This document shows positions 1 to 45,635 of a stretch of DNA of 45,635 nt, one piece after another. The stretch comes from Cytophagales bacterium (lineage in GTDB: Bacteria; Bacteroidota; Bacteroidia; Cytophagales; VRUD01), in the NCBI GenBank assembly GCA_019456305.1, contig VRUD01000032.1, forward strand, positions 1-45,635, read 5' to 3'. The stretch's first letter is position 1. Each line of letters begins with the position of its first letter. The notes beneath the pieces were generated by a model. It was given only the letters and a program-made list of their open reading frames with translations. It ran no database searches and was not told the DNA's origin. Position numbers and translations under genes: made by a program.

Positions 1-2
1 TG

Positions 3-167
3 AGTGAATTAAAAGAATATGATGATCTGCCAACTCAAATAAAGAAATATATTTTATTTTTAGAAGAATATTTAAAATTATCTATTAATTTTGTATCTTT
101 AGGTCCTGATAGAGATCAAACATTAATTAAATCCGGTTTCTCTAAATTCAGTACAAATTTAATTTAA
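3..167 (+). CDS. purA: Adenylosuccinate synthetase, C-terminal fragment
   Basis: The window opens inside a gene; the frame starting at base 3 runs 54 codons to TAA. The tail contains SLGPDRDQT, which matches the conserved C-terminal (V/S)-x-GPDRxQT segment of adenylosuccinate synthetase, preceded by the usual YDDLP and KYILFLEEYL stretch. The enzyme joins IMP and aspartate using GTP in the first committed step to AMP. The start and most of the protein lie upstream of the window. A TlpA-like gene follows 20 bp later on the same strand. The identification rests on the short C-terminus only. Confidence 0.75.
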   Translation, partial: SELKEYDDLPTQIKKYILFLEEYLKLSINFVSLGPDRDQTLIKSGFSKFSTNLI

Positions 168-187
168 TAACTAAATATTAAAATATC

Positions 188-694
188 ATGAAAACCACAT
201 TAAAAACTACCGTTGTATTCTTGTTGCTTATATGTCTGTTTTCCTTCAGGCCACCAGGACTCAAGAAGTTCCCCGCTATTGACGTCAAGACATTAGATGG
301 ACAAACCATTAATTCCAAAGAGATTCACCAAAACAATGGGAAACTAACAATAATTGGCATTTGGGCAACCTGGTGTAAACCCTGTTTTTTGGAACTCAAG
401 ACTTATCATGAGCACTATCCGAATTGGAGAGAAGAAACGGGTGTAAAGATCGCTTTGGTATCAGTGGATGAGCCGAGGCTTAAAGAAAAAATCAAAGCAT
501 TGGTTCAAAAAAAGGGGTGGGAGTTTGAAATGTATATAGATGATAAAAAAGAGCTGAAACAGGCATTAAAGATCATCAATATACCAGGCACTTATTTAGT
601 AAATGACGCAGGTGACATCTTATACCAACACAGTTCCTATTCAAAGGGGGATGAGAATAAGCTTTATAAGCAGATTAAAAAATTATCGAAGTAA
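188..694 (+). CDS. TlpA/thioredoxin-like thiol-disulfide oxidoreductase, exported
   Basis: A 168-residue protein with an N-terminal hydrophobic segment (about residues 8-20, VVFLLLICLF) that fits a signal peptide or membrane anchor. A thioredoxin fold follows: WATWCKPC places the redox cysteines at 63 and 66, and NIPGTYLV holds the cis-proline at about 133. Such proteins reduce or shuffle disulfides outside the cytoplasm, for example in cytochrome c maturation; the substrate cannot be told. It ends with a 12-bp tail overlap with the convergent FG-GAP gene. The fold is clear, the specific role is not. Confidence 0.85.
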   Translation: MKTTLKTTVVFLLLICLFSFRPPGLKKFPAIDVKTLDGQTINSKEIHQNNGKLTIIGIWATWCKPCFLELKTYHEHYPNWREETGVKIALVSVDEPRLKEKIKALVQKKGWEFEMYIDDKKELKQALKIINIPGTYLVNDAGDILYQHSSYSKGDENKLYKQIKKLSK

Positions 695-2560
695 AAATAT
701 TATTTTCTTGTTTATTATCATCCCATTTGTCTCTATTCTGCAGGTATAAAAACCGGGTCTAATATTTATTCCCTTATCGTTTGTTCCTTCCCATTTAATA
801 ATATGGTCCCCGGCACTTTGAAATTCATCTGCCAAACTTTTTATTTTTTTACCCATTATATCATATACCAGCAGTTTAATATGGGTATTTTCGTTTAAAT
901 GGTAGCTTATGGTAATATGTTTTGTAAACGGGTTGGGATAACAATCAATTTCGAATTGCAGATTTCGGATTTGGGTGGTGTGGCCGGTAATAGCAGTATC
1001 TTCAACTATCAGGATTGTCGTATCAACACCGATATTTGACAAAAACTGGCTTTTGCCATCGGGCCAGGTGACTTCAATAGTATCAACGGCCGTGTATATT
1101 CCCAGGCCAAAATGAGCGATGGTGCTGTGGTGTGAAAGATGACTTGAGCCGCCATCTATTTCCCGTATCCAGTTGCGGCCATTTGAAATAATCCTTACAA
1201 GTGATCCGTAAGCATCCCTGTTATTTGTTGTACCCTGAAGTTTTACTTTTAACCAATGATTATTGTTTGAATTATTATTTTGGTATAAAAGTGCATGAGA
1301 AGACGTCAAACCTGTATCTGCTACCATTATCAAAAGATCAAGGTCTCCATCATTGTCATAATCTCCGTAAGCAAATCCCCTTGCCATACTTGTATCATCT
1401 ACGTCTAATAAAACTGATACATCTGTAAATGTTGCATCCCCATTATTTTTATACAAAACATCCGGATTTGAAGGAGCATTGGCAATAATGGAATCTGCAG
1501 GGATATGGCCGTTTGCTACAAAAAGATCAAGGTAAGTATCATTGTCATAATCTAAGAAAGCAGTACCCCAGCCAACTGCAAACAAATTACTATCAGTATA
1601 GGTATTTGTAACGCCTGCGGAATCGGTCAGGTCAATAAAGAGCCCGTTACCCTGGTTATTTCTCAGAACATTTCTTCCGAGATTGGTAACGTAATAATCC
1701 AGGTCTCCGTCTTCATCATAGTCTCCTATAGCAATGCCCATTCCGTATATAGCATCATTCATAGATGAACTTACACTTACATTACTGAAATCAGGTGAGG
1801 GAAAATTATTTTGATATAAGCTATTGGGCAAGACCCACGCTCCAAAATCATTGGCAATGTATATATCCACATCACTATCCTGGTCACAGTTGGTGAATGC
1901 TATAGCCAGCCCACACCCCGTGTCAGCAACACCATATAGTGATGCTACTTCACTAAAAGTTTCATTGCCATTGTTCATATACAGATAGTTGGGAGAGCAT
2001 ACATAATAAAATCCTGAATCATCAGTTGTTGGTTTTGAAGGGTCAACATAGTTTACAACATATATGTCGGGGAAACCGTCAAGGTTAAAATCCCCAAAAG
2101 ATGCTGCCGTGCTCCATGCAGTATCAGATATACCTGCTGATGCTGATATTTCCTGGAATGTACCATCACCGTTGTTTTTAAATAATAAATTGTGCTCGTC
2201 TACCCAGGTTGTTACAAAAATATCGCGGTAGCCATCGTTATCAATATCTCCTGTAATCACGCCCATGGTACTTATGCTGTCGGTAAGGCTTAACCCTGCA
2301 GCAACTCCTACTTCTGTGAATGTACCGTTGCCATTATTATGATAAAGCATATCCCGTATTTCTCCGCCTGTCAAATATATATCCGGATAGCCATCGTTGT
2401 CATAATCAAAGAAGGCACCGCCCCCTCCCATTCTTTCTGTATTGATATGCTGATGGTTTATTCCGGCAGATATGCTTACTTCGGAAAACCCTTGTGATAG
2501 AGCTTTTAGCCAAAAAGCAGGTAAAAAGCTTAATAATAAAATTAGGGACTTGACTATCAT
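683..2560 (-). CDS. FG-GAP/VCBS repeat protein with ASPIC/UnbV domain and T9SS sorting domain
   Basis: A 625-residue secreted protein. An N-terminal signal peptide (about residues 1-22) precedes a run of FG-GAP-like units with calcium-binding DxDxDG signatures such as YDNDGYPDIYL, GDYDEDGDLDYY and GDYDNDGDLDLL. These build a beta-propeller surface. Residues of about 445-520 resemble the ASPIC/UnbV module (GSLVRI, HFGLG, DTIEVTWPDG). The last 85 or so residues form a type A T9SS C-terminal domain beginning CYPNPF and including YDIMGKKI. The protein is therefore likely exported through the outer membrane by T9SS and attached to the surface. Its ligand is unknown. It converges on the thioredoxin gene. 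Confidence 0.88.
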   Translation of the reverse strand: MIVKSLILLLSFLPAFWLKALSQGFSEVSISAGINHQHINTERMGGGGAFFDYDNDGYPDIYLTGGEIRDMLYHNNGNGTFTEVGVAAGLSLTDSISTMGVITGDIDNDGYRDIFVTTWVDEHNLLFKNNGDGTFQEISASAGISDTAWSTAASFGDFNLDGFPDIYVVNYVDPSKPTTDDSGFYYVCSPNYLYMNNGNETFSEVASLYGVADTGCGLAIAFTNCDQDSDVDIYIANDFGAWVLPNSLYQNNFPSPDFSNVSVSSSMNDAIYGMGIAIGDYDEDGDLDYYVTNLGRNVLRNNQGNGLFIDLTDSAGVTNTYTDSNLFAVGWGTAFLDYDNDTYLDLFVANGHIPADSIIANAPSNPDVLYKNNGDATFTDVSVLLDVDDTSMARGFAYGDYDNDGDLDLLIMVADTGLTSSHALLYQNNNSNNNHWLKVKLQGTTNNRDAYGSLVRIISNGRNWIREIDGGSSHLSHHSTIAHFGLGIYTAVDTIEVTWPDGKSQFLSNIGVDTTILIVEDTAITGHTTQIRNLQFEIDCYPNPFTKHITISYHLNENTHIKLLVYDIMGKKIKSLADEFQSAGDHIIKWEGTNDKGINIRPGFYTCRIETNGMIINKKIIFLLR

Positions 2561-2591
2561 TTAGTTTTAAAATTATATATTGAAGGTACTA

Positions 2592-2651
2592 GATATTGTG
2601 AAAGTGATACTGTATGATTTAATGGGGAAAATCATTTTAGGGCAGTTCTAA
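2592..2651 (+). pseudogene. Remnant of a T9SS C-terminal sorting domain
   Basis: A short + strand reading frame in the gap before the DUF2911 gene reads DIVKVILYDLMGKIILGQF then TAA. This matches the middle of T9SS sorting domains (V-x-LYDLMGK). There is no start, no upstream passenger and no downstream end of the domain. It looks like debris of a decayed T9SS cargo gene. Confidence 0.5.
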
Positions 2652-2756
2652 AAATTGAATTGCCAGTGCAAATAAAAAACAAAAAATAATACCATCCTAA
2701 TTTTTTTTAACTGCCTTGTTGTTATTAAAGAAATAATATATTCGCATAGTTAAAAT

Positions 2757-2830
2757 CCAACGGGGTTCACCCCGTAGGATAATGCCGTTAAGCAATGGTG
2801 AACTGGAATAAAGTAAATATCCAACGGGGT
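2757..2830. repeat. CCAACGGGGT repeat pair with ACGGGGT/ACCCCGT hairpin
   Basis: The decamer CCAACGGGGT occurs at 2757-2766 and 2821-2830, each after an A/T-rich stretch. At 2760-2775 the first copy forms a perfect 7-bp stem with a 2-nt loop. It lies 70-145 bp upstream of the DUF2911 gene. The rest of the 340-bp gap holds only the T9SS remnant and a promoter-like motif. Confidence 0.6.
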
Positions 2831-2853
2831 AAAGAATTTTGATTTTTTATTTT

Positions 2854-2861
2854 TATATTTG
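2854..2861 (+). promoter_or_regulatory. Bacteroidota-type -7 element (TATATTTG)
   Basis: TATATTTG fits the Bacteroidota -7 consensus TAnnTTTG and lies 39 bp before the DUF2911 start codon. No well-spaced -33 TTTG is obvious, so the assignment is tentative. Confidence 0.45.
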
Positions 2862-2900
2862 CCGCAATTGTTAATCAACTAATAAAAAATAAAACATATT

Positions 2901-3761
2901 ATGAAAAAAAATCTGAAAATCATTTGGTTAATGGCAACTGCTTTTACTTTAAATGTTAGTACTATCGTTGCCCAGGATCTTCCACGTCCCAGCCCTTTGG
3001 CAAAAGTGGAACAAAGAATAGGCCTTACGGATGTAAGCGTCACTTATTCAAGACCAGGAGTAAAGGAAAGAACAATATGGGGAGAGTTGGTTCCGTATGA
3101 TGAAAAGTGGAGAACGGGAGCCAATGCAGCTACTGTGCTAACCTTTAGCCATGACGTAAAAGTAAACGGGAAAGACCTGACTGCCGGCAGCTATGCTTTC
3201 TATACAAAACCAACCAAGGCCGAGTGGACTGTTTATTTTAACACGGAAACTAAATCCTGGGGAACCAGCGGGTACAAAACAGAAAATGACGCGTTAACTT
3301 TAACTGTAAAGCCTGAAGTTAATGAAATGGTAGAATCCATGCGCTTTACTCTTGAGAATATCAAAGATAATTCTGCTGATTTGGTTTTAGCCTGGGAAAA
3401 GATAAAGATCGTATTAAAAATTGAAGTAGAATTTGAGAAAAAAGCCATGGAAAATATTGAGAAGGCCATTGAAGATGCAAGTGGAAAATGGAGGGTATTG
3501 AGAAGTGCGGCTAATTATTGCGCTGATAACAATACCAACCTGGATAAAGGGATGGAATGGATCAATGAGTCAATAGAGCTCCATGAATCATGGTATAGCT
3601 ATTGGGTTAAAGCAGATGTACAGGCAGCTTTTGGAAATAAAAAAGAGGCTATCGCAAGCGCTAAAAAAGCAATTAAGCTTGGAGAAGCCGATGCTGAAAA
3701 GAAAGATAAAGAATTCACCTATAGGAAACAGCTTGATAAAGCCATCGAAGGTTGGAAGTAA
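2901..3761 (+). CDS. DUF2911 domain exported protein
   Basis: A 286-residue protein with a signal peptide ending near TIVAQ (residue 25). Residues of about 28-175 match the Bacteroidota family DUF2911: PRPSPLAKVEQRIG, VTYSRPGVKER, GANAATVLTFSHDV and SYAFYTKPT. The C-terminal 110 residues are helical and charged, with a TPR-like stretch (WINESIELHESWYSYWVKAD). The biochemical role of DUF2911 is not established. It is preceded by a TATATTTG -7 element and followed at its stop by a GCGCAT word repeat. It is probably expressed alone. Confidence 0.85.
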   Translation: MKKNLKIIWLMATAFTLNVSTIVAQDLPRPSPLAKVEQRIGLTDVSVTYSRPGVKERTIWGELVPYDEKWRTGANAATVLTFSHDVKVNGKDLTAGSYAFYTKPTKAEWTVYFNTETKSWGTSGYKTENDALTLTVKPEVNEMVESMRFTLENIKDNSADLVLAWEKIKIVLKIEVEFEKKAMENIEKAIEDASGKWRVLRSAANYCADNNTNLDKGMEWINESIELHESWYSYWVKADVQAAFGNKKEAIASAKKAIKLGEADAEKKDKEFTYRKQLDKAIEGWK

Positions 3762-3800
3762 TGCGCAGGACGCATAGCGCATGGCGCATGGCGCATAGCG
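3761..3800. repeat. GCGCATAGC/GCGCATGGC word repeat
   Basis: Directly after the DUF2911 stop, four to five degenerate copies of a nonamer (GCGCATAGC / GCGCATGGC) run in tandem. The same word family recurs at 17614, 22334 and 32173, where it builds hairpins. Here only one arm is seen. Confidence 0.7.
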
Positions 3801-3903
3801 GGGGGTCCTGTAGGTTGACAGAGAACTGCTCCGAAACCCGCGCTACGCTTATACTTACGTTGCACACCAAAAAAAAATAAGTTCTATATTTGGGAACTTT
3901 TAT

Positions 3904-3911
3904 TATCTTTG
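3904..3911 (+). promoter_or_regulatory. Bacteroidota-type -7 element before higBA (TATCTTTG)
   Basis: TATCTTTG fits TAnnTTTG and ends 20 bp before the higB start. This spacing suits a short leader. A TTTG lies only 11 bp upstream at 3889-3892, closer than the usual -33 spacing. Confidence 0.5.
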
Positions 3912-3931
3912 CAAGTATATTGATATAGAGA

Positions 3932-4228
3932 ATGAAAAGAATATTTGCAAAAAGTACATTAAGAACGTTTTGGGAAAACCATGCAGATTCAGAACAGTAC
4001 TTGAAAACATGGTACGATACTGCTATGAATTCTAACTGGAAAGTACCCAATGACGTGAAAAAAATTTATGCGAATGCTAGTATTTTGAGAAATAGCCGAA
4101 TTGTGTTTAACATAAAAGGTAATTCATACCGTTTGATTGTTAAATTCAATTTTGAGAAACAATGGGCATTTATCAGATTTATTGGCACTCATTCTCAATA
4201 TGACAAAGTAGATGCAAATAATATTTAA
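3932..4228 (+). CDS. higB: HigB-type toxin (RelE superfamily mRNA interferase)
   Basis: A 98-residue protein beginning MKRIFAKSTLRTFWENH. The later segments NWKVPNDVKKIYANASIL and RIVFNIKGNSYRLIVKF match the HigB toxin family, a RelE-like ribosome-dependent mRNA interferase. It precedes its antitoxin gene by 11 bp, the inverted toxin-first order typical of higBA. The C-terminal FIRFIGTHSQYDKVDANNI is also characteristic of the family. Length is normal and no disruption is seen. The cassette sits between the DUF2911 and Kelch genes. Confidence 0.88.
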   Translation: MKRIFAKSTLRTFWENHADSEQYLKTWYDTAMNSNWKVPNDVKKIYANASILRNSRIVFNIKGNSYRLIVKFNFEKQWAFIRFIGTHSQYDKVDANNI

Positions 4229-4239
4229 ACTTATTTATT

Positions 4240-4611
4240 ATGGATATAAAACCCATTAAAACAGAAAACGACTATCAAAATGCTTTAGCTAAACTAGATG
4301 CTATTTTTGATGCTCCTATTGGAACTCCTGAAAGTGACGAAGCTGACGTACTTGGTTTACTAATTGACGAATATGAAAAGGTTAATTATCCAATAGATGC
4401 TCCAGACCCAATTGAAGCAATTAAAATTAGAATGGAAGAAATGCAATTAAAACAAGTTGATTTGATTCCTGAAATTGGCGGAAAAAGCCATGTTTCTGAA
4501 GTTCTAAACAGAAAAAGAAAACTGACTGTTGATATGATTAGAAAGTTGACGGAAAGGCTTAATCTTTCTCCAACTATTTTAATTAAGGACTATCATTTTT
4601 CTCTTTATTAA
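4240..4611 (+). CDS. higA: HigA-type antitoxin with helix-turn-helix
   Basis: A 123-residue partner of HigB. The N-terminal 60 residues are acidic and would bind the toxin. Residues of about 64-120 form a Cro/CI-like helix-turn-helix: IRMEEMQLKQVDLIPEIGGK followed by HVSEVLNRKRKLTVDMIRKL. HigA proteins neutralise HigB and repress their shared promoter, here probably the TATCTTTG element before higB. The Kelch gene starts 12 bp downstream, so it may be read from the same transcript. Confidence 0.88.
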   Translation: MDIKPIKTENDYQNALAKLDAIFDAPIGTPESDEADVLGLLIDEYEKVNYPIDAPDPIEAIKIRMEEMQLKQVDLIPEIGGKSHVSEVLNRKRKLTVDMIRKLTERLNLSPTILIKDYHFSLY

Positions 4612-4623
4612 ATTAATATCACA

Positions 4624-5967
4624 ATGAAAATTCTATTAACTTCTACAATATTATTTCTGCTAATATTTATAGCACCAATCTACGCCCAAAACTCCTGGAC
4701 CTGGCAGGAATTAAACCCGATGCCTGAGAAGGTAAGCAACAATGCCGTTGCTGCTGCAGTCAAAGACAGTGTTACCTACGTTTATTCTTTCATGGGGATT
4801 GACTCAACAAAACTCTGGTCAGGCATCCATCTTAAAGCATTTCGTTATAACACGCAAACCAACGTCTGGGATACCATCGCACCTGTTCCTGATAATCTTA
4901 CCAGGATCGCTGCTTCTGCCAACACTGTAAAGAACAAAATATACATTATTGGAGGATATCATGTATATGCAAATAATAGTGAAGTATCTTCCAATAAAAT
5001 ATTTATTTATGATCCTCAAAGTGACAGTTATTCTCAGGGTGTAAACCTTCCGGTAGCCATTGACGACCAGGTGCAGGTTGTATGGAGAGACAGCCTTATA
5101 TTTATCATTACAGGGTGGAGTAATACAGGAAATGTAAGCAGTGTTCAAATCTATAATCCTGCCTTAGATACTATAATGCAGGGAACTCCGGTACCTAATA
5201 ATAATCTGTATAAAGCTTTTGGCGCTTCCGGAGTAATAATTGGTGATACTATTTATTATTGTGGCGGGGTTGAACATTCAACCTGGAAAAATGTAAATTT
5301 TCTGCGTAAAGGTGTAATTAATCCCGTTGACCCGAGTGACATAACCTGGACTAATCCTGCAACCAATCCGGGCGATAAAGGATACAGAATGGGAGCCGTA
5401 GTGTATGGAAATACAGGTTTTTGGATTGGAGGAGCGGGTAATTCTTATAATTACGATGGTATCGCCTATGACGGTACCGGTGGTGTAGATCCATTAGATA
5501 GAATAATGGCCTATCATGCAAAATCACAAACATGGGAAGTTGATACTGCAACCCCATTCAGTGTAATGGATTTGAGAAATATTACTCAAATTGATTCTAA
5601 TCAATATATCATTGCCGGTGGTATGCTGCCGGGACAAGCGGTAAGTAACCGTGCATTCCTGCTCACCTATACACCACCCCCTGTAACGGGAATTACAAGT
5701 ATTAAAAGTGCCGATAATATTAAGGTATATCCAAATCCTGTCAACAATACTTTACAAGTAAACATTAACGGTACTGTTGATAATTCAACCCTTAAAATCG
5801 AATTAATGGACATAACAGGAAAAATATTGATAGATGAAAAAATTGCCGGTGCTATTATTACCTATCAACTCAATATGAGAGAATATGCCACGGGTAGTTA
5901 TTTTTTAAGAATAACCAACGAAAAAGAACAACTAATCAATTCATATAAAATTCAAAAAATCAATTAA
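4624..5967 (+). CDS. Kelch-repeat secreted protein with T9SS sorting domain
   Basis: A 447-residue protein. The signal peptide ends near IYAQ (residue 22). Several Kelch-like beta-propeller blades follow, seen as RYNTQTNVWDTI, KIYIIGGYHVYA, IFIYDPQSDSYSQG, IYYCGGVEH and HAKSQTWEVD. The last 80 residues are a T9SS C-terminal domain (KVYPNPVNNTLQVNING, ELMDITGKIL, YATGSYFLRI). It should be exported and displayed on the cell surface or released. Its ligand is unknown. It begins 12 bp after higA, with no separate promoter obvious. Confidence 0.87.
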   Translation: MKILLTSTILFLLIFIAPIYAQNSWTWQELNPMPEKVSNNAVAAAVKDSVTYVYSFMGIDSTKLWSGIHLKAFRYNTQTNVWDTIAPVPDNLTRIAASANTVKNKIYIIGGYHVYANNSEVSSNKIFIYDPQSDSYSQGVNLPVAIDDQVQVVWRDSLIFIITGWSNTGNVSSVQIYNPALDTIMQGTPVPNNNLYKAFGASGVIIGDTIYYCGGVEHSTWKNVNFLRKGVINPVDPSDITWTNPATNPGDKGYRMGAVVYGNTGFWIGGAGNSYNYDGIAYDGTGGVDPLDRIMAYHAKSQTWEVDTATPFSVMDLRNITQIDSNQYIIAGGMLPGQAVSNRAFLLTYTPPPVTGITSIKSADNIKVYPNPVNNTLQVNINGTVDNSTLKIELMDITGKILIDEKIAGAIITYQLNMREYATGSYFLRITNEKEQLINSYKIQKIN

Positions 5968-5989
5968 CAATTTCTAAAATTAACCACCA

Positions 5990-6006
5990 ATCCGTCAGTT
6001 GACGGG
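5990..6006. repeat. CCGTCA-GT-TGACGG palindrome
   Basis: A perfect 6-bp stem with a 2-nt loop, CCGTCAGTTGACGG, in the 59-bp gap between the Kelch and DUF1566 genes. It is too short and lacks a T-run, so it is not a convincing terminator. Confidence 0.5.
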
Positions 6007-6026
6007 TTAACAAAACAAAAATTATT

Positions 6027-7142
6027 ATGAAAAAATTAACTATAACATTCGTAACTACACTTATCTGTATAATCTTTTTAAATCTGTGCCTGCCCCGATT
6101 TCTCGGTGGTAATCTATGTTTCGCGCAAGCACCGCAATCTTTTAAATACCAAGCCGTAGCAAGAGATATTAGTGGTAACATTTTGGCTAATCAGGCAGTC
6201 GGTTTTCAAATCAGCATTTTAAAAACTACTGCAACAGGCATAGCAGTATATATTGAAACACACACTGATACCACCAACCAATTTGGATTGGTGAACTTGG
6301 AAATTGGCAAAGGTACAGTTACAACTGGCGATTTTACAACGATTGATTGGGCAAACGATGATTACTTTATACAAGTAAAAATGGACGCTACTGGTGGGGC
6401 CACTTATGCTATGATGGGAACTTCCCAACTGCTTTCGGTGCCTTATGCGCTTCATGCAAAAACAGCAGAAATTGTTACAGAAACCGACCCAGTATTTGGC
6501 TCATCAGTAGCAGGTGGTATTACTGTAGCAGATACAGCCAATTGGAATGCACACACAGTTGATACCGATACACATTTAGATTCTACTGGAGTAGCTGCTT
6601 TAGGTTTTGTAGCTGGAGCACATGTAGACTCTACAGCAATAGCGAATATGGGTTTTATTGCTGGAGGCGCTTCAAGCTCATTTTACTTAGGACAAGATAC
6701 CCTTGGCGGTATTATTTACAACCTGTACATTGGTAGTGATGGGCTGCAACACGGTTTAATTGTGAACAAAACAGAAAGCACGGCAGTATGGCAAGCAACA
6801 GGAACAACCACTAATGCTATACGTAGTTGGGATGGTGTTTTTAATACAGATTCAATGACAAGTAGTGCCGCAGCAACGTATGTAAATGGGTTAACAAGTG
6901 GTGGCTTTACCGATTGGTACTTACCAAGCATTGATGAGTTAAGTTTACTATGGCACAACCGTTTTTATGCCAACAAAGCATTAAATACTGGTGGCTTTAC
7001 TTTACTCTCAAATACAGCTAACTATTGGAGTAGTACGGAGTTTAATACGACCAATGCGATCCACTTCGGTTTCTTCAATGGAAACGCGACCCTCAACTCT
7101 AAGACTAGTACCTTGTCAGTTCGTGCGGTTAGGGCTTTTTAA
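6027..7142 (+). CDS. DUF1566-type (C-type-lectin-like) exported protein, candidate diversified protein
   Basis: A 371-residue protein. An N-terminal signal peptide is interrupted by LPRFLGGN, encoded by a CCGA-TTTC-TCGG palindrome at 6095-6106. Residues of about 35-150 (FKYQAVARDISGN, VGFQISIL, VPYALHAKTAE) match the N-terminal region common in Bacteroidota surface proteins. The C-terminal 150 residues match DUF1566: DWYLPSIDELSLLW, NYWSSTEF and the terminal VRAVRAF. DUF1566 adopts a lectin-like fold and is a known target of diversity-generating retroelements. Codons 7044-7120 show the expected pattern (see the variable-region entry). No reverse transcriptase is in the window. Confidence 0.85.
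   Translation: MKKLTITFVTTLICIIFLNLCLPRFLGGNLCFAQAPQSFKYQAVARDISGNILANQAVGFQISILKTTATGIAVYIETHTDTTNQFGLVNLEIGKGTVTTGDFTTIDWANDDYFIQVKMDATGGATYAMMGTSQLLSVPYALHAKTAEIVTETDPVFGSSVAGGITVADTANWNAHTVDTDTHLDSTGVAALGFVAGAHVDSTAIANMGFIAGGASSSFYLGQDTLGGIIYNLYIGSDGLQHGLIVNKTESTAVWQATGTTTNAIRSWDGVFNTDSMTSSAAATYVNGLTSGGFTDWYLPSIDELSLLWHNRFYANKALNTGGFTLLSNTANYWSSTEFNTTNAIHFGFFNGNATLNSKTSTLSVRAVRAF
7020..7139 (+). other. Candidate DGR variable region (VR)
   Basis: The last 40 codons of the DUF1566 gene run from NYWSSTEF to VRAVRAF. Between these fixed ends, about 15 codons are of NNC/NNT type (acc, atc, cac, ttc, ggt, ttc, acc, ctc, tct, act, agt). All of them encode residues reachable from AAC/AAT by changing adenines. 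This is the signature of adenine-specific mutagenesis of a template. The matching template repeat and reverse transcriptase were not found in this window. Confidence 0.55.
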
Positions 7143-7160
7143 CTATTTACCCCGTGAGAT

Positions 7161-7409
7161 ATGTTTTATTATGTTTATGTTTTAAGAAGTAAGAAGGATA
7201 ATAATAATTATGTTGGTTATACTGAAAATCTGGAAAAAAGATTAGATGTTCACAATTTTGGAAAAGTTCAGTCTACAAGAAACAGAATGCCTTTGGAATT
7301 GATATATTTTGAAGGTTGCTTAAATCAGCAAGATGCAACAAGACGTGAAAAATATTTAAAAACAGCATGGGGTAAAAGATATATAAATTACACGAATTAC
7401 ACAAATTAA
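7161..7409 (+). CDS. Small GIY-YIG endonuclease-domain protein
   Basis: An 82-residue protein that is essentially one GIY-YIG domain. YYVYVLRS and YVGYTENLEKRLDVHN carry the Tyr and Arg residues of the active site, and RREKYLKTAWGK holds the metal-binding glutamate. This is the UPF0213/URI-type single-domain family, whose cellular role is uncertain. It starts 18 bp after the DUF1566 stop. The last residues, INYTNYTN, and the stop codon are encoded by the left arm of the GTGTAATTCG inverted repeat, so the natural C-terminus has been replaced by repeat sequence. Confidence 0.87.
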   Translation: MFYYVYVLRSKKDNNNYVGYTENLEKRLDVHNFGKVQSTRNRMPLELIYFEGCLNQQDATRREKYLKTAWGKRYINYTNYTN

Positions 7410-7446
7410 ATTAGTGTAATTATTAATTAGTGTAATTCGTGTAATT
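7386..7446. repeat. Inverted repeat of GTGTAATTC words between convergent genes
   Basis: A perfect 17-bp inverted repeat (arms 7386-7402 and 7430-7446), each arm being two copies of AATTACAC. The 27-bp loop repeats the same word again. The left arm encodes the end of the GIY-YIG protein. The repeat lies just before the convergent SSS symporter stop and could act as a bidirectional terminator. Confidence 0.85.
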
Positions 7447-7453
7447 AGTGGTT

Positions 7454-9154
7454 TCATTTCTTTGCATCTTTGCGGTGAAAATATTGAAAAGCCAGGGCGA
7501 ATATGATCACCAGCCCGCAACCAATTACGTTGAACCACAAATAGGCCACAACGTCTTCATAATAAATATAGAGTATAATTACAATGACCTGGGTTAAAAC
7601 AGCGGAATAAAAAGTTGCATTCCCTTTTACCTGTTTAATAAAAAATGCCACCAGGAAAACGCCAAGTATGGTTCCGTAAAAGATAGATCCCAGGATATTG
7701 ACAGCCTCAATAAGATTTTCTACCAAATGAGCAAAAAGAGCAAAGCTGATGGCAATCATTCCCCAAACTGCTGTTAGCAGTTTTGAAACTACCAGGTAGT
7801 GCTTTTCACTGCCATTCGTTTTGATCAGTCTTTTATAAAAGTCAATGATAGTGGTAGAGGCAAGGGCATTTAATTCTCCCGAAGTAGAAGACATGGCTGC
7901 GGAGAAAATCACTGCAAGCAGCAACCCGATGATCCCAACCGGCAGATAATTCATGATGAACGTCAGAAATACGTAGTCAGAATCTTTCGATTTGTGCTCC
8001 GGAACAGATTTGTCGATCAGCGCTTTTGCTTTATCTCTGATCAACTTCGATTGTTCATCAGCTTTTATTAATTCATTTACTGATTCTTTTAACGCTGCCT
8101 GATGATTGTTGTCGAAATTATCAATAACCGCCCTAACTGCATGTTGTTTTATTTCAAAAGCCGCATAATGTGCTGACTCAATTTGCTTGAAGTCGTCAGC
8201 ATACACGGTATTATATATCTTTTGCGTAACGGAAGTATTAAATAATACCGGATGCTTTTCGAACTGAAAAAATATAAATACCATTACGCCTGTAAAAAGT
8301 ATAAAAAACTGCATAGGAACTTTTAGCAATGCGTTGAACATCAGGCCCAGCCTGCTCTCTCTGATAGACAGGCCTCCCAGGTAGCGTTGCACCTGGGATT
8401 GGTCTGTCCCGAAATAGGATAATGCAAGAAAAAGTCCACCGGTAATTCCTGACCAGAAAGTATATCGTTCATTGAGGTCAAATGAAAAGTTTACTACTTC
8501 GAGTTTGCCCATTATTCCTGCTACTCTTACAGCATCTCCAAATGAAACATATTCCGGAAGTTTATAAATTATCATGAAAAACGCTACAAACATTCCAATC
8601 ATGATAATCGCCATTTGCCATTTCTGAGTAAGGCTTACCGCCTTAGTACCACCGGAAACGGTGTAAATAATTACAAGAATTCCAACCAATAGGATTGTCA
8701 GCGATAAGTTCCATCCCAGCGCTGTGGATAAAATGATAGCTGGTGCGTAAATAGTTATTCCGGCAGCAAGGCCCCTTTGCAGAAGAAATAAAAATGCCGT
8801 AAACAGCCGGCTGTTTAGTCCAAACCTGGTTTCAAGATATTCATAAGCTGTGAAGACCTTTAGTTTGTAGTATATAGGAATAAATACGGCTGAAACGATA
8901 ATCAGCGCTAAAGGCAAACCAAAATAGTTTTGTACAAACCCCATCCCTGATTCGTACGCTTGTCCGGGTGTGGAAATAAAGGTGATGGCGCTTGCTTGTG
9001 TGGCCATTACTGAAAGACCAATGGTGCCCCACTTCATTTCTCTTCCACCGAGCAGATAGCTTTCAATATTTTTGCTTTCCCGGGTTTTCCAGGCGCCATA
9101 TATTACAATAAACCCGAGTGTTCCCAAAAGAATGCTCCAATCAAGTGTGCTCAT
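7454..9154 (-). CDS. Sodium:solute symporter (SSS family)
   Basis: A 566-residue membrane carrier with about 13 hydrophobic segments. Near the N-terminus, YLLGGREMKWGTIGLSVMAT and QASAITFISTPGQAY match the SSS (TC 2.A.21) core, and GTDQSQVQRYLGG is the typical mid-protein signature. A charged extramembrane stretch of about 100 residues (around 315-400) is a feature of a Bacteroidota subgroup. Substrate cannot be inferred. Its neighbours, a 47-residue membrane protein and a PIG-L deacetylase, suggest handling of a sugar or amino sugar, but this is inference. The terminal HRKDAKK and stop are encoded by a TTTGCATCTTTGCGG repeat word. Confidence 0.88.
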   Translation of the reverse strand: MSTLDWSILLGTLGFIVIYGAWKTRESKNIESYLLGGREMKWGTIGLSVMATQASAITFISTPGQAYESGMGFVQNYFGLPLALIIVSAVFIPIYYKLKVFTAYEYLETRFGLNSRLFTAFLFLLQRGLAAGITIYAPAIILSTALGWNLSLTILLVGILVIIYTVSGGTKAVSLTQKWQMAIIMIGMFVAFFMIIYKLPEYVSFGDAVRVAGIMGKLEVVNFSFDLNERYTFWSGITGGLFLALSYFGTDQSQVQRYLGGLSIRESRLGLMFNALLKVPMQFFILFTGVMVFIFFQFEKHPVLFNTSVTQKIYNTVYADDFKQIESAHYAAFEIKQHAVRAVIDNFDNNHQAALKESVNELIKADEQSKLIRDKAKALIDKSVPEHKSKDSDYVFLTFIMNYLPVGIIGLLLAVIFSAAMSSTSGELNALASTTIIDFYKRLIKTNGSEKHYLVVSKLLTAVWGMIAISFALFAHLVENLIEAVNILGSIFYGTILGVFLVAFFIKQVKGNATFYSAVLTQVIVIILYIYYEDVVAYLWFNVIGCGLVIIFALAFQYFHRKDAKK

Positions 9155-9187
9155 AATTTATTGTATCGGAATTTCAATGTTTTCTTT

Positions 9188-9276
9188 TGCCACTAAAACT
9201 CAAAAGCACTAAATCCCACTAAATTATTTTGTAACGCTTTTTTTGTGGGATTTTGTGTTTTAGTGATTTAGTGGCA
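9188..9276. repeat. Inverted repeat of TTTAGTG words
   Basis: Arms of about 32 bp starting TGCCACTAAA and ending TTTAGTGGCA, nearly perfect, around a 25-bp A/T-rich loop, followed on the + strand by seven T residues. It separates the SSS gene from the small membrane gene upstream of it. The T-run is on the strand opposite to transcription of these genes. Confidence 0.8.
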
Positions 9277-9306
9277 TTTTTTTAAATTATTTTACGAAAC
9301 TATGTC

Positions 9307-9450
9307 CTACAATCTGGACAACAATACAAACAGCAGGATAAGAAAACCAAGAAATAACATAACGAATGCATACAAGCGGTTCCAGGTTTTGAAATAAGGA
9401 GGAGTATCCGTTTTCTCCTTAATATCCGGGATGGTTTTTTTATCTGTCAT
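9307..9450 (-). CDS. Small single-span membrane protein, 47 residues
   Basis: An open frame from ATG (9448-9450) to TAG (9307-9309). It reads as a charged head (MTDKKTIPDIKEKTDTPP), then YFKTWNRLY and one strong membrane span (about residues 28-45, AFVMLFLGFLILLFVLL). The tight head, aromatic belt and span layout argue that it is real. It lies between PIG-L and the SSS symporter on the same strand, 152 bp upstream of the symporter. An accessory role for the symporter is plausible but unproven. Confidence 0.7.
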   Translation of the reverse strand: MTDKKTIPDIKEKTDTPPYFKTWNRLYAFVMLFLGFLILLFVLLSRL

Positions 9451-9480
9451 AAATTAGTGTCTGTCTATAAAGTAAATGTT

Positions 9481-9550
9481 TCTCGCAAAGACGCAAAGGA
9501 CGCAAAGGAAAAACAGATTAAAACTTTGCGTCCTTTGCATCTTTGCGAGA
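9481..9550. repeat. Inverted repeat of CTTTGCGTC words
   Basis: 27-bp arms (9481-9507 and 9524-9550) matching at 26 of 27 positions, each arm being three degenerate copies of CAAAGACG/CAAAGGACG. It lies immediately beyond the PIG-L stop (9577). A second member of the family is at 20411-20502. Confidence 0.88.
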
Positions 9551-9576
9551 TATTTTTCTCCATTTTCCATCTTCAA

Positions 9577-12105
9577 TTATCTCCCAATTGAAATCATGTT
9601 GGCAAAAAGCCTGAAGGCGCCCGGTACTCCGGCAGGGAGTTCTCTGAAAAACGAAATACCGGTATATATGAAATATCCTTTGCCATATTTTGCCACAATA
9701 ATACTTCCCTTTTTAGGATCCTCACCGGGATCATTCCACGCAAGTATGGGCGTGAATTTCTCATCCCATTCGTCAGGAAAATATAATCCCCGCTCTTGTA
9801 CCCATCCATTAAAATCATTTTCTGTTATCTTATTTGGCGTATTCAGCAAAGGGTGGTTTGGCTCAAGGAAAGTTACAGGCGCTTCTTCAACAGTTACCCG
9901 GTCCCTTGAGATCTTTATTTCATAGGGCCCTATATCTTTGGTAACCAATCCGTGTCTTGTATTATACTGTACGATATAAGTACCTCCATTTTTAACATAC
10001 TCCAGTAATTTGTAATTGACATGCTTTAGATATTTACGCGTGTTAAAAGCCCTGACCCCGGTAATGATCGCATCAAATTTGGATAGGTCTGACTCCTTAA
10101 TGAAAGTCTCATTTAGCATGGTTACCTGGTATCCCAATTGCTCAAGGCTTGCAGGGACCTCGTCTCCCGGCCCGGGAACATACCCGATTGAAGTACCTTT
10201 TATTTTTACGTCTAATTTCACAATCTTTGACCTGGCTTCCGGCAAAAGAGTTTGCGTCAATATGTGAGGATATTTAATCGTAACAAGGCTTTTGGCTTGC
10301 TTTTTACTCTTCTGTCCCCCCTTTGGGGAGGACGATGTCCGGTGGACATCGGGCCAGGATTGTGGGAGGGGGAGAGGGGGGCTCATATCAATGATCGCTT
10401 TCACTTCTCCGGTACTAACATTGTCCGGAGGCATAACTTTAAAGGAAATATCCTTCTCTGTATTTTTATTTGGCAGGTTAAAAGATATAGAGGCAGGTTC
10501 TGTTTTCCATCCCTCCGGAAGTTCAAGGAAAATATTTCCGGATACATCGTTGCTGTGAGATTTGAGGGTTAAGTTAATATTCTCCGGCTCATTGGATGAA
10601 AAGATATAGACCTTTTCCCTGATATTGGCAGTGACCTTCGGAAGCACCACAAAAGGCCTGTAAAGTTCCCCGTCAACCCGGTCTGTCCATTTATACATCA
10701 AAGGCCTTTCAACGGTAAACTCAATATCCTCGTATTTTAACCTGAAGCTAATCATTATTGCTGGCTTGTTTTCAGGCGTCCCCCTTAACATTTGATCATC
10801 CACATGATAAACTCCCTCAAAGCTGTGGTTTAACCAATACGGGTTTGTACTAACATTTTCCGGGGCTTTAATGACTGTAGTATATTGGTTTAATACATTA
10901 TAATCCAGGTTGCTGTTAATGATGGTGTCTTTTCCATTAAAGTTCAGATCATCCAATATAATCTTTGTATTGCTTCTGTTAACAATAGATGCCGTGACTA
11001 TCACATCATCACTGCTTGAAGCGCTATAATCATCAGCAACGGCTTCCATCCAAATCCCTGCACAGGCAATAATAATTCCTTTAATTTCTTTAAGCTTTAC
11101 AGCTTTCCAAAAAGGATCAGAAATATTGTTGATCAATTTGTATGCTTTAGCGAGTTGAGGTATGCTTTTATCCGGGTTGTAATGGTCAAATTGGTTGAGT
11201 ACTTCAGTTAATAATTTGCCAATTTCTTTCCCTTCCTTAACACGATTCCAGGTGGTATCTATTCCGTCTAATATATTTCCTTTGGCTCTGGCCCCATATA
11301 CATGTTCAAGATATTCAATTTTTGAACCTCGTCTTTTAGATGAACCGAATCCCTGGCTTTTGTGCATGGTCCTGCTTTCAGAGGCTAATTCCGAATAAGA
11401 TTTCCCAAGAACCGGATTAAAAGTACCAACATCTATCATGATGTAATCATCTGAACCTTTGGCTTTTTCCGCCAGGTCTTTGATCCACCAGGTGCTTGTA
11501 TTGAACAGAAGTCTTTTAGCTTGCCATACATCAACGTATTTCAACTGTTCCGGGTAAGCTTCAGGATCGGCAGCTTTTTCAAATGCCTCCTCAGCAAGCA
11601 TGGCTGATGCACCGTGGTGGCCATGGCCGGCATATTCAGTAGCTGGAAACCTTGTAATAATTACATCCGGCTTAAATTTTCTGATCGTCCATACTACATC
11701 GGACAGGATCTTATCTTTTTCCCATTTTTGAAAAGTTTCCTCTGATGATTTTGAATAACCGAAATCAACGGCCCGTGTAAAAAATTGCTGCCCACCATCT
11801 ATTTTCCTGGCTTCAAGCAATTCGTTTGTTCTTAAAACTCCCATGAGGGGCCCTTTTTCGTTTCCGATGAGATTTTGGCCTCCATCCCCCCTGGTGATTG
11901 AAAGATACGCAGTTCTTACGGACTTTTCATTGGCGAACCAGGCAATGAGCCTTGTATTCTCATCATCCGGATGGGCGGCAATATAAAGCACGCTCCCTAA
12001 CACGGTCAATTTTTTTAATGCTAATTGCAGCTCGCCTGCATTTTGTGAAGAAGCTGACAGTTGCAGTAGCAGTAGGCAGTTGGCGATTAAAAATAAGTGT
12101 TTCAT
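9577..12105 (-). CDS. PIG-L (LmbE-like) family deacetylase, exported, large form
   Basis: An 842-residue protein with a signal peptide ending near LSASSQ. Residues of about 35-200 form the PIG-L zinc deacetylase domain: AAHPDDENTRLIAWF carries the first metal ligands (HPDD) and YAGHGHHGASA the distal His motif. PIG-L enzymes remove acetyl groups from N-acetylglucosamine-type substrates. The C-terminal 200 residues (YDAIITG-like, GVRAFNTR, VQYNTRHG, HPLLNTPNK) resemble the class I glutamine-amidotransferase-like domain often fused to it. Residues of about 575-597 (PPLPLPQSWPDVHRTSSSPK) are encoded by a palindromic repeat. It is co-directional with the small membrane gene and SSS symporter. Confidence 0.85.
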   Translation of the reverse strand: MKHLFLIANCLLLLQLSASSQNAGELQLALKKLTVLGSVLYIAAHPDDENTRLIAWFANEKSVRTAYLSITRGDGGQNLIGNEKGPLMGVLRTNELLEARKIDGGQQFFTRAVDFGYSKSSEETFQKWEKDKILSDVVWTIRKFKPDVIITRFPATEYAGHGHHGASAMLAEEAFEKAADPEAYPEQLKYVDVWQAKRLLFNTSTWWIKDLAEKAKGSDDYIMIDVGTFNPVLGKSYSELASESRTMHKSQGFGSSKRRGSKIEYLEHVYGARAKGNILDGIDTTWNRVKEGKEIGKLLTEVLNQFDHYNPDKSIPQLAKAYKLINNISDPFWKAVKLKEIKGIIIACAGIWMEAVADDYSASSSDDVIVTASIVNRSNTKIILDDLNFNGKDTIINSNLDYNVLNQYTTVIKAPENVSTNPYWLNHSFEGVYHVDDQMLRGTPENKPAIMISFRLKYEDIEFTVERPLMYKWTDRVDGELYRPFVVLPKVTANIREKVYIFSSNEPENINLTLKSHSNDVSGNIFLELPEGWKTEPASISFNLPNKNTEKDISFKVMPPDNVSTGEVKAIIDMSPPLPLPQSWPDVHRTSSSPKGGQKSKKQAKSLVTIKYPHILTQTLLPEARSKIVKLDVKIKGTSIGYVPGPGDEVPASLEQLGYQVTMLNETFIKESDLSKFDAIITGVRAFNTRKYLKHVNYKLLEYVKNGGTYIVQYNTRHGLVTKDIGPYEIKISRDRVTVEEAPVTFLEPNHPLLNTPNKITENDFNGWVQERGLYFPDEWDEKFTPILAWNDPGEDPKKGSIIVAKYGKGYFIYTGISFFRELPAGVPGAFRLFANMISIGR
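10314..10382. repeat. Palindromic insertion inside the PIG-L gene
   Basis: A G/C-rich island in an AT-rich gene. It begins TCCCCCCTTTGGGGAGGA, contains a perfect GATGTCC-GGT-GGACATC hairpin and ends in G-runs. It is translated in frame as a proline-rich loop between two beta-rich parts of the protein. It is related in style to the 32-bp-arm elements at 13221 and 16270 but is not identical. Confidence 0.65.
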
Positions 12106-12193
12106 TTTAAAGATGGTTATATGGCTAATAGGCTTTAGTTTAAACTAACGTTGCAAAATGTATAATTTTTCAAAATCACATTGAATACCTTTA

Positions 12194-12300
12194 AGTCGGC
12201 AGTCTCCAGTCGGCAGTCGGCAGTCTACAATCGGCAGTCGGCAGTCCACAATCGACAATTGTTTTTTGCTTTTTTGCCGACTGCCGATTGCCGACTGCAG
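12194..12300. repeat. CGGCAGT word array and inverted repeat
   Basis: About six degenerate copies of the heptamer CGGCAGT (12194-12260), a T-rich spacer, then an inverted arm GCCGACTGCCGATTGCCGAC (from 12276). The array lies upstream of the PIG-L gene, which starts at 12105, in the 563-bp gap between PIG-L and the TPR gene. No coding potential beyond low-complexity frames is seen. Confidence 0.85.
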
Positions 12301-12381
12301 ATTTTATCAATTTCGTGTACATTTACAGAGCTAAGATACAGTTTAACACGCTATATTAAACTAAAGCCGGCTAATATTGTA

Positions 12382-12531
12382 ACACACCCCCGTCATACTA
12401 AAGCATGACATCCCCTCTCAAGAGGGGAATTAGACACATCTTCAGAGGGGAATTTGGTATTCCCCCCTTAACGCGATATAATTCCCCTCTTGAGAGGGGA
12501 CATCCCGATTTTAATCGGGATTGGGGTGTGT
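12382..12531. repeat. Composite inverted repeat, CCCCTCTCAAGAGGGG family
   Basis: Outer arms ACACACCCC / GGGGTGTGT and inner 21-bp perfect arms (12411-12431 and 12480-12500), each of which is itself a palindrome. Between outer and inner arms the two sides differ: the left holds GTCAT-ACTAAAGC-ATGAC, the right the TCCCG-core-CGGGA palindrome at 12503-12520. A relative is nested in the element at 37519-37614. Confidence 0.82.
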
Positions 12532-12623
12532 ATCCCCCAGCAAATTCATCGGATGACCCCAACGCACAACCCGGAGAGTCATCCGATGATGGCCAACCCT
12601 TATTTCCTTATTTCCCTTTACTT

Positions 12624-12668
12624 TTGCATTTTTACTTTTTACTTTTTACTTTTTACTTTTTACTTTTT
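12624..12668. repeat. TTTTTACT tandem tract at the TPR gene 3' end
   Basis: Six or so tandem copies of a TTTTTACT-like heptamer/octamer sit directly beyond the stop of the TPR gene. Together with 12532-12620, where nothing recognisable is seen, this completes the gap between PIG-L and the TPR gene. Confidence 0.65.
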
Positions 12669-14444
12669 TTACCCTATTCCCTTATTTCCTTCTTTTCTCT
12701 TAACCTTCCTCCTCGCTACGCCAACCTTCGCCACCTTTTGCGTGAGCCTGTTGAGCAAAAAGTTAAACAACGGGAAGACTAACAGCGCTACTGCGCCATT
12801 GCACAATAATTGTATGGCTGGATTGCCTCCGGAAATTTTTGCTATAAAAGGGTCTAAAAGCACCAGGATGAATTCAAACAAAAAGACGATGAACACAAAA
12901 ACCACCACCTTTGCCGCTGCTACAGGGATGGCAAACCTGCCCGAAAAGAGTATGGCTATCAACACCAGCCCGAGCACAAGGCCGATGACGGAGAGCTGCA
13001 CTAAGCTGCTTCTTGCTTTTTTTTCTGCTTCTGCCTTTACTTTTTCTTCTTCTGCCCGTTTTTCTAAAGCCCAGCGTTTCTCCATCTCGTAGCGGGTGAC
13101 AAGCCGGGTGATCTCTTTGGTTTTTTCTTTGTTGAAAAGAGAGTCTTTGGCTATTGCCCAGAGCTTGTGATACTCCAAAGCTTTTCTCATGGCTTCAAGC
13201 GGTGACAAGTCCCCACCTACCAGCCCCCCTAAATCCCCCCAAAGGGGGGACTTTCCCACCACACTTCCCAAAGGGAAAGGGGCTGGCAAAAGCGATGGAA
13301 TAGTCCCCCCTTTGGGGGGATTTAGGGGGGCTGTGGATTTAGGATGGCTCCTCTTCTCATACGCCTCCGAAAGACACTGGCAGGTTTCCATTTCTACGAA
13401 CAAGGCGCCTATCTCACGGGCAATGGCTAAGCTTTTAAGGCAGTATTCTGTTGCTGCAGTTGTATTACCCGTTTCTGAATACAAGATGCCTAGGTTGGTT
13501 AGGCTGCTGGCTTCACCTTCCTTATCGCCTATGGCTTCTTTTATTTTTAATGCGTGCTGATAATGGTCAATGGCCTTTGGATAATCGCCCTGGCGGTAAT
13601 AAACATTTCCGAGATTGTTTAAGCTGCGGGCTTCACCGTTCTTATCGGCAGTGGCTTCGGCAATTTTTAATGAGCGCTGATGATGATCAATGGCCTTTGG
13701 ATAATCACCCTGGCGGTAATAAACATTTCCGAGATTCATTAAGCTGCGGGCTTCACCGTTCTTATCGCCTAAAGCTTCTTTTATTTTTAATGAGCGTTGA
13801 TAATGATCAATGGCCTTTGGATAATCACCTTGATCAGCAAAAACATTTCCGAGATTGTTTAAGCTGTGGGCTTCACCGTTTTTATCACCTATGACTTCGG
13901 CAATTTTTAATGAGCGCTGATGATGATCAATGGCCTTTGGATAATCACCCTGGCTGTAATAAACCAATCCGAGATTGTTTAAGCTGCGGGCTTCACCTTT
14001 TTTATCGGTAGTAGCTTCAGCAATTTTTAATGAGCGCTGATAATGGTCAATCGCTTTGGGGTAATTACCTTTTAAGTAATATAGTGCCCCGATCGTTGAG
14101 AGGACTTTGGCTTTGCTCTTTTGGAGCCAACCTTTCATATCAAAGGAACCTTTCTCTCCGCTCGCAATGACAGTGATGATGGAGAGCGCTTTACGGGCAT
14201 AGGTGAGGGCTGAGTCGGGGTGGGAGTATTTTAATTGCCAGGCGATGTCGTTGAGGAGATTTATTTTTGTGGTACCGTGGGTGGCGGTTTTGAGGGCAGC
14301 TATTAAGCTGTCGGTTTTAGGCTGGCTGCCTGCCTGCGCTAAAGCTTCCCGGCCTTCGGCACGGGACAGGTCGGCAGGCAGGTATGCTGCAAAATTAAGA
14401 GCAAAAACCAATGCGGTGAGAATGGTTCGTTGTTTCATAGTCAT
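12669..14444 (-). CDS. TPR-repeat membrane protein with repeat-element insertions
   Basis: A 591-residue protein. The N-terminal signal region carries an inserted palindrome encoding LPADLSRAEGREALAQAG (about residues 21-38). Six or seven 40-residue TPR units follow (about 95-350; pattern NLGNVYYRQGDYPKAIDHYQ). Residues of about 371-408 (APLNPPKGG, KSPLWGDLGGLVGG) are encoded by a 113-bp palindromic element that splits the last TPR. A coiled coil (about 440-480) precedes two to three membrane spans and a basic tail. The layout recalls TPR-containing sensor kinases of Bacteroidota, but no kinase domain is present. A second ATG lies at 14438. Confidence 0.82.
   Translation of the reverse strand: MTMKQRTILTALVFALNFAAYLPADLSRAEGREALAQAGSQPKTDSLIAALKTATHGTTKINLLNDIAWQLKYSHPDSALTYARKALSIITVIASGEKGSFDMKGWLQKSKAKVLSTIGALYYLKGNYPKAIDHYQRSLKIAEATTDKKGEARSLNNLGLVYYSQGDYPKAIDHHQRSLKIAEVIGDKNGEAHSLNNLGNVFADQGDYPKAIDHYQRSLKIKEALGDKNGEARSLMNLGNVYYRQGDYPKAIDHHQRSLKIAEATADKNGEARSLNNLGNVYYRQGDYPKAIDHYQHALKIKEAIGDKEGEASSLTNLGILYSETGNTTAATEYCLKSLAIAREIGALFVEMETCQCLSEAYEKRSHPKSTAPLNPPKGGTIPSLLPAPFPLGSVVGKSPLWGDLGGLVGGDLSPLEAMRKALEYHKLWAIAKDSLFNKEKTKEITRLVTRYEMEKRWALEKRAEEEKVKAEAEKKARSSLVQLSVIGLVLGLVLIAILFSGRFAIPVAAAKVVVFVFIVFLFEFILVLLDPFIAKISGGNPAIQLLCNGAVALLVFPLFNFLLNRLTQKVAKVGVARRKVKRKEGNKGIG
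13221..13333. repeat. 113-bp palindromic element inside the TPR gene
   Basis: Perfect 32-bp inverted arms (13221-13252 and 13302-13333) with the core CAGCCCCCCTAAATCCCCCC and its complement. The 49-bp centre holds CCCAAAGGGAAAGG and CTGGCAA. The element is G/C-rich, open in the coding frame and contributes about 38 residues. The same element, with identical arms and its centre in the reverse direction, is inside the methyltransferase gene at 16270-16370. Confidence 0.93.
13550..14070. repeat. 120-bp tandem DNA repeats encoding TPR units
   Basis: Five highly similar 120-bp units, each with the string TGGCCTTTGGATAATC, encode the 40-residue TPRs. Identity at synonymous sites suggests recent duplication or gene conversion within the gene. 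Confidence 0.8.
14329..14382. repeat. Palindromic insertion in the TPR protein signal region
   Basis: Arms CCTGCCTGC (14329-14337) and GCAGGCAGG (14374-14382) enclose TCCCG-core-CGGGA at 14347-14366, whose core GCC-TTC-GGC is again a hairpin. It is translated in frame just after the hydrophobic leader. Confidence 0.7.
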
Positions 14445-14479
14445 TTGTTAGTAATTCGGTGGTAATTTGTTGGTAATTC

Positions 14480-14782
14480 GATAGTAAAATGATACCTAAA
14501 AATCTAAATTAAAAAGAAAGAAAAGTGATGTAAATGTTATGATACTTCCTTAATTTAGTACAATAAAAGTAAAAAATTAAAACTTTAAACCATCACTCTT
14601 TGGGTGAAAAAATTAACACTTGTATTTCACAAAGCATCTTATAAATAGAACGCTGATGACGCTGATAAAACGGATAATCACAGATAAAAAATCAGCGCAA
14701 ATCAGCTAAATCAGTGTCATCCGCGTTCTATAGGTAATTCCGGTTTTTCAATTTAGATTTTTAGGTGATATACTTTACTATC
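14480..14782. repeat. 303-bp element with 31-33-bp inverted ends (MITE-like)
   Basis: The left end (14480-14510) and right end (14750-14782) are inverted copies sharing a perfect ACCTAAAAATCTAAATT and GATAGTAAA outer tip. A second nested inverted repeat lies inside (14645-14660 and 14716-14731, 15 of 16 matching, ATAGAACGC). No open reading frame of note is inside. It fills most of the gap between the TPR and ZIP genes and its right tip overlaps the ZIP stop codon. Between the TPR gene start and the left end, 14447-14480 holds GTAATTCGGTGGTAATTTG words of the 32686 family. Confidence 0.75.
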
Positions 14783-15605
14783 ACAAAATAAACAAAGTAA
14801 AAATTGCCATCATAGCCCCCAATACAGCAAACAAAAGCCTTACCCAATTAAAACGGTGATCGGGACTGGCTTCAAAGAGAATGGTGGTGGAAATATGCAA
14901 AAAGCTGCCTGAAACAATTGCCATAATAATAATAAAAGTATTCCCCGAGATCAGATCAATGAGCAGATTGCTAACAGCCATTCCTATTGGAGATGCTAAA
15001 GCAAATATACTTAAAAGAATGATCGCAAAGGTAACATTGGCAAGCCGGTATAAAAGAACCGACATAAGTGCAAAAGCAGCAGGTATTTTATGGAGTATAA
15101 TGCCATACAATACAGTGTTCATATCTATCCCGATATGAATCTCCCCCGAGTAACTCGGGGGGACAGGCGGGATGTCGCTTTGCTCCATTTGCCAGAATGT
15201 AAAGAGATCAGGTGTGTTTACAGAAGCCGGATTAATAAGTATGGCGCCTTCTAACAGTGAATGAACACTCAAAGATATCAATAATATATAGGGAACCAGG
15301 TTGTTGTGATGGTCGCTTTTATTGTGATGGATATGACCATGCTCAATTCCGTAAGAGAAAAATTCAAGGATCAACTGTAAGAAAAATCCTACAAGAATAA
15401 AAATGCCAATTTTAGCTGGATTTGTACCGGGTTGCAGGGATAAAAGTTCGGGCAGAATATGAGTAACCGTGATAGAAAAAAGAAATGCTCCACTGAAAGT
15501 TAAAATGAGCTTGAATTTTTGAAAATCAACTTTAGGAATAAGAAAAACGACAAGCCCTCCCAGAATAGCTGCCAGAAAAAGTGAAATGAAAGTTATTATC
15601 AGCAT
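14781..15605 (-). CDS. ZIP family divalent metal transporter
   Basis: A 274-residue membrane protein with about eight hydrophobic segments. Family marks are FLFSITVTHILPELL near the N-terminus, a His-rich loop (EHGHIHHNKSDHH, about residues 88-100), SVHSLLEGAIL in span 4 and HKIPAAFALMSVLL in span 5, which carry the metal-binding His and Glu/Pro residues. It likely imports zinc or iron into the cytoplasm. The loop before span 5 contains SDIPPVPPSYSGE, encoded by a palindrome at 15142-15163 and looking like an insertion. It is probably transcribed alone. Confidence 0.87.
   Translation of the reverse strand: MLIITFISLFLAAILGGLVVFLIPKVDFQKFKLILTFSGAFLFSITVTHILPELLSLQPGTNPAKIGIFILVGFFLQLILEFFSYGIEHGHIHHNKSDHHNNLVPYILLISLSVHSLLEGAILINPASVNTPDLFTFWQMEQSDIPPVPPSYSGEIHIGIDMNTVLYGIILHKIPAAFALMSVLLYRLANVTFAIILLSIFALASPIGMAVSNLLIDLISGNTFIIIMAIVSGSFLHISTTILFEASPDHRFNWVRLLFAVLGAMMAIFTLFIL
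15142..15163. repeat. CCCCCGAGT-AA-ACTCGGGGG-type palindrome inside the ZIP gene
   Basis: CCCCCGAGTAACTCGGGGGG flanked by T and A, a long-stemmed member of the TCCCG...CGGGA group, continuing into CAGGCGGGATGTC. The same unit with small changes stands in the gap at 38721-38742 upstream of nrdB. Here it is translated as DIPPVPPSYSGE. Confidence 0.75.
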
Positions 15606-15613
15606 TGAATATA

Positions 15614-15667
15614 GTGTTCATGTGTTCAAGTGTTCACTTAAATTCTCCTGAATACCTGAACACATTT
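15614..15667. repeat. Inverted repeat of GTTCATGTGTTCAAG words
   Basis: ATGTGTTCAAGTGTTCA and TGAATACCTGAACACAT form a stem with about 13 of 17 matches, followed by T residues on the + strand. It lies just upstream of the ZIP start codon. The same words flank the rpsB-tsf gap (about 31195 and 31318). 15668-15784, before the methyltransferase stop, shows nothing else. Confidence 0.65.
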
Positions 15668-15784
15668 TTTTTAATCTTTGTATTTAAGGTTGTAAATATA
15701 GCAACTAAATTTGGTGTGGGTGTAAAAAAATACTTTTTAAATATTTTATACAAACTAAATTTTATTCATAAATTGCATTCTAAA

Positions 15785-16603
15785 TTATTTTCTTAAAACA
15801 AAGATCATCCTATCAGAACCCTTCTCATCAAAATCATTAAGCCGGTAATCACCAAACACGTCTTCAAGCATCAATCCCACCTGTTTAAAATAAGACAGAA
15901 ACTCGTCTTTTGTAATGGCTTTGACTTTTTCTTCAAATTGGTATTTTCTGCCGTCTGCCTGAAAGTTAATTTTTTTTACAATAAAGCCATCTTCAAAATT
16001 TCTTTTCAGGTTGAATGATATGTTTTCCACTTTTATTGTTTCTGATGTTACCAGGCTATTTATCACCCTGTTTGTATTCATAAAATCTATGATCAGCTTA
16101 CCTCCACTGACCAATGCCTGTGCTGCACTTTTTATTACTTTTACATTGTCTGTGTCTTCCTCAAAATAGCCAAATGATGTGAACAAATTCAAAATATAAT
16201 CATAATAATGAGACTTATATACATTCCGCATATCGTGTACATAGAAACCAGCTCCACCAGCCCCCCCACCAGCCCCCCTAAATCCCCCCAAAGGGGGGAC
16301 TTTGCCATCCCCTTTCCCTTTGGGCAATTGGGGCGGGAAGTCCCCCCTTTGGGGGGATTTAGGGGGGCTGGTTGCATATTTAATATTTTCTTCAGACAGG
16401 TCAATTCCAGTAACATCATATCCTTTCTTATTGAGATAAACAGCATGGCGACCCCTGCCGCATGGCATATCCAGGATCTTATCACCGGGCTTGAGTTGTA
16501 AATAATCTTCCAGGTTATCAATAAACAATTTTGCCTCATCCTCATCTCTGTGTTTGTAAAGAAGGTGATAATATGGGGAATTAAACCATTTATTGTACCA
16601 CAT
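15785..16603 (-). CDS. Class I SAM-dependent methyltransferase with embedded repeat element
   Basis: A 272-residue protein. Motif I is DMPCGRGRHAVYL (about residues 45-57), the acidic ribose-binding motif is VTGIDLSEENI (64-74) and YDYILNLFTSFGYF follows later. This is the Methyltransf_25-like group; substrate unknown. Residues of about 78-119 (SPPKSPQRGD, LPKGKG, PPLGGFRGAGGGAGGAG) replace the short linker that usually joins these motifs. They are encoded by a 101-bp palindromic element. The rest of the fold appears intact and the frame is open, so the protein may still function with a disordered loop. Confidence 0.87.
   Translation of the reverse strand: MWYNKWFNSPYYHLLYKHRDEDEAKLFIDNLEDYLQLKPGDKILDMPCGRGRHAVYLNKKGYDVTGIDLSEENIKYATSPPKSPQRGDFPPQLPKGKGDGKVPPLGGFRGAGGGAGGAGFYVHDMRNVYKSHYYDYILNLFTSFGYFEEDTDNVKVIKSAAQALVSGGKLIIDFMNTNRVINSLVTSETIKVENISFNLKRNFEDGFIVKKINFQADGRKYQFEEKVKAITKDEFLSYFKQVGLMLEDVFGDYRLNDFDEKGSDRMIFVLRK
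16270..16370. repeat. 101-bp palindromic element inside the methyltransferase gene
   Basis: Perfect 32-bp arms (16270-16301 and 16339-16370), identical in sequence to the arms of the element at 13221-13333. The centre matches that element in reverse complement (CCCAAAGGGAAAGGGGATGG on the minus strand). A partial duplication of CAGCCCCCC lies just outside its left end (16258-16267). Confidence 0.93.
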
Positions 16604-16723
16604 TTTATATATACAGGTTACGATTTTTTATTTTACGGGATTAAATGTATTATTTATTGAATTAAATTTCATAAATTTCGGCAGAAAAATAAATAACCAG
16701 ATCAATTAAGTTAGTTATCAAAC

Positions 16724-17614
16724 ATGAAAAAAATTACAAGAACAGTAATAATTGCAATATTACCTATTGCCTGGTGCCTACTGCCAACTTCTTCAAAAGC
16801 CCAGGGCAAATTAAAATCTGCTATGGAGCTATCCATGTTAAAAGAATATATCAATCTAAGCGATGCGCTGAAAGATCCATCAAAAGTATATAAATTACAT
16901 CTGTCTGACCCGCTAAAAGATCAGGTAAGCATTATTGCGATTTTAAAATTTAAAAACCTGCAATATTTGTACCTGGATGGCACCGGGTTGGATGCTTTGC
17001 CTCCCGAAACAGGGTTGCTCAAAAACATTCAGAGATTAAATATTGCTGACAATAATATCAGAGCGCTTCCTGAAAGTATAACAAAATTAAAAAACCTGCA
17101 AACGATAAATCTTGCAAATAACACGAATTTGAATATTGATGATGCTTTAGAAAAGCTATCAAAACTCTCAACTCTGAAAAATATTGACCTGGGCGCTAAC
17201 AACCTTACGTTGTTACCCGAAGGTTTATATAAGTTTACAGACCTGGAGGTGCTTGAATTAAATGATAACCAGCTCACAGAAGTGCCATCGGATATCCAAA
17301 AGTTAAAAAGCCTGAAAGCCCTCTATCTGCATAATAATAAAATATCAGTAGTTCACAAAAACATCAGCAAATTAGAAGAGCTTAAGACCTTAGACCTGAT
17401 GAACAATGAAATTCATAAACTCCCGGATGAAATCGTTAAGCTTGAAAACCTTCAGTGGCTCAAATTGAAAGGCAATAAGCTCATTACGCTGCCTGCCAAA
17501 ATAGGAGAGCTGCAAAACCTCCATGGATTAGACCTTTCAGATAATCAACTCGCAGAATATGAAAAAAAGAGAATTATGAGGATATTTTCTCATAATATTA
17601 ATGTGATGCTTTAA
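16724..17614 (+). CDS. Exported leucine-rich repeat protein
   Basis: A 296-residue protein with a signal peptide ending near SSKAQG. From about residue 60 to 280 it is built of LRRs of about 23 residues (LQYLYLDGTGLDALPPE, IQRLNIADNNIRALPES, LEVLELNDNQLTEVPSD), of the bacterial/plant-like type with LxxLxLxxNxLxxLP. Such proteins usually bind other proteins at the cell surface. There is no T9SS domain or anchor. Its C-terminal EKKRIMRIFSHNINVML resembles the end of the LRR protein at 32851-33720, suggesting paralogy. Divergent from the methyltransferase gene. Confidence 0.85.
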   Translation: MKKITRTVIIAILPIAWCLLPTSSKAQGKLKSAMELSMLKEYINLSDALKDPSKVYKLHLSDPLKDQVSIIAILKFKNLQYLYLDGTGLDALPPETGLLKNIQRLNIADNNIRALPESITKLKNLQTINLANNTNLNIDDALEKLSKLSTLKNIDLGANNLTLLPEGLYKFTDLEVLELNDNQLTEVPSDIQKLKSLKALYLHNNKISVVHKNISKLEELKTLDLMNNEIHKLPDEIVKLENLQWLKLKGNKLITLPAKIGELQNLHGLDLSDNQLAEYEKKRIMRIFSHNINVML

Positions 17615-17646
17615 AGCGCAAAGTGCGTGGCGCATAGCGCAAAGCG
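17614..17646. repeat. GCGCAAAGTGCG/GCGCATAGC words at gene 3' end
   Basis: Degenerate copies of the GCGCATAGC/GCGCAAAGC word begin directly at the LRR stop codon. Partial self-complementarity (GCGCAAAGTGCG). The same family is at 3761, 22334 and 32173. Confidence 0.65.
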
Positions 17647-17690
17647 TTTTATACATTTATACTAGAGTTGGCATGCATTGTAAAAGGGCT

Positions 17691-18242
17691 ATGAACCAGA
17701 CACTCTACATATTGACTTTTTTTGCCCTACTGACATCTTGTGCTAATAACACAAAACAGGACAGCGTAATCATTGGCGAAACCGAATATCTTGGCTTTTC
17801 AGATTTGCCTGAACCACAATTCGTGACAGACCCAGACGAAAAGAAAATAGTATCAATTACAGACACACTATACAAGAGCGACACCTTAAAAATTAAATTC
17901 AAGACACCGCATTCAAGGGACTTTGCCATCACAACACCAGACGATAAGTTCTTTTTTGTGGTTTATTGGGGCAACGACACGACAAACCCATCGCTTGTTG
18001 ACTGGACAGAATTTGAGAATCTGGACTATTTGGAAATTATCACCGACCAGACAACAGCAAATCCTTGGGACGCGAGAGAACCCAAAAACAAGTTAATCTT
18101 TAACATAACTGGACAATATGAAATACTATTGAGCGAGAACCTTGAAACAGATGACGGGACACCAGTTGAAGTAGAACGAGTATACTACTATGACAAAAAA
18201 AATAAAAATAACTACACGGCAACAAAAAATAAATGCCATTAA
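17691..18242 (+). CDS. Putative lipoprotein of unknown function
   Basis: I do not recognise the family. The 183-residue product from the ATG at 17691 starts MNQTLYILTFFALLTSC, a clear lipoprotein signal with the lipobox Cys near residue 17; an in-frame ATG six codons upstream would place extra charged residues before it. The mature part is acidic and polar (FSDLPEPQFVTDPDEKK, FFFVVYWGND), without recognisable motifs. It lies in an accessory stretch before the toxin-antitoxin array and is preceded by a GCGCAT word repeat. Confidence 0.65.
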   Translation: MNQTLYILTFFALLTSCANNTKQDSVIIGETEYLGFSDLPEPQFVTDPDEKKIVSITDTLYKSDTLKIKFKTPHSRDFAITTPDDKFFFVVYWGNDTTNPSLVDWTEFENLDYLEIITDQTTANPWDAREPKNKLIFNITGQYEILLSENLETDDGTPVEVERVYYYDKKNKNNYTATKNKCH

Positions 18243-18260
18243 AACAGGCGTTTATTCAAA

Positions 18261-18299
18261 ACCGTTGCAATATGTAAAGAATTAAATGAAAAAAAATAA
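18261..18299 (+). pseudogene. Remnant of nucleotidyltransferase N-terminus (copy 1)
   Basis: The frame reads VAICKELNEKK then stop. It matches IAICKELNGKR of the nucleotidyltransferase fragment at 20057-20200, and the next small ORF overlaps its end in the same way. This is only 13 codons with no start. Confidence 0.5.
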
Positions 18300-18387
18300 A
18301 ATGAAAGGATTCGACTATTACTTAAGCGATGAAACGATAAAGAATTACCAGAAGAAGCCCATCGAATTACGACTCAAGTGGCAATAA
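18286..18387 (+). pseudogene. Truncated 'KGFDYYLSDE' small ORF (copy 1)
   Basis: A 33-codon frame, MKKNKMKGFDYYLSDETIKN to KWQ-stop. The first 31 residues are shared with the 59-residue full copy at 20197-20376; after KW the sequence switches to unrelated DNA with a stop. It is a truncated copy. Confidence 0.65.
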
Positions 18388-18576
18388 GTAAATTTATAAT
18401 TGAATTCACATTTATTGACCAATAAGAATTAGAAATTAAAATCTATAACTTAATGGGCAATTTAATTTACGAATTATCCCAACAAAAAAATTCAAATGAA
18501 TCACTTAAAGTGGATTTTTCTAATCAACCTAACGGAATATATTACGTAAAAATTAAAACCACAGATGGAATTGTAA
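18301..18576 (+). repeat. Composite direct repeat, copy 1 (second copy 19026-19298)
   Basis: About 270 bp spanning the truncated KGFDYYL ORF and the following T9SS-domain fragment, repeated at 19026-19298 with only about ten differences. Both copies share the same junction between the two parts, so the composite formed once and was then duplicated. Confidence 0.85.
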
Positions 18577-18602
18577 CTAATAAAATTGTGTTAATTAGGT
18601 AA
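18426..18602 (+). pseudogene. T9SS sorting-domain fragment, copy 1
   Basis: 58 codons reading ELEIKIYNLMGNLIYELSQQ, then VDFSNQPNGIYYVKI and TNKIVLIR-stop: the second half of a type A T9SS domain. There is no start and no passenger. A near-identical fragment is at 19160-19336. Confidence 0.7.
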
Positions 18603-18641
18603 GAAAAAAATTTAATTATTTAATCCATATAAAAAAAGAAA

Positions 18642-18872
18642 ATGAAAACTTTAAAAGTACCTATAAACGAACTTGATTATGCGAAATTCGGGTTTAATGC
18701 TGATAAAATCCCCTTTACCGAACTAAAAGAAAAAATCAGCATAGAGATCGCCAAACAAGCACTTATTAAATGTCAAACTATTGCCCAAAAAACAGGTCTG
18801 TCAAAAATGACTCTAAAGAAAATAAATGACGAAATTAGAGCAGTAAGAAAAAATGCAAAAAATCGTCATTGA
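18642..18872 (+). CDS. Antitoxin-like protein paired with a PIN remnant
   Basis: A 76-residue protein, MKTLKVPINELDYAKFGFNA, similar along its length to the antitoxin at 19375 (shared LSKMTLKKINDEI / LSEMSLKDINAEI segment). It precedes PIN-type toxin genes in both copies and overlaps the start of the next frame by 20 bp. It therefore looks like the antitoxin of a type II PIN toxin system. Here its partner has lost most of its domain, so the antitoxin may be orphaned or may still protect against the neighbouring toxin. Confidence 0.7.
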   Translation: MKTLKVPINELDYAKFGFNADKIPFTELKEKISIEIAKQALIKCQTIAQKTGLSKMTLKKINDEIRAVRKNAKNRH

Positions 18873-19008
18873 TAATAAATTTTTGGAATTGGCAGTTGCT
18901 GGAAAAGCTGAATTTGTGATTACAGGAAATAAAAAGGACTTTACAATGCGTGAGTATGAAGGGATAAAAATTGTCTCCCCTAAAGAATATTGGGAACAAT
19001 ATAAGTGA
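18853..19008 (+). pseudogene. PIN toxin gene with in-frame internal deletion
   Basis: A 51-codon open frame: MQKIVIDNKFLELAVAGKAE through ITGNKKDFTMREYEGIKIVS to PKEYWEQYK. The first six residues align to the start of the full PIN toxin at 19586 (MHNVVLDTN). The rest aligns from its residue about 95 onward (NKFIELAVFSKANFIITGN). About 90 codons between are missing, without frame loss. The deletion removes the middle acidic residues of the PIN active site, so nuclease activity should be lost. The join sits at GATAAT, consistent with microhomology. Confidence 0.75.
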
Positions 19009-19019
19009 GGAAAAACAAA

Positions 19020-19121
19020 ATGAAAAAAAATAAAATCAAAGGATTCGACTATTATTTAAGCGATGAAACGATAAAGAATTATCAGAAAAAGCCCATCGAA
19101 TTACGGCTCAAGTGGCAATAA
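19020..19121 (+). pseudogene. Truncated 'KGFDYYLSDE' small ORF (copy 2)
   Basis: 33 codons ending KWQ-stop, nearly identical to the copy at 18286 and truncated at the same point. It begins 11 bp after the deleted PIN gene. Confidence 0.65.
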
Positions 19122-19159
19122 GTGAATTTATAATTGAATTCACATTTATTGACCAATAA

Positions 19160-19336
19160 GAATTAGAAATTAAAATCTATAACTTAATGGGCAATTTAAT
19201 TTACGAATTATCCCAACAAAAAAATTCAAATGAATCACTTAAAGTGGATTTTTCTAATCAACCAAATGGAATATATTACGTAAAAATTAAAACTAAAGAA
19301 GGTATTTTAACCAGGGAAATTGTTTTGATGAGATAA
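19160..19336 (+). pseudogene. T9SS sorting-domain fragment, copy 2
   Basis: 58 codons, the same as copy 1 up to NGIYYVKIKT, then diverging in DNA but keeping a sorting-domain-like end (KEGILTREIVLMR). The different but homologous ends suggest recombination with different T9SS genes. Confidence 0.7.
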
Positions 19337-19374
19337 GTTAAGTATTTTTATTAACTTTGTAAAAAAACAAGGAA

Positions 19375-19593
19375 ATGAAAACAATACAATTATTAGTCAA
19401 CGAAGAAGATTATCTTAAATATGGTTTGAGAAATAACACAATGACATTATCTGAATTCAGGGACAAAATTGAGATAGAGATTTTTCAAAAGTCAATTGAG
19501 AAGTCTCTTAAAATTGCAAAAGAAACTGGCCTATCAGAAATGTCTTTAAAAGATATTAATGCAGAAATAGAGGAAGTAAAAAAAGGTGCATAA
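19375..19593 (+). CDS. Antitoxin of a PIN-domain toxin-antitoxin pair
   Basis: A 72-residue protein, MKTIQLLVNEEDYLKYGLRN followed by NTMTLSEFRDKIEIEIF and a helical, charged tail. It overlaps the PIN toxin start by 8 bp, a typical antitoxin-toxin operon. It resembles the antitoxin at 18642, especially in the segment GLSEMSLKDIN. The DNA-binding mode is not recognisable from motifs. Likely neutralises and autoregulates the toxin. Confidence 0.75.
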   Translation: MKTIQLLVNEEDYLKYGLRNNTMTLSEFRDKIEIEIFQKSIEKSLKIAKETGLSEMSLKDINAEIEEVKKGA

Positions 19594-20005
19594 CGTAGTT
19601 TTAGATACAAATGTTGTTATTTCATCCATAATTAATGTCGGGTATTCTAATAAGGTCCTTTACCAATTAATTGCCCCCAGGAAAATTACCCTACACATTT
19701 CTACCCCAATATTAGATGAATATATTAAAGTTCTTTCAAGGCCTAAATTTACCAAATTCAAAAACTTTAAAACTAATTCAGATTTTATTTTATCAAACAT
19801 TTACAAAGTAGGAAGAAAATTTACTCCTGATATCGAATTAGATGTGATTAAAGATAAATCTGACAATAAGTTCATTGAATTAGCAGTTTTTTCAAAAGCA
19901 AATTTTATTATCACTGGAAACACAAAACATTTTACAATTAAAGAGTATAAAGATATTAAGATTATTTCACCAAAAGAGTATTGGGAAAATTTCGGAAAAA
20001 AATAA
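19586..20005 (+). CDS. PIN-domain toxin
   Basis: A 139-residue PIN protein of the group annotated as 'putative toxin-antitoxin system toxin component, PIN family'. VVLDTNVVISSI holds the first conserved Asp, STPILDEYIKVLSRPKF the conserved Glu region, and IELAVFSKANFIITGN with KHFTIKEYKDIKIISPKEYW the C-terminal core. PIN toxins are Mg-dependent RNases that cleave tRNA or rRNA. Appears intact, and is the parent-like copy for the deleted frame at 18853. Confidence 0.87.
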   Translation: MHNVVLDTNVVISSIINVGYSNKVLYQLIAPRKITLHISTPILDEYIKVLSRPKFTKFKNFKTNSDFILSNIYKVGRKFTPDIELDVIKDKSDNKFIELAVFSKANFIITGNTKHFTIKEYKDIKIISPKEYWENFGKK

Positions 20006-20056
20006 TATTGATTGATTAAGTAGGGATTTTTTTTTTAACTCTTCTCTTTCAGGATA

Positions 20057-20200
20057 ATGCTTGACTATATTGCAATATGTAAAGAATTAAATGGAAAAAG
20101 GATAAAATATATAGTCGTTGGGGGTGTGGCTATCAACATTCATGGTATCCCAAGGATGACTTATGATCTGGATTTTATCCATAAAAGATTAAAAAAATGA
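20057..20200 (+). pseudogene. Nucleotidyltransferase N-terminal fragment
   Basis: 47 codons, MLDYIAICKELNGKRIKYIV then VGGVAINIHGIPRMTYDLDF and HKRLKK-stop. It matches the start of the DUF6036/AbiEii-like nucleotidyltransferases, where VGG...H and the D-x-D motif form the active site. The family usually continues for another 100 residues or more; here it ends right after the DLD motif. Its TGA overlaps the ATG of the next small ORF (ATGA). Confidence 0.7.
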
Positions 20201-20376
20201 AACAAAATAAAATCAAAGGATTCGACTATTATTTAAGCGATGAAACGATAAAGAATTACCAGAAAAAACCTATCGAATTACGGCTCAAGTGGCTATACAT
20301 GGGTAACCTGGTACGTATGCATTACCCTAAAGATATCATCAAACTTCATAACAAATTCAGAGACGGCATATTATAA
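20197..20376 (+). CDS. 'KGFDYYLSDE' small protein, full copy
   Basis: A 59-residue frame starting MKQNKIKGFDYYLSDETIKN and ending HNKFRDGIL. The family name is unknown to me, but I recall this kind of short protein beside nucleotidyltransferase genes. The sequence is conserved against two truncated copies upstream, with mostly synonymous changes, which suggests past selection. It overlaps the nucleotidyltransferase fragment by 4 bp. Function unknown. Confidence 0.6.
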   Translation: MKQNKIKGFDYYLSDETIKNYQKKPIELRLKWLYMGNLVRMHYPKDIIKLHNKFRDGIL

Positions 20377-20410
20377 ATAAATATGAGTCCACTCTAAAAA
20401 GTATTTTTGT

Positions 20411-20502
20411 TTCTCGCCAAGACGCAAAGGAAGCAAAGAACGCAAAGTAAATAAAAAAAATTACCTTTGCGGTCTTTGCTCACTTTGCGGCTTTGCGAGA
20501 AA
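20411..20502. repeat. Inverted repeat of CTTTGCG words (second member)
   Basis: Arms start TTCTCGCCAAGACGCAAAGG and end CTTTGCGGCTTTGCGAGAA, each three to four degenerate copies of CGCAAAG. The loop is an A/T tract. It belongs to the same family as 9481-9550. It separates the array from the DUF2283 gene. Confidence 0.85.
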
Positions 20503-20548
20503 ATATTTATTTCTTTACAATTATTTACTTTTTAGAGGGTACTCAAAT

Positions 20549-20764
20549 ATGAAATTACATTACTATAAAGATACAGATTCTTTGTATATAGATTTAAACT
20601 CTAAACCTGGTGTTGATTCACAGGAAATTGTTAATGGGCTTGTTATTGATTTTGATGAGAATGGTAATATTGTAGGGATAGATATTCAGGATGCATCGGA
20701 AAAGCTTGATTTAAAAACATTTGAAATGGTGTCATTACCAACTCAAGAAACAAAACTAGCCTAA
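20549..20764 (+). CDS. DUF2283 small protein
   Basis: A 71-residue protein matching DUF2283: MKLHYYKDTDSLYIDLN, then VNGLVIDFDENGNIVGIDIQ and DASEKLDL. These proteins are often found beside toxin genes (DUF4258 partners) and may be antitoxins. No such partner is next to it here: the 3' neighbour is the GH3-like gene 33 bp on. Orphan status is notable but function remains unknown. Confidence 0.85.
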   Translation: MKLHYYKDTDSLYIDLNSKPGVDSQEIVNGLVIDFDENGNIVGIDIQDASEKLDLKTFEMVSLPTQETKLA

Positions 20765-20797
20765 ATATATTTCCTTGTTATTTTTACCAATTCAACT

Positions 20798-22327
20798 ATG
20801 GGCATTAAAGCTTGTTTAAGCAAACCCTTTGCCTCCCTTATAGCCCGCAACATAAAAAACTGGTCGAATAAACCTGTTGAAACCCAGGATAAAGTCTTTA
20901 AAAAATTAGTTATCGCAGCAAAAGATACCCTTTTCGGCCAGGAACATGATTTTGGTTCAATCAGAGATCACCAGGATTTCAAAGAAAGGGTTCCGGTTCG
21001 TAATTATGAAGCGCTTTCCGGTTATTTCAATAAGATCATCGAAGGGCAGGAAAATGTGTTGTGGAAAGGCAAGCCCATCTATTTGAGCAAAACATCAGGA
21101 ACAACCTCAGGGGCAAAATACATCCCAATCACTAAAGGGTCATTGCGCAATCACCTCAACGCTGCCAGGGATGCTTTGCTGTTATATATTGCCCAAACGG
21201 GTAAAACCGGCTTTGTCGATGGCAAAATGATCTTTCTGCAAGGCAATCCGGAGTTGGATAAAACAGGCAATATTCCGGTTGGGAGGCTTTCGGGCATTGT
21301 AGCTCATCATGTTCCTGTCTGGCTGCAAAAGAACAGGATGCCTTCGTACAGCATCAACTGTATTGAAGATTGGGAGGCAAAAGTGGATGCGATTGTGGAG
21401 GAAACCTTAAAGGAGGATATGAGGCTGATCAGCGGCATACCTCCCTGGGTTCAGATGTATTTTGATAAATTGATCGAAAGATCAGGAAAGCAAAACATAG
21501 CTGAGATCTTTCCAAATTTCTCTCTTTTTGTTCATGGAGGTGTAAATTATCAGCCTTACCAGAAAAGCATTGAAAATACAATAGGCAAAAGCATTGATGT
21601 GATTGAGACCTATCCTGCCTCTGAAGGATTTATTGCCTACCAGGATTCGTTTACTGCAGAGTCCCTTTCAGGAGACTCTGCTGGGTCTGTTGGTTTGTTA
21701 TTGCTCTTAAACAACGGCATTTTTTATGAATTTATTCCTGCCAATGAATATTTTTCAAAAAATCCTACCCGTTTATCAATCGGAGAAGTAGAAATTGGTG
21801 TAAACTATGCTATTATCTTAAGCACCAATGCAGGGCTTTGGGGTTATTCGATTGGAGATACGGTGCAATTTGTTTCAAAAAACCCATATAGATTGATCGT
21901 TACCGGAAGAATCGAGCATTATATCTCAGCTTTTGGAGAACATGTAATAGCATCTGAAGTAGAAGCGGCCTTGCTTGCTGTCGCAAAAGAGGAAAGTGTA
22001 AGCATAACAGAATTTACGGTTGCGCCACAGGTGAATCCTCCTGCCGGAGAGACCCCTTACCATGAATGGTATATTGAATTTAATGATCCACCCATGGATA
22101 TTGCTGCTTTTGCTAAAAGAGTAGACGAAAGGTTATGTGAAAAAAATATATATTACAACGACCTGATAACCGGGAGCGTACTTAAACCCCTGAAAATCAG
22201 GGAAATGAAAAAAAATGCTTTCAGAAAATATATGAAGTCTAAAGGTAAATTGGGCGGTCAAAACAAGGTACCGAGATTGGCAAATGATAGAAATATTGCT
22301 GATGAATTGGAAGTTTGGATTGAATAG
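20798..22327 (+). CDS. GH3-like acyl-acid amido synthetase family protein
   Basis: A 509-residue member of the GH3 family, adenylating enzymes known from plants and widespread in Bacteroidota. The ATP-binding motif is seen as SKTSGTTSGAKYIPI (about residues 95-109), with YPASEGFIAYQD in the middle and YSIGDTVQF, RLIVTGRIEHYISAFGEH marking the hinge to the C-terminal lid. The acyl substrate and amine are unknown in bacteria. Length is normal. The 3' end is followed directly by a GCGCAAAGCGCATAG hairpin shared with the convergent yjbQ gene. Confidence 0.88.
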   Translation: MGIKACLSKPFASLIARNIKNWSNKPVETQDKVFKKLVIAAKDTLFGQEHDFGSIRDHQDFKERVPVRNYEALSGYFNKIIEGQENVLWKGKPIYLSKTSGTTSGAKYIPITKGSLRNHLNAARDALLLYIAQTGKTGFVDGKMIFLQGNPELDKTGNIPVGRLSGIVAHHVPVWLQKNRMPSYSINCIEDWEAKVDAIVEETLKEDMRLISGIPPWVQMYFDKLIERSGKQNIAEIFPNFSLFVHGGVNYQPYQKSIENTIGKSIDVIETYPASEGFIAYQDSFTAESLSGDSAGSVGLLLLLNNGIFYEFIPANEYFSKNPTRLSIGEVEIGVNYAIILSTNAGLWGYSIGDTVQFVSKNPYRLIVTGRIEHYISAFGEHVIASEVEAALLAVAKEESVSITEFTVAPQVNPPAGETPYHEWYIEFNDPPMDIAAFAKRVDERLCEKNIYYNDLITGSVLKPLKIREMKKNAFRKYMKSKGKLGGQNKVPRLANDRNIADELEVWIE

Positions 22328-22333
22328 CGGGTA

Positions 22334-22412
22334 GCGCAAAGCGCATAGTACAAAGCTTGAAGCAATGGCTAAAGCGTTGAACGCCATGCGCTATGCTCTA
22401 TGCGCTTTGCGC
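22334..22412. repeat. Hairpin of GCGCAAAGCGCATAG words between convergent genes
   Basis: Perfect 15-bp outer arms (22334-22348 and 22398-22412) with more copies of the word inside (CATGCGCTATGCTCTATG). It lies between the stop codons of the GH3-like and yjbQ genes. Possible bidirectional terminator, though without T-runs. Confidence 0.87.
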
Positions 22413-22414
22413 AC

Positions 22415-22828
22415 TTAGTCTCCAATAATTTTCACCATAACCCTTTTTTTCCTCATTCCATCAAATTCTGCATAATAGATCTGCTCCCAGGGGCCAAAAT
22501 CTAAATTACCATCGGTTATTGCCACCACCACTTCTCTACCCATAATGGTTCTCATTAAGTGTGCATAGGCATTATCTTCCCCGGTTAAATTATGCTTGTA
22601 ACTTTTGTTTACATCCACCAATTCATGCAGCCAATTTTTATAATCTGCTATTAAGCCTGATTCCGCATCATTAATGTAAACTGAAGCGGTTATGTGCATG
22701 GCATTCACTAAAACGAAGCCTTCCCTGACCCCACTTTTTTTAACCGCACTTTCAACCTTATCTGTAATATTTACAAATTCGATTCTTTCCTCTGTGCCAA
22801 ACCAAAGATGTTCTGTGTATGATTTCAT
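22415..22828 (-). CDS. YjbQ family protein (UPF0047)
   Basis: A 137-residue protein of the YjbQ/UPF0047 family. [20 protein letters not shown] carries the conserved MH-T and E residues, [12 protein letters not shown] the second His motif and [13 protein letters not shown] the C-terminal signature. Members have been called secondary thiamine-phosphate synthases from complementation evidence; the physiological reaction is not settled. It lies 66 bp downstream of the TAXI gene on the same strand and may belong to that transcript. Confidence 0.88.
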
Positions 22829-22894
22829 TATTCTTGTTTATTTGCTGGCGTAATTGTCTGGTCTCTGAAGCTTTTACAGGGCGCACGATAAATT

Positions 22895-24217
22895 TCATCT
22901 CTTCAAAGAAATCATTTTATTATTAAGTAGTTCGATTGTACTTTCAGCAAGGTTAATAAAAATCCTAAAACTCTCATCTGCGATCAATTTTTCATTTATT
23001 AACTGCTTGAAGGCATTTCTACGCAGTTCAGTGATCTCTTTTAAATATCTTTCACATTCATCAGTAGTTTTAAAATTCTCCACATTTTGCTCAATTTCGA
23101 GAAGCCGAATGTAATATTTATCAATTCTGTCTTTCTTCCTGTGCTTATTCCATCTTACCAGGCTTGGAATACCTCCTGCCAGTACTATAAAGATCGAAAA
23201 AAAAACTCCTATCATTTCTGCATACCTTTCAAAAAAAGAAGGCTCGTTACGTTCAAGATACATCTTTACTCCTTCGTGAAGCGGAAAATTTACTGTACCG
23301 GAACTAAAGTTTTCAGAAAGACTACCAAGCAACGGATTGTTATTACTAAGAATAGGCGCATTATTAAAAATTGATTCAACAAAATCTTTTATTATATACG
23401 GATCCATATCATCATGAGTGAGCAGCACACAATCTATAGCTATTGTTAAAACGGGTTGGCGCGGACCACTGCTGCCGTAAGTATTTTTGGGTATAATAAA
23501 ATGCCTTGCCCTTGGATAGCTCATATTAAAACCTTCCACCGTTGAGCCTTTGCCTGCCAATTCAAAGTTATCAAAGCTGTAAATAACACCGTTAAGGTTT
23601 GAAACCATATTAAAAATTCGGGAATTGTTAAAACCGGTGATCGAACAGCTTACATTAATCGAATCACCTATCAGGTTTTCACCAAAAGTGCAATAGATCA
23701 TATTAAACCCGTTGGTATCAATGTCAAATGCATTAAAAAGGATTTTCATGAATCGGGCAGTGCCGCTTGTTGTCGGGCCTATTGCAACATTTCTACCCAA
23801 TACCAGATCTTTGAGAGACTTTGGCTTTAAGCTGTCATGATAGACGATAAACAGAATTTCAGGATATACCGGCAGCATAGTTCTTATTTTAGAATCAACT
23901 ACGTTAGCTGTGACAAACTCTTCAACCCTTGTATCATTCTGAACAAAGGCAAAGTCAGCTTTTCTATCTATTAATAGCAGGCAGTTGGTTTTGGAATTGA
24001 GTTCTTTACCTTCGAGCACTTTAATTTTACCCAGCCCGTCCATTTCCCATATTTCGGCAATGCTTTTTCCGATATTATTGTAGGTTGCCCCAGGTGAGGA
24101 AGTTGCCATTACATATTCATTTCTGTTTTTGGAGCAATGGGTAAAAGTGGCAAGAATAGCAGAAAATAAGATAATGTTGACTCCTATATTTTTGTATCGA
24201 AATTCCAATGTTTTCAT
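22895..24217 (-). CDS. TAXI-type solute-binding lipoprotein with C-terminal membrane span
   Basis: A 440-residue protein. A lipoprotein signal ends at ATFTHCSKN (Cys about residue 28). Residues of about 35-310 fit the TAXI (TRAP-associated extracytoplasmic immunogenic) binding fold: ATSSPGATYNNIGKSIAEIW, ADFAFVQND and AIGPTTSGTARF. A single membrane span follows (about 335-357), then a cytoplasmic charged helical tail of some 75 residues. No TRAP permease is nearby. Instead it begins 14 bp after the DAACS carrier gene, so the two are likely co-transcribed. Confidence 0.8.
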   Translation of the reverse strand: MKTLEFRYKNIGVNIILFSAILATFTHCSKNRNEYVMATSSPGATYNNIGKSIAEIWEMDGLGKIKVLEGKELNSKTNCLLLIDRKADFAFVQNDTRVEEFVTANVVDSKIRTMLPVYPEILFIVYHDSLKPKSLKDLVLGRNVAIGPTTSGTARFMKILFNAFDIDTNGFNMIYCTFGENLIGDSINVSCSITGFNNSRIFNMVSNLNGVIYSFDNFELAGKGSTVEGFNMSYPRARHFIIPKNTYGSSGPRQPVLTIAIDCVLLTHDDMDPYIIKDFVESIFNNAPILSNNNPLLGSLSENFSSGTVNFPLHEGVKMYLERNEPSFFERYAEMIGVFFSIFIVLAGGIPSLVRWNKHRKKDRIDKYYIRLLEIEQNVENFKTTDECERYLKEITELRRNAFKQLINEKLIADESFRIFINLAESTIELLNNKMISLKR

Positions 24218-24231
24218 TGAAAACTAAGTTA

Positions 24232-25515
24232 CTAAGAAGATTTATTAATGTCAAGCTGTCCTTCCGTACTTGCAACAATTGACGCTACCGTAGCATCTCC
24301 GGTAATGTTAACCACTGTTCTGCACATATCCAGGGGTCTGTCCATGGCAAATATCAAGGCGATCCCGGCAGGATCAATGCCGATAGCCTGCAATACGATC
24401 ACCAGCATTACTGTTCCGGCACCAGGTACAGCAGCAGCTCCGATGGAAGCCAAAGTAGCAGTTAAAACAATGGTCAGTTGATGAGCAATGGTTAAGTCAT
24501 GCCCAAATGCCTGGGCAATAAATACAGCAGCAATGGACTGGTATAGGCTGGTACCATCCATATTAATGGTAGCTCCCAATGGTAAAGCAAAGCTGGTTAT
24601 TTCTTTAGAAACTCCCAGATCTTCTTCACATTGTTTCATCGTTACGGGCAGGGTTGCAGCGCTGGAGCTTGTAGAAAAAGCTACCAATTGAGCAGGTATG
24701 ATGCCTTTAAAAAAAGTTCCATATTTCATTTTTGTGAAGACCCGGAGAACAGAAGGATAAAGGATATAAGCCAGGAATACCAAACCGATTATTACTGTAA
24801 AGGAGTAGATCAATAATGCTGTTAGAAGCTCTAATACATCCCCGGAAAAATCTACGATGATGCCTGCTAATAATGCAAATACGCCAATCGGTGCGGCTTT
24901 CATAACTATTTCTACTACTTTTATAATCGCCTCAAACACCCCATCAAAGAAATCTATGACGGGGCCTGCCTTATTTTCAGGTATTAGCACCAGTGCAAAT
25001 CCAAACAGGATAGCAAAGAAAATGACCTGGAGCATATTTTTGTTGTCCTGAAAAGAGAAAAATATATTTTTGGGAACAATATCAACAAAAAAATCAAGCG
25101 GACCCCTTTCTTTATATTGGTCAGCCGTTTGCTGTTTTTCAAAAGCTTTTGATGCATACTGTTCCTTAAGCTGCTCTTTTTTTTCTTCAGAAAAAGTATC
25201 ACCGGGCCTGATCGTGTTTACAAGTAAAAGACCGATGCCTACAGCCACAACCGTTGTGACAAGGTAAAGTCCAATGGTTTTTCCGCCAATCCTGGAGAGC
25301 TTTGCTACATCACTCAGACTAGATACTCCTTTTATCAGGGATGCTAATACCAAAGGAACAGCAATGAGCATCAGCAGGTTGATAAAGATGGTTCCAAAGG
25401 GCTTGATCCATAATTTTGTAAATTCAGTCCAGCCGAATGAAATTGCTGCCAGGCCCCATATTATTCCAAGCACCAGGCCAATGAGGATTTTCCAGTGTAT
25501 TGCTATTTTTTTCAT
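24232..25515 (-). CDS. Dicarboxylate/amino acid:cation symporter (DAACS family)
   Basis: A 427-residue carrier of the GltP/DctA type. It has the N-terminal hydrophobic spans, the serine-rich re-entrant loop AFSTSSSAATLPVTMK, the INMDGTSLYQSIAAVFIAQA motif and the DRPLDMCRTVVNITGD motif, all central to substrate and Na+/H+ binding. It likely imports glutamate, aspartate or C4-dicarboxylates. A charged loop of about 50 residues (EEKKEQLKEQYASKAFEKQQ) between spans 3 and 4 is longer than in GltP. First gene of a probable operon with the TAXI protein. Confidence 0.92.
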   Translation of the reverse strand: MKKIAIHWKILIGLVLGIIWGLAAISFGWTEFTKLWIKPFGTIFINLLMLIAVPLVLASLIKGVSSLSDVAKLSRIGGKTIGLYLVTTVVAVGIGLLLVNTIRPGDTFSEEKKEQLKEQYASKAFEKQQTADQYKERGPLDFFVDIVPKNIFFSFQDNKNMLQVIFFAILFGFALVLIPENKAGPVIDFFDGVFEAIIKVVEIVMKAAPIGVFALLAGIIVDFSGDVLELLTALLIYSFTVIIGLVFLAYILYPSVLRVFTKMKYGTFFKGIIPAQLVAFSTSSSAATLPVTMKQCEEDLGVSKEITSFALPLGATINMDGTSLYQSIAAVFIAQAFGHDLTIAHQLTIVLTATLASIGAAAVPGAGTVMLVIVLQAIGIDPAGIALIFAMDRPLDMCRTVVNITGDATVASIVASTEGQLDINKSS

Positions 25516-25531
25516 AAATTAGGTGGAATTC

Positions 25532-25654
25532 TTATTCAGGTATCTCACTTAGAAATTCCTTAAGCTCTTTATCAGAAATATCATCTTTTTCGCCCTTACT
25601 ATAAATAGAAAACATATAGACGGTTTGTTTAACAATTTTAACTTTGGTAATCAC
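25532..25654 (-). pseudogene. RelE/HigB-like toxin C-terminal remnant
   Basis: A 40-codon frame from a possible GTG, VITKVKIVKQTVYMFSIYSK then GEKDDISDKELKEFLSEIPE. This is like the C-terminal third of RelE-superfamily toxins (IYSK-KEDL). It overlaps the end of the antitoxin gene. The upstream two thirds of the toxin are missing, so it is probably inactive. Confidence 0.6.
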
Positions 25655-25883
25655 TATTTATAAAATCTTTAGCAGGTCTGGATTTCAGCTTACCTTGTTC
25701 AATAAGTTGAACTTCTTTAAGCCCTTGTCTAATGTTTTCTAAAATTTCTTCTTTGGTAGGCTCCTTATATTCTTCTTCATCCAAAGCGTTATTTAATTGC
25801 TTTTGAATAGTCTGCCATTCTTTAATTGGCAGCACTACGGCAGTTGTTTTGCCCTTATTATCGATAAGGTATTGGATGCTCAT
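25638..25883 (-). CDS. Antitoxin of a RelE-type pair
   Basis: An 81-residue protein: MSIQYLIDNKGKTTAVVLPI then KEWQTIQKQL, an acidic helix DEEEYKEPTKEEILENIRQG and SRPAKDFINSDYQS. This is the Phd/YefM-like or small antitoxin type common before RelE toxins in Bacteroidota. Its toxin is only a remnant, so it stands as an orphan antitoxin. The gap 25884-25967 before aroC shows nothing. Confidence 0.72.
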   Translation of the reverse strand: MSIQYLIDNKGKTTAVVLPIKEWQTIQKQLNNALDEEEYKEPTKEEILENIRQGLKEVQLIEQGKLKSRPAKDFINSDYQS

Positions 25884-25967
25884 TTTTTCTTAATTTTATT
25901 GAAGATAGATACAAAGGTAAACAATTATTATTTATTTGCCAAATGACAAATAAGCTTACTTTTAAAA

Positions 25968-27056
25968 TTATAATAAGTTTTCAATTTTAGAAATTTTATT
26001 CCTCAAATAAAAATCCGCCAATACAATTGCCGCCATTGCCTCTACAATAGGCACAGCTCTCGGCACCACACAGGGGTCGTGCCTGCCTTTACCTTCTATA
26101 ATAACTTTGTTCCCTTTCTCATCAATACTTTCCTGGTCTTTCATAATGGTAGCCACAGGCTTGAAGGCAACCCTGAAATAAATATCCTGGCCATTGGAGA
26201 TGCCTCCCTGGATACCTCCTGAAAAATTTGTTTTGGTTTTAACCTTGCCATTTTCTGTATAAAAAGCGTCATTATGCTCTGAACCGTACATCCTTACTCC
26301 CTCAAAACCGCTGCCATATTCAAAACCTTTTACGGCATTGATGCTGAGCATAGCTTTGGCTAATTCGGCCTGAAGCTTATCAAACACCGGCTCTCCTAGC
26401 CCGGTTGGTACGCCCTGGATGACGCAAGTTATTACACCGCCGGTAGTATCCCTGCTTTTCCTGGTTTTTTCAATGTAGCCAACCATCAGATCTGCGGTTT
26501 CTTTATCAGGGCATCTTACCATGTTACGTTCTGTTTGCGACAAATCCAATGCTTTATAATCTTTTGTTAATTCTATCGGACCCACCTGCGAAACAAAAGC
26601 ACGAATATTCATATCAATTTCAGATAACAACTGTTTAGCAACAGCCCCGGCAGCTACTCTTACAGCAGTTTCGCGTGCAGAGCTGCGTCCCCCACCTCTA
26701 TAGTCTCTTATGCCATACTTTTCCTGGTAAACATAATCTGCATGGGAAGGGCGGAATTTATCCGCAATATGAGCATAGTCCTGAGATTTTGCATCTTTAT
26801 TCCGGATCAGCATAGAAATGGGTGTACCCAAAGTAGTACACTCAAAAATTCCTGAAAGGATTTGTACTTCATCCCCTTCTTTACGGTGAGACGTTATGCT
26901 GGATTGGCCGGGTTTTCTTCTATCCAGCTCTTTTTGTATAAATGAAAGATCAATTTTAATACCCGCAGGGCAGCCATCTATTACTACCCCGATTGCTTTG
27001 CCGTGTGATTCTCCGTAAGTGGTGATTTTGAAGATTTTTCCGTAGGAGTTGCTCAT
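25968..27056 (-). CDS. aroC: Chorismate synthase
   Basis: A 362-residue enzyme that converts 5-enolpyruvylshikimate-3-phosphate to chorismate with reduced FMN, the last step of the shikimate pathway. All three family signatures are present: [18 protein letters not shown] near the N-terminus, [20 protein letters not shown] at about 128-147, and [19 protein letters not shown] near the C-terminus. Length is normal. No other shikimate gene is adjacent. The 5' gap to batD holds a composite inverted repeat. Confidence 0.97.
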
Positions 27057-27088
27057 ATTAATTCTCTGATGCCAATATAATTATTTAT

Positions 27089-27199
27089 AATGCTAATCCC
27101 GAGTACTCGGGACTAATTATACGAATATTTTTACTCTGCTTCTTAATATAGATTTCATTATTAGTATCATTAGTCCCGCATATTTGCGGGATTAGCATT
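27089..27199. repeat. Composite inverted repeat with two different TCCCG...CGGGA cores
   Basis: Left arm AATGCTAA + TCCCG-AGTACT-CGGGA + CTAAT (27089-27117); right arm ATTAG + TCCCG-CATATTTG-CGGGA + TTAGCATT (27169-27199). The arms are complementary outside the cores, while each core is its own palindrome. It fills the gap between aroC and batD. Confidence 0.87.
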
Positions 27200-27211
27200 T
27201 TTTTATTAGTA

Positions 27212-28654
27212 TCATTTCTTAAACATAAAAATCGCAGTAACCACTACCATGAGCAATATCAGCACATTCACTATCAGGTTAATATACCCGTTACTATTCA
27301 AACTGATGAGTGTATTGTCTTCAAAAGGAATATTATTATAAAAGCTTCCAAGATCATTAGAGCTGATATAAGTATTCTTAAAGCTCTCCCCCGTAACATT
27401 TATTTTAATATCTGAGCGTAGCGTATCATACTGCTCTTTCCAGGGATTAAAGTATATCCAGCTAAAATAGTTACCCAGGTTATATTCACCCGGCTCTTTG
27501 GGAATAGCATAATAGCTAAACAACTTTTCACCCACCACGCGTCCATAGCTTCGCCTGATGCTCTGCCTGATATTGGGCGGATAAAATTCAATCCTGATAT
27601 CTTTAGGTATTTCAGGGTTGTTTACCGCTGAAATATTTCCTTCACCTACAACCTTAAAATTGTAAGTAAAACTTTCACCGGTATTAATTTCTTTAGCTCC
27701 TGTTTCTTCTTCCAGCCTGTAAATACCCACAGAAACAATATCTTTCAAGGGATGGGGAGGGAGCTCTTTGACATTGATTATTTTGGGTTTGGTCCAGAAG
27801 GTTTTAAAATCCTGTTTCTTGTTGTTACCGAAGAAAGAAGGATTTTTTGCTACCTTGTACTTTATCATTTTCAGACCAACCGAAGGGAACTGCAGGGGTT
27901 CTGTATTGAGCGGGAAAAAAGCAGATTCATAAATCCTGTACCTCGTATATGGCTTATTGTTTATTTTGACAGGCTCAGGCTGCACTTGTTCAATACCGAA
28001 ATTTTCTTCCCAGCAGTTTTCCGGCTTTATTTTTTTTATCATATCAGTAAGTTGTTTACCCAGCTCATAAAAGTGCATTTCCGCTCTGTTCCTGGCTGAA
28101 ACGTACAGAGCCAGTGAGGTAGTCACACCTTCACCTACGTAAACTTCATCTTTATTGGTGGTGAGTGCAAAAAAAGCATCTTCCTTCACATTAATAAATT
28201 CTTCAGGTTGACTTTTTTTACCGAAAAAGCGACCAAAGGGATCAAAAGCGAACGGATCATGTTGTTTTTGTTGTTTTGGGGGTCCTACCTTGATGATAGT
28301 TCCGTTTGAAGTGACTTTTTTCTCATTAATTACCATTGTAAATGGCTTTAACGGAAGTGTGCCTTCCCTCTCAGGCAAATAATTTTGAGTGATGCTTTGT
28401 GAAGAAGTGATCTTTCCGCTGATGATATTTGTAGTTTGAGAGGAAGAAGTACCTCTTTTAATAAACCCCGGAATATCAGGAAACGGGCTGTATTTTTTCA
28501 GGCCCTGATTTTTTACAGTGATCGTGATTGTAAACATTTCATTGGAGGCGATGTTATTTTTTCCCAACTTTATTGAAGCTTCCTGAGCTTTGGAAATATT
28601 CCAAAAAATTATTAATAGTGAAATGAACAAAAATGCTGTTTTTCGTTTGATCAT
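27212..28654 (-). CDS. batD: BatD-like protein
   Basis: About 480 residues from the ATG at 28654, which gives a proper signal peptide (MIKRKTAFLFISLLIIFW, ending near SKAQ). An in-frame ATG at 28747 would add 31 residues not resembling a leader. The product has several beta-sandwich domains (GKNNIASNEMFTITITVKNQ), the Bat-type segment DPFAFDPFGRFFGKK, and a C-terminal membrane span (NLIVNVLILLMVVVTAIFMF). BatD belongs to the Bat 'aerotolerance' group in Bacteroidota; the rest of the bat operon is not adjacent. Function is a membrane-anchored periplasmic protein of unclear role. Confidence 0.87.
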   Translation of the reverse strand: MIKRKTAFLFISLLIIFWNISKAQEASIKLGKNNIASNEMFTITITVKNQGLKKYSPFPDIPGFIKRGTSSSQTTNIISGKITSSQSITQNYLPEREGTLPLKPFTMVINEKKVTSNGTIIKVGPPKQQKQHDPFAFDPFGRFFGKKSQPEEFINVKEDAFFALTTNKDEVYVGEGVTTSLALYVSARNRAEMHFYELGKQLTDMIKKIKPENCWEENFGIEQVQPEPVKINNKPYTRYRIYESAFFPLNTEPLQFPSVGLKMIKYKVAKNPSFFGNNKKQDFKTFWTKPKIINVKELPPHPLKDIVSVGIYRLEEETGAKEINTGESFTYNFKVVGEGNISAVNNPEIPKDIRIEFYPPNIRQSIRRSYGRVVGEKLFSYYAIPKEPGEYNLGNYFSWIYFNPWKEQYDTLRSDIKINVTGESFKNTYISSNDLGSFYNNIPFEDNTLISLNSNGYINLIVNVLILLMVVVTAIFMFKK

Positions 28655-28815
28655 AAGTAACGTAACAACTTGTCCAGCCTTTTCCCTAGGTACTCTCTGT
28701 GGAAAATTCAGGATCCTTGTTGCAGTTAATGTATTGAAAGAATGCAAAAATACAAAAATAATGATAAGCCGGTATTGATGTAAAAATTATATTAAAAAAA
28801 ATTAACACTATTTCT

Positions 28816-28845
28816 TTTGCATTATAAATGAATTACTTATATTTG
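28816..28845 (+). promoter_or_regulatory. Bacteroidota promoter for rplM-rpsI
   Basis: TTTG (28816-28819), 18 bp, then TATATTTG (28838-28845). Both match the -33/-7 consensus and spacing. The predicted start of transcription is near 28850, giving a leader of about 120 nt that contains two hairpins. Confidence 0.7.
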
Positions 28846-28883
28846 CCACCCTTTTTACAGCGTGTTTGAAGTAACACTAAAAA

Positions 28884-28953
28884 AGTTGGCAATTGGCAAT
28901 TGGCAATTTGAGCTCTAATTGCCAACTGCCTTTTGCTCCCGCCTGAGGCGGGA
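28884..28953. repeat. Leader hairpins of rplM: GGCAATT words and TCCCGCC-TGA-GGCGGGA
   Basis: AGTTGGCAATT (28884-28894) with extra GGCAATT copies pairs with AATTGCCAACT (28917-28927). A second perfect 7-bp palindrome at 28937-28953 follows, ending 15 bp before the rplM ATG. Both lie in the predicted mRNA leader and could affect ribosomal protein expression, or be neutral repeats. Confidence 0.8.
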
Positions 28954-28968
28954 CCAACTATTTTTTTA

Positions 28969-29412
28969 ATGGATTATCTAAGTTATAAAACTATTTCGGC
29001 AAATAAAGCAACCGTAAAAAAGAATTGGTTTATTGTAAATGCCGATGGTGCGATTTTAGGCAGGTTATCAAGCAGGGTTGCAAGTATGATCAGGGGAAAA
29101 CATAAAACCTATTTCACACCGCATGTAGATTGTGGAGACAAAGTGATTGTGATCAATGCAGAAAAGGTGCGGCTTACAGGAAGGAAATGGGATAAAAGAG
29201 AGTATTTTTCTCATTCAGGCTATCCTGGGAGCCAAAAAAGAACAACTCCGCGACAATTGGTAGCAAAGTCTCCGCCAAAACTCATTGAGAGAGCCGTAAA
29301 AGGGATGTTGCCCAAAAACAGGTTAGGGAGAAAATTATTTAAGAACTTATATGTTTATGAAGGCAGTAAGCATCCTCACGACATTCAGCAACCGAAAGAA
29401 CTAAAATTTTAA
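28969..29412 (+). CDS. rplM: 50S ribosomal protein L13
   Basis: A 147-residue L13. The start MDYLSYKTISANKATVKKNW matches the Bacteroidota L13 N-terminus. A more upstream ATG at 28933 would add residues read from a palindromic repeat (LPPEAGPT) and is rejected. Conserved segments include DGAILGRLSSRVASMIRGKH, TPHVDCGDKVIVINA, REYFSHSGYPG and VKGMLPKNRLGR. It is the first gene of the usual rplM-rpsI operon, with a 14-bp gap to rpsI. The promoter is at 28816-28845. Confidence 0.97.
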   Translation: MDYLSYKTISANKATVKKNWFIVNADGAILGRLSSRVASMIRGKHKTYFTPHVDCGDKVIVINAEKVRLTGRKWDKREYFSHSGYPGSQKRTTPRQLVAKSPPKLIERAVKGMLPKNRLGRKLFKNLYVYEGSKHPHDIQQPKELKF

Positions 29413-29426
29413 TTACTAAGTAAACC

Positions 29427-29813
29427 ATGAAATCAATAAACACAGTAGGCAGAAGAAAAACATCAATAGCAAGAATTTATTTGAAACCAGGCAATGGTGA
29501 AATTCTCATAAATAAAAAAGATTATAAACAATACTTTCCTACTTTTTTGCTTCAGCATGTTATAGATCAACCAATGAATGCTGTAGAAGAAAAAGACAAA
29601 TACGATATAAAGATCAATGTTAAAGGCGGGGGAGTTAACAGCCAGGCAGAAGCAGTTAGAATGGCTGTTGCCAGGGCGCTATGCGAAGTAAATTCAGAAT
29701 ACCGCCCAACACTAAAGAAGGAAGGTTTTCTGAAAAGAGACCCCAGGATGGTTGAGCGTAAGAAATACGGTAAAAGAAAAGCCAGGAGGAGTTTCCAGTG
29801 GTGTAAACGTTAG
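29427..29813 (+). CDS. rpsI: 30S ribosomal protein S9
   Basis: A 128-residue S9. MKSINTVGRRKTSIARIYLK is the standard start; VKGGGVNSQAEAVRMAVARA and KKEGFLKRDPRMVERKKYGK are the conserved core, and the C-terminal QWCKR keeps the basic tail that reaches the P-site tRNA. It is co-transcribed with rplM. Length is normal. Confidence 0.97.
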   Translation: MKSINTVGRRKTSIARIYLKPGNGEILINKKDYKQYFPTFLLQHVIDQPMNAVEEKDKYDIKINVKGGGVNSQAEAVRMAVARALCEVNSEYRPTLKKEGFLKRDPRMVERKKYGKRKARRSFQWCKR

Positions 29814-29883
29814 AACATAAATTCGCAAGTTGATTAAAAAATAAAATTACTAAAAATTGAACAAAGTAAAAATTATATAAAGC

Positions 29884-29962
29884 TACTGGGTGCTTGGCAC
29901 TGGGTACTCGGAAAACGAAGTGACAATGAATATCGACAACCCAGAACCAAGTACCCAGAACC
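29884..29962. repeat. Inverted repeat of CTGGGTACTTGG words
   Basis: Two to three degenerate copies of TACTGGGTGCTTGG on the left, and CCCAGAACCAAGTACCCAG on the right. It lies in the 237-bp gap between rpsI and rpsB; the remaining bases up to 30050 are A/T-rich without clear signals. Confidence 0.8.
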
Positions 29963-30050
29963 TGATTATTAAAAACAAGAAAGATAAATTGAAGTACAAA
30001 TGTTTAAAAACATTGAGATTTCGATACTATAAATTATAAATTACAAATCT

Positions 30051-31187
30051 ATGTCCAACAATATCGGTCACAAAGAATTATTAGACGCAGGGGTTCATTT
30101 TGGTCATTTGGCAAGAAAATGGGATCCCAGGATGGCTCCCTATATTTTTATGGAGCGAAATGGGATACACATCATTGATCTGAATAAAACCATTGAATGT
30201 TTAAAGGAAGCCACAACATCAATTAAAAATGTAGCCCGAACTGGCAGAAAGATCCTTTTTGTAGCAACTAAAAAACAGGCAAAAGGTGCTATCCAGGAGG
30301 AAGCAAAAAGGCTGAGGATGCCTTATGTAACTGAAAGATGGCTTGGGGGAATGCTTACAAATTTTGCTACTATAAGGAAATCCATTAAAAAAATGACTGC
30401 TTTGGATAGGATGATGAAGGAAGATACCTATAAGAACTTTACAAAAAAAGAGCGTTTGATGAAGACAAGAAAAAAGGAAAAAATCGAAAGAGTTTTAGGT
30501 GGCATCAGTGAACTCAACCGGCTCCCTACAGCATTATTTGTAGTAGATGTGAAAAAAGAATTTATTGCCGTTAATGAAGCTACTAAATTGAATATCCCGG
30601 TATATGGGATGGTAGATACGAACTCCAATCCTGAGCAAATTCAATTTGCTATCCCATCTAACGATGATGCATCAAAAGCAATTGCTGTTATAACCTCTAT
30701 ATTCGGTAAAGCAATTGAAGAAGGACTGGAAGAAAGGAAGAAGATTAGGGAAGAAGAACATAAATCCAGGGAAGGGCAGACTGAAGGATCTGATGATACC
30801 GGGGAAAGCCAGCCTGACGACCTGTCCAGCGCTGCAAGTCGGAAAGATCAGGAAGCCATAAAGGTACAAACAGACAATGAAGGCTCAGAAGTAAAACAAT
30901 CCCGGGTATTCGGGACTGGTACGCACGATCCCGCCTTCAAAAAAGAAAAAAATTCCCCCTCTCACCCGGGAGACAAAACCTTAGTGCAGGCAGGTGGAGA
31001 AGTTGAAAAGAAGGCAGTAAAAAATGAAACTCCCGGAAAAGAAAAACCTAAGAGAATAAGAAAGCCTGTTTCGGCTGGCTCCACACAAGCAACAAGTGAT
31101 AGCAAAGGAACTAAAACAATAAAAAAGAAAGCAAAAAAAGAAGCTGGGAAAAACGAAAAAGCAAAGAAAGAACCTGTGAAAGTATAA
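30051..31187 (+). CDS. rpsB: 30S ribosomal protein S2 with long C-terminal extension
   Basis: A 378-residue S2, against about 250-260 usual. The core ends near residue 225 (FAIPSNDDASKAIAVITSIF). Conserved segments include LLDAGVHFGHLARKWDPRMA, IHIIDLNKTIE and RWLGGMLTNFATIRKSI. The remaining 150 residues are low-complexity, charged and Lys/Glu-rich. Within them SRVFGTGTHDPA is encoded at 30900-30935 around a TCCCG-GGTATT-CGGGA palindrome. tsf follows, as is standard for the rpsB-tsf operon. The extension is likely disordered and at the solvent side. Confidence 0.95.
   Translation: MSNNIGHKELLDAGVHFGHLARKWDPRMAPYIFMERNGIHIIDLNKTIECLKEATTSIKNVARTGRKILFVATKKQAKGAIQEEAKRLRMPYVTERWLGGMLTNFATIRKSIKKMTALDRMMKEDTYKNFTKKERLMKTRKKEKIERVLGGISELNRLPTALFVVDVKKEFIAVNEATKLNIPVYGMVDTNSNPEQIQFAIPSNDDASKAIAVITSIFGKAIEEGLEERKKIREEEHKSREGQTEGSDDTGESQPDDLSSAASRKDQEAIKVQTDNEGSEVKQSRVFGTGTHDPAFKKEKNSPSHPGDKTLVQAGGEVEKKAVKNETPGKEKPKRIRKPVSAGSTQATSDSKGTKTIKKKAKKEAGKNEKAKKEPVKV
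30900..30915. repeat. TCCCG-GGTATT-CGGGA palindrome inside rpsB
   Basis: A member of the TCCCG...CGGGA family, with 5-bp arms, within the low-complexity 3' extension of rpsB, read in frame as part of SRVFG. Confidence 0.6.
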
Positions 31188-31224
31188 ATTCAACGTGTTC
31201 AGGTATTCGTGTGTTAATGCTATC

Positions 31225-31308
31225 TGTAGCAACAATTTAGTTTTGCAACATTAATTTGTAATAATATATTTTATGATTACAATATTGCGTAATTAAATTG
31301 TTGCTACA
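31225..31308. repeat. Large hairpin between rpsB and tsf
   Basis: Perfect 15-bp arms, TGTAGCAACAATTTA and its complement, with partly complementary inner sequence (TTGCAACATTAATTTG / ATTACAATATTGCG). Outside it lie GTTCAGGTATTCGTGTGTT and GAACACATGAACACA words that also pair in part. It could be a processing or attenuation site between the two genes. Confidence 0.8.
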
Positions 31309-31340
31309 CTATCTCTCTTGAACACATGAACACATTCAAA

Positions 31341-32171
31341 ATGATGACAATTACAGCCAATGAAGTTAATAAGCTGCGGCAGATGACCGGTGCCGGAATG
31401 ATGGATTGTAAAAAGGCGCTCATTGAATCTGAAGGGAATTTTGAAGCAGCAATTGATATCCTGAGAAAAAGAGGACAGAAAGTTTCTGCTGCCAGGGCAG
31501 ACAAAGAAGCCTATGAAGGAGCTGTTTTTATCAGAACCAATACCAGCGCTACAGAAGGTATAATATTAGCATTGAATTGTGAAACTGATTTTGTTGCCCG
31601 CAATCAGGAATTCATCAAATCAGGTGAAACAATTGCTGATGCTGCTCATGAAAAGAACCCTGATAACATTGAAAAACTGTTAGAACTTTCTGTTGATAAT
31701 AAAAGCGTTAATGAGTATCTTACCGACCTCATGGGAAAGATCGGTGAAAAAGTTTATATCAGTACTTATGAAAAAGTGAAAGCTGAAAAAGTTGTCGGGT
31801 ATGTGCATACTAACGCTAAGCTTGGCGTGTTGGTAGCCTTAAAAGGTATAAATAGTGTTGATACAACTGAAGTAGGTAAGGATGTCGCTTTGCAAATTGC
31901 ATCCATGAATCCTATTGCTGTTGATAAAGATGATATTGATCCCAAAATAATAGAAAAGGAAATAGAAATTGGCAAAGAGCAGGCAAAAGCAGAAGGAAAG
32001 CCGGATGATCTTCAGGAAAAAATTGCCCGTGGTAAGCTCAATAAGTTCTACCAGGATAATACTTTATTAAACCAGAAGTTCGTAAAAGACCCTTCAAAAA
32101 CTGTAGCTCAATTGCTGGATAGCGTTCAAAAGGGGTTGACAGTTTCCGGGTTTAAGAGAGTAGCAATTTAA
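31341..32171 (+). CDS. tsf: Elongation factor Ts
   Basis: About 276 residues. The N-terminal UBA-like domain is ITANEVNKLRQMTGAGMMDC and KKALIESEGNFEAAIDILRK; TEGIILALNCETDFVARNQE is the EF-Tu-contact signature. The EF-Ts core and the C-terminal LLNQKFVKDPSKTVAQLL are intact. EF-Ts exchanges GDP for GTP on EF-Tu. I place the start at 31341 or 31344. The ATG at 31326 lies within GAACACATGAACACA repeat words and adds MNTFK, absent from usual homologues. It ends 2 bp before a perfect 26-bp hairpin. Confidence 0.96.
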   Translation: MMTITANEVNKLRQMTGAGMMDCKKALIESEGNFEAAIDILRKRGQKVSAARADKEAYEGAVFIRTNTSATEGIILALNCETDFVARNQEFIKSGETIADAAHEKNPDNIEKLLELSVDNKSVNEYLTDLMGKIGEKVYISTYEKVKAEKVVGYVHTNAKLGVLVALKGINSVDTTEVGKDVALQIASMNPIAVDKDDIDPKIIEKEIEIGKEQAKAEGKPDDLQEKIARGKLNKFYQDNTLLNQKFVKDPSKTVAQLLDSVQKGLTVSGFKRVAI

Positions 32172-32172
32172 A

Positions 32173-32235
32173 TGCGCATAGCGCATAGCGTAGAGACGTC
32201 CAAATTGGGCGTCTCTACGCTATGCGCTATGCGCA
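32173..32235. repeat. Perfect 26-bp GCGCATAGC hairpin between tsf and ridA
   Basis: Arms 32173-32198 and 32210-32235 match at all 26 positions; the loop is 11 bp. It is built of GCGCATAGC words plus GTAGAGACG. The right arm encodes the last residues (IAHSA) and the TAG of the convergent ridA gene. Without T-run, but the strong stem may end transcription from both sides. Confidence 0.92.
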
Positions 32236-32648
32236 ATACATTTCAGCTCAATGGCTATAGGCGTAGGGAGGCTTTTCACTTCTACGGTTGTTCTGCATGG
32301 CTGGTTGTCTTTGAAATATTCCCCATAGATCTTATTGTAAATTTCAAAATCATCTTTCATATTGGTAAGAAATACTGTAACATCTATTAATTTATCCCAA
32401 CCCGAGCCGGCATCTTCTAATATCTGCCTTACGTTTTTAAAAACAGCGTGGCATTGCCTGGCAATATCATGATCAATTATATTTCCATTTTTATCTAATT
32501 TAACTCCCGGTATATCTTTTGAGCCACGCACTCTTGGCCCTACTCCTGACAAAAATAGTAAGTTGTCAACCCTGCGTGCATGGGGATAAAGTCCAACTGG
32601 TTCCGGGGCTTTCTCTGATCTGATAAGTTCGTGATTTTTCTTATTCAT
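32220..32648 (-). CDS. RidA (YjgF/YER057c) family protein
   Basis: About 142 residues from the ATG at 32648; an in-frame ATG at 32681 would add TRYKLQTIQV, not typical of the family. SEKAPEPVGLYPHARRVDNL, LFLSGVGPRV, DIARQCHAVFKNVRQILEDA, VTVFLTNM and CRTTVEVKSLP match RidA proteins. These act as enamine/imine deaminases; this one resembles the 2-aminomuconate-deaminase-like branch. The family usually ends with I/VEI..I(A); here the terminal CIAHSA and TAG stop come from the GCGCATAG repeat. Confidence 0.87.
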   Translation of the reverse strand: MNKKNHELIRSEKAPEPVGLYPHARRVDNLLFLSGVGPRVRGSKDIPGVKLDKNGNIIDHDIARQCHAVFKNVRQILEDAGSGWDKLIDVTVFLTNMKDDFEIYNKIYGEYFKDNQPCRTTVEVKSLPTPIAIELKCIAHSA

Positions 32649-32685
32649 AACTTGGATGGTTTGTAATTTATACCTTGTCAATCAG

Positions 32686-32850
32686 TTGTAATTCGGTTGT
32701 AATTCGGTTGAATTACCATTGAATTACCATTGAATTACCAACAAATTACCATTGAATTACCATTGAATTACCATTGAATTACTATTGAATTACTATTGAA
32801 TTACCATTGAATTACCATTGAATTACCATTGAATTACCATTGAATTACTA
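32686..32850. repeat. Tandem array of GAATTACCATT units
   Basis: About 14 copies of an 11-bp unit, ATTGAATTACC, with single-base variants, preceded by GTAATTCGG copies in the opposite sense (so that the ends can pair). It fills the space between the ridA start and the stop of the LRR gene, touching the latter. A short array of the same word is at 14447-14480, before the TPR gene. Confidence 0.93.
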
Positions 32851-33720
32851 TCAAAAGTATATCGTACAACCAGGCAGTGAATCCTTAATTTTCTTTTTTT
32901 CCACATGATTCAGTGGATTTCCGACAAGATTAAGTGTGGTTAATTTTTTTAAAGTTATTATTTCGCCAGGCATAGAAGTAAGTTCATTAAATGCAAGGTC
33001 TAATTCAACCAATGAGTGTAAATTGCCAATTGAGGCAGGGATATTTTTTAAGTCGTTATTCCGCAGAAAAAGATGCTGCAGGTGTGTTAATTTACCAATT
33101 TCATCAGGCAGTGTGGTTAGCTGGTTTTTGTTAAGGTTTAGTCCTTTAATTTTAGTGTTATTTCCAATTGCCTGGCTAAGCGAAGTTAATTTATTGCTGC
33201 TAAGGTCCATAAAAATGAGATTTTTGAAATTAGAAATAGCTTCGGGTAACTGAGCAAGTTTATTATTATATAAATTTAGCTTTAATATGTTTATCATCTT
33301 CTTTGAGTTTTCCGGCAGGTCATACAAAATTTTTGAGCTAAAGTCTGCACAAAACACTATTTCAGGTTCAAAGAAAGCTGATAGTAAATGAAAACATTCG
33401 CTCATACAATCACTTTCAAGCATTGTGAAAGCAGGGGTATTTCCAAAAGTTAACGCCTCCACCAGGTCATAACAAGGTTCGTTATTATGAAATCCTACAC
33501 TTTCTGCCAGGAGCTTTTTTGCCCTGGCTCTTTGATAATACGCATCTGCATAGCCGGGTTTAGTACTTATTGCACTGGTAAAATCTCCGATTGCTTTGAT
33601 ATAATCTTTTTTATTGATCTTATCAATCCCGCTTTTATAAAAAGAATTGGGGTTGGATTGGGCATAACTTTGCAAGGCAATGTTAATAATGATCACTAAA
33701 ACAGTTAAAAGACTTTTCAT
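32851..33720 (-). CDS. Exported TPR plus leucine-rich repeat protein
   Basis: About 289 residues from the ATG at 33720, giving a signal peptide MKSLLTVLVIIINIALQSYA. An upstream ATG at 33780 overlaps the promoter and is rejected. A TPR-like pair (FYKSGIDKINKKDYIKAIGD, YADAYYQRARAKKLLAES) precedes about six LRR units (LKLNLYNNKLAQLPEA, LNLNKNQLTTLPDE, LFLRNNDLKNIPAS). Its C-terminal half resembles the LRR protein at 16724. Probable surface or periplasmic binding protein. Divergent from ruvX. Confidence 0.85.
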   Translation of the reverse strand: MKSLLTVLVIIINIALQSYAQSNPNSFYKSGIDKINKKDYIKAIGDFTSAISTKPGYADAYYQRARAKKLLAESVGFHNNEPCYDLVEALTFGNTPAFTMLESDCMSECFHLLSAFFEPEIVFCADFSSKILYDLPENSKKMINILKLNLYNNKLAQLPEAISNFKNLIFMDLSSNKLTSLSQAIGNNTKIKGLNLNKNQLTTLPDEIGKLTHLQHLFLRNNDLKNIPASIGNLHSLVELDLAFNELTSMPGEIITLKKLTTLNLVGNPLNHVEKKKIKDSLPGCTIYF

Positions 33721-33749
33721 ATGGTTTGGCTTTATTAGCTTCCAGGCTG

Positions 33750-33780
33750 CAAATTTAATATTAACTAATTGGTTTTGCAA
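33750..33780 (-). promoter_or_regulatory. Bacteroidota promoter for the TPR/LRR gene
   Basis: On the minus strand TTG (33780-33778), 20 bp, TAAATTTG (33757-33750). Spacing and sequence fit the -33/-7 pattern. It places transcription just upstream of the ATG at 33720 and argues against the longer frame. Confidence 0.65.
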
Positions 33781-33794
33781 TGCTCTCTTATAGT

Positions 33795-33827
33795 TTTGTT
33801 CATATTAAAACTTTTTTATTAACTTTG
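33795..33827 (+). promoter_or_regulatory. Bacteroidota promoter for ruvX
   Basis: TTTG (33795-33798), 21 bp, TAACTTTG (33820-33827), 61 bp before the ruvX start. It faces away from the TPR/LRR promoter, leaving a compact divergent control region. Confidence 0.65.
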
Positions 33828-33888
33828 CTCTGCACTTTAAGGTTGAATGTGCTTATTAAAAATGAAATTATAAAATCACTAAATATAA

Positions 33889-34311
33889 ATGGGAAGAATA
33901 TTAGCTCTGGACTATGGTACTAAACGGGTGGGAATAGCTGTTACCGATCCTTCTGAAATTATTGCAACACCATTAGAAACAATTCATTCAAAAGATATTC
34001 TTGAGTTTTTAAAAATATATAATGAGAAAGAAAATATAAAAAGTTTTGTAGTGGGTCTTCCCAAAAAGTTAAATAACACGGACACCCACGCAACAAAACC
34101 TGTCAGGATGTTTGTCAGGCAGTTAGGAAAAAAATTCCCCGGCAAAAAAATTCATTTATGTGACGAGCGATTTACCTCAAAAATAGCTCAACAAGCTATG
34201 TTGGAAGGGGGAATGAAAAAAAAGGACAGGCAAAATAAAGCAAACGTGGATAAAATAAGTGCAACCATCATTTTGCAATCTTATTTAGAAAGCAGGAAGC
34301 ATAGAGCATAG
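33889..34311 (+). CDS. ruvX: Putative Holliday junction resolvase RuvX (YqgF)
   Basis: A 140-residue RNase H-fold protein. LALDYGTKRVGIAVTD holds the first catalytic Asp, SFVVGLPKKLNN the core strand, and CDERFTSKIAQ the Glu/Arg motif; DKISATIILQSYLES ends the domain. The family has been assigned to Holliday junction resolution and to 16S rRNA 5'-end maturation. The final residues KHRA and the TAG stop are encoded by GCATAGAGCATAG repeat words. def follows 49 bp later. Confidence 0.9.
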   Translation: MGRILALDYGTKRVGIAVTDPSEIIATPLETIHSKDILEFLKIYNEKENIKSFVVGLPKKLNNTDTHATKPVRMFVRQLGKKFPGKKIHLCDERFTSKIAQQAMLEGGMKKKDRQNKANVDKISATIILQSYLESRKHRA

Positions 34312-34317
34312 AGCAGA

Positions 34318-34336
34318 GCCCCGCCTGTGGCGGGGC
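34318..34336 (+). repeat. GCCCCGCC-TGT-GGCGGGGC hairpin between ruvX and def
   Basis: A perfect 8-bp G/C stem with a 3-nt loop, 25 bp before the def start codon. It is a relative of the TCCCG...CGGGA palindromes. Without a T-run, so a terminator call is weak. Confidence 0.7.
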
Positions 34337-34360
34337 CCTGCACTATTAATTTTCAATTCC

Positions 34361-34942
34361 ATGATTTACCCCATTGTAGCATACGGAGATCCTATTCTTA
34401 AGAAAGTCACAAAAGAGATTGAAGAAGGGTCAATTGATATTAAGAAGCTTTCAGAAGATATGTTTGAGACCATGAACAATGCGTTTGGTGTAGGACTGGC
34501 AGCTCCTCAAATAGATATGGGTATAAGATTGTTTGTAGTTGACGGTAAAAATGCTGCCGAAGAAGAAGAAATCGCTGAATTTAAAAAGGTTTTTGTAAAC
34601 CCGGAGATCTTATCCGAAAATGGAGAAGCATGGGGTTATGTTGAAGGATGTCTGAGCATTCCCACTATAAGAGAGGAAATTACCAGGCAAAGAATTGTGA
34701 GAGTACATTACTTTGATGAAAACTGGAATGAGCATGAAGAAGAATTTGAAGGGGTAAAAGCAAGGATCATTCTTCATGAATACGACCATCTTGAAGGGGT
34801 CTTATTTACCGACCACCTGTCCGGTTTGCAGAAGCGGGTATTGAAAAGCAAGCTATTAAATATCAGCAAAGGGAATGTGGAAGTGGATTATGATATGAAA
34901 TTTCCCCTCAAGAAGAAATCTGCAATTATATTCAAGAGTTAA
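34361..34942 (+). CDS. def: Peptide deformylase
   Basis: A 193-residue metalloenzyme that removes the formyl group from nascent proteins. Motif 1 GVGLAAPQ (43-50), motif 2 EGCLSIP (95-101, with the metal-binding Cys) and motif 3 HEYDH (139-143, two metal-binding His and the catalytic Glu) are complete. Normal length. Probably co-transcribed with ruvX, a common Bacteroidota pair. Confidence 0.97.
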   Translation: MIYPIVAYGDPILKKVTKEIEEGSIDIKKLSEDMFETMNNAFGVGLAAPQIDMGIRLFVVDGKNAAEEEEIAEFKKVFVNPEILSENGEAWGYVEGCLSIPTIREEITRQRIVRVHYFDENWNEHEEEFEGVKARIILHEYDHLEGVLFTDHLSGLQKRVLKSKLLNISKGNVEVDYDMKFPLKKKSAIIFKS

Positions 34943-34991
34943 CAATTGACAGTAGGCAATATTGTCAACTGTCAATTGTCTACTGTCAACT
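34942..34991. repeat. TTGTCTACTGTCAACTG words between def and nrdA
   Basis: ACAATTGACAGTAGGCAATA and CTGTCAATTGTCTACTGTC form an imperfect inverted repeat between the convergent def and nrdA stops. The same word (TTGTCTACTGTCAACTGCC) sits beyond the nrdB stop at 37661-37684. Confidence 0.8.
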
Positions 34992-34994
34992 GGA

Positions 34995-37439
34995 TTAGCT
35001 TCCACAAGATTCACACTCATCAGGATCATCCAATGAGCATTGCATATCGCTGATTTTCACTTTCACTGACTCTTTATGAAGCTTCAACTTTGCTGATTTG
35101 GTTCCGGAGGATTTCTGAGGATTGACAGACCGGTTCTCTTTATTGGTTTCAACAGTCTCTAATACTGCTTCAGGTTGTTTCTCCACAGTAAATTTGATCG
35201 CATCCACCGCTGATTTGGATCTCAGGTAATACATGCCTGTTTTAAGTCCTTTTTTCCAGGCATAGAAGTGCATTGAAGTAAGCTTGCCAAAATTAGGGTC
35301 TTGAATGTGGATATTCAGGCTCTGGCTTTGACAAATATAGGCGCCTCTGTCGGCAGCCATATCTATGATCGCTTTTTGTTTGATCTCCCAGACTGTCTTA
35401 TAAAGGTCTTTGATATTTTGAGGGATTTCCTTAATATCCTGGATAGACCCGTTTAACTCAATGATCTTATTCTTCATCTCATTATTCCAGACATTCAAGT
35501 TGATCAGATCTTTTAGCAGGTGTTTATTTACTACCACAAACTCACCGGAAAGCACTCTTCTTGTATAGATGTTTGAGGTGTAGGGTTCAAAACATTCATT
35601 ATTCCCCATGATCTGGGAAGTTGAGGCAGTAGGCATTGGCGCTAAGAGAAGTGAGTTTCTTACACCATACTTCTTAACTTGTTTTTTAAGCTTATCCCAA
35701 TCCCACCTTCCGGAAGCTGGTTTAACATCCCACATATCAAACTGGAAAATACCTTGTGAAACAGGAGAACCTTCGTAAGTTTCGTAGGAGCCATCTTTTT
35801 TTGCCAGGTCATTGGATGCTGTCATTGCAGCAAAGTACATTGTTTCAAATATGTCTTTGTTTATCCCCCTTGACTCCTCTGAATCAAAGGGCATTTTGAG
35901 CATGATGAAAGTATCAGCCAGCCCCTGAACACCGATACCGATGGGTCTGTGACGCAGATTTGACCGCCTGGCTTCTTCAACAGGGTAATAATTAATATCG
36001 ATGATCTTGTTGAGGTTTTTAGTAACTATATAAGTCACATCATATAATTTCTGATGATCAAATTTGCCATCAATCACATATTTTGGTAATGAAATGGAAG
36101 CCAAATTACAGACAGCAACTTCATCAGGTGAGGTATATTCTACAATTTCAGTGCAAAGATTGCTGGATTTAATAGTACCCAGGTTCTTTTGATTTGATTT
36201 TAGATTACACGCATCTTTATAGAGCATGTAAGGAGTACCGGTTTCGATTTGAGCTTGCAATATTTCAAACCAGAGTTCCTGTGCTTTCACAACTTTTCTC
36301 GGTTTGCCTTCGCGCTCATATTTTTCATACAGCTTTTCAAACTTTTCACCATAGCATTCTGTCAGTCCTGGCGCTTCATTAGGGCAAAACAATGACCATT
36401 CTTCATTATCTTCAACTCTTTTCATGAAGAGGTCAGGAATCCAGAGAGCATAAAACAGGTCTCTTGCTCTGAGCTCTTCTTTGCCTACATTTTTTCTCAG
36501 ATCCAGGAATTCAAAAATATCAGAATGCCATGGCTCCAGGTATATGGCAAAAGCGCCCTTTCTTTTTCCACCGCCCTGGTCAACATATCTTGCCGTATCA
36601 TTAAACACTTTTAGCATTGGCACCAAGCCATCCGATGTGCCCCCCGTACCCTTGATATATGATCCGGTTGCCCTGATATTATGAACACTCAACCCGATGC
36701 CGCCAGCAGATTGCGAGATTTTGGCGCATTGTTTCAGCGTGTCATAAATACCTTCAATACTGTCTTCTTTCATCGTAAGCAGGAAGCACGAAGAGAGCTG
36801 AGATTTAGGAGTACCTGCATTGAATAAGGTAGGCGTAGCATGCGTAAACCATTTTTCAGATAGCAATTCATAAGTCTCAATAGCAGTATCAATATCAGCC
36901 TTATGAATACCCAGAGCCACACGCATGAGCATGTGCTGGGGACGTTCTACAACTTTGCCATCCATTCTTAAGAGGTAAGATCGTTCTAAAGTTTTGAAGC
37001 CAAAATAATCATAATGAAAATCTCTGTCGTAAATGATAGTAGAATCAAGCAAGGCGGCATTTTTGCGTATAACTTCATAGACATCTTTAGCGATCATAGG
37101 CGCATTTTCACCGGTTTCAGGATTTACATGGGTATAGAGCCTTTTCATCGTGTTTGAAAAGGACTTACTGGTGCGTTTATGCAGGTTAGAGACAGCGATC
37201 CTGGCGGACAATTTAGCATAATCAGGATGCCTGGTGGTCAAAGAAGCGGCAGTTTCGGCAGCAAGCTGGTCAAGCTCTACGGTAGTTACCCCCTCATAGA
37301 TGCCTTCAATGACTTTTTTAGCGATATCAACGGATTCAACATATTCCATGTTCAACCCATAGCACAGCTTCTCAATCCGTGCTGTGATCTTGTCGAATTT
37401 GACAGATTCATGTCTGCCGTCTCTTTTGATTACGTACAT
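34995..37439 (-). CDS. nrdA: Class Ia ribonucleoside-diphosphate reductase, alpha subunit
   Basis: An 814-residue protein that reduces ribonucleoside diphosphates to deoxy forms. The N-terminal ATP-cone (about 1-90, [20 protein letters not shown]) gives allosteric control. The active-site cysteines are seen in [17 protein letters not shown] and [26 protein letters not shown] and the C-terminal ECESCGS (redox-shuttle Cys pair) are typical. The region between the core end and the last Cys pair is low-complexity. It is downstream of nrdB on the same strand, separated by 248 bp with a large inverted repeat. Confidence 0.97.
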
Positions 37440-37518
37440 GGTTTAAAAGTATTGAGTATTGATATTTTAGTATTTAGATAAAATAATTCAAGTCTTAGCA
37501 CGCACACCTTAAGTATCT

Positions 37519-37614
37519 ATAGGGCATCTCTAAAAACTACACCATACATTCCCCTCTATCAAGAGGGGCAAGGGGTGTGTTTTAAAAAATATGTAGTTTT
37601 TAGAGATGCCCTAT
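37519..37614. repeat. 96-bp element with perfect 23-bp inverted ends
   Basis: Arms 37519-37541 and 37592-37614 (ATAGGGCATCTCTAAAAACT and complement) match exactly. Nested inside is CCCCTCT-ATCA-AGAGGGG followed by GGGGTGTGT, the same family as 12382-12531. It lies between nrdB and nrdA, where it must be transcribed if they share a transcript. 37615-37687 holds only a T-tract and the TGTCAACTGCC words of the nrdB end. Confidence 0.92.
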
Positions 37615-37660
37615 GGTTTTAAAACTTTTTTGCAAGTTATAATTTTTTTTTTGAATTTCA

Positions 37661-37684
37661 TTGTCTACTGTCAACTGCCTACTG
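37661..37684. repeat. TTGTCTACTGTCAACTGCC word at the nrdB 3' end
   Basis: The same word as at 34942-34991, here as a single arm a few bases beyond the nrdB stop. Confidence 0.6.
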
Positions 37685-37687
37685 AGT

Positions 37688-38677
37688 TCAAAACTCCTCA
37701 TTCAAGCTAAACTTCTGACTTTCTTTTTCACCAATCACGCCTGCTTTTTGGTACTCTCCTACTCTTTTTTCAAAGAAATTGGTTTTACCCTGCAGCGAGA
37801 TCATTTCCATAAAGTCAAATGGGTTGGTTGAATTATATATTTTTGGATAACCCAACGCAACCAGCAGCCTGTCAGCTACAAACTCAATATACTGTGACAT
37901 CAATTTTGAGTTCATACCAATCAGTTTAACGGGAAGTGCATCAACTACGAACTCTTGTTCAATTTTTACTGCGTCTTCAATAAGTTGATAAACTCTTTCT
38001 TTAGAAAGTTTATTTTTAATGTATTTGGTATAAAGCAGGCAGGCAAAATCACAATGCATACCTTCATCGCGGGATATTAATTCATTGGAGAAGCTCAAAC
38101 CCGGCATTAACCCTCTTTTTTTGAGCCAGAAAATAGAACAGAAACTGCCCGAAAAGAAGATACCCTCAACGACTGCAAAGGCAATAAGTCTTTCTATAAA
38201 GTCACCGCTTTCGATCCACCTGATAGCCCATTCCCCTTTTTTCTTGACGCAGGGTACGGTTTCCAGCGCGTTTAATAACCTGTTTTTTTCCTTTGGGTCT
38301 TTAATGTAGGTATCAATTAATAGAGAATAGGTCTCAGAATGGATATTTTCCATCATGATCTGAAACCCGTAGAAGCATTTTGCTTCGGGGTACTGTACTT
38401 CTTTCATAAAATTCACAGCAAGGTTTTCATTCACAATGCCATCACTGGCAGCAAAAAAAGCAAGTACGTGTGAAATAAAGTGTTTTTCACCGTCATTTAG
38501 CTTTTTCCAGTCAGAAATATCCTGGTTGAGGTCTATTTCTTCTGCTGTCCAGAAGCTTGCTTCTTCTTTTTTATACATTTCCCAGATGTCATTATGTTCT
38601 ATGGGAAATAATACGAACCTGTTCGGGTTTTCCTTTAACAATGGTTCTTCAACAAGGGTCATGGTTTCTGTGCTCAT
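37688..38677 (-). CDS. nrdB: Class Ia ribonucleoside-diphosphate reductase, beta subunit
   Basis: A 329-residue radical-generating subunit. [15 protein letters not shown] begins the ferritin-like fold; ENIHSETYS shows the E-x2-H iron ligands with a Tyr four residues after the His, the place of the radical tyrosine in class Ia enzymes; [12 protein letters not shown] and DEGMHCDFA hold the other carboxylate and His ligands. The C-terminus (SLNEEF) would dock to NrdA. The enzyme is oxygen-dependent, which implies aerobic or microaerobic growth. It is followed by nrdA. Confidence 0.97.
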
Positions 38678-38720
38678 AATTCTTAGTTATTTTTAGGGTT
38701 AAAAAAAGAACTTGTCTGCC

Positions 38721-38742
38721 CTGTCCCCCCGAGTACCCGGGG
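38721..38742. repeat. CCCCGAGTACCCGGGG palindrome unit upstream of nrdB
   Basis: CTGTCCCCCCGAGTACCCGG is almost the same unit as the one translated inside the ZIP gene (15142-15163). It lies 44 bp upstream of the nrdB start. The rest of the gap up to 38972 is A/T-rich, with no clear signal. Confidence 0.7.
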
Positions 38743-38972
38743 TTGGGATGATATTGTAAAAACTAATGCAGAAAATTGCAAGAGGCTGTTGGAATTTATA
38801 CTGCATTATATGGGGCACAAATATACAACAATTTATTTGAAACCTAATAATCTTTTTTATAATAAAATTTATTTTGACCTTTATAAAAATCTGATAGGGG
38901 ATAATTTGCTTTTTAATATAACTGGTAGTAAATTCGTGATCTTTTTTGATGACTTATAAAAAATTATTCAAC

Positions 38973-39479
38973 ATGAAAATTCTATTGTATATAGTAATCA
39001 TTCTTTTTAGCATTAATTTAGGTAATGCTCAAGTATTAAAAAATAAACAAATCTATTTTGGATATGGATTTTATGAAGCAATTAATATTGGAATGAAACA
39101 TATCATTGATCAACATAATATAATTGGTCTATCAATTGGTTCAAACTTTCATTTACTTAATAATGAAAAATATTATGCAATAGAATTAGAATATGATAGA
39201 TCAATATTTAATAACAATAATAAGATAAATAATTGGTTTTTTATTAATAAAATAATATATTGGAACTTAGAGGATAAATACTACCTCTGGAAAGTTTTAT
39301 CATGGTCTCCATGTTTAGGTAAATACATTTATTTTACTGATAAAATTGGTAGTCTAATTGATATAGGACCATTATTTAATCTTGTTCTTTACAATAAAAG
39401 AAAAACCTTTGAAGAAGTAGGTTGGCCTTATAAAATTATGCCTAACTTTAGAATAGAATTATTTTATAATATAAAATGA
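38973..39479 (+). CDS. Small exported protein of unknown family
   Basis: I do not recognise it. From the ATG at 38973 it is 168 residues with a signal peptide MKILLYIVIILFSINLGNAQ. An earlier ATG at 38946 would add nine residues before the leader. The mature part has alternating hydrophobic/aromatic strands (IYFGYGFYEAINIGMKHIID, NIIGLSIGSNFHLL) like a small outer-membrane beta-barrel. Its base composition is more A/T-rich than the neighbours. Its stop overlaps the start of the GDPD-like gene (ATGA), so the two form an operon. Confidence 0.65.
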   Translation: MKILLYIVIILFSINLGNAQVLKNKQIYFGYGFYEAINIGMKHIIDQHNIIGLSIGSNFHLLNNEKYYAIELEYDRSIFNNNNKINNWFFINKIIYWNLEDKYYLWKVLSWSPCLGKYIYFTDKIGSLIDIGPLFNLVLYNKRKTFEEVGWPYKIMPNFRIELFYNIK

Positions 39480-40318
39480 AATATATAAAGGTATTGATAT
39501 TATTACTTTTATTATCCGGATGTAAAAAAATAAATTACCATCCGGATAAACCTTATAAAGATGTTAAGACAATGTTTTTAGCTCATAAGGGTGGAGGTAG
39601 TTCAATTCAGCCCGAAAATACCTTAAATGCTGTGAAATATGGTTTAAATAAACTTAATGGAGTAGAAGTAGATATTCAATTAAGTAAAGACGGAACTATA
39701 TGGTTATCTCATAGCGCCAGCTTAGAAAAATGTGGTATTATTGATCCTGGTTTATTTGCAGAAACAACTGACATGGTAATAATTGAAATAGATAGTTGTA
39801 AGGGAGACAGTCTGGATTACTCAATGCTTAAAGACATTTTTCAGTATATCGCTGAATATTACCCTGAAAAATATATTTCATTAGATGTAAAGGCTTCAGA
39901 GAATAGTTTATCAGCATTAGGAATATTAAATGATATTGCTGATGAAATTATTGACCTTGTTGACATGTATAAGATAAATAATGTAATGGTTGAATCTGAA
40001 ACCGCCACATTTTTGAGCTATTTGAAAAAGAATAGTAATGGGATTGAATCCTATTTAGCAACTTTCGGTGATTTTGAAAGAGGTATGGGCATAGCTTTAC
40101 AGAAAGGTTATTCAGGCATATCTTTTAAATACAAATTCAATGAGGAAATCAGTTCTGATCATATCAGTTTGCTTAGAAAAAAAGGACTCAAAATCCAATT
40201 GTGGACGGTAAATTCAGAAGATGATCTTTTAGAAGCAATATCAATTAATCCTGATTTTATTCAAACAGATGATATTGACCTTGCATTAAAAATTGACTCA
40301 ATCTTTTATAATAAATGA
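39476..40318 (+). CDS. Glycerophosphodiester phosphodiesterase-like lipoprotein
   Basis: A 280-residue protein with lipobox LLLLSGCKK (Cys about 16). GDPD-fold marks are LAHKGGGSSIQPENTLNA, GVEVDIQLSKDGTIWLSH and a C-terminal LKIQLWTVNSEDDLLEAI plus PDFIQTDDID. Canonical enzymes have HR-G near the N-terminus and a catalytic HD after the strand; here these are HK-G and HS. Either it is a divergent enzyme or a non-classical member. It is co-transcribed with the gene before it. Confidence 0.8.
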   Translation: MKYIKVLILLLLLSGCKKINYHPDKPYKDVKTMFLAHKGGGSSIQPENTLNAVKYGLNKLNGVEVDIQLSKDGTIWLSHSASLEKCGIIDPGLFAETTDMVIIEIDSCKGDSLDYSMLKDIFQYIAEYYPEKYISLDVKASENSLSALGILNDIADEIIDLVDMYKINNVMVESETATFLSYLKKNSNGIESYLATFGDFERGMGIALQKGYSGISFKYKFNEEISSDHISLLRKKGLKIQLWTVNSEDDLLEAISINPDFIQTDDIDLALKIDSIFYNK

Positions 40319-40474
40319 CCAATATATTTTTGAGCCTGTTATTTGTTTTTAATGGAAAAGATGGTAATTTTGCACTTTAATTAAATTTGCATATTCTGTG
40401 TTACGAAAAAGTAATGAGGAAACCTAATCTATGTGCAATCTAAAAAGTTTAAAATTATATTGTAAATTTGAAAA

Positions 40475-40936
40475 ATGAAATTTTATGTTGACACCTCTGT
40501 TTGGGGTGGATATTATGATAAGGAATTCAGCGAATGGACAGTACCATTTATCACTCAAATTAAAGAAGGTAGATTTACTGCGATTTTATCAAACATTACT
40601 TTAGGGGAACTTCAAGACGCTCCGGAAAAAGTCAGAGAACTACCCAATGAAATTCCTGTTGACTTTTTAGACTTTATTGAAATAACAAAAGAGCAAGATG
40701 AGTTAGCAAACAAATATATTGCAGAAGGTGCCCTGACAGAAAAATCCTATACAGATGCACAACATATTGCTATAGCAACAATTTTAAAAGTAGATTCTCT
40801 GGTTAGCTGGAACTTCAGGCATATGGTAAACTTTTTTAAAATAAGACAGTATAACTCAATAAATCTAAAATACGGATATTCAACAATAGATATCAGAACA
40901 CCAAAAGAAATCACATATGAAGATAACGACAATTGA
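40475..40936 (+). CDS. PIN-domain protein, probable toxin
   Basis: A 153-residue PIN protein: MKFYVDTSVWGGYYDKEFSE gives the first Asp, SNITLGELQDAPE the conserved Glu, and YTDAQHIAIATILKVDSLVS, WNFRHM the C-terminal Asp region. PIN proteins of this type are RNase toxins of type II systems. A small downstream frame overlapping its end is the likely partner. TAAATTTG at 40463-40470 lies only 4 bp before the ATG and could mean a nearly leaderless mRNA, but this is uncertain. 40319-40460 contains nothing else recognisable. Confidence 0.82.
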   Translation: MKFYVDTSVWGGYYDKEFSEWTVPFITQIKEGRFTAILSNITLGELQDAPEKVRELPNEIPVDFLDFIEITKEQDELANKYIAEGALTEKSYTDAQHIAIATILKVDSLVSWNFRHMVNFFKIRQYNSINLKYGYSTIDIRTPKEITYEDNDN

Positions 40937-41087
40937 CAATTTCAAGGCTGTTGAATTTATGAGAACTGTTCGAAAAAAAATGACAGATCAGTATCATAAA
41001 AATAAAGAAAAGTACTTTGCAGACTTAAAGGCTATTGCAGATGAGTTTAAAAGAAGTAGAAAACAGCCTGCTCACAACAAAATATAA
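40917..41087 (+). CDS. Small antitoxin-like partner of the PIN protein
   Basis: 56 codons, MKITTIDNFKAVEFMRTVRK then KMTDQYHKNKEKYFADLKAI and a basic end. It overlaps the PIN gene by 20 bp in another frame. I recall that PIN toxins of this type in Bacteroidota are often followed by a short protein with a pattern like AVEFMRxxR, so an antitoxin role is likely. 41088-41213, up to rplU, shows no clear feature. Confidence 0.65.
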   Translation: MKITTIDNFKAVEFMRTVRKKMTDQYHKNKEKYFADLKAIADEFKRSRKQPAHNKI

Positions 41088-41213
41088 AAAACATAGGGCT
41101 GACAAGGGTTGCAGAGAGTTTGTTGCTTTCAATAAACTTCTTGATGGTGGACACTGACGAAGTTCTAAAGCCCTACATTCATAGAGCCGTTAAACAGCAA
41201 TAAATTAATTACT

Positions 41214-41696
41214 ATGTACGCAATAGCAGAAATAGCAGGCAAACAATATAAAGTAGAAAAAGACAAATCTATTTATACCAACAAGCTCCAGGAAAAAGAA
41301 GGAGCAAAGGTTGAGTTTGATCAAATCCTTTTAATAGACGATAAAGGAAAAGTTACGATAGGGCAGCCCATTATTAAGGGTGCGCTGGTATCGGCTAAAG
41401 TATTATCCCATGAAAAAGGTGATAAGATAATCGTTTTTAAGAAAAAGAGAAGAAAGGGTTACCAGGTAAAGAATGGACATCGTCAGGATTTCACAAAAAT
41501 ATTAATTGAAAAAATACAGTTGAAAGCTGATGGAATGTCTAAAGCAGATGCTAAGGAGAAGGCTGAAACCAAAGAAGTACAAGTAGATAAAGCAGCTGCA
41601 AAGAAAATACCAACAAAAGCAGAGACTAAATCACAAGCTAAACAAAGCGGCACTAAGAAAAAAGTAGCTAAAAAAGATACTAAAATAAAAACATGA
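41214..41696 (+). CDS. rplU: 50S ribosomal protein L21 with Lys/Ala-rich extension
   Basis: A 160-residue L21 against about 103 usual. The core (MYAIAEIAGKQYKVEKDKSI, KVTIGQPIIKGALVSAKVL, KKRRKGYQVKNGHRQDFTKI) ends near residue 103. The remaining 57 residues are Lys/Ala/Thr-rich and probably disordered. rplU normally precedes rpmA closely, but here the two are separated by 1035 bp carrying a serine protease gene. Confidence 0.95.
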   Translation: MYAIAEIAGKQYKVEKDKSIYTNKLQEKEGAKVEFDQILLIDDKGKVTIGQPIIKGALVSAKVLSHEKGDKIIVFKKKRRKGYQVKNGHRQDFTKILIEKIQLKADGMSKADAKEKAETKEVQVDKAAAKKIPTKAETKSQAKQSGTKKKVAKKDTKIKT

Positions 41697-41826
41697 CATT
41701 TTCAAATGAATGATGCTGCCGCAACCGATATTAACCGACTGTTAACTGGTGTTATCTTTTTGTTATGTGCAAGCTGGCATTTTTATTACCGACTGTTGGT
41801 GGCAATTATTTAACACTTCTAAAGAG

Positions 41827-42594
41827 ATGATTTCCAAATTAACTATTTTACTTTCTTCTCTAATATTATTTATTTTGACACAAGCATGTGGAATATACAT
41901 GCAAGACTGTCAACTAAAGTTAGAGAATTCAGTTTTTGCAATTGTGAAAATTTCATATAATAAAGTGGGCGAAACTCCTGTAGAAGGAGGAATATGTGGC
42001 ACCGCTTTTCTTATAAATGATTCAACAGCAATAACTGCAAATCATGTTTTAAATAATACCAATTATTTACCAAATCCAGGATTCAAGCATGTACAATTTT
42101 GGTTAGTGAAACGTGGAACAAAAAAAATCATAGAGCTAAAAAAAGAGGATTTAAAACCATTGCAGAATATTGAAACAACTCTCATAAAATTGTATGAGAA
42201 GATAAAATGCGATTTTAAAGTAACTGAACAAGTAATAAAAATAAATGACTTAGTTTTTAATTATGGACATATTATTAATATGCCAATTACAAAAGCTCAT
42301 TGGGGAAGCAAATTAATAATTGATGATTATAGTTTAAAAAGTAGCAAGTCTGATAAAAAAGGACAAATATTGTCTGTTAAAAAAGTTACTGTCAACTCTA
42401 ATGACCTCAGAATTACAGATAAAACCTTCATTCAACCATCCTTTATTGCTAATGTTGGGATGTCGGGAGGGCCACTAATTTCTCAAAATAAACTAATTGG
42501 ATTAATGTCTTTTGGACTTCCTGCTGACTCTATGGTAAAAACAGAAGTTTATGCCATATCTATAAATGAAATTATCAAAGAGATAAAAAAATAG
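41827..42594 (+). CDS. Trypsin-like serine protease, membrane-anchored or secreted
   Basis: About 255 residues from the ATG at 41827, which gives a leader MISKLTILLSSLILFILTQA followed by Cys (possible lipobox). GTAFLINDSTAITANHVLNN has the His of a trypsin-fold triad and NVGMSGGPLISQNKLIGLMS the Ser motif (GxSGGP). The Asp is not certain. An upstream ATG at 41749 would add a non-signal extension. Being A/T-rich and set between rplU and rpmA, it looks acquired. Flanking ATTAACC words (41731-41745 and 42621-42665) suggest insertion into a repeat. Confidence 0.75.
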   Translation: MISKLTILLSSLILFILTQACGIYMQDCQLKLENSVFAIVKISYNKVGETPVEGGICGTAFLINDSTAITANHVLNNTNYLPNPGFKHVQFWLVKRGTKKIIELKKEDLKPLQNIETTLIKLYEKIKCDFKVTEQVIKINDLVFNYGHIINMPITKAHWGSKLIIDDYSLKSSKSDKKGQILSVKKVTVNSNDLRITDKTFIQPSFIANVGMSGGPLISQNKLIGLMSFGLPADSMVKTEVYAISINEIIKEIKK

Positions 42595-42731
42595 TATTAT
42601 GGAAAACCCGTTTCAAAAAGTAACCGTTATTAATCGTCTATTAACCAATATTAACCAATATTAACTGAATTATTGTTTAAATACTCTTTATTATGAAACT
42701 TAGTACTAGACAATAAATCACTAAATAAATC

Positions 42732-42995
42732 ATGGCACACAAAAAAGGAGCCGGCAGTTCCGACAACGGAAGAGAATCACACAGTAAACGATTAGGTGTG
42801 AAAATATTTGGTGGACAATTTGCCAAAGCCGGGAATATTATTGTACGTCAAAGAGGTACCAAACACAATCCAGCTCAAAATGTTGGTTTGGGCAAAGACC
42901 ATACACTCTTTGCCTTGATTGATGGTACCGTACAATTTAAAAAAGGGAGGAAAAACAGATCATTTGTAACAGTAGAACCCTTAACGGCTAAATAA
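42732..42995 (+). CDS. rpmA: 50S ribosomal protein L27
   Basis: An 87-residue L27. [20 protein letters not shown] and [10 protein letters not shown] with [20 protein letters not shown] are the conserved N-terminal and central parts. The N-terminus starts MAHKKG, without the cleaved leader seen in Firmicutes. It is separated from rplU by the protease gene. 42595-42731 before it holds ATTAACCAAT words only. Confidence 0.97.
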
Positions 42996-43004
42996 TAATT
43001 ACAT

Positions 43005-44048
43005 TTACTCTTGAATATCAAGTTTTTTGATGTCTCCATTTGGAGTGATTAACATATAATTGTTCTTGTTTTTTTCTTCTGGTTTATCGAGTGTGTATTT
43101 TACTTGTAGTATGTAAACATATTGTACAACCGGTTCCAGTATAACCGGATTAATAATAATACTAAACTCATTGTAAGGTATTTGATCGTAAGCTACTGTT
43201 TTTGGTTTTCTTATCTTAGTCACTCCTGATTTCATCCTCACGGCATCGATAGATTGACTTACAAAAGCATCATAATCCGAGTACTGTGTTTCAGGATATA
43301 TGGCATGTGATGCTTCCCGAACAACGTGGTATTTGTCTTTCAAGGTCAAATTGAGTTTTTTAAATGACGCCAGCTTTTTATTCAAATATTCTACAGACTT
43401 ATTTCTTATGCTATCATTCACGGTTCCGGTATTATCCACAAAAAAATCGAGCTTAACGAGATCGTAGATCTCATTCTTTGCAGCGAGTGTAACCAAGTCA
43501 TCAACTTTATCAATGTCTGCAAACGAGATGTGAATATTCTTTTGCATTTCAAATCCAGTGGGTACCTCGTTAAAGGTTTTACTGAAAAGCTTTTTCTCAA
43601 CTTCAAATTCAAAGGTTGGGATCAGATAGATCATGTCAATATAAATATCTTTATCAGTAATTCCTAACTGTTTGATAGCATTAGTAAAACCCTCAATTCT
43701 GGAATTGATAAGTTCGTCTGTTCCAGCAGCGGTTTCACCAATCTGGGTTAAATTGAAAACAACCAAAAAACGGTCTGCTTTTACATTCATGAGAGTGCGC
43801 ACTTCAAAAATCATCTCGTTGTTTCTGACATATTGTTTGATTCCCAGAAGATCAGTTCGTTGATAACTCTTATCCATATCAAATAAATGTTGTGCATTCA
43901 ATTCGTTATAATTTGATTGTTTTTGTTCTCTATAATCAACACTGGACTTACTTTTAAAATCCTTTTGATTCAGGTTCCTCTGAGAAAATGAAACATTCGC
44001 TTTTATCATCAAAGCGGATATACAAGTTATTATTATAAGATTTTTCAT
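43005..44048 (-). CDS. SIMPL (DUF541)-domain exported protein
   Basis: A 347-residue protein with a signal peptide ending near NVSFSQ. Residues of about 95-250 fit the SIMPL domain: RFLVVFNLTQIGETAAGTDE, NAIKQLGITDKDIYIDMIYL, NIHISFADIDKVDDLVTLAA. SIMPL proteins are periplasmic or surface-linked with poorly known roles. The C-terminal 100 residues (KTVAYDQIPYNEF, PVILEPVVQYVYILQV) are beta-rich and not recognised. It is co-directional with the ALDH-like gene 12 bp upstream. Confidence 0.75.
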   Translation of the reverse strand: MKNLIIITCISALMIKANVSFSQRNLNQKDFKSKSSVDYREQKQSNYNELNAQHLFDMDKSYQRTDLLGIKQYVRNNEMIFEVRTLMNVKADRFLVVFNLTQIGETAAGTDELINSRIEGFTNAIKQLGITDKDIYIDMIYLIPTFEFEVEKKLFSKTFNEVPTGFEMQKNIHISFADIDKVDDLVTLAAKNEIYDLVKLDFFVDNTGTVNDSIRNKSVEYLNKKLASFKKLNLTLKDKYHVVREASHAIYPETQYSDYDAFVSQSIDAVRMKSGVTKIRKPKTVAYDQIPYNEFSIIINPVILEPVVQYVYILQVKYTLDKPEEKNKNNYMLITPNGDIKKLDIQE

Positions 44049-44060
44049 AGTTACAATTTT

Positions 44061-44987
44061 TTATATTCCTACTGGATGCCACGTAGTCTTGATCTCCTGT
44101 GTATCCATGATCATATAAGGACTCTGCGCATTTTTACTCATCCAGTCTTTTCCTTTGTGTAATATAACCCGTTTTACATTCACCGTAGCGTTGGATTGAA
44201 TTTCCTGAATTGTTTTTGTATCATCATCCCAATACATCACAGCATTTACATCCATGTGGGAAGAAAAATGAGCGATCAGTTCTTTTTTATATCCTGTTAA
44301 GATATTCACAACGCCTCCCGGCAGGTCTGAGGAGTTGAGCGCCTCGGCAAAAGTAACAGCACACAGCGGTTTTGATCCGGAAGCCAGGACAACACAACTG
44401 TTTCCGCCCGCGATCACCGGTGCAATGGACGATACCAAACCGATCAAAGAGCTGTCTTCGGGGGCAATGATGGAGACTATTCCCGTTGGTTCGGGTACAG
44501 AAAAATTAAAATAAGGATCACTTACCGGATTTACACTGCTGAAAATCTGTTGAAATTTATCGCACCAGCCAGCATAATAGACCAGGCGGTCAATGGCTGC
44601 ATTCACCTCTTTTTCAGCTTGATATGAAGTAGCTCCCTGCCAGGTAATTTCGGCAAGAAATTGCGCTCTCCTGCTTTCCAGCATTTCAGCCATTCGGTAT
44701 AATATCTGGCCCCTGTTAAAAGCAGTCCTGCCAGACCAGTCTTTGAAAGCAGTCCTGGCTGCAACAACTGCCTCCCTAAAATCTTTGCGGCTGCACCTGC
44801 AGATATTTGTAAGCGGCTGGCCGGTTCCTGATTTCAAGGTATAATATCTGCCTGATTCGGTTCGGGGAAATTTTCCGCCAATGTAAATCTTATAGGTTTT
44901 CCGGACATTCAACCGCTGTCTTTTGTCCAACCCATTTGGATCTGCAACTGTTTTATTGATGGGTGGTTTTGTAGTTGTTAGTGGCAT
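44061..44987 (-). CDS. Aldehyde dehydrogenase-like protein lacking the catalytic domain
   Basis: A 308-residue protein, against about 480-500 for aldehyde dehydrogenases. The N-terminal NAD-binding part is recognised by YIGGKFPRTESGRYYTL, ILYRMAEMLESRR, EPTGIVSIIAPEDSSLIGLV, VVLASGSKPLCAVTFAEAL and DLPGGVVNILTG. The C-terminal catalytic domain with its Cys is missing: after NATVNVKRVILHKG the sequence ends in an unrelated DWMSKNAQSPYMIMDTQEIK. Short, Cys-less ALDH-like proteins occur in pairs with full-length ones in some bacteria; no full-length partner is in the window. Confidence 0.78.
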   Translation of the reverse strand: MPLTTTKPPINKTVADPNGLDKRQRLNVRKTYKIYIGGKFPRTESGRYYTLKSGTGQPLTNICRCSRKDFREAVVAARTAFKDWSGRTAFNRGQILYRMAEMLESRRAQFLAEITWQGATSYQAEKEVNAAIDRLVYYAGWCDKFQQIFSSVNPVSDPYFNFSVPEPTGIVSIIAPEDSSLIGLVSSIAPVIAGGNSCVVLASGSKPLCAVTFAEALNSSDLPGGVVNILTGYKKELIAHFSSHMDVNAVMYWDDDTKTIQEIQSNATVNVKRVILHKGKDWMSKNAQSPYMIMDTQEIKTTWHPVGI

Positions 44988-45005
44988 GATTTTTATGTTG
45001 TTTTA

Positions 45006-45554
45006 TTACAAATTAACAGAAATATCAAGTTTTAATACTTTAGAGGTAAATTTACCTGTACCTCTGTAAAATTCCTTATATTTTCCTTTTACCAGTTCAT
45101 ATCCAATCACTTCATTATCGGCAGGATCAATGAGCCAGTATTCCTTTACTCCATATCTTTCATATATTTTTTTCTTTGAATTGGTATCATAATAGCCGGT
45201 AGAAGGGGATTGGATTTCAATAATCATATCTGGTGCGCCATAAATACCAGCCTTTTTAATAATATCTATTCTTTCCCTGGAAATATAAATAATATCAGGT
45301 TGAAGTGCATTATGCTCATCAAAATAGACATCTGTAGGTGCGCTAAATACTTTTCCAATTGGATTTGCTTTCAGGAAATGCCTGATCTGATATATTATAT
45401 CTACAGATCTTTCCTGATGTGGTGTAGTGGGTGATGGTGTCATAATTAATTCTCCGTTTATGAGTTGATAGGGCGCTCCTTCGTCAAGCAATTGATAATC
45501 TTTAATAGTATATCGTTTTTTTTGAATTACTGGTTTTGTTAATATTTGTGCCAT
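45006..45554 (-). CDS. Uma2 family (DUF820) endonuclease-like protein
   Basis: A 182-residue PD-(D/E)XK fold protein. YQLLDEGAPYQLINGELIMT is the typical start, and PDMIIEIQSPSTGYYDTNSK with KKKIYERYGVKEYWLIDP the nuclease core (Asp, Glu and Lys). The family is very common in Bacteroidota and cyanobacteria. Role unknown; a nuclease activity is inferred only from fold. It is 18 bp upstream of the ALDH-like gene. Confidence 0.85.
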   Translation of the reverse strand: MAQILTKPVIQKKRYTIKDYQLLDEGAPYQLINGELIMTPSPTTPHQERSVDIIYQIRHFLKANPIGKVFSAPTDVYFDEHNALQPDIIYISRERIDIIKKAGIYGAPDMIIEIQSPSTGYYDTNSKKKIYERYGVKEYWLIDPADNEVIGYELVKGKYKEFYRGTGKFTSKVLKLDISVNL

Positions 45555-45559
45555 GATCT

Positions 45560-45628
45560 TTAGTTTTTGGTTGTTAGTTTTTGGTTATGGTTTGATAGTT
45601 TATGGTTATAGTTTTTTAGTTTGTTGGT
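45560..45628. repeat. TTTTTGGTTATGG word array at the window end
   Basis: Degenerate copies of TTAGTTTTTGGTTATGG run to the window end, upstream of the Uma2 gene. The array may continue beyond the window and another arm may lie there. Confidence 0.7.
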
Positions 45629-45635
45629 CGTGCCA

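Follow-up and report, generated by a model that had tools for sequence, protein, structure and literature searches.

The window, that is, the whole 45,635-nucleotide stretch analysed, belongs to a 159-contig draft MAG that is 98.4% complete; T9SS tails and relatives would place this genome in the Bacteroidota. The gene of interest is a target gene of the kind served by diversity-generating retroelements (DGRs) (Table 1). Its frame is unbroken and keeps the family-invariant residues. The encoded protein starts with a signal-peptide-like N-terminus, continues with an adhesin-like N-domain, and ends in an Lcl_C (DUF1566) domain (Pfam match at residues 249–369, E 4e-14). Residues 32–105 of the N-domain, which is weakly similar to Bdellovibrio mosaic adhesive trimer fibres, match NCBIfam Bdello_MAT_N at E 9e-11, below that model's cut-off.

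The upstream flank of the gene recurs beside a second target on contig C68 (87.6% identity over 249 bp and 98.7% over 77 bp), and the 5′ part of this second target is itself a paralogue of the corresponding part of the window gene. We refer to the variable regions (VRs) of the window gene and the C68 gene as VR1 and VR2, respectively. Another short mobile repeat, of 98 bp and 99% identical between its copies, lies at 37516–37613 of the window and at about 2184–2281 of C68 (locus L016), where it separates the T9SS gene from the target. Downstream of the window gene, a GIY-YIG nuclease-like ORF occupies the slot held by avd in DGR cassettes. We considered this ORF as the element that displaced a cassette, but it is single-copy in the genome, so that role is not established. 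The repeat at its 3′ side is a palindrome (AATTACACGAATTACAC...).

Table 1. Features of the target locus in the window and of the complete DGR at locus L020 of the relative DT_38
Feature	Coordinates	Strand	Basis or remark
Upstream T9SS Kelch gene 3′ end and intergenic region	5730–6050	+	duplicated beside second target (C68)
DGR target gene	6027–7142	+	ORF, 371 aa
Lcl_C / C-type-lectin-fold domain	6771–7133	+	AlphaFold2 model, Foldseek, VIA-align
Variable region VR1	7014–7139	+	aligns with L020 template repeat (L020 2559–2687)
Core of variable codons	7041–7106	+	codon alignment; NNY and NNC enrichment
Constant 3′ end of VR1	7113–7139	+	conserved with 3′ end of L020 TR/VR
Expected start of post-VR hairpin region	7143–7160	+	only ctatttaccccgtgagat remains
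GIY-YIG nuclease-like ORF	7161–7409	+	Pfam GIY-YIG, E 9e-16
Multicopy palindromic repeat	7386–7451	+	3′ of GIY-YIG ORF; dozens of copies genome-wide
L020 avd	L020 2074–2418		follows the target
L020 template repeat (TR)	L020 2559–2687		
L020 reverse transcriptase (RT)	L020 2749–3990		413 aa

To describe the fold of the Lcl_C domain, we used the best of five AlphaFold2 models (16-sequence alignment), the only one of the five to reach a pLDDT of 82.7 and a pTM of 0.80. The top Foldseek match of this model was the C-terminal domain of Legionella Lcl (8q4e, E 1.3e-5), and VIA-align gave Z scores of 12.3 for 8q4e, 11.2 for 4eps, and 9.1 for the C-terminal tip domain of Bdellovibrio Bd2740, with many C-type lectins further below. 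The Lcl domain belongs to the same family and fold as the window domain (33% identity over 115 residues); Lcl is a collagen-like adhesin and serves here as a structural match only. 4EPS is a structure linked to DUF1566 DGR targets (PMC4159848). The model and the PDB matches thus agree with the original prediction of a DUF1566 domain with a C-type-lectin fold, and this fold carries VR1, which would form a ligand-binding edge on a putatively secreted protein. The DUF1566-type targets of human microbiomes likewise combine a C-terminal DUF1566 domain, a VR at the end of the gene, and a 4EPS-like structure, but in those cases a DGR was detected alongside the target (PMC4159848), whereas no working DGR was found for the window gene.

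The codon usage of VR1 is distinctive to a limited degree. Of the 25 codons that follow GAG (7041–7115), 19 are NNY; the remainder of the gene has 192 of 346 (p = 0.03). For NNC, the corresponding counts are 11 of 25 and 57 of 346 (p = 0.002). The stretch ties the gene's maximum for both counts, and its GC3 is 0.64 vs. 0.28. An NNC/NNT-rich middle, more C-ending than the rest of the gene, had been part of the original prediction and is borne out by these counts. The prediction also held that the residues in this middle are accessible from AAY; this is true but adds nothing to “NNY,” because every NNY codon can be reached from AAY. Similarly, the fixed ends that it named, YWSSTE and VRAVRAF, are present, but they are in part motifs of the family and also occur in relatives with no DGR seen nearby. 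The codon signal of VR1 on its own is therefore modest; it becomes strong once VR1 is aligned to a real TR.

Such a TR came to light when 85,000 species genomes were scanned. Locus L020, a 4,110-bp contig of the Flavobacteriales MAG DT_38 (JABSPQ010000183.1), carries a complete DGR in the order gene with a T9SS-type-looking tail, target, avd, TR, RT. The VR of L020 differs from its own TR at 15 of 51 adenines and at 1 of 78 other bases, the textbook picture of a DGR. The L020 target is orthologous to the window gene (74% amino acid identity in the C-terminal domain), its VR has the same position and length, and the template lineage is shared. VR1 is 79.5% identical to the L020 TR over 132 bp, and most codons of its core lie opposite AAC or AAT of that TR. 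Counting the first 84 bases from TATTGG, 16 of 39 adenines are changed but only 3 of 45 other bases (p = 2e-4), with the TR of another species standing in for VR1's own template. The bias persists at codon positions 1 and 2 (13 of 35 adenines vs. 1 of 21 others). In contrast, the 112 flanking codons of the two targets show no adenine bias (8 of 69 adenines and 26 of 155 other bases differ). Third positions differ in 40 of these 112 codons, compared with 2 of 24 (non-adenine) in the VR. Low silent divergence together with high divergence at adenine sites reads as the trace of repeated overwriting from a conserved template. On this comparison, in which the L020 TR aligns codon for codon with adenine-biased differences, we identify 7014–7139 as the variable region of a DGR target, as had been predicted for the C-terminus. 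Its constant 3′ end, which shares 84% identity with the end of VR2 across 37 bp, sits where an initiation-of-mutagenic-homing site would be expected.

Across 291 genomes of the order, VR1 found weak matches to its 3′ end only. A phage origin of the target gene is unsupported, since its Lcl_C relatives on viral contigs are all distant; two of these (L094 and L098) carry avd and RT. DT_38 itself has a second cassette (L109/L110, contig C275) with complete avd and TR; the RT frame there diverges from its homologues around residue 135, close to where the contig ends, which may again reflect an insertion.

We found no comparable cassette in the window's own genome. The search that the original prediction had proposed, for a copy of the template and an RT, detected no template repeat for VR1 or VR2 in the 159 contigs of the draft, and the DGR-type RTs that it detected were fragments. 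An RVT_1 profile search returned RTs on three contigs. The RT on C17 was rejected as a group II-type maturase, and that on C21 (locus L003, 667–2421) was rejected as a UG39 defence RT (DRT; 584 aa, UG39 defence-RT model E 2e-196). The third, on C90, is DGR-like: it contains LPIGNLTSQ and YVDD and is 62–64% identical to the RTs of L020 and L026. However, it is 5′-truncated: its reading frame opens only at about residue 108 and runs to 406. The bases preceding it belong to the terminus of a multicopy element (...TTTTGTCTATTAGACC) with at least seven occurrences in the genome. Contig C95 preserves the last ∼57 residues of a DGR-type RT (351–407). Beyond these two fragments, the 98.4%-complete contigs hold no intact DGR-type RT and no RT N-terminus.

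The avd gene fared no better. Other matches to the bAvd model occur in the genome, but the sole one recognised as a DGR-avd is that on C68, beside the second target. It is 81–86% identical to the avd genes of DT_38 and ends at residue 63 of about 114, cut after codon 62, inside CTAG, by a MITE with about 11 copies. The copy on C10 identifies the element as a MITE, being ∼330 bp long, bounded by inverted ends, and flanked by CTAG at either end. This MITE-like element (TATAGCG...CGCTATA, with a variable interior) occupies 1–74 of C68, has copies on C10, C5, C52, C69, C138, and other contigs, and terminates several contigs. We dropped the idea that a single insertion element accounts for the ends of both contigs, C68 and C90, as its two termini, because a copy of the C68-side element carries inverted ends of its own, to which the C90-side end is unrelated. 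C68 and C90 may nevertheless be two pieces of one cassette, the TR of which would then lie between the elements, on an unbinned piece. None of the constituents of a complete active DGR (TR, intact RT, and Avd) was found in working form in the draft assembly.

The window gene also lacks a sequence element that accompanies several of its relatives. The 11-mer CCGCGAAGCGG forms a 5-bp stem with flanking A/T and a GAA loop, and it lies about 15–65 bases 3′ of the stop codon at C68, L020, L026, L028, L109, and L038. It also follows the VR in the Legionella locus L031 and appears nowhere else in the 585 kb of DNA searched. It follows every avd-linked VR inspected in this Bacteroidota group, and avd adjoins all loci of this set that carry it except L038. 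Legionella cassettes L034–L036 have a different, longer inverted repeat at the same place. In the window, no such hairpin follows position 7142; similarity to L020 stops at 7149, shortly before the GIY-YIG ORF. The next closest relative of the gene, L021, likewise has no hairpin, and its locus yielded neither avd nor RT. In phage BPP-1, homing is efficient only if an inverted repeat stands directly 3′ of the VR, 8–10 bp with a 4-nt loop being optimal (PMC3240598). Tests of this requirement are confined to BPP-1, and CCGCGAAGCGG is shorter than the BPP-1 repeat, so that we infer a homing role for CCGCGAAGCGG from its position and conservation. Absence of the hairpin lowers the claim that the window gene is a working target, not the claim that it is a former one.

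At L038 (1–250, from a MAG labelled Chitinophaga pinensis), the 3′ end of a target and the hairpin are followed by no avd but by two tandem genes with the target N-domain and collagen-like repeats; this is possibly a remote target that has kept its hairpin. In this Bacteroidota group, CCGCGAAGCGG can be used as a marker of avd-linked targets, and a genome-wide search with it led to a third DGR-type relic, on C77 (locus L117, 6195–8155, minus strand). This is a Fib_succ_major target interrupted close to its end by an in-frame TAA; the hairpin comes next, and then a truncated 42-aa ORF (MKVSDILSLEGKNTDSIHLLKEGIFWRAY...). Hairpin matches on C134, which stands apart from the other contigs in being GC-rich, were set aside as probable chance or contamination. 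A fourth relic, on C95 (locus L124, 4184–7495), is a frame-shifted target with a similar-looking C-terminus ending in ...GFGVRCVED; the same contig holds a 314-aa transposase-like ORF in addition to its RT fragment. Among the four target loci, of which that on C68 contains an assembly gap, only the window gene is seen complete and in frame.

Taken together, we consider it likely that the window gene is a DGR target that is intact but orphaned, and probably frozen: the C-type-lectin-fold tip of an adhesin, which survives amid DGR wreckage. L020 keeps the hairpin, avd, TR, and a full-length RT beside its target; the window gene is without all four. In an ancestor, a DGR RT with Avd would have copied a nearby TR, misreading its adenines, and the cDNA would have overwritten the VR, leaving NNY-rich scrambled codons at the ligand-binding edge of a secreted adhesin-like protein. 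The VR1-type TR, avd, and RT would then have been lost from behind the gene, as would the hairpin for homing, while the DGR genes found elsewhere in the genome have all been truncated, by mobile elements or through decay. Diversification of VR1 would thereby have ceased, and the gene would now be an ordinary one, frozen in the last variant that it received.

The strongest alternative builds on the suggestion of a remote second target in the original prediction: VR1 would be a live target, still overwritten in trans by an intact DGR of the L020 lineage that escaped assembly. The genome is a draft, and its contigs end inside mobile elements, so short contigs left out of the bin may hold a TR or RT. 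Remote targets are also documented in other bacteria (PMC7517822). Furthermore, DT_38 has both template lineages, one per cassette (L020 and L109), which makes it plausible that a second cassette existed here too. However, contigs of such completeness yielded neither a TR nor an RT N-terminus, the RT and avd that they did yield are broken, and VR1 has no hairpin downstream. We therefore regard a live remote target as improbable, and less likely than an orphaned, frozen one.

Two other readings fare worse. An ordinary Lcl_C gene, never diversified by a DGR, could owe its codon pattern to family conservation and chance, as the modest codon signal and the shared end motifs might suggest, but this is very unlikely given an orthologue in a complete DGR, the TR of which aligns along the whole VR with an adenine bias that the flanking domain does not share. 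Equally hard to credit is the idea that the template of the C68/C90 cassette served the window gene as well, although both targets sit in one genome and share an upstream gene and a 5′ half: VR2 fits the template of L026 (TR26; 21 of 38 adenines changed vs. 2 of 46 other bases, p = 1e-7) and not that of L020, whereas VR1 fits the L020 template and not TR26 (13 of 46 non-adenine changes), and the constant 3′ ends of VR1 and VR2 differ. Because the two VRs fit different template lineages, the C68 cassette, even when intact, was probably not the diversifier of VR1.

Returning to the orphaned, frozen target, orphan targets and DGRs degraded near transposases are already known in cyanobacteria, including remote or orphan variable proteins such as all3226 of PCC 7120 and the degraded DGR between transposases in Anabaena sp. 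90 (PMC7517822). As in the window genome, these cases include a CLec target that has VR homology but no RT near it, and a degraded RT next to mobile elements. They come from another phylum and domain family, whereas the window genome additionally shows several relics at once and a target without its cis hairpin. Less usual is that one genome holds four target loci alongside broken machinery and that the sole intact target has lost its hairpin. A more specific possibility, which we hold tentatively and as somewhat less probable than not, is domestication: the gene would be the product of a DGR in which loss of hairpin and cassette locked in a chosen variant, its frame kept, in a genome where mobile elements dismantled four DGR target loci and all of the machinery. 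If true, domestication would amount to a natural switch-off of hypermutation at the target's own cis site. Surveys anchored on RTs miss orphan and remote targets, a limit stated in PMC8144416. Here, a DGR target was recognisable from its VR alone and then provable with a foreign template, an approach that aids the finding of such targets. The genome, moreover, offers a case in which to study the death of DGRs and the possible retention of frozen variants as useful adhesins.
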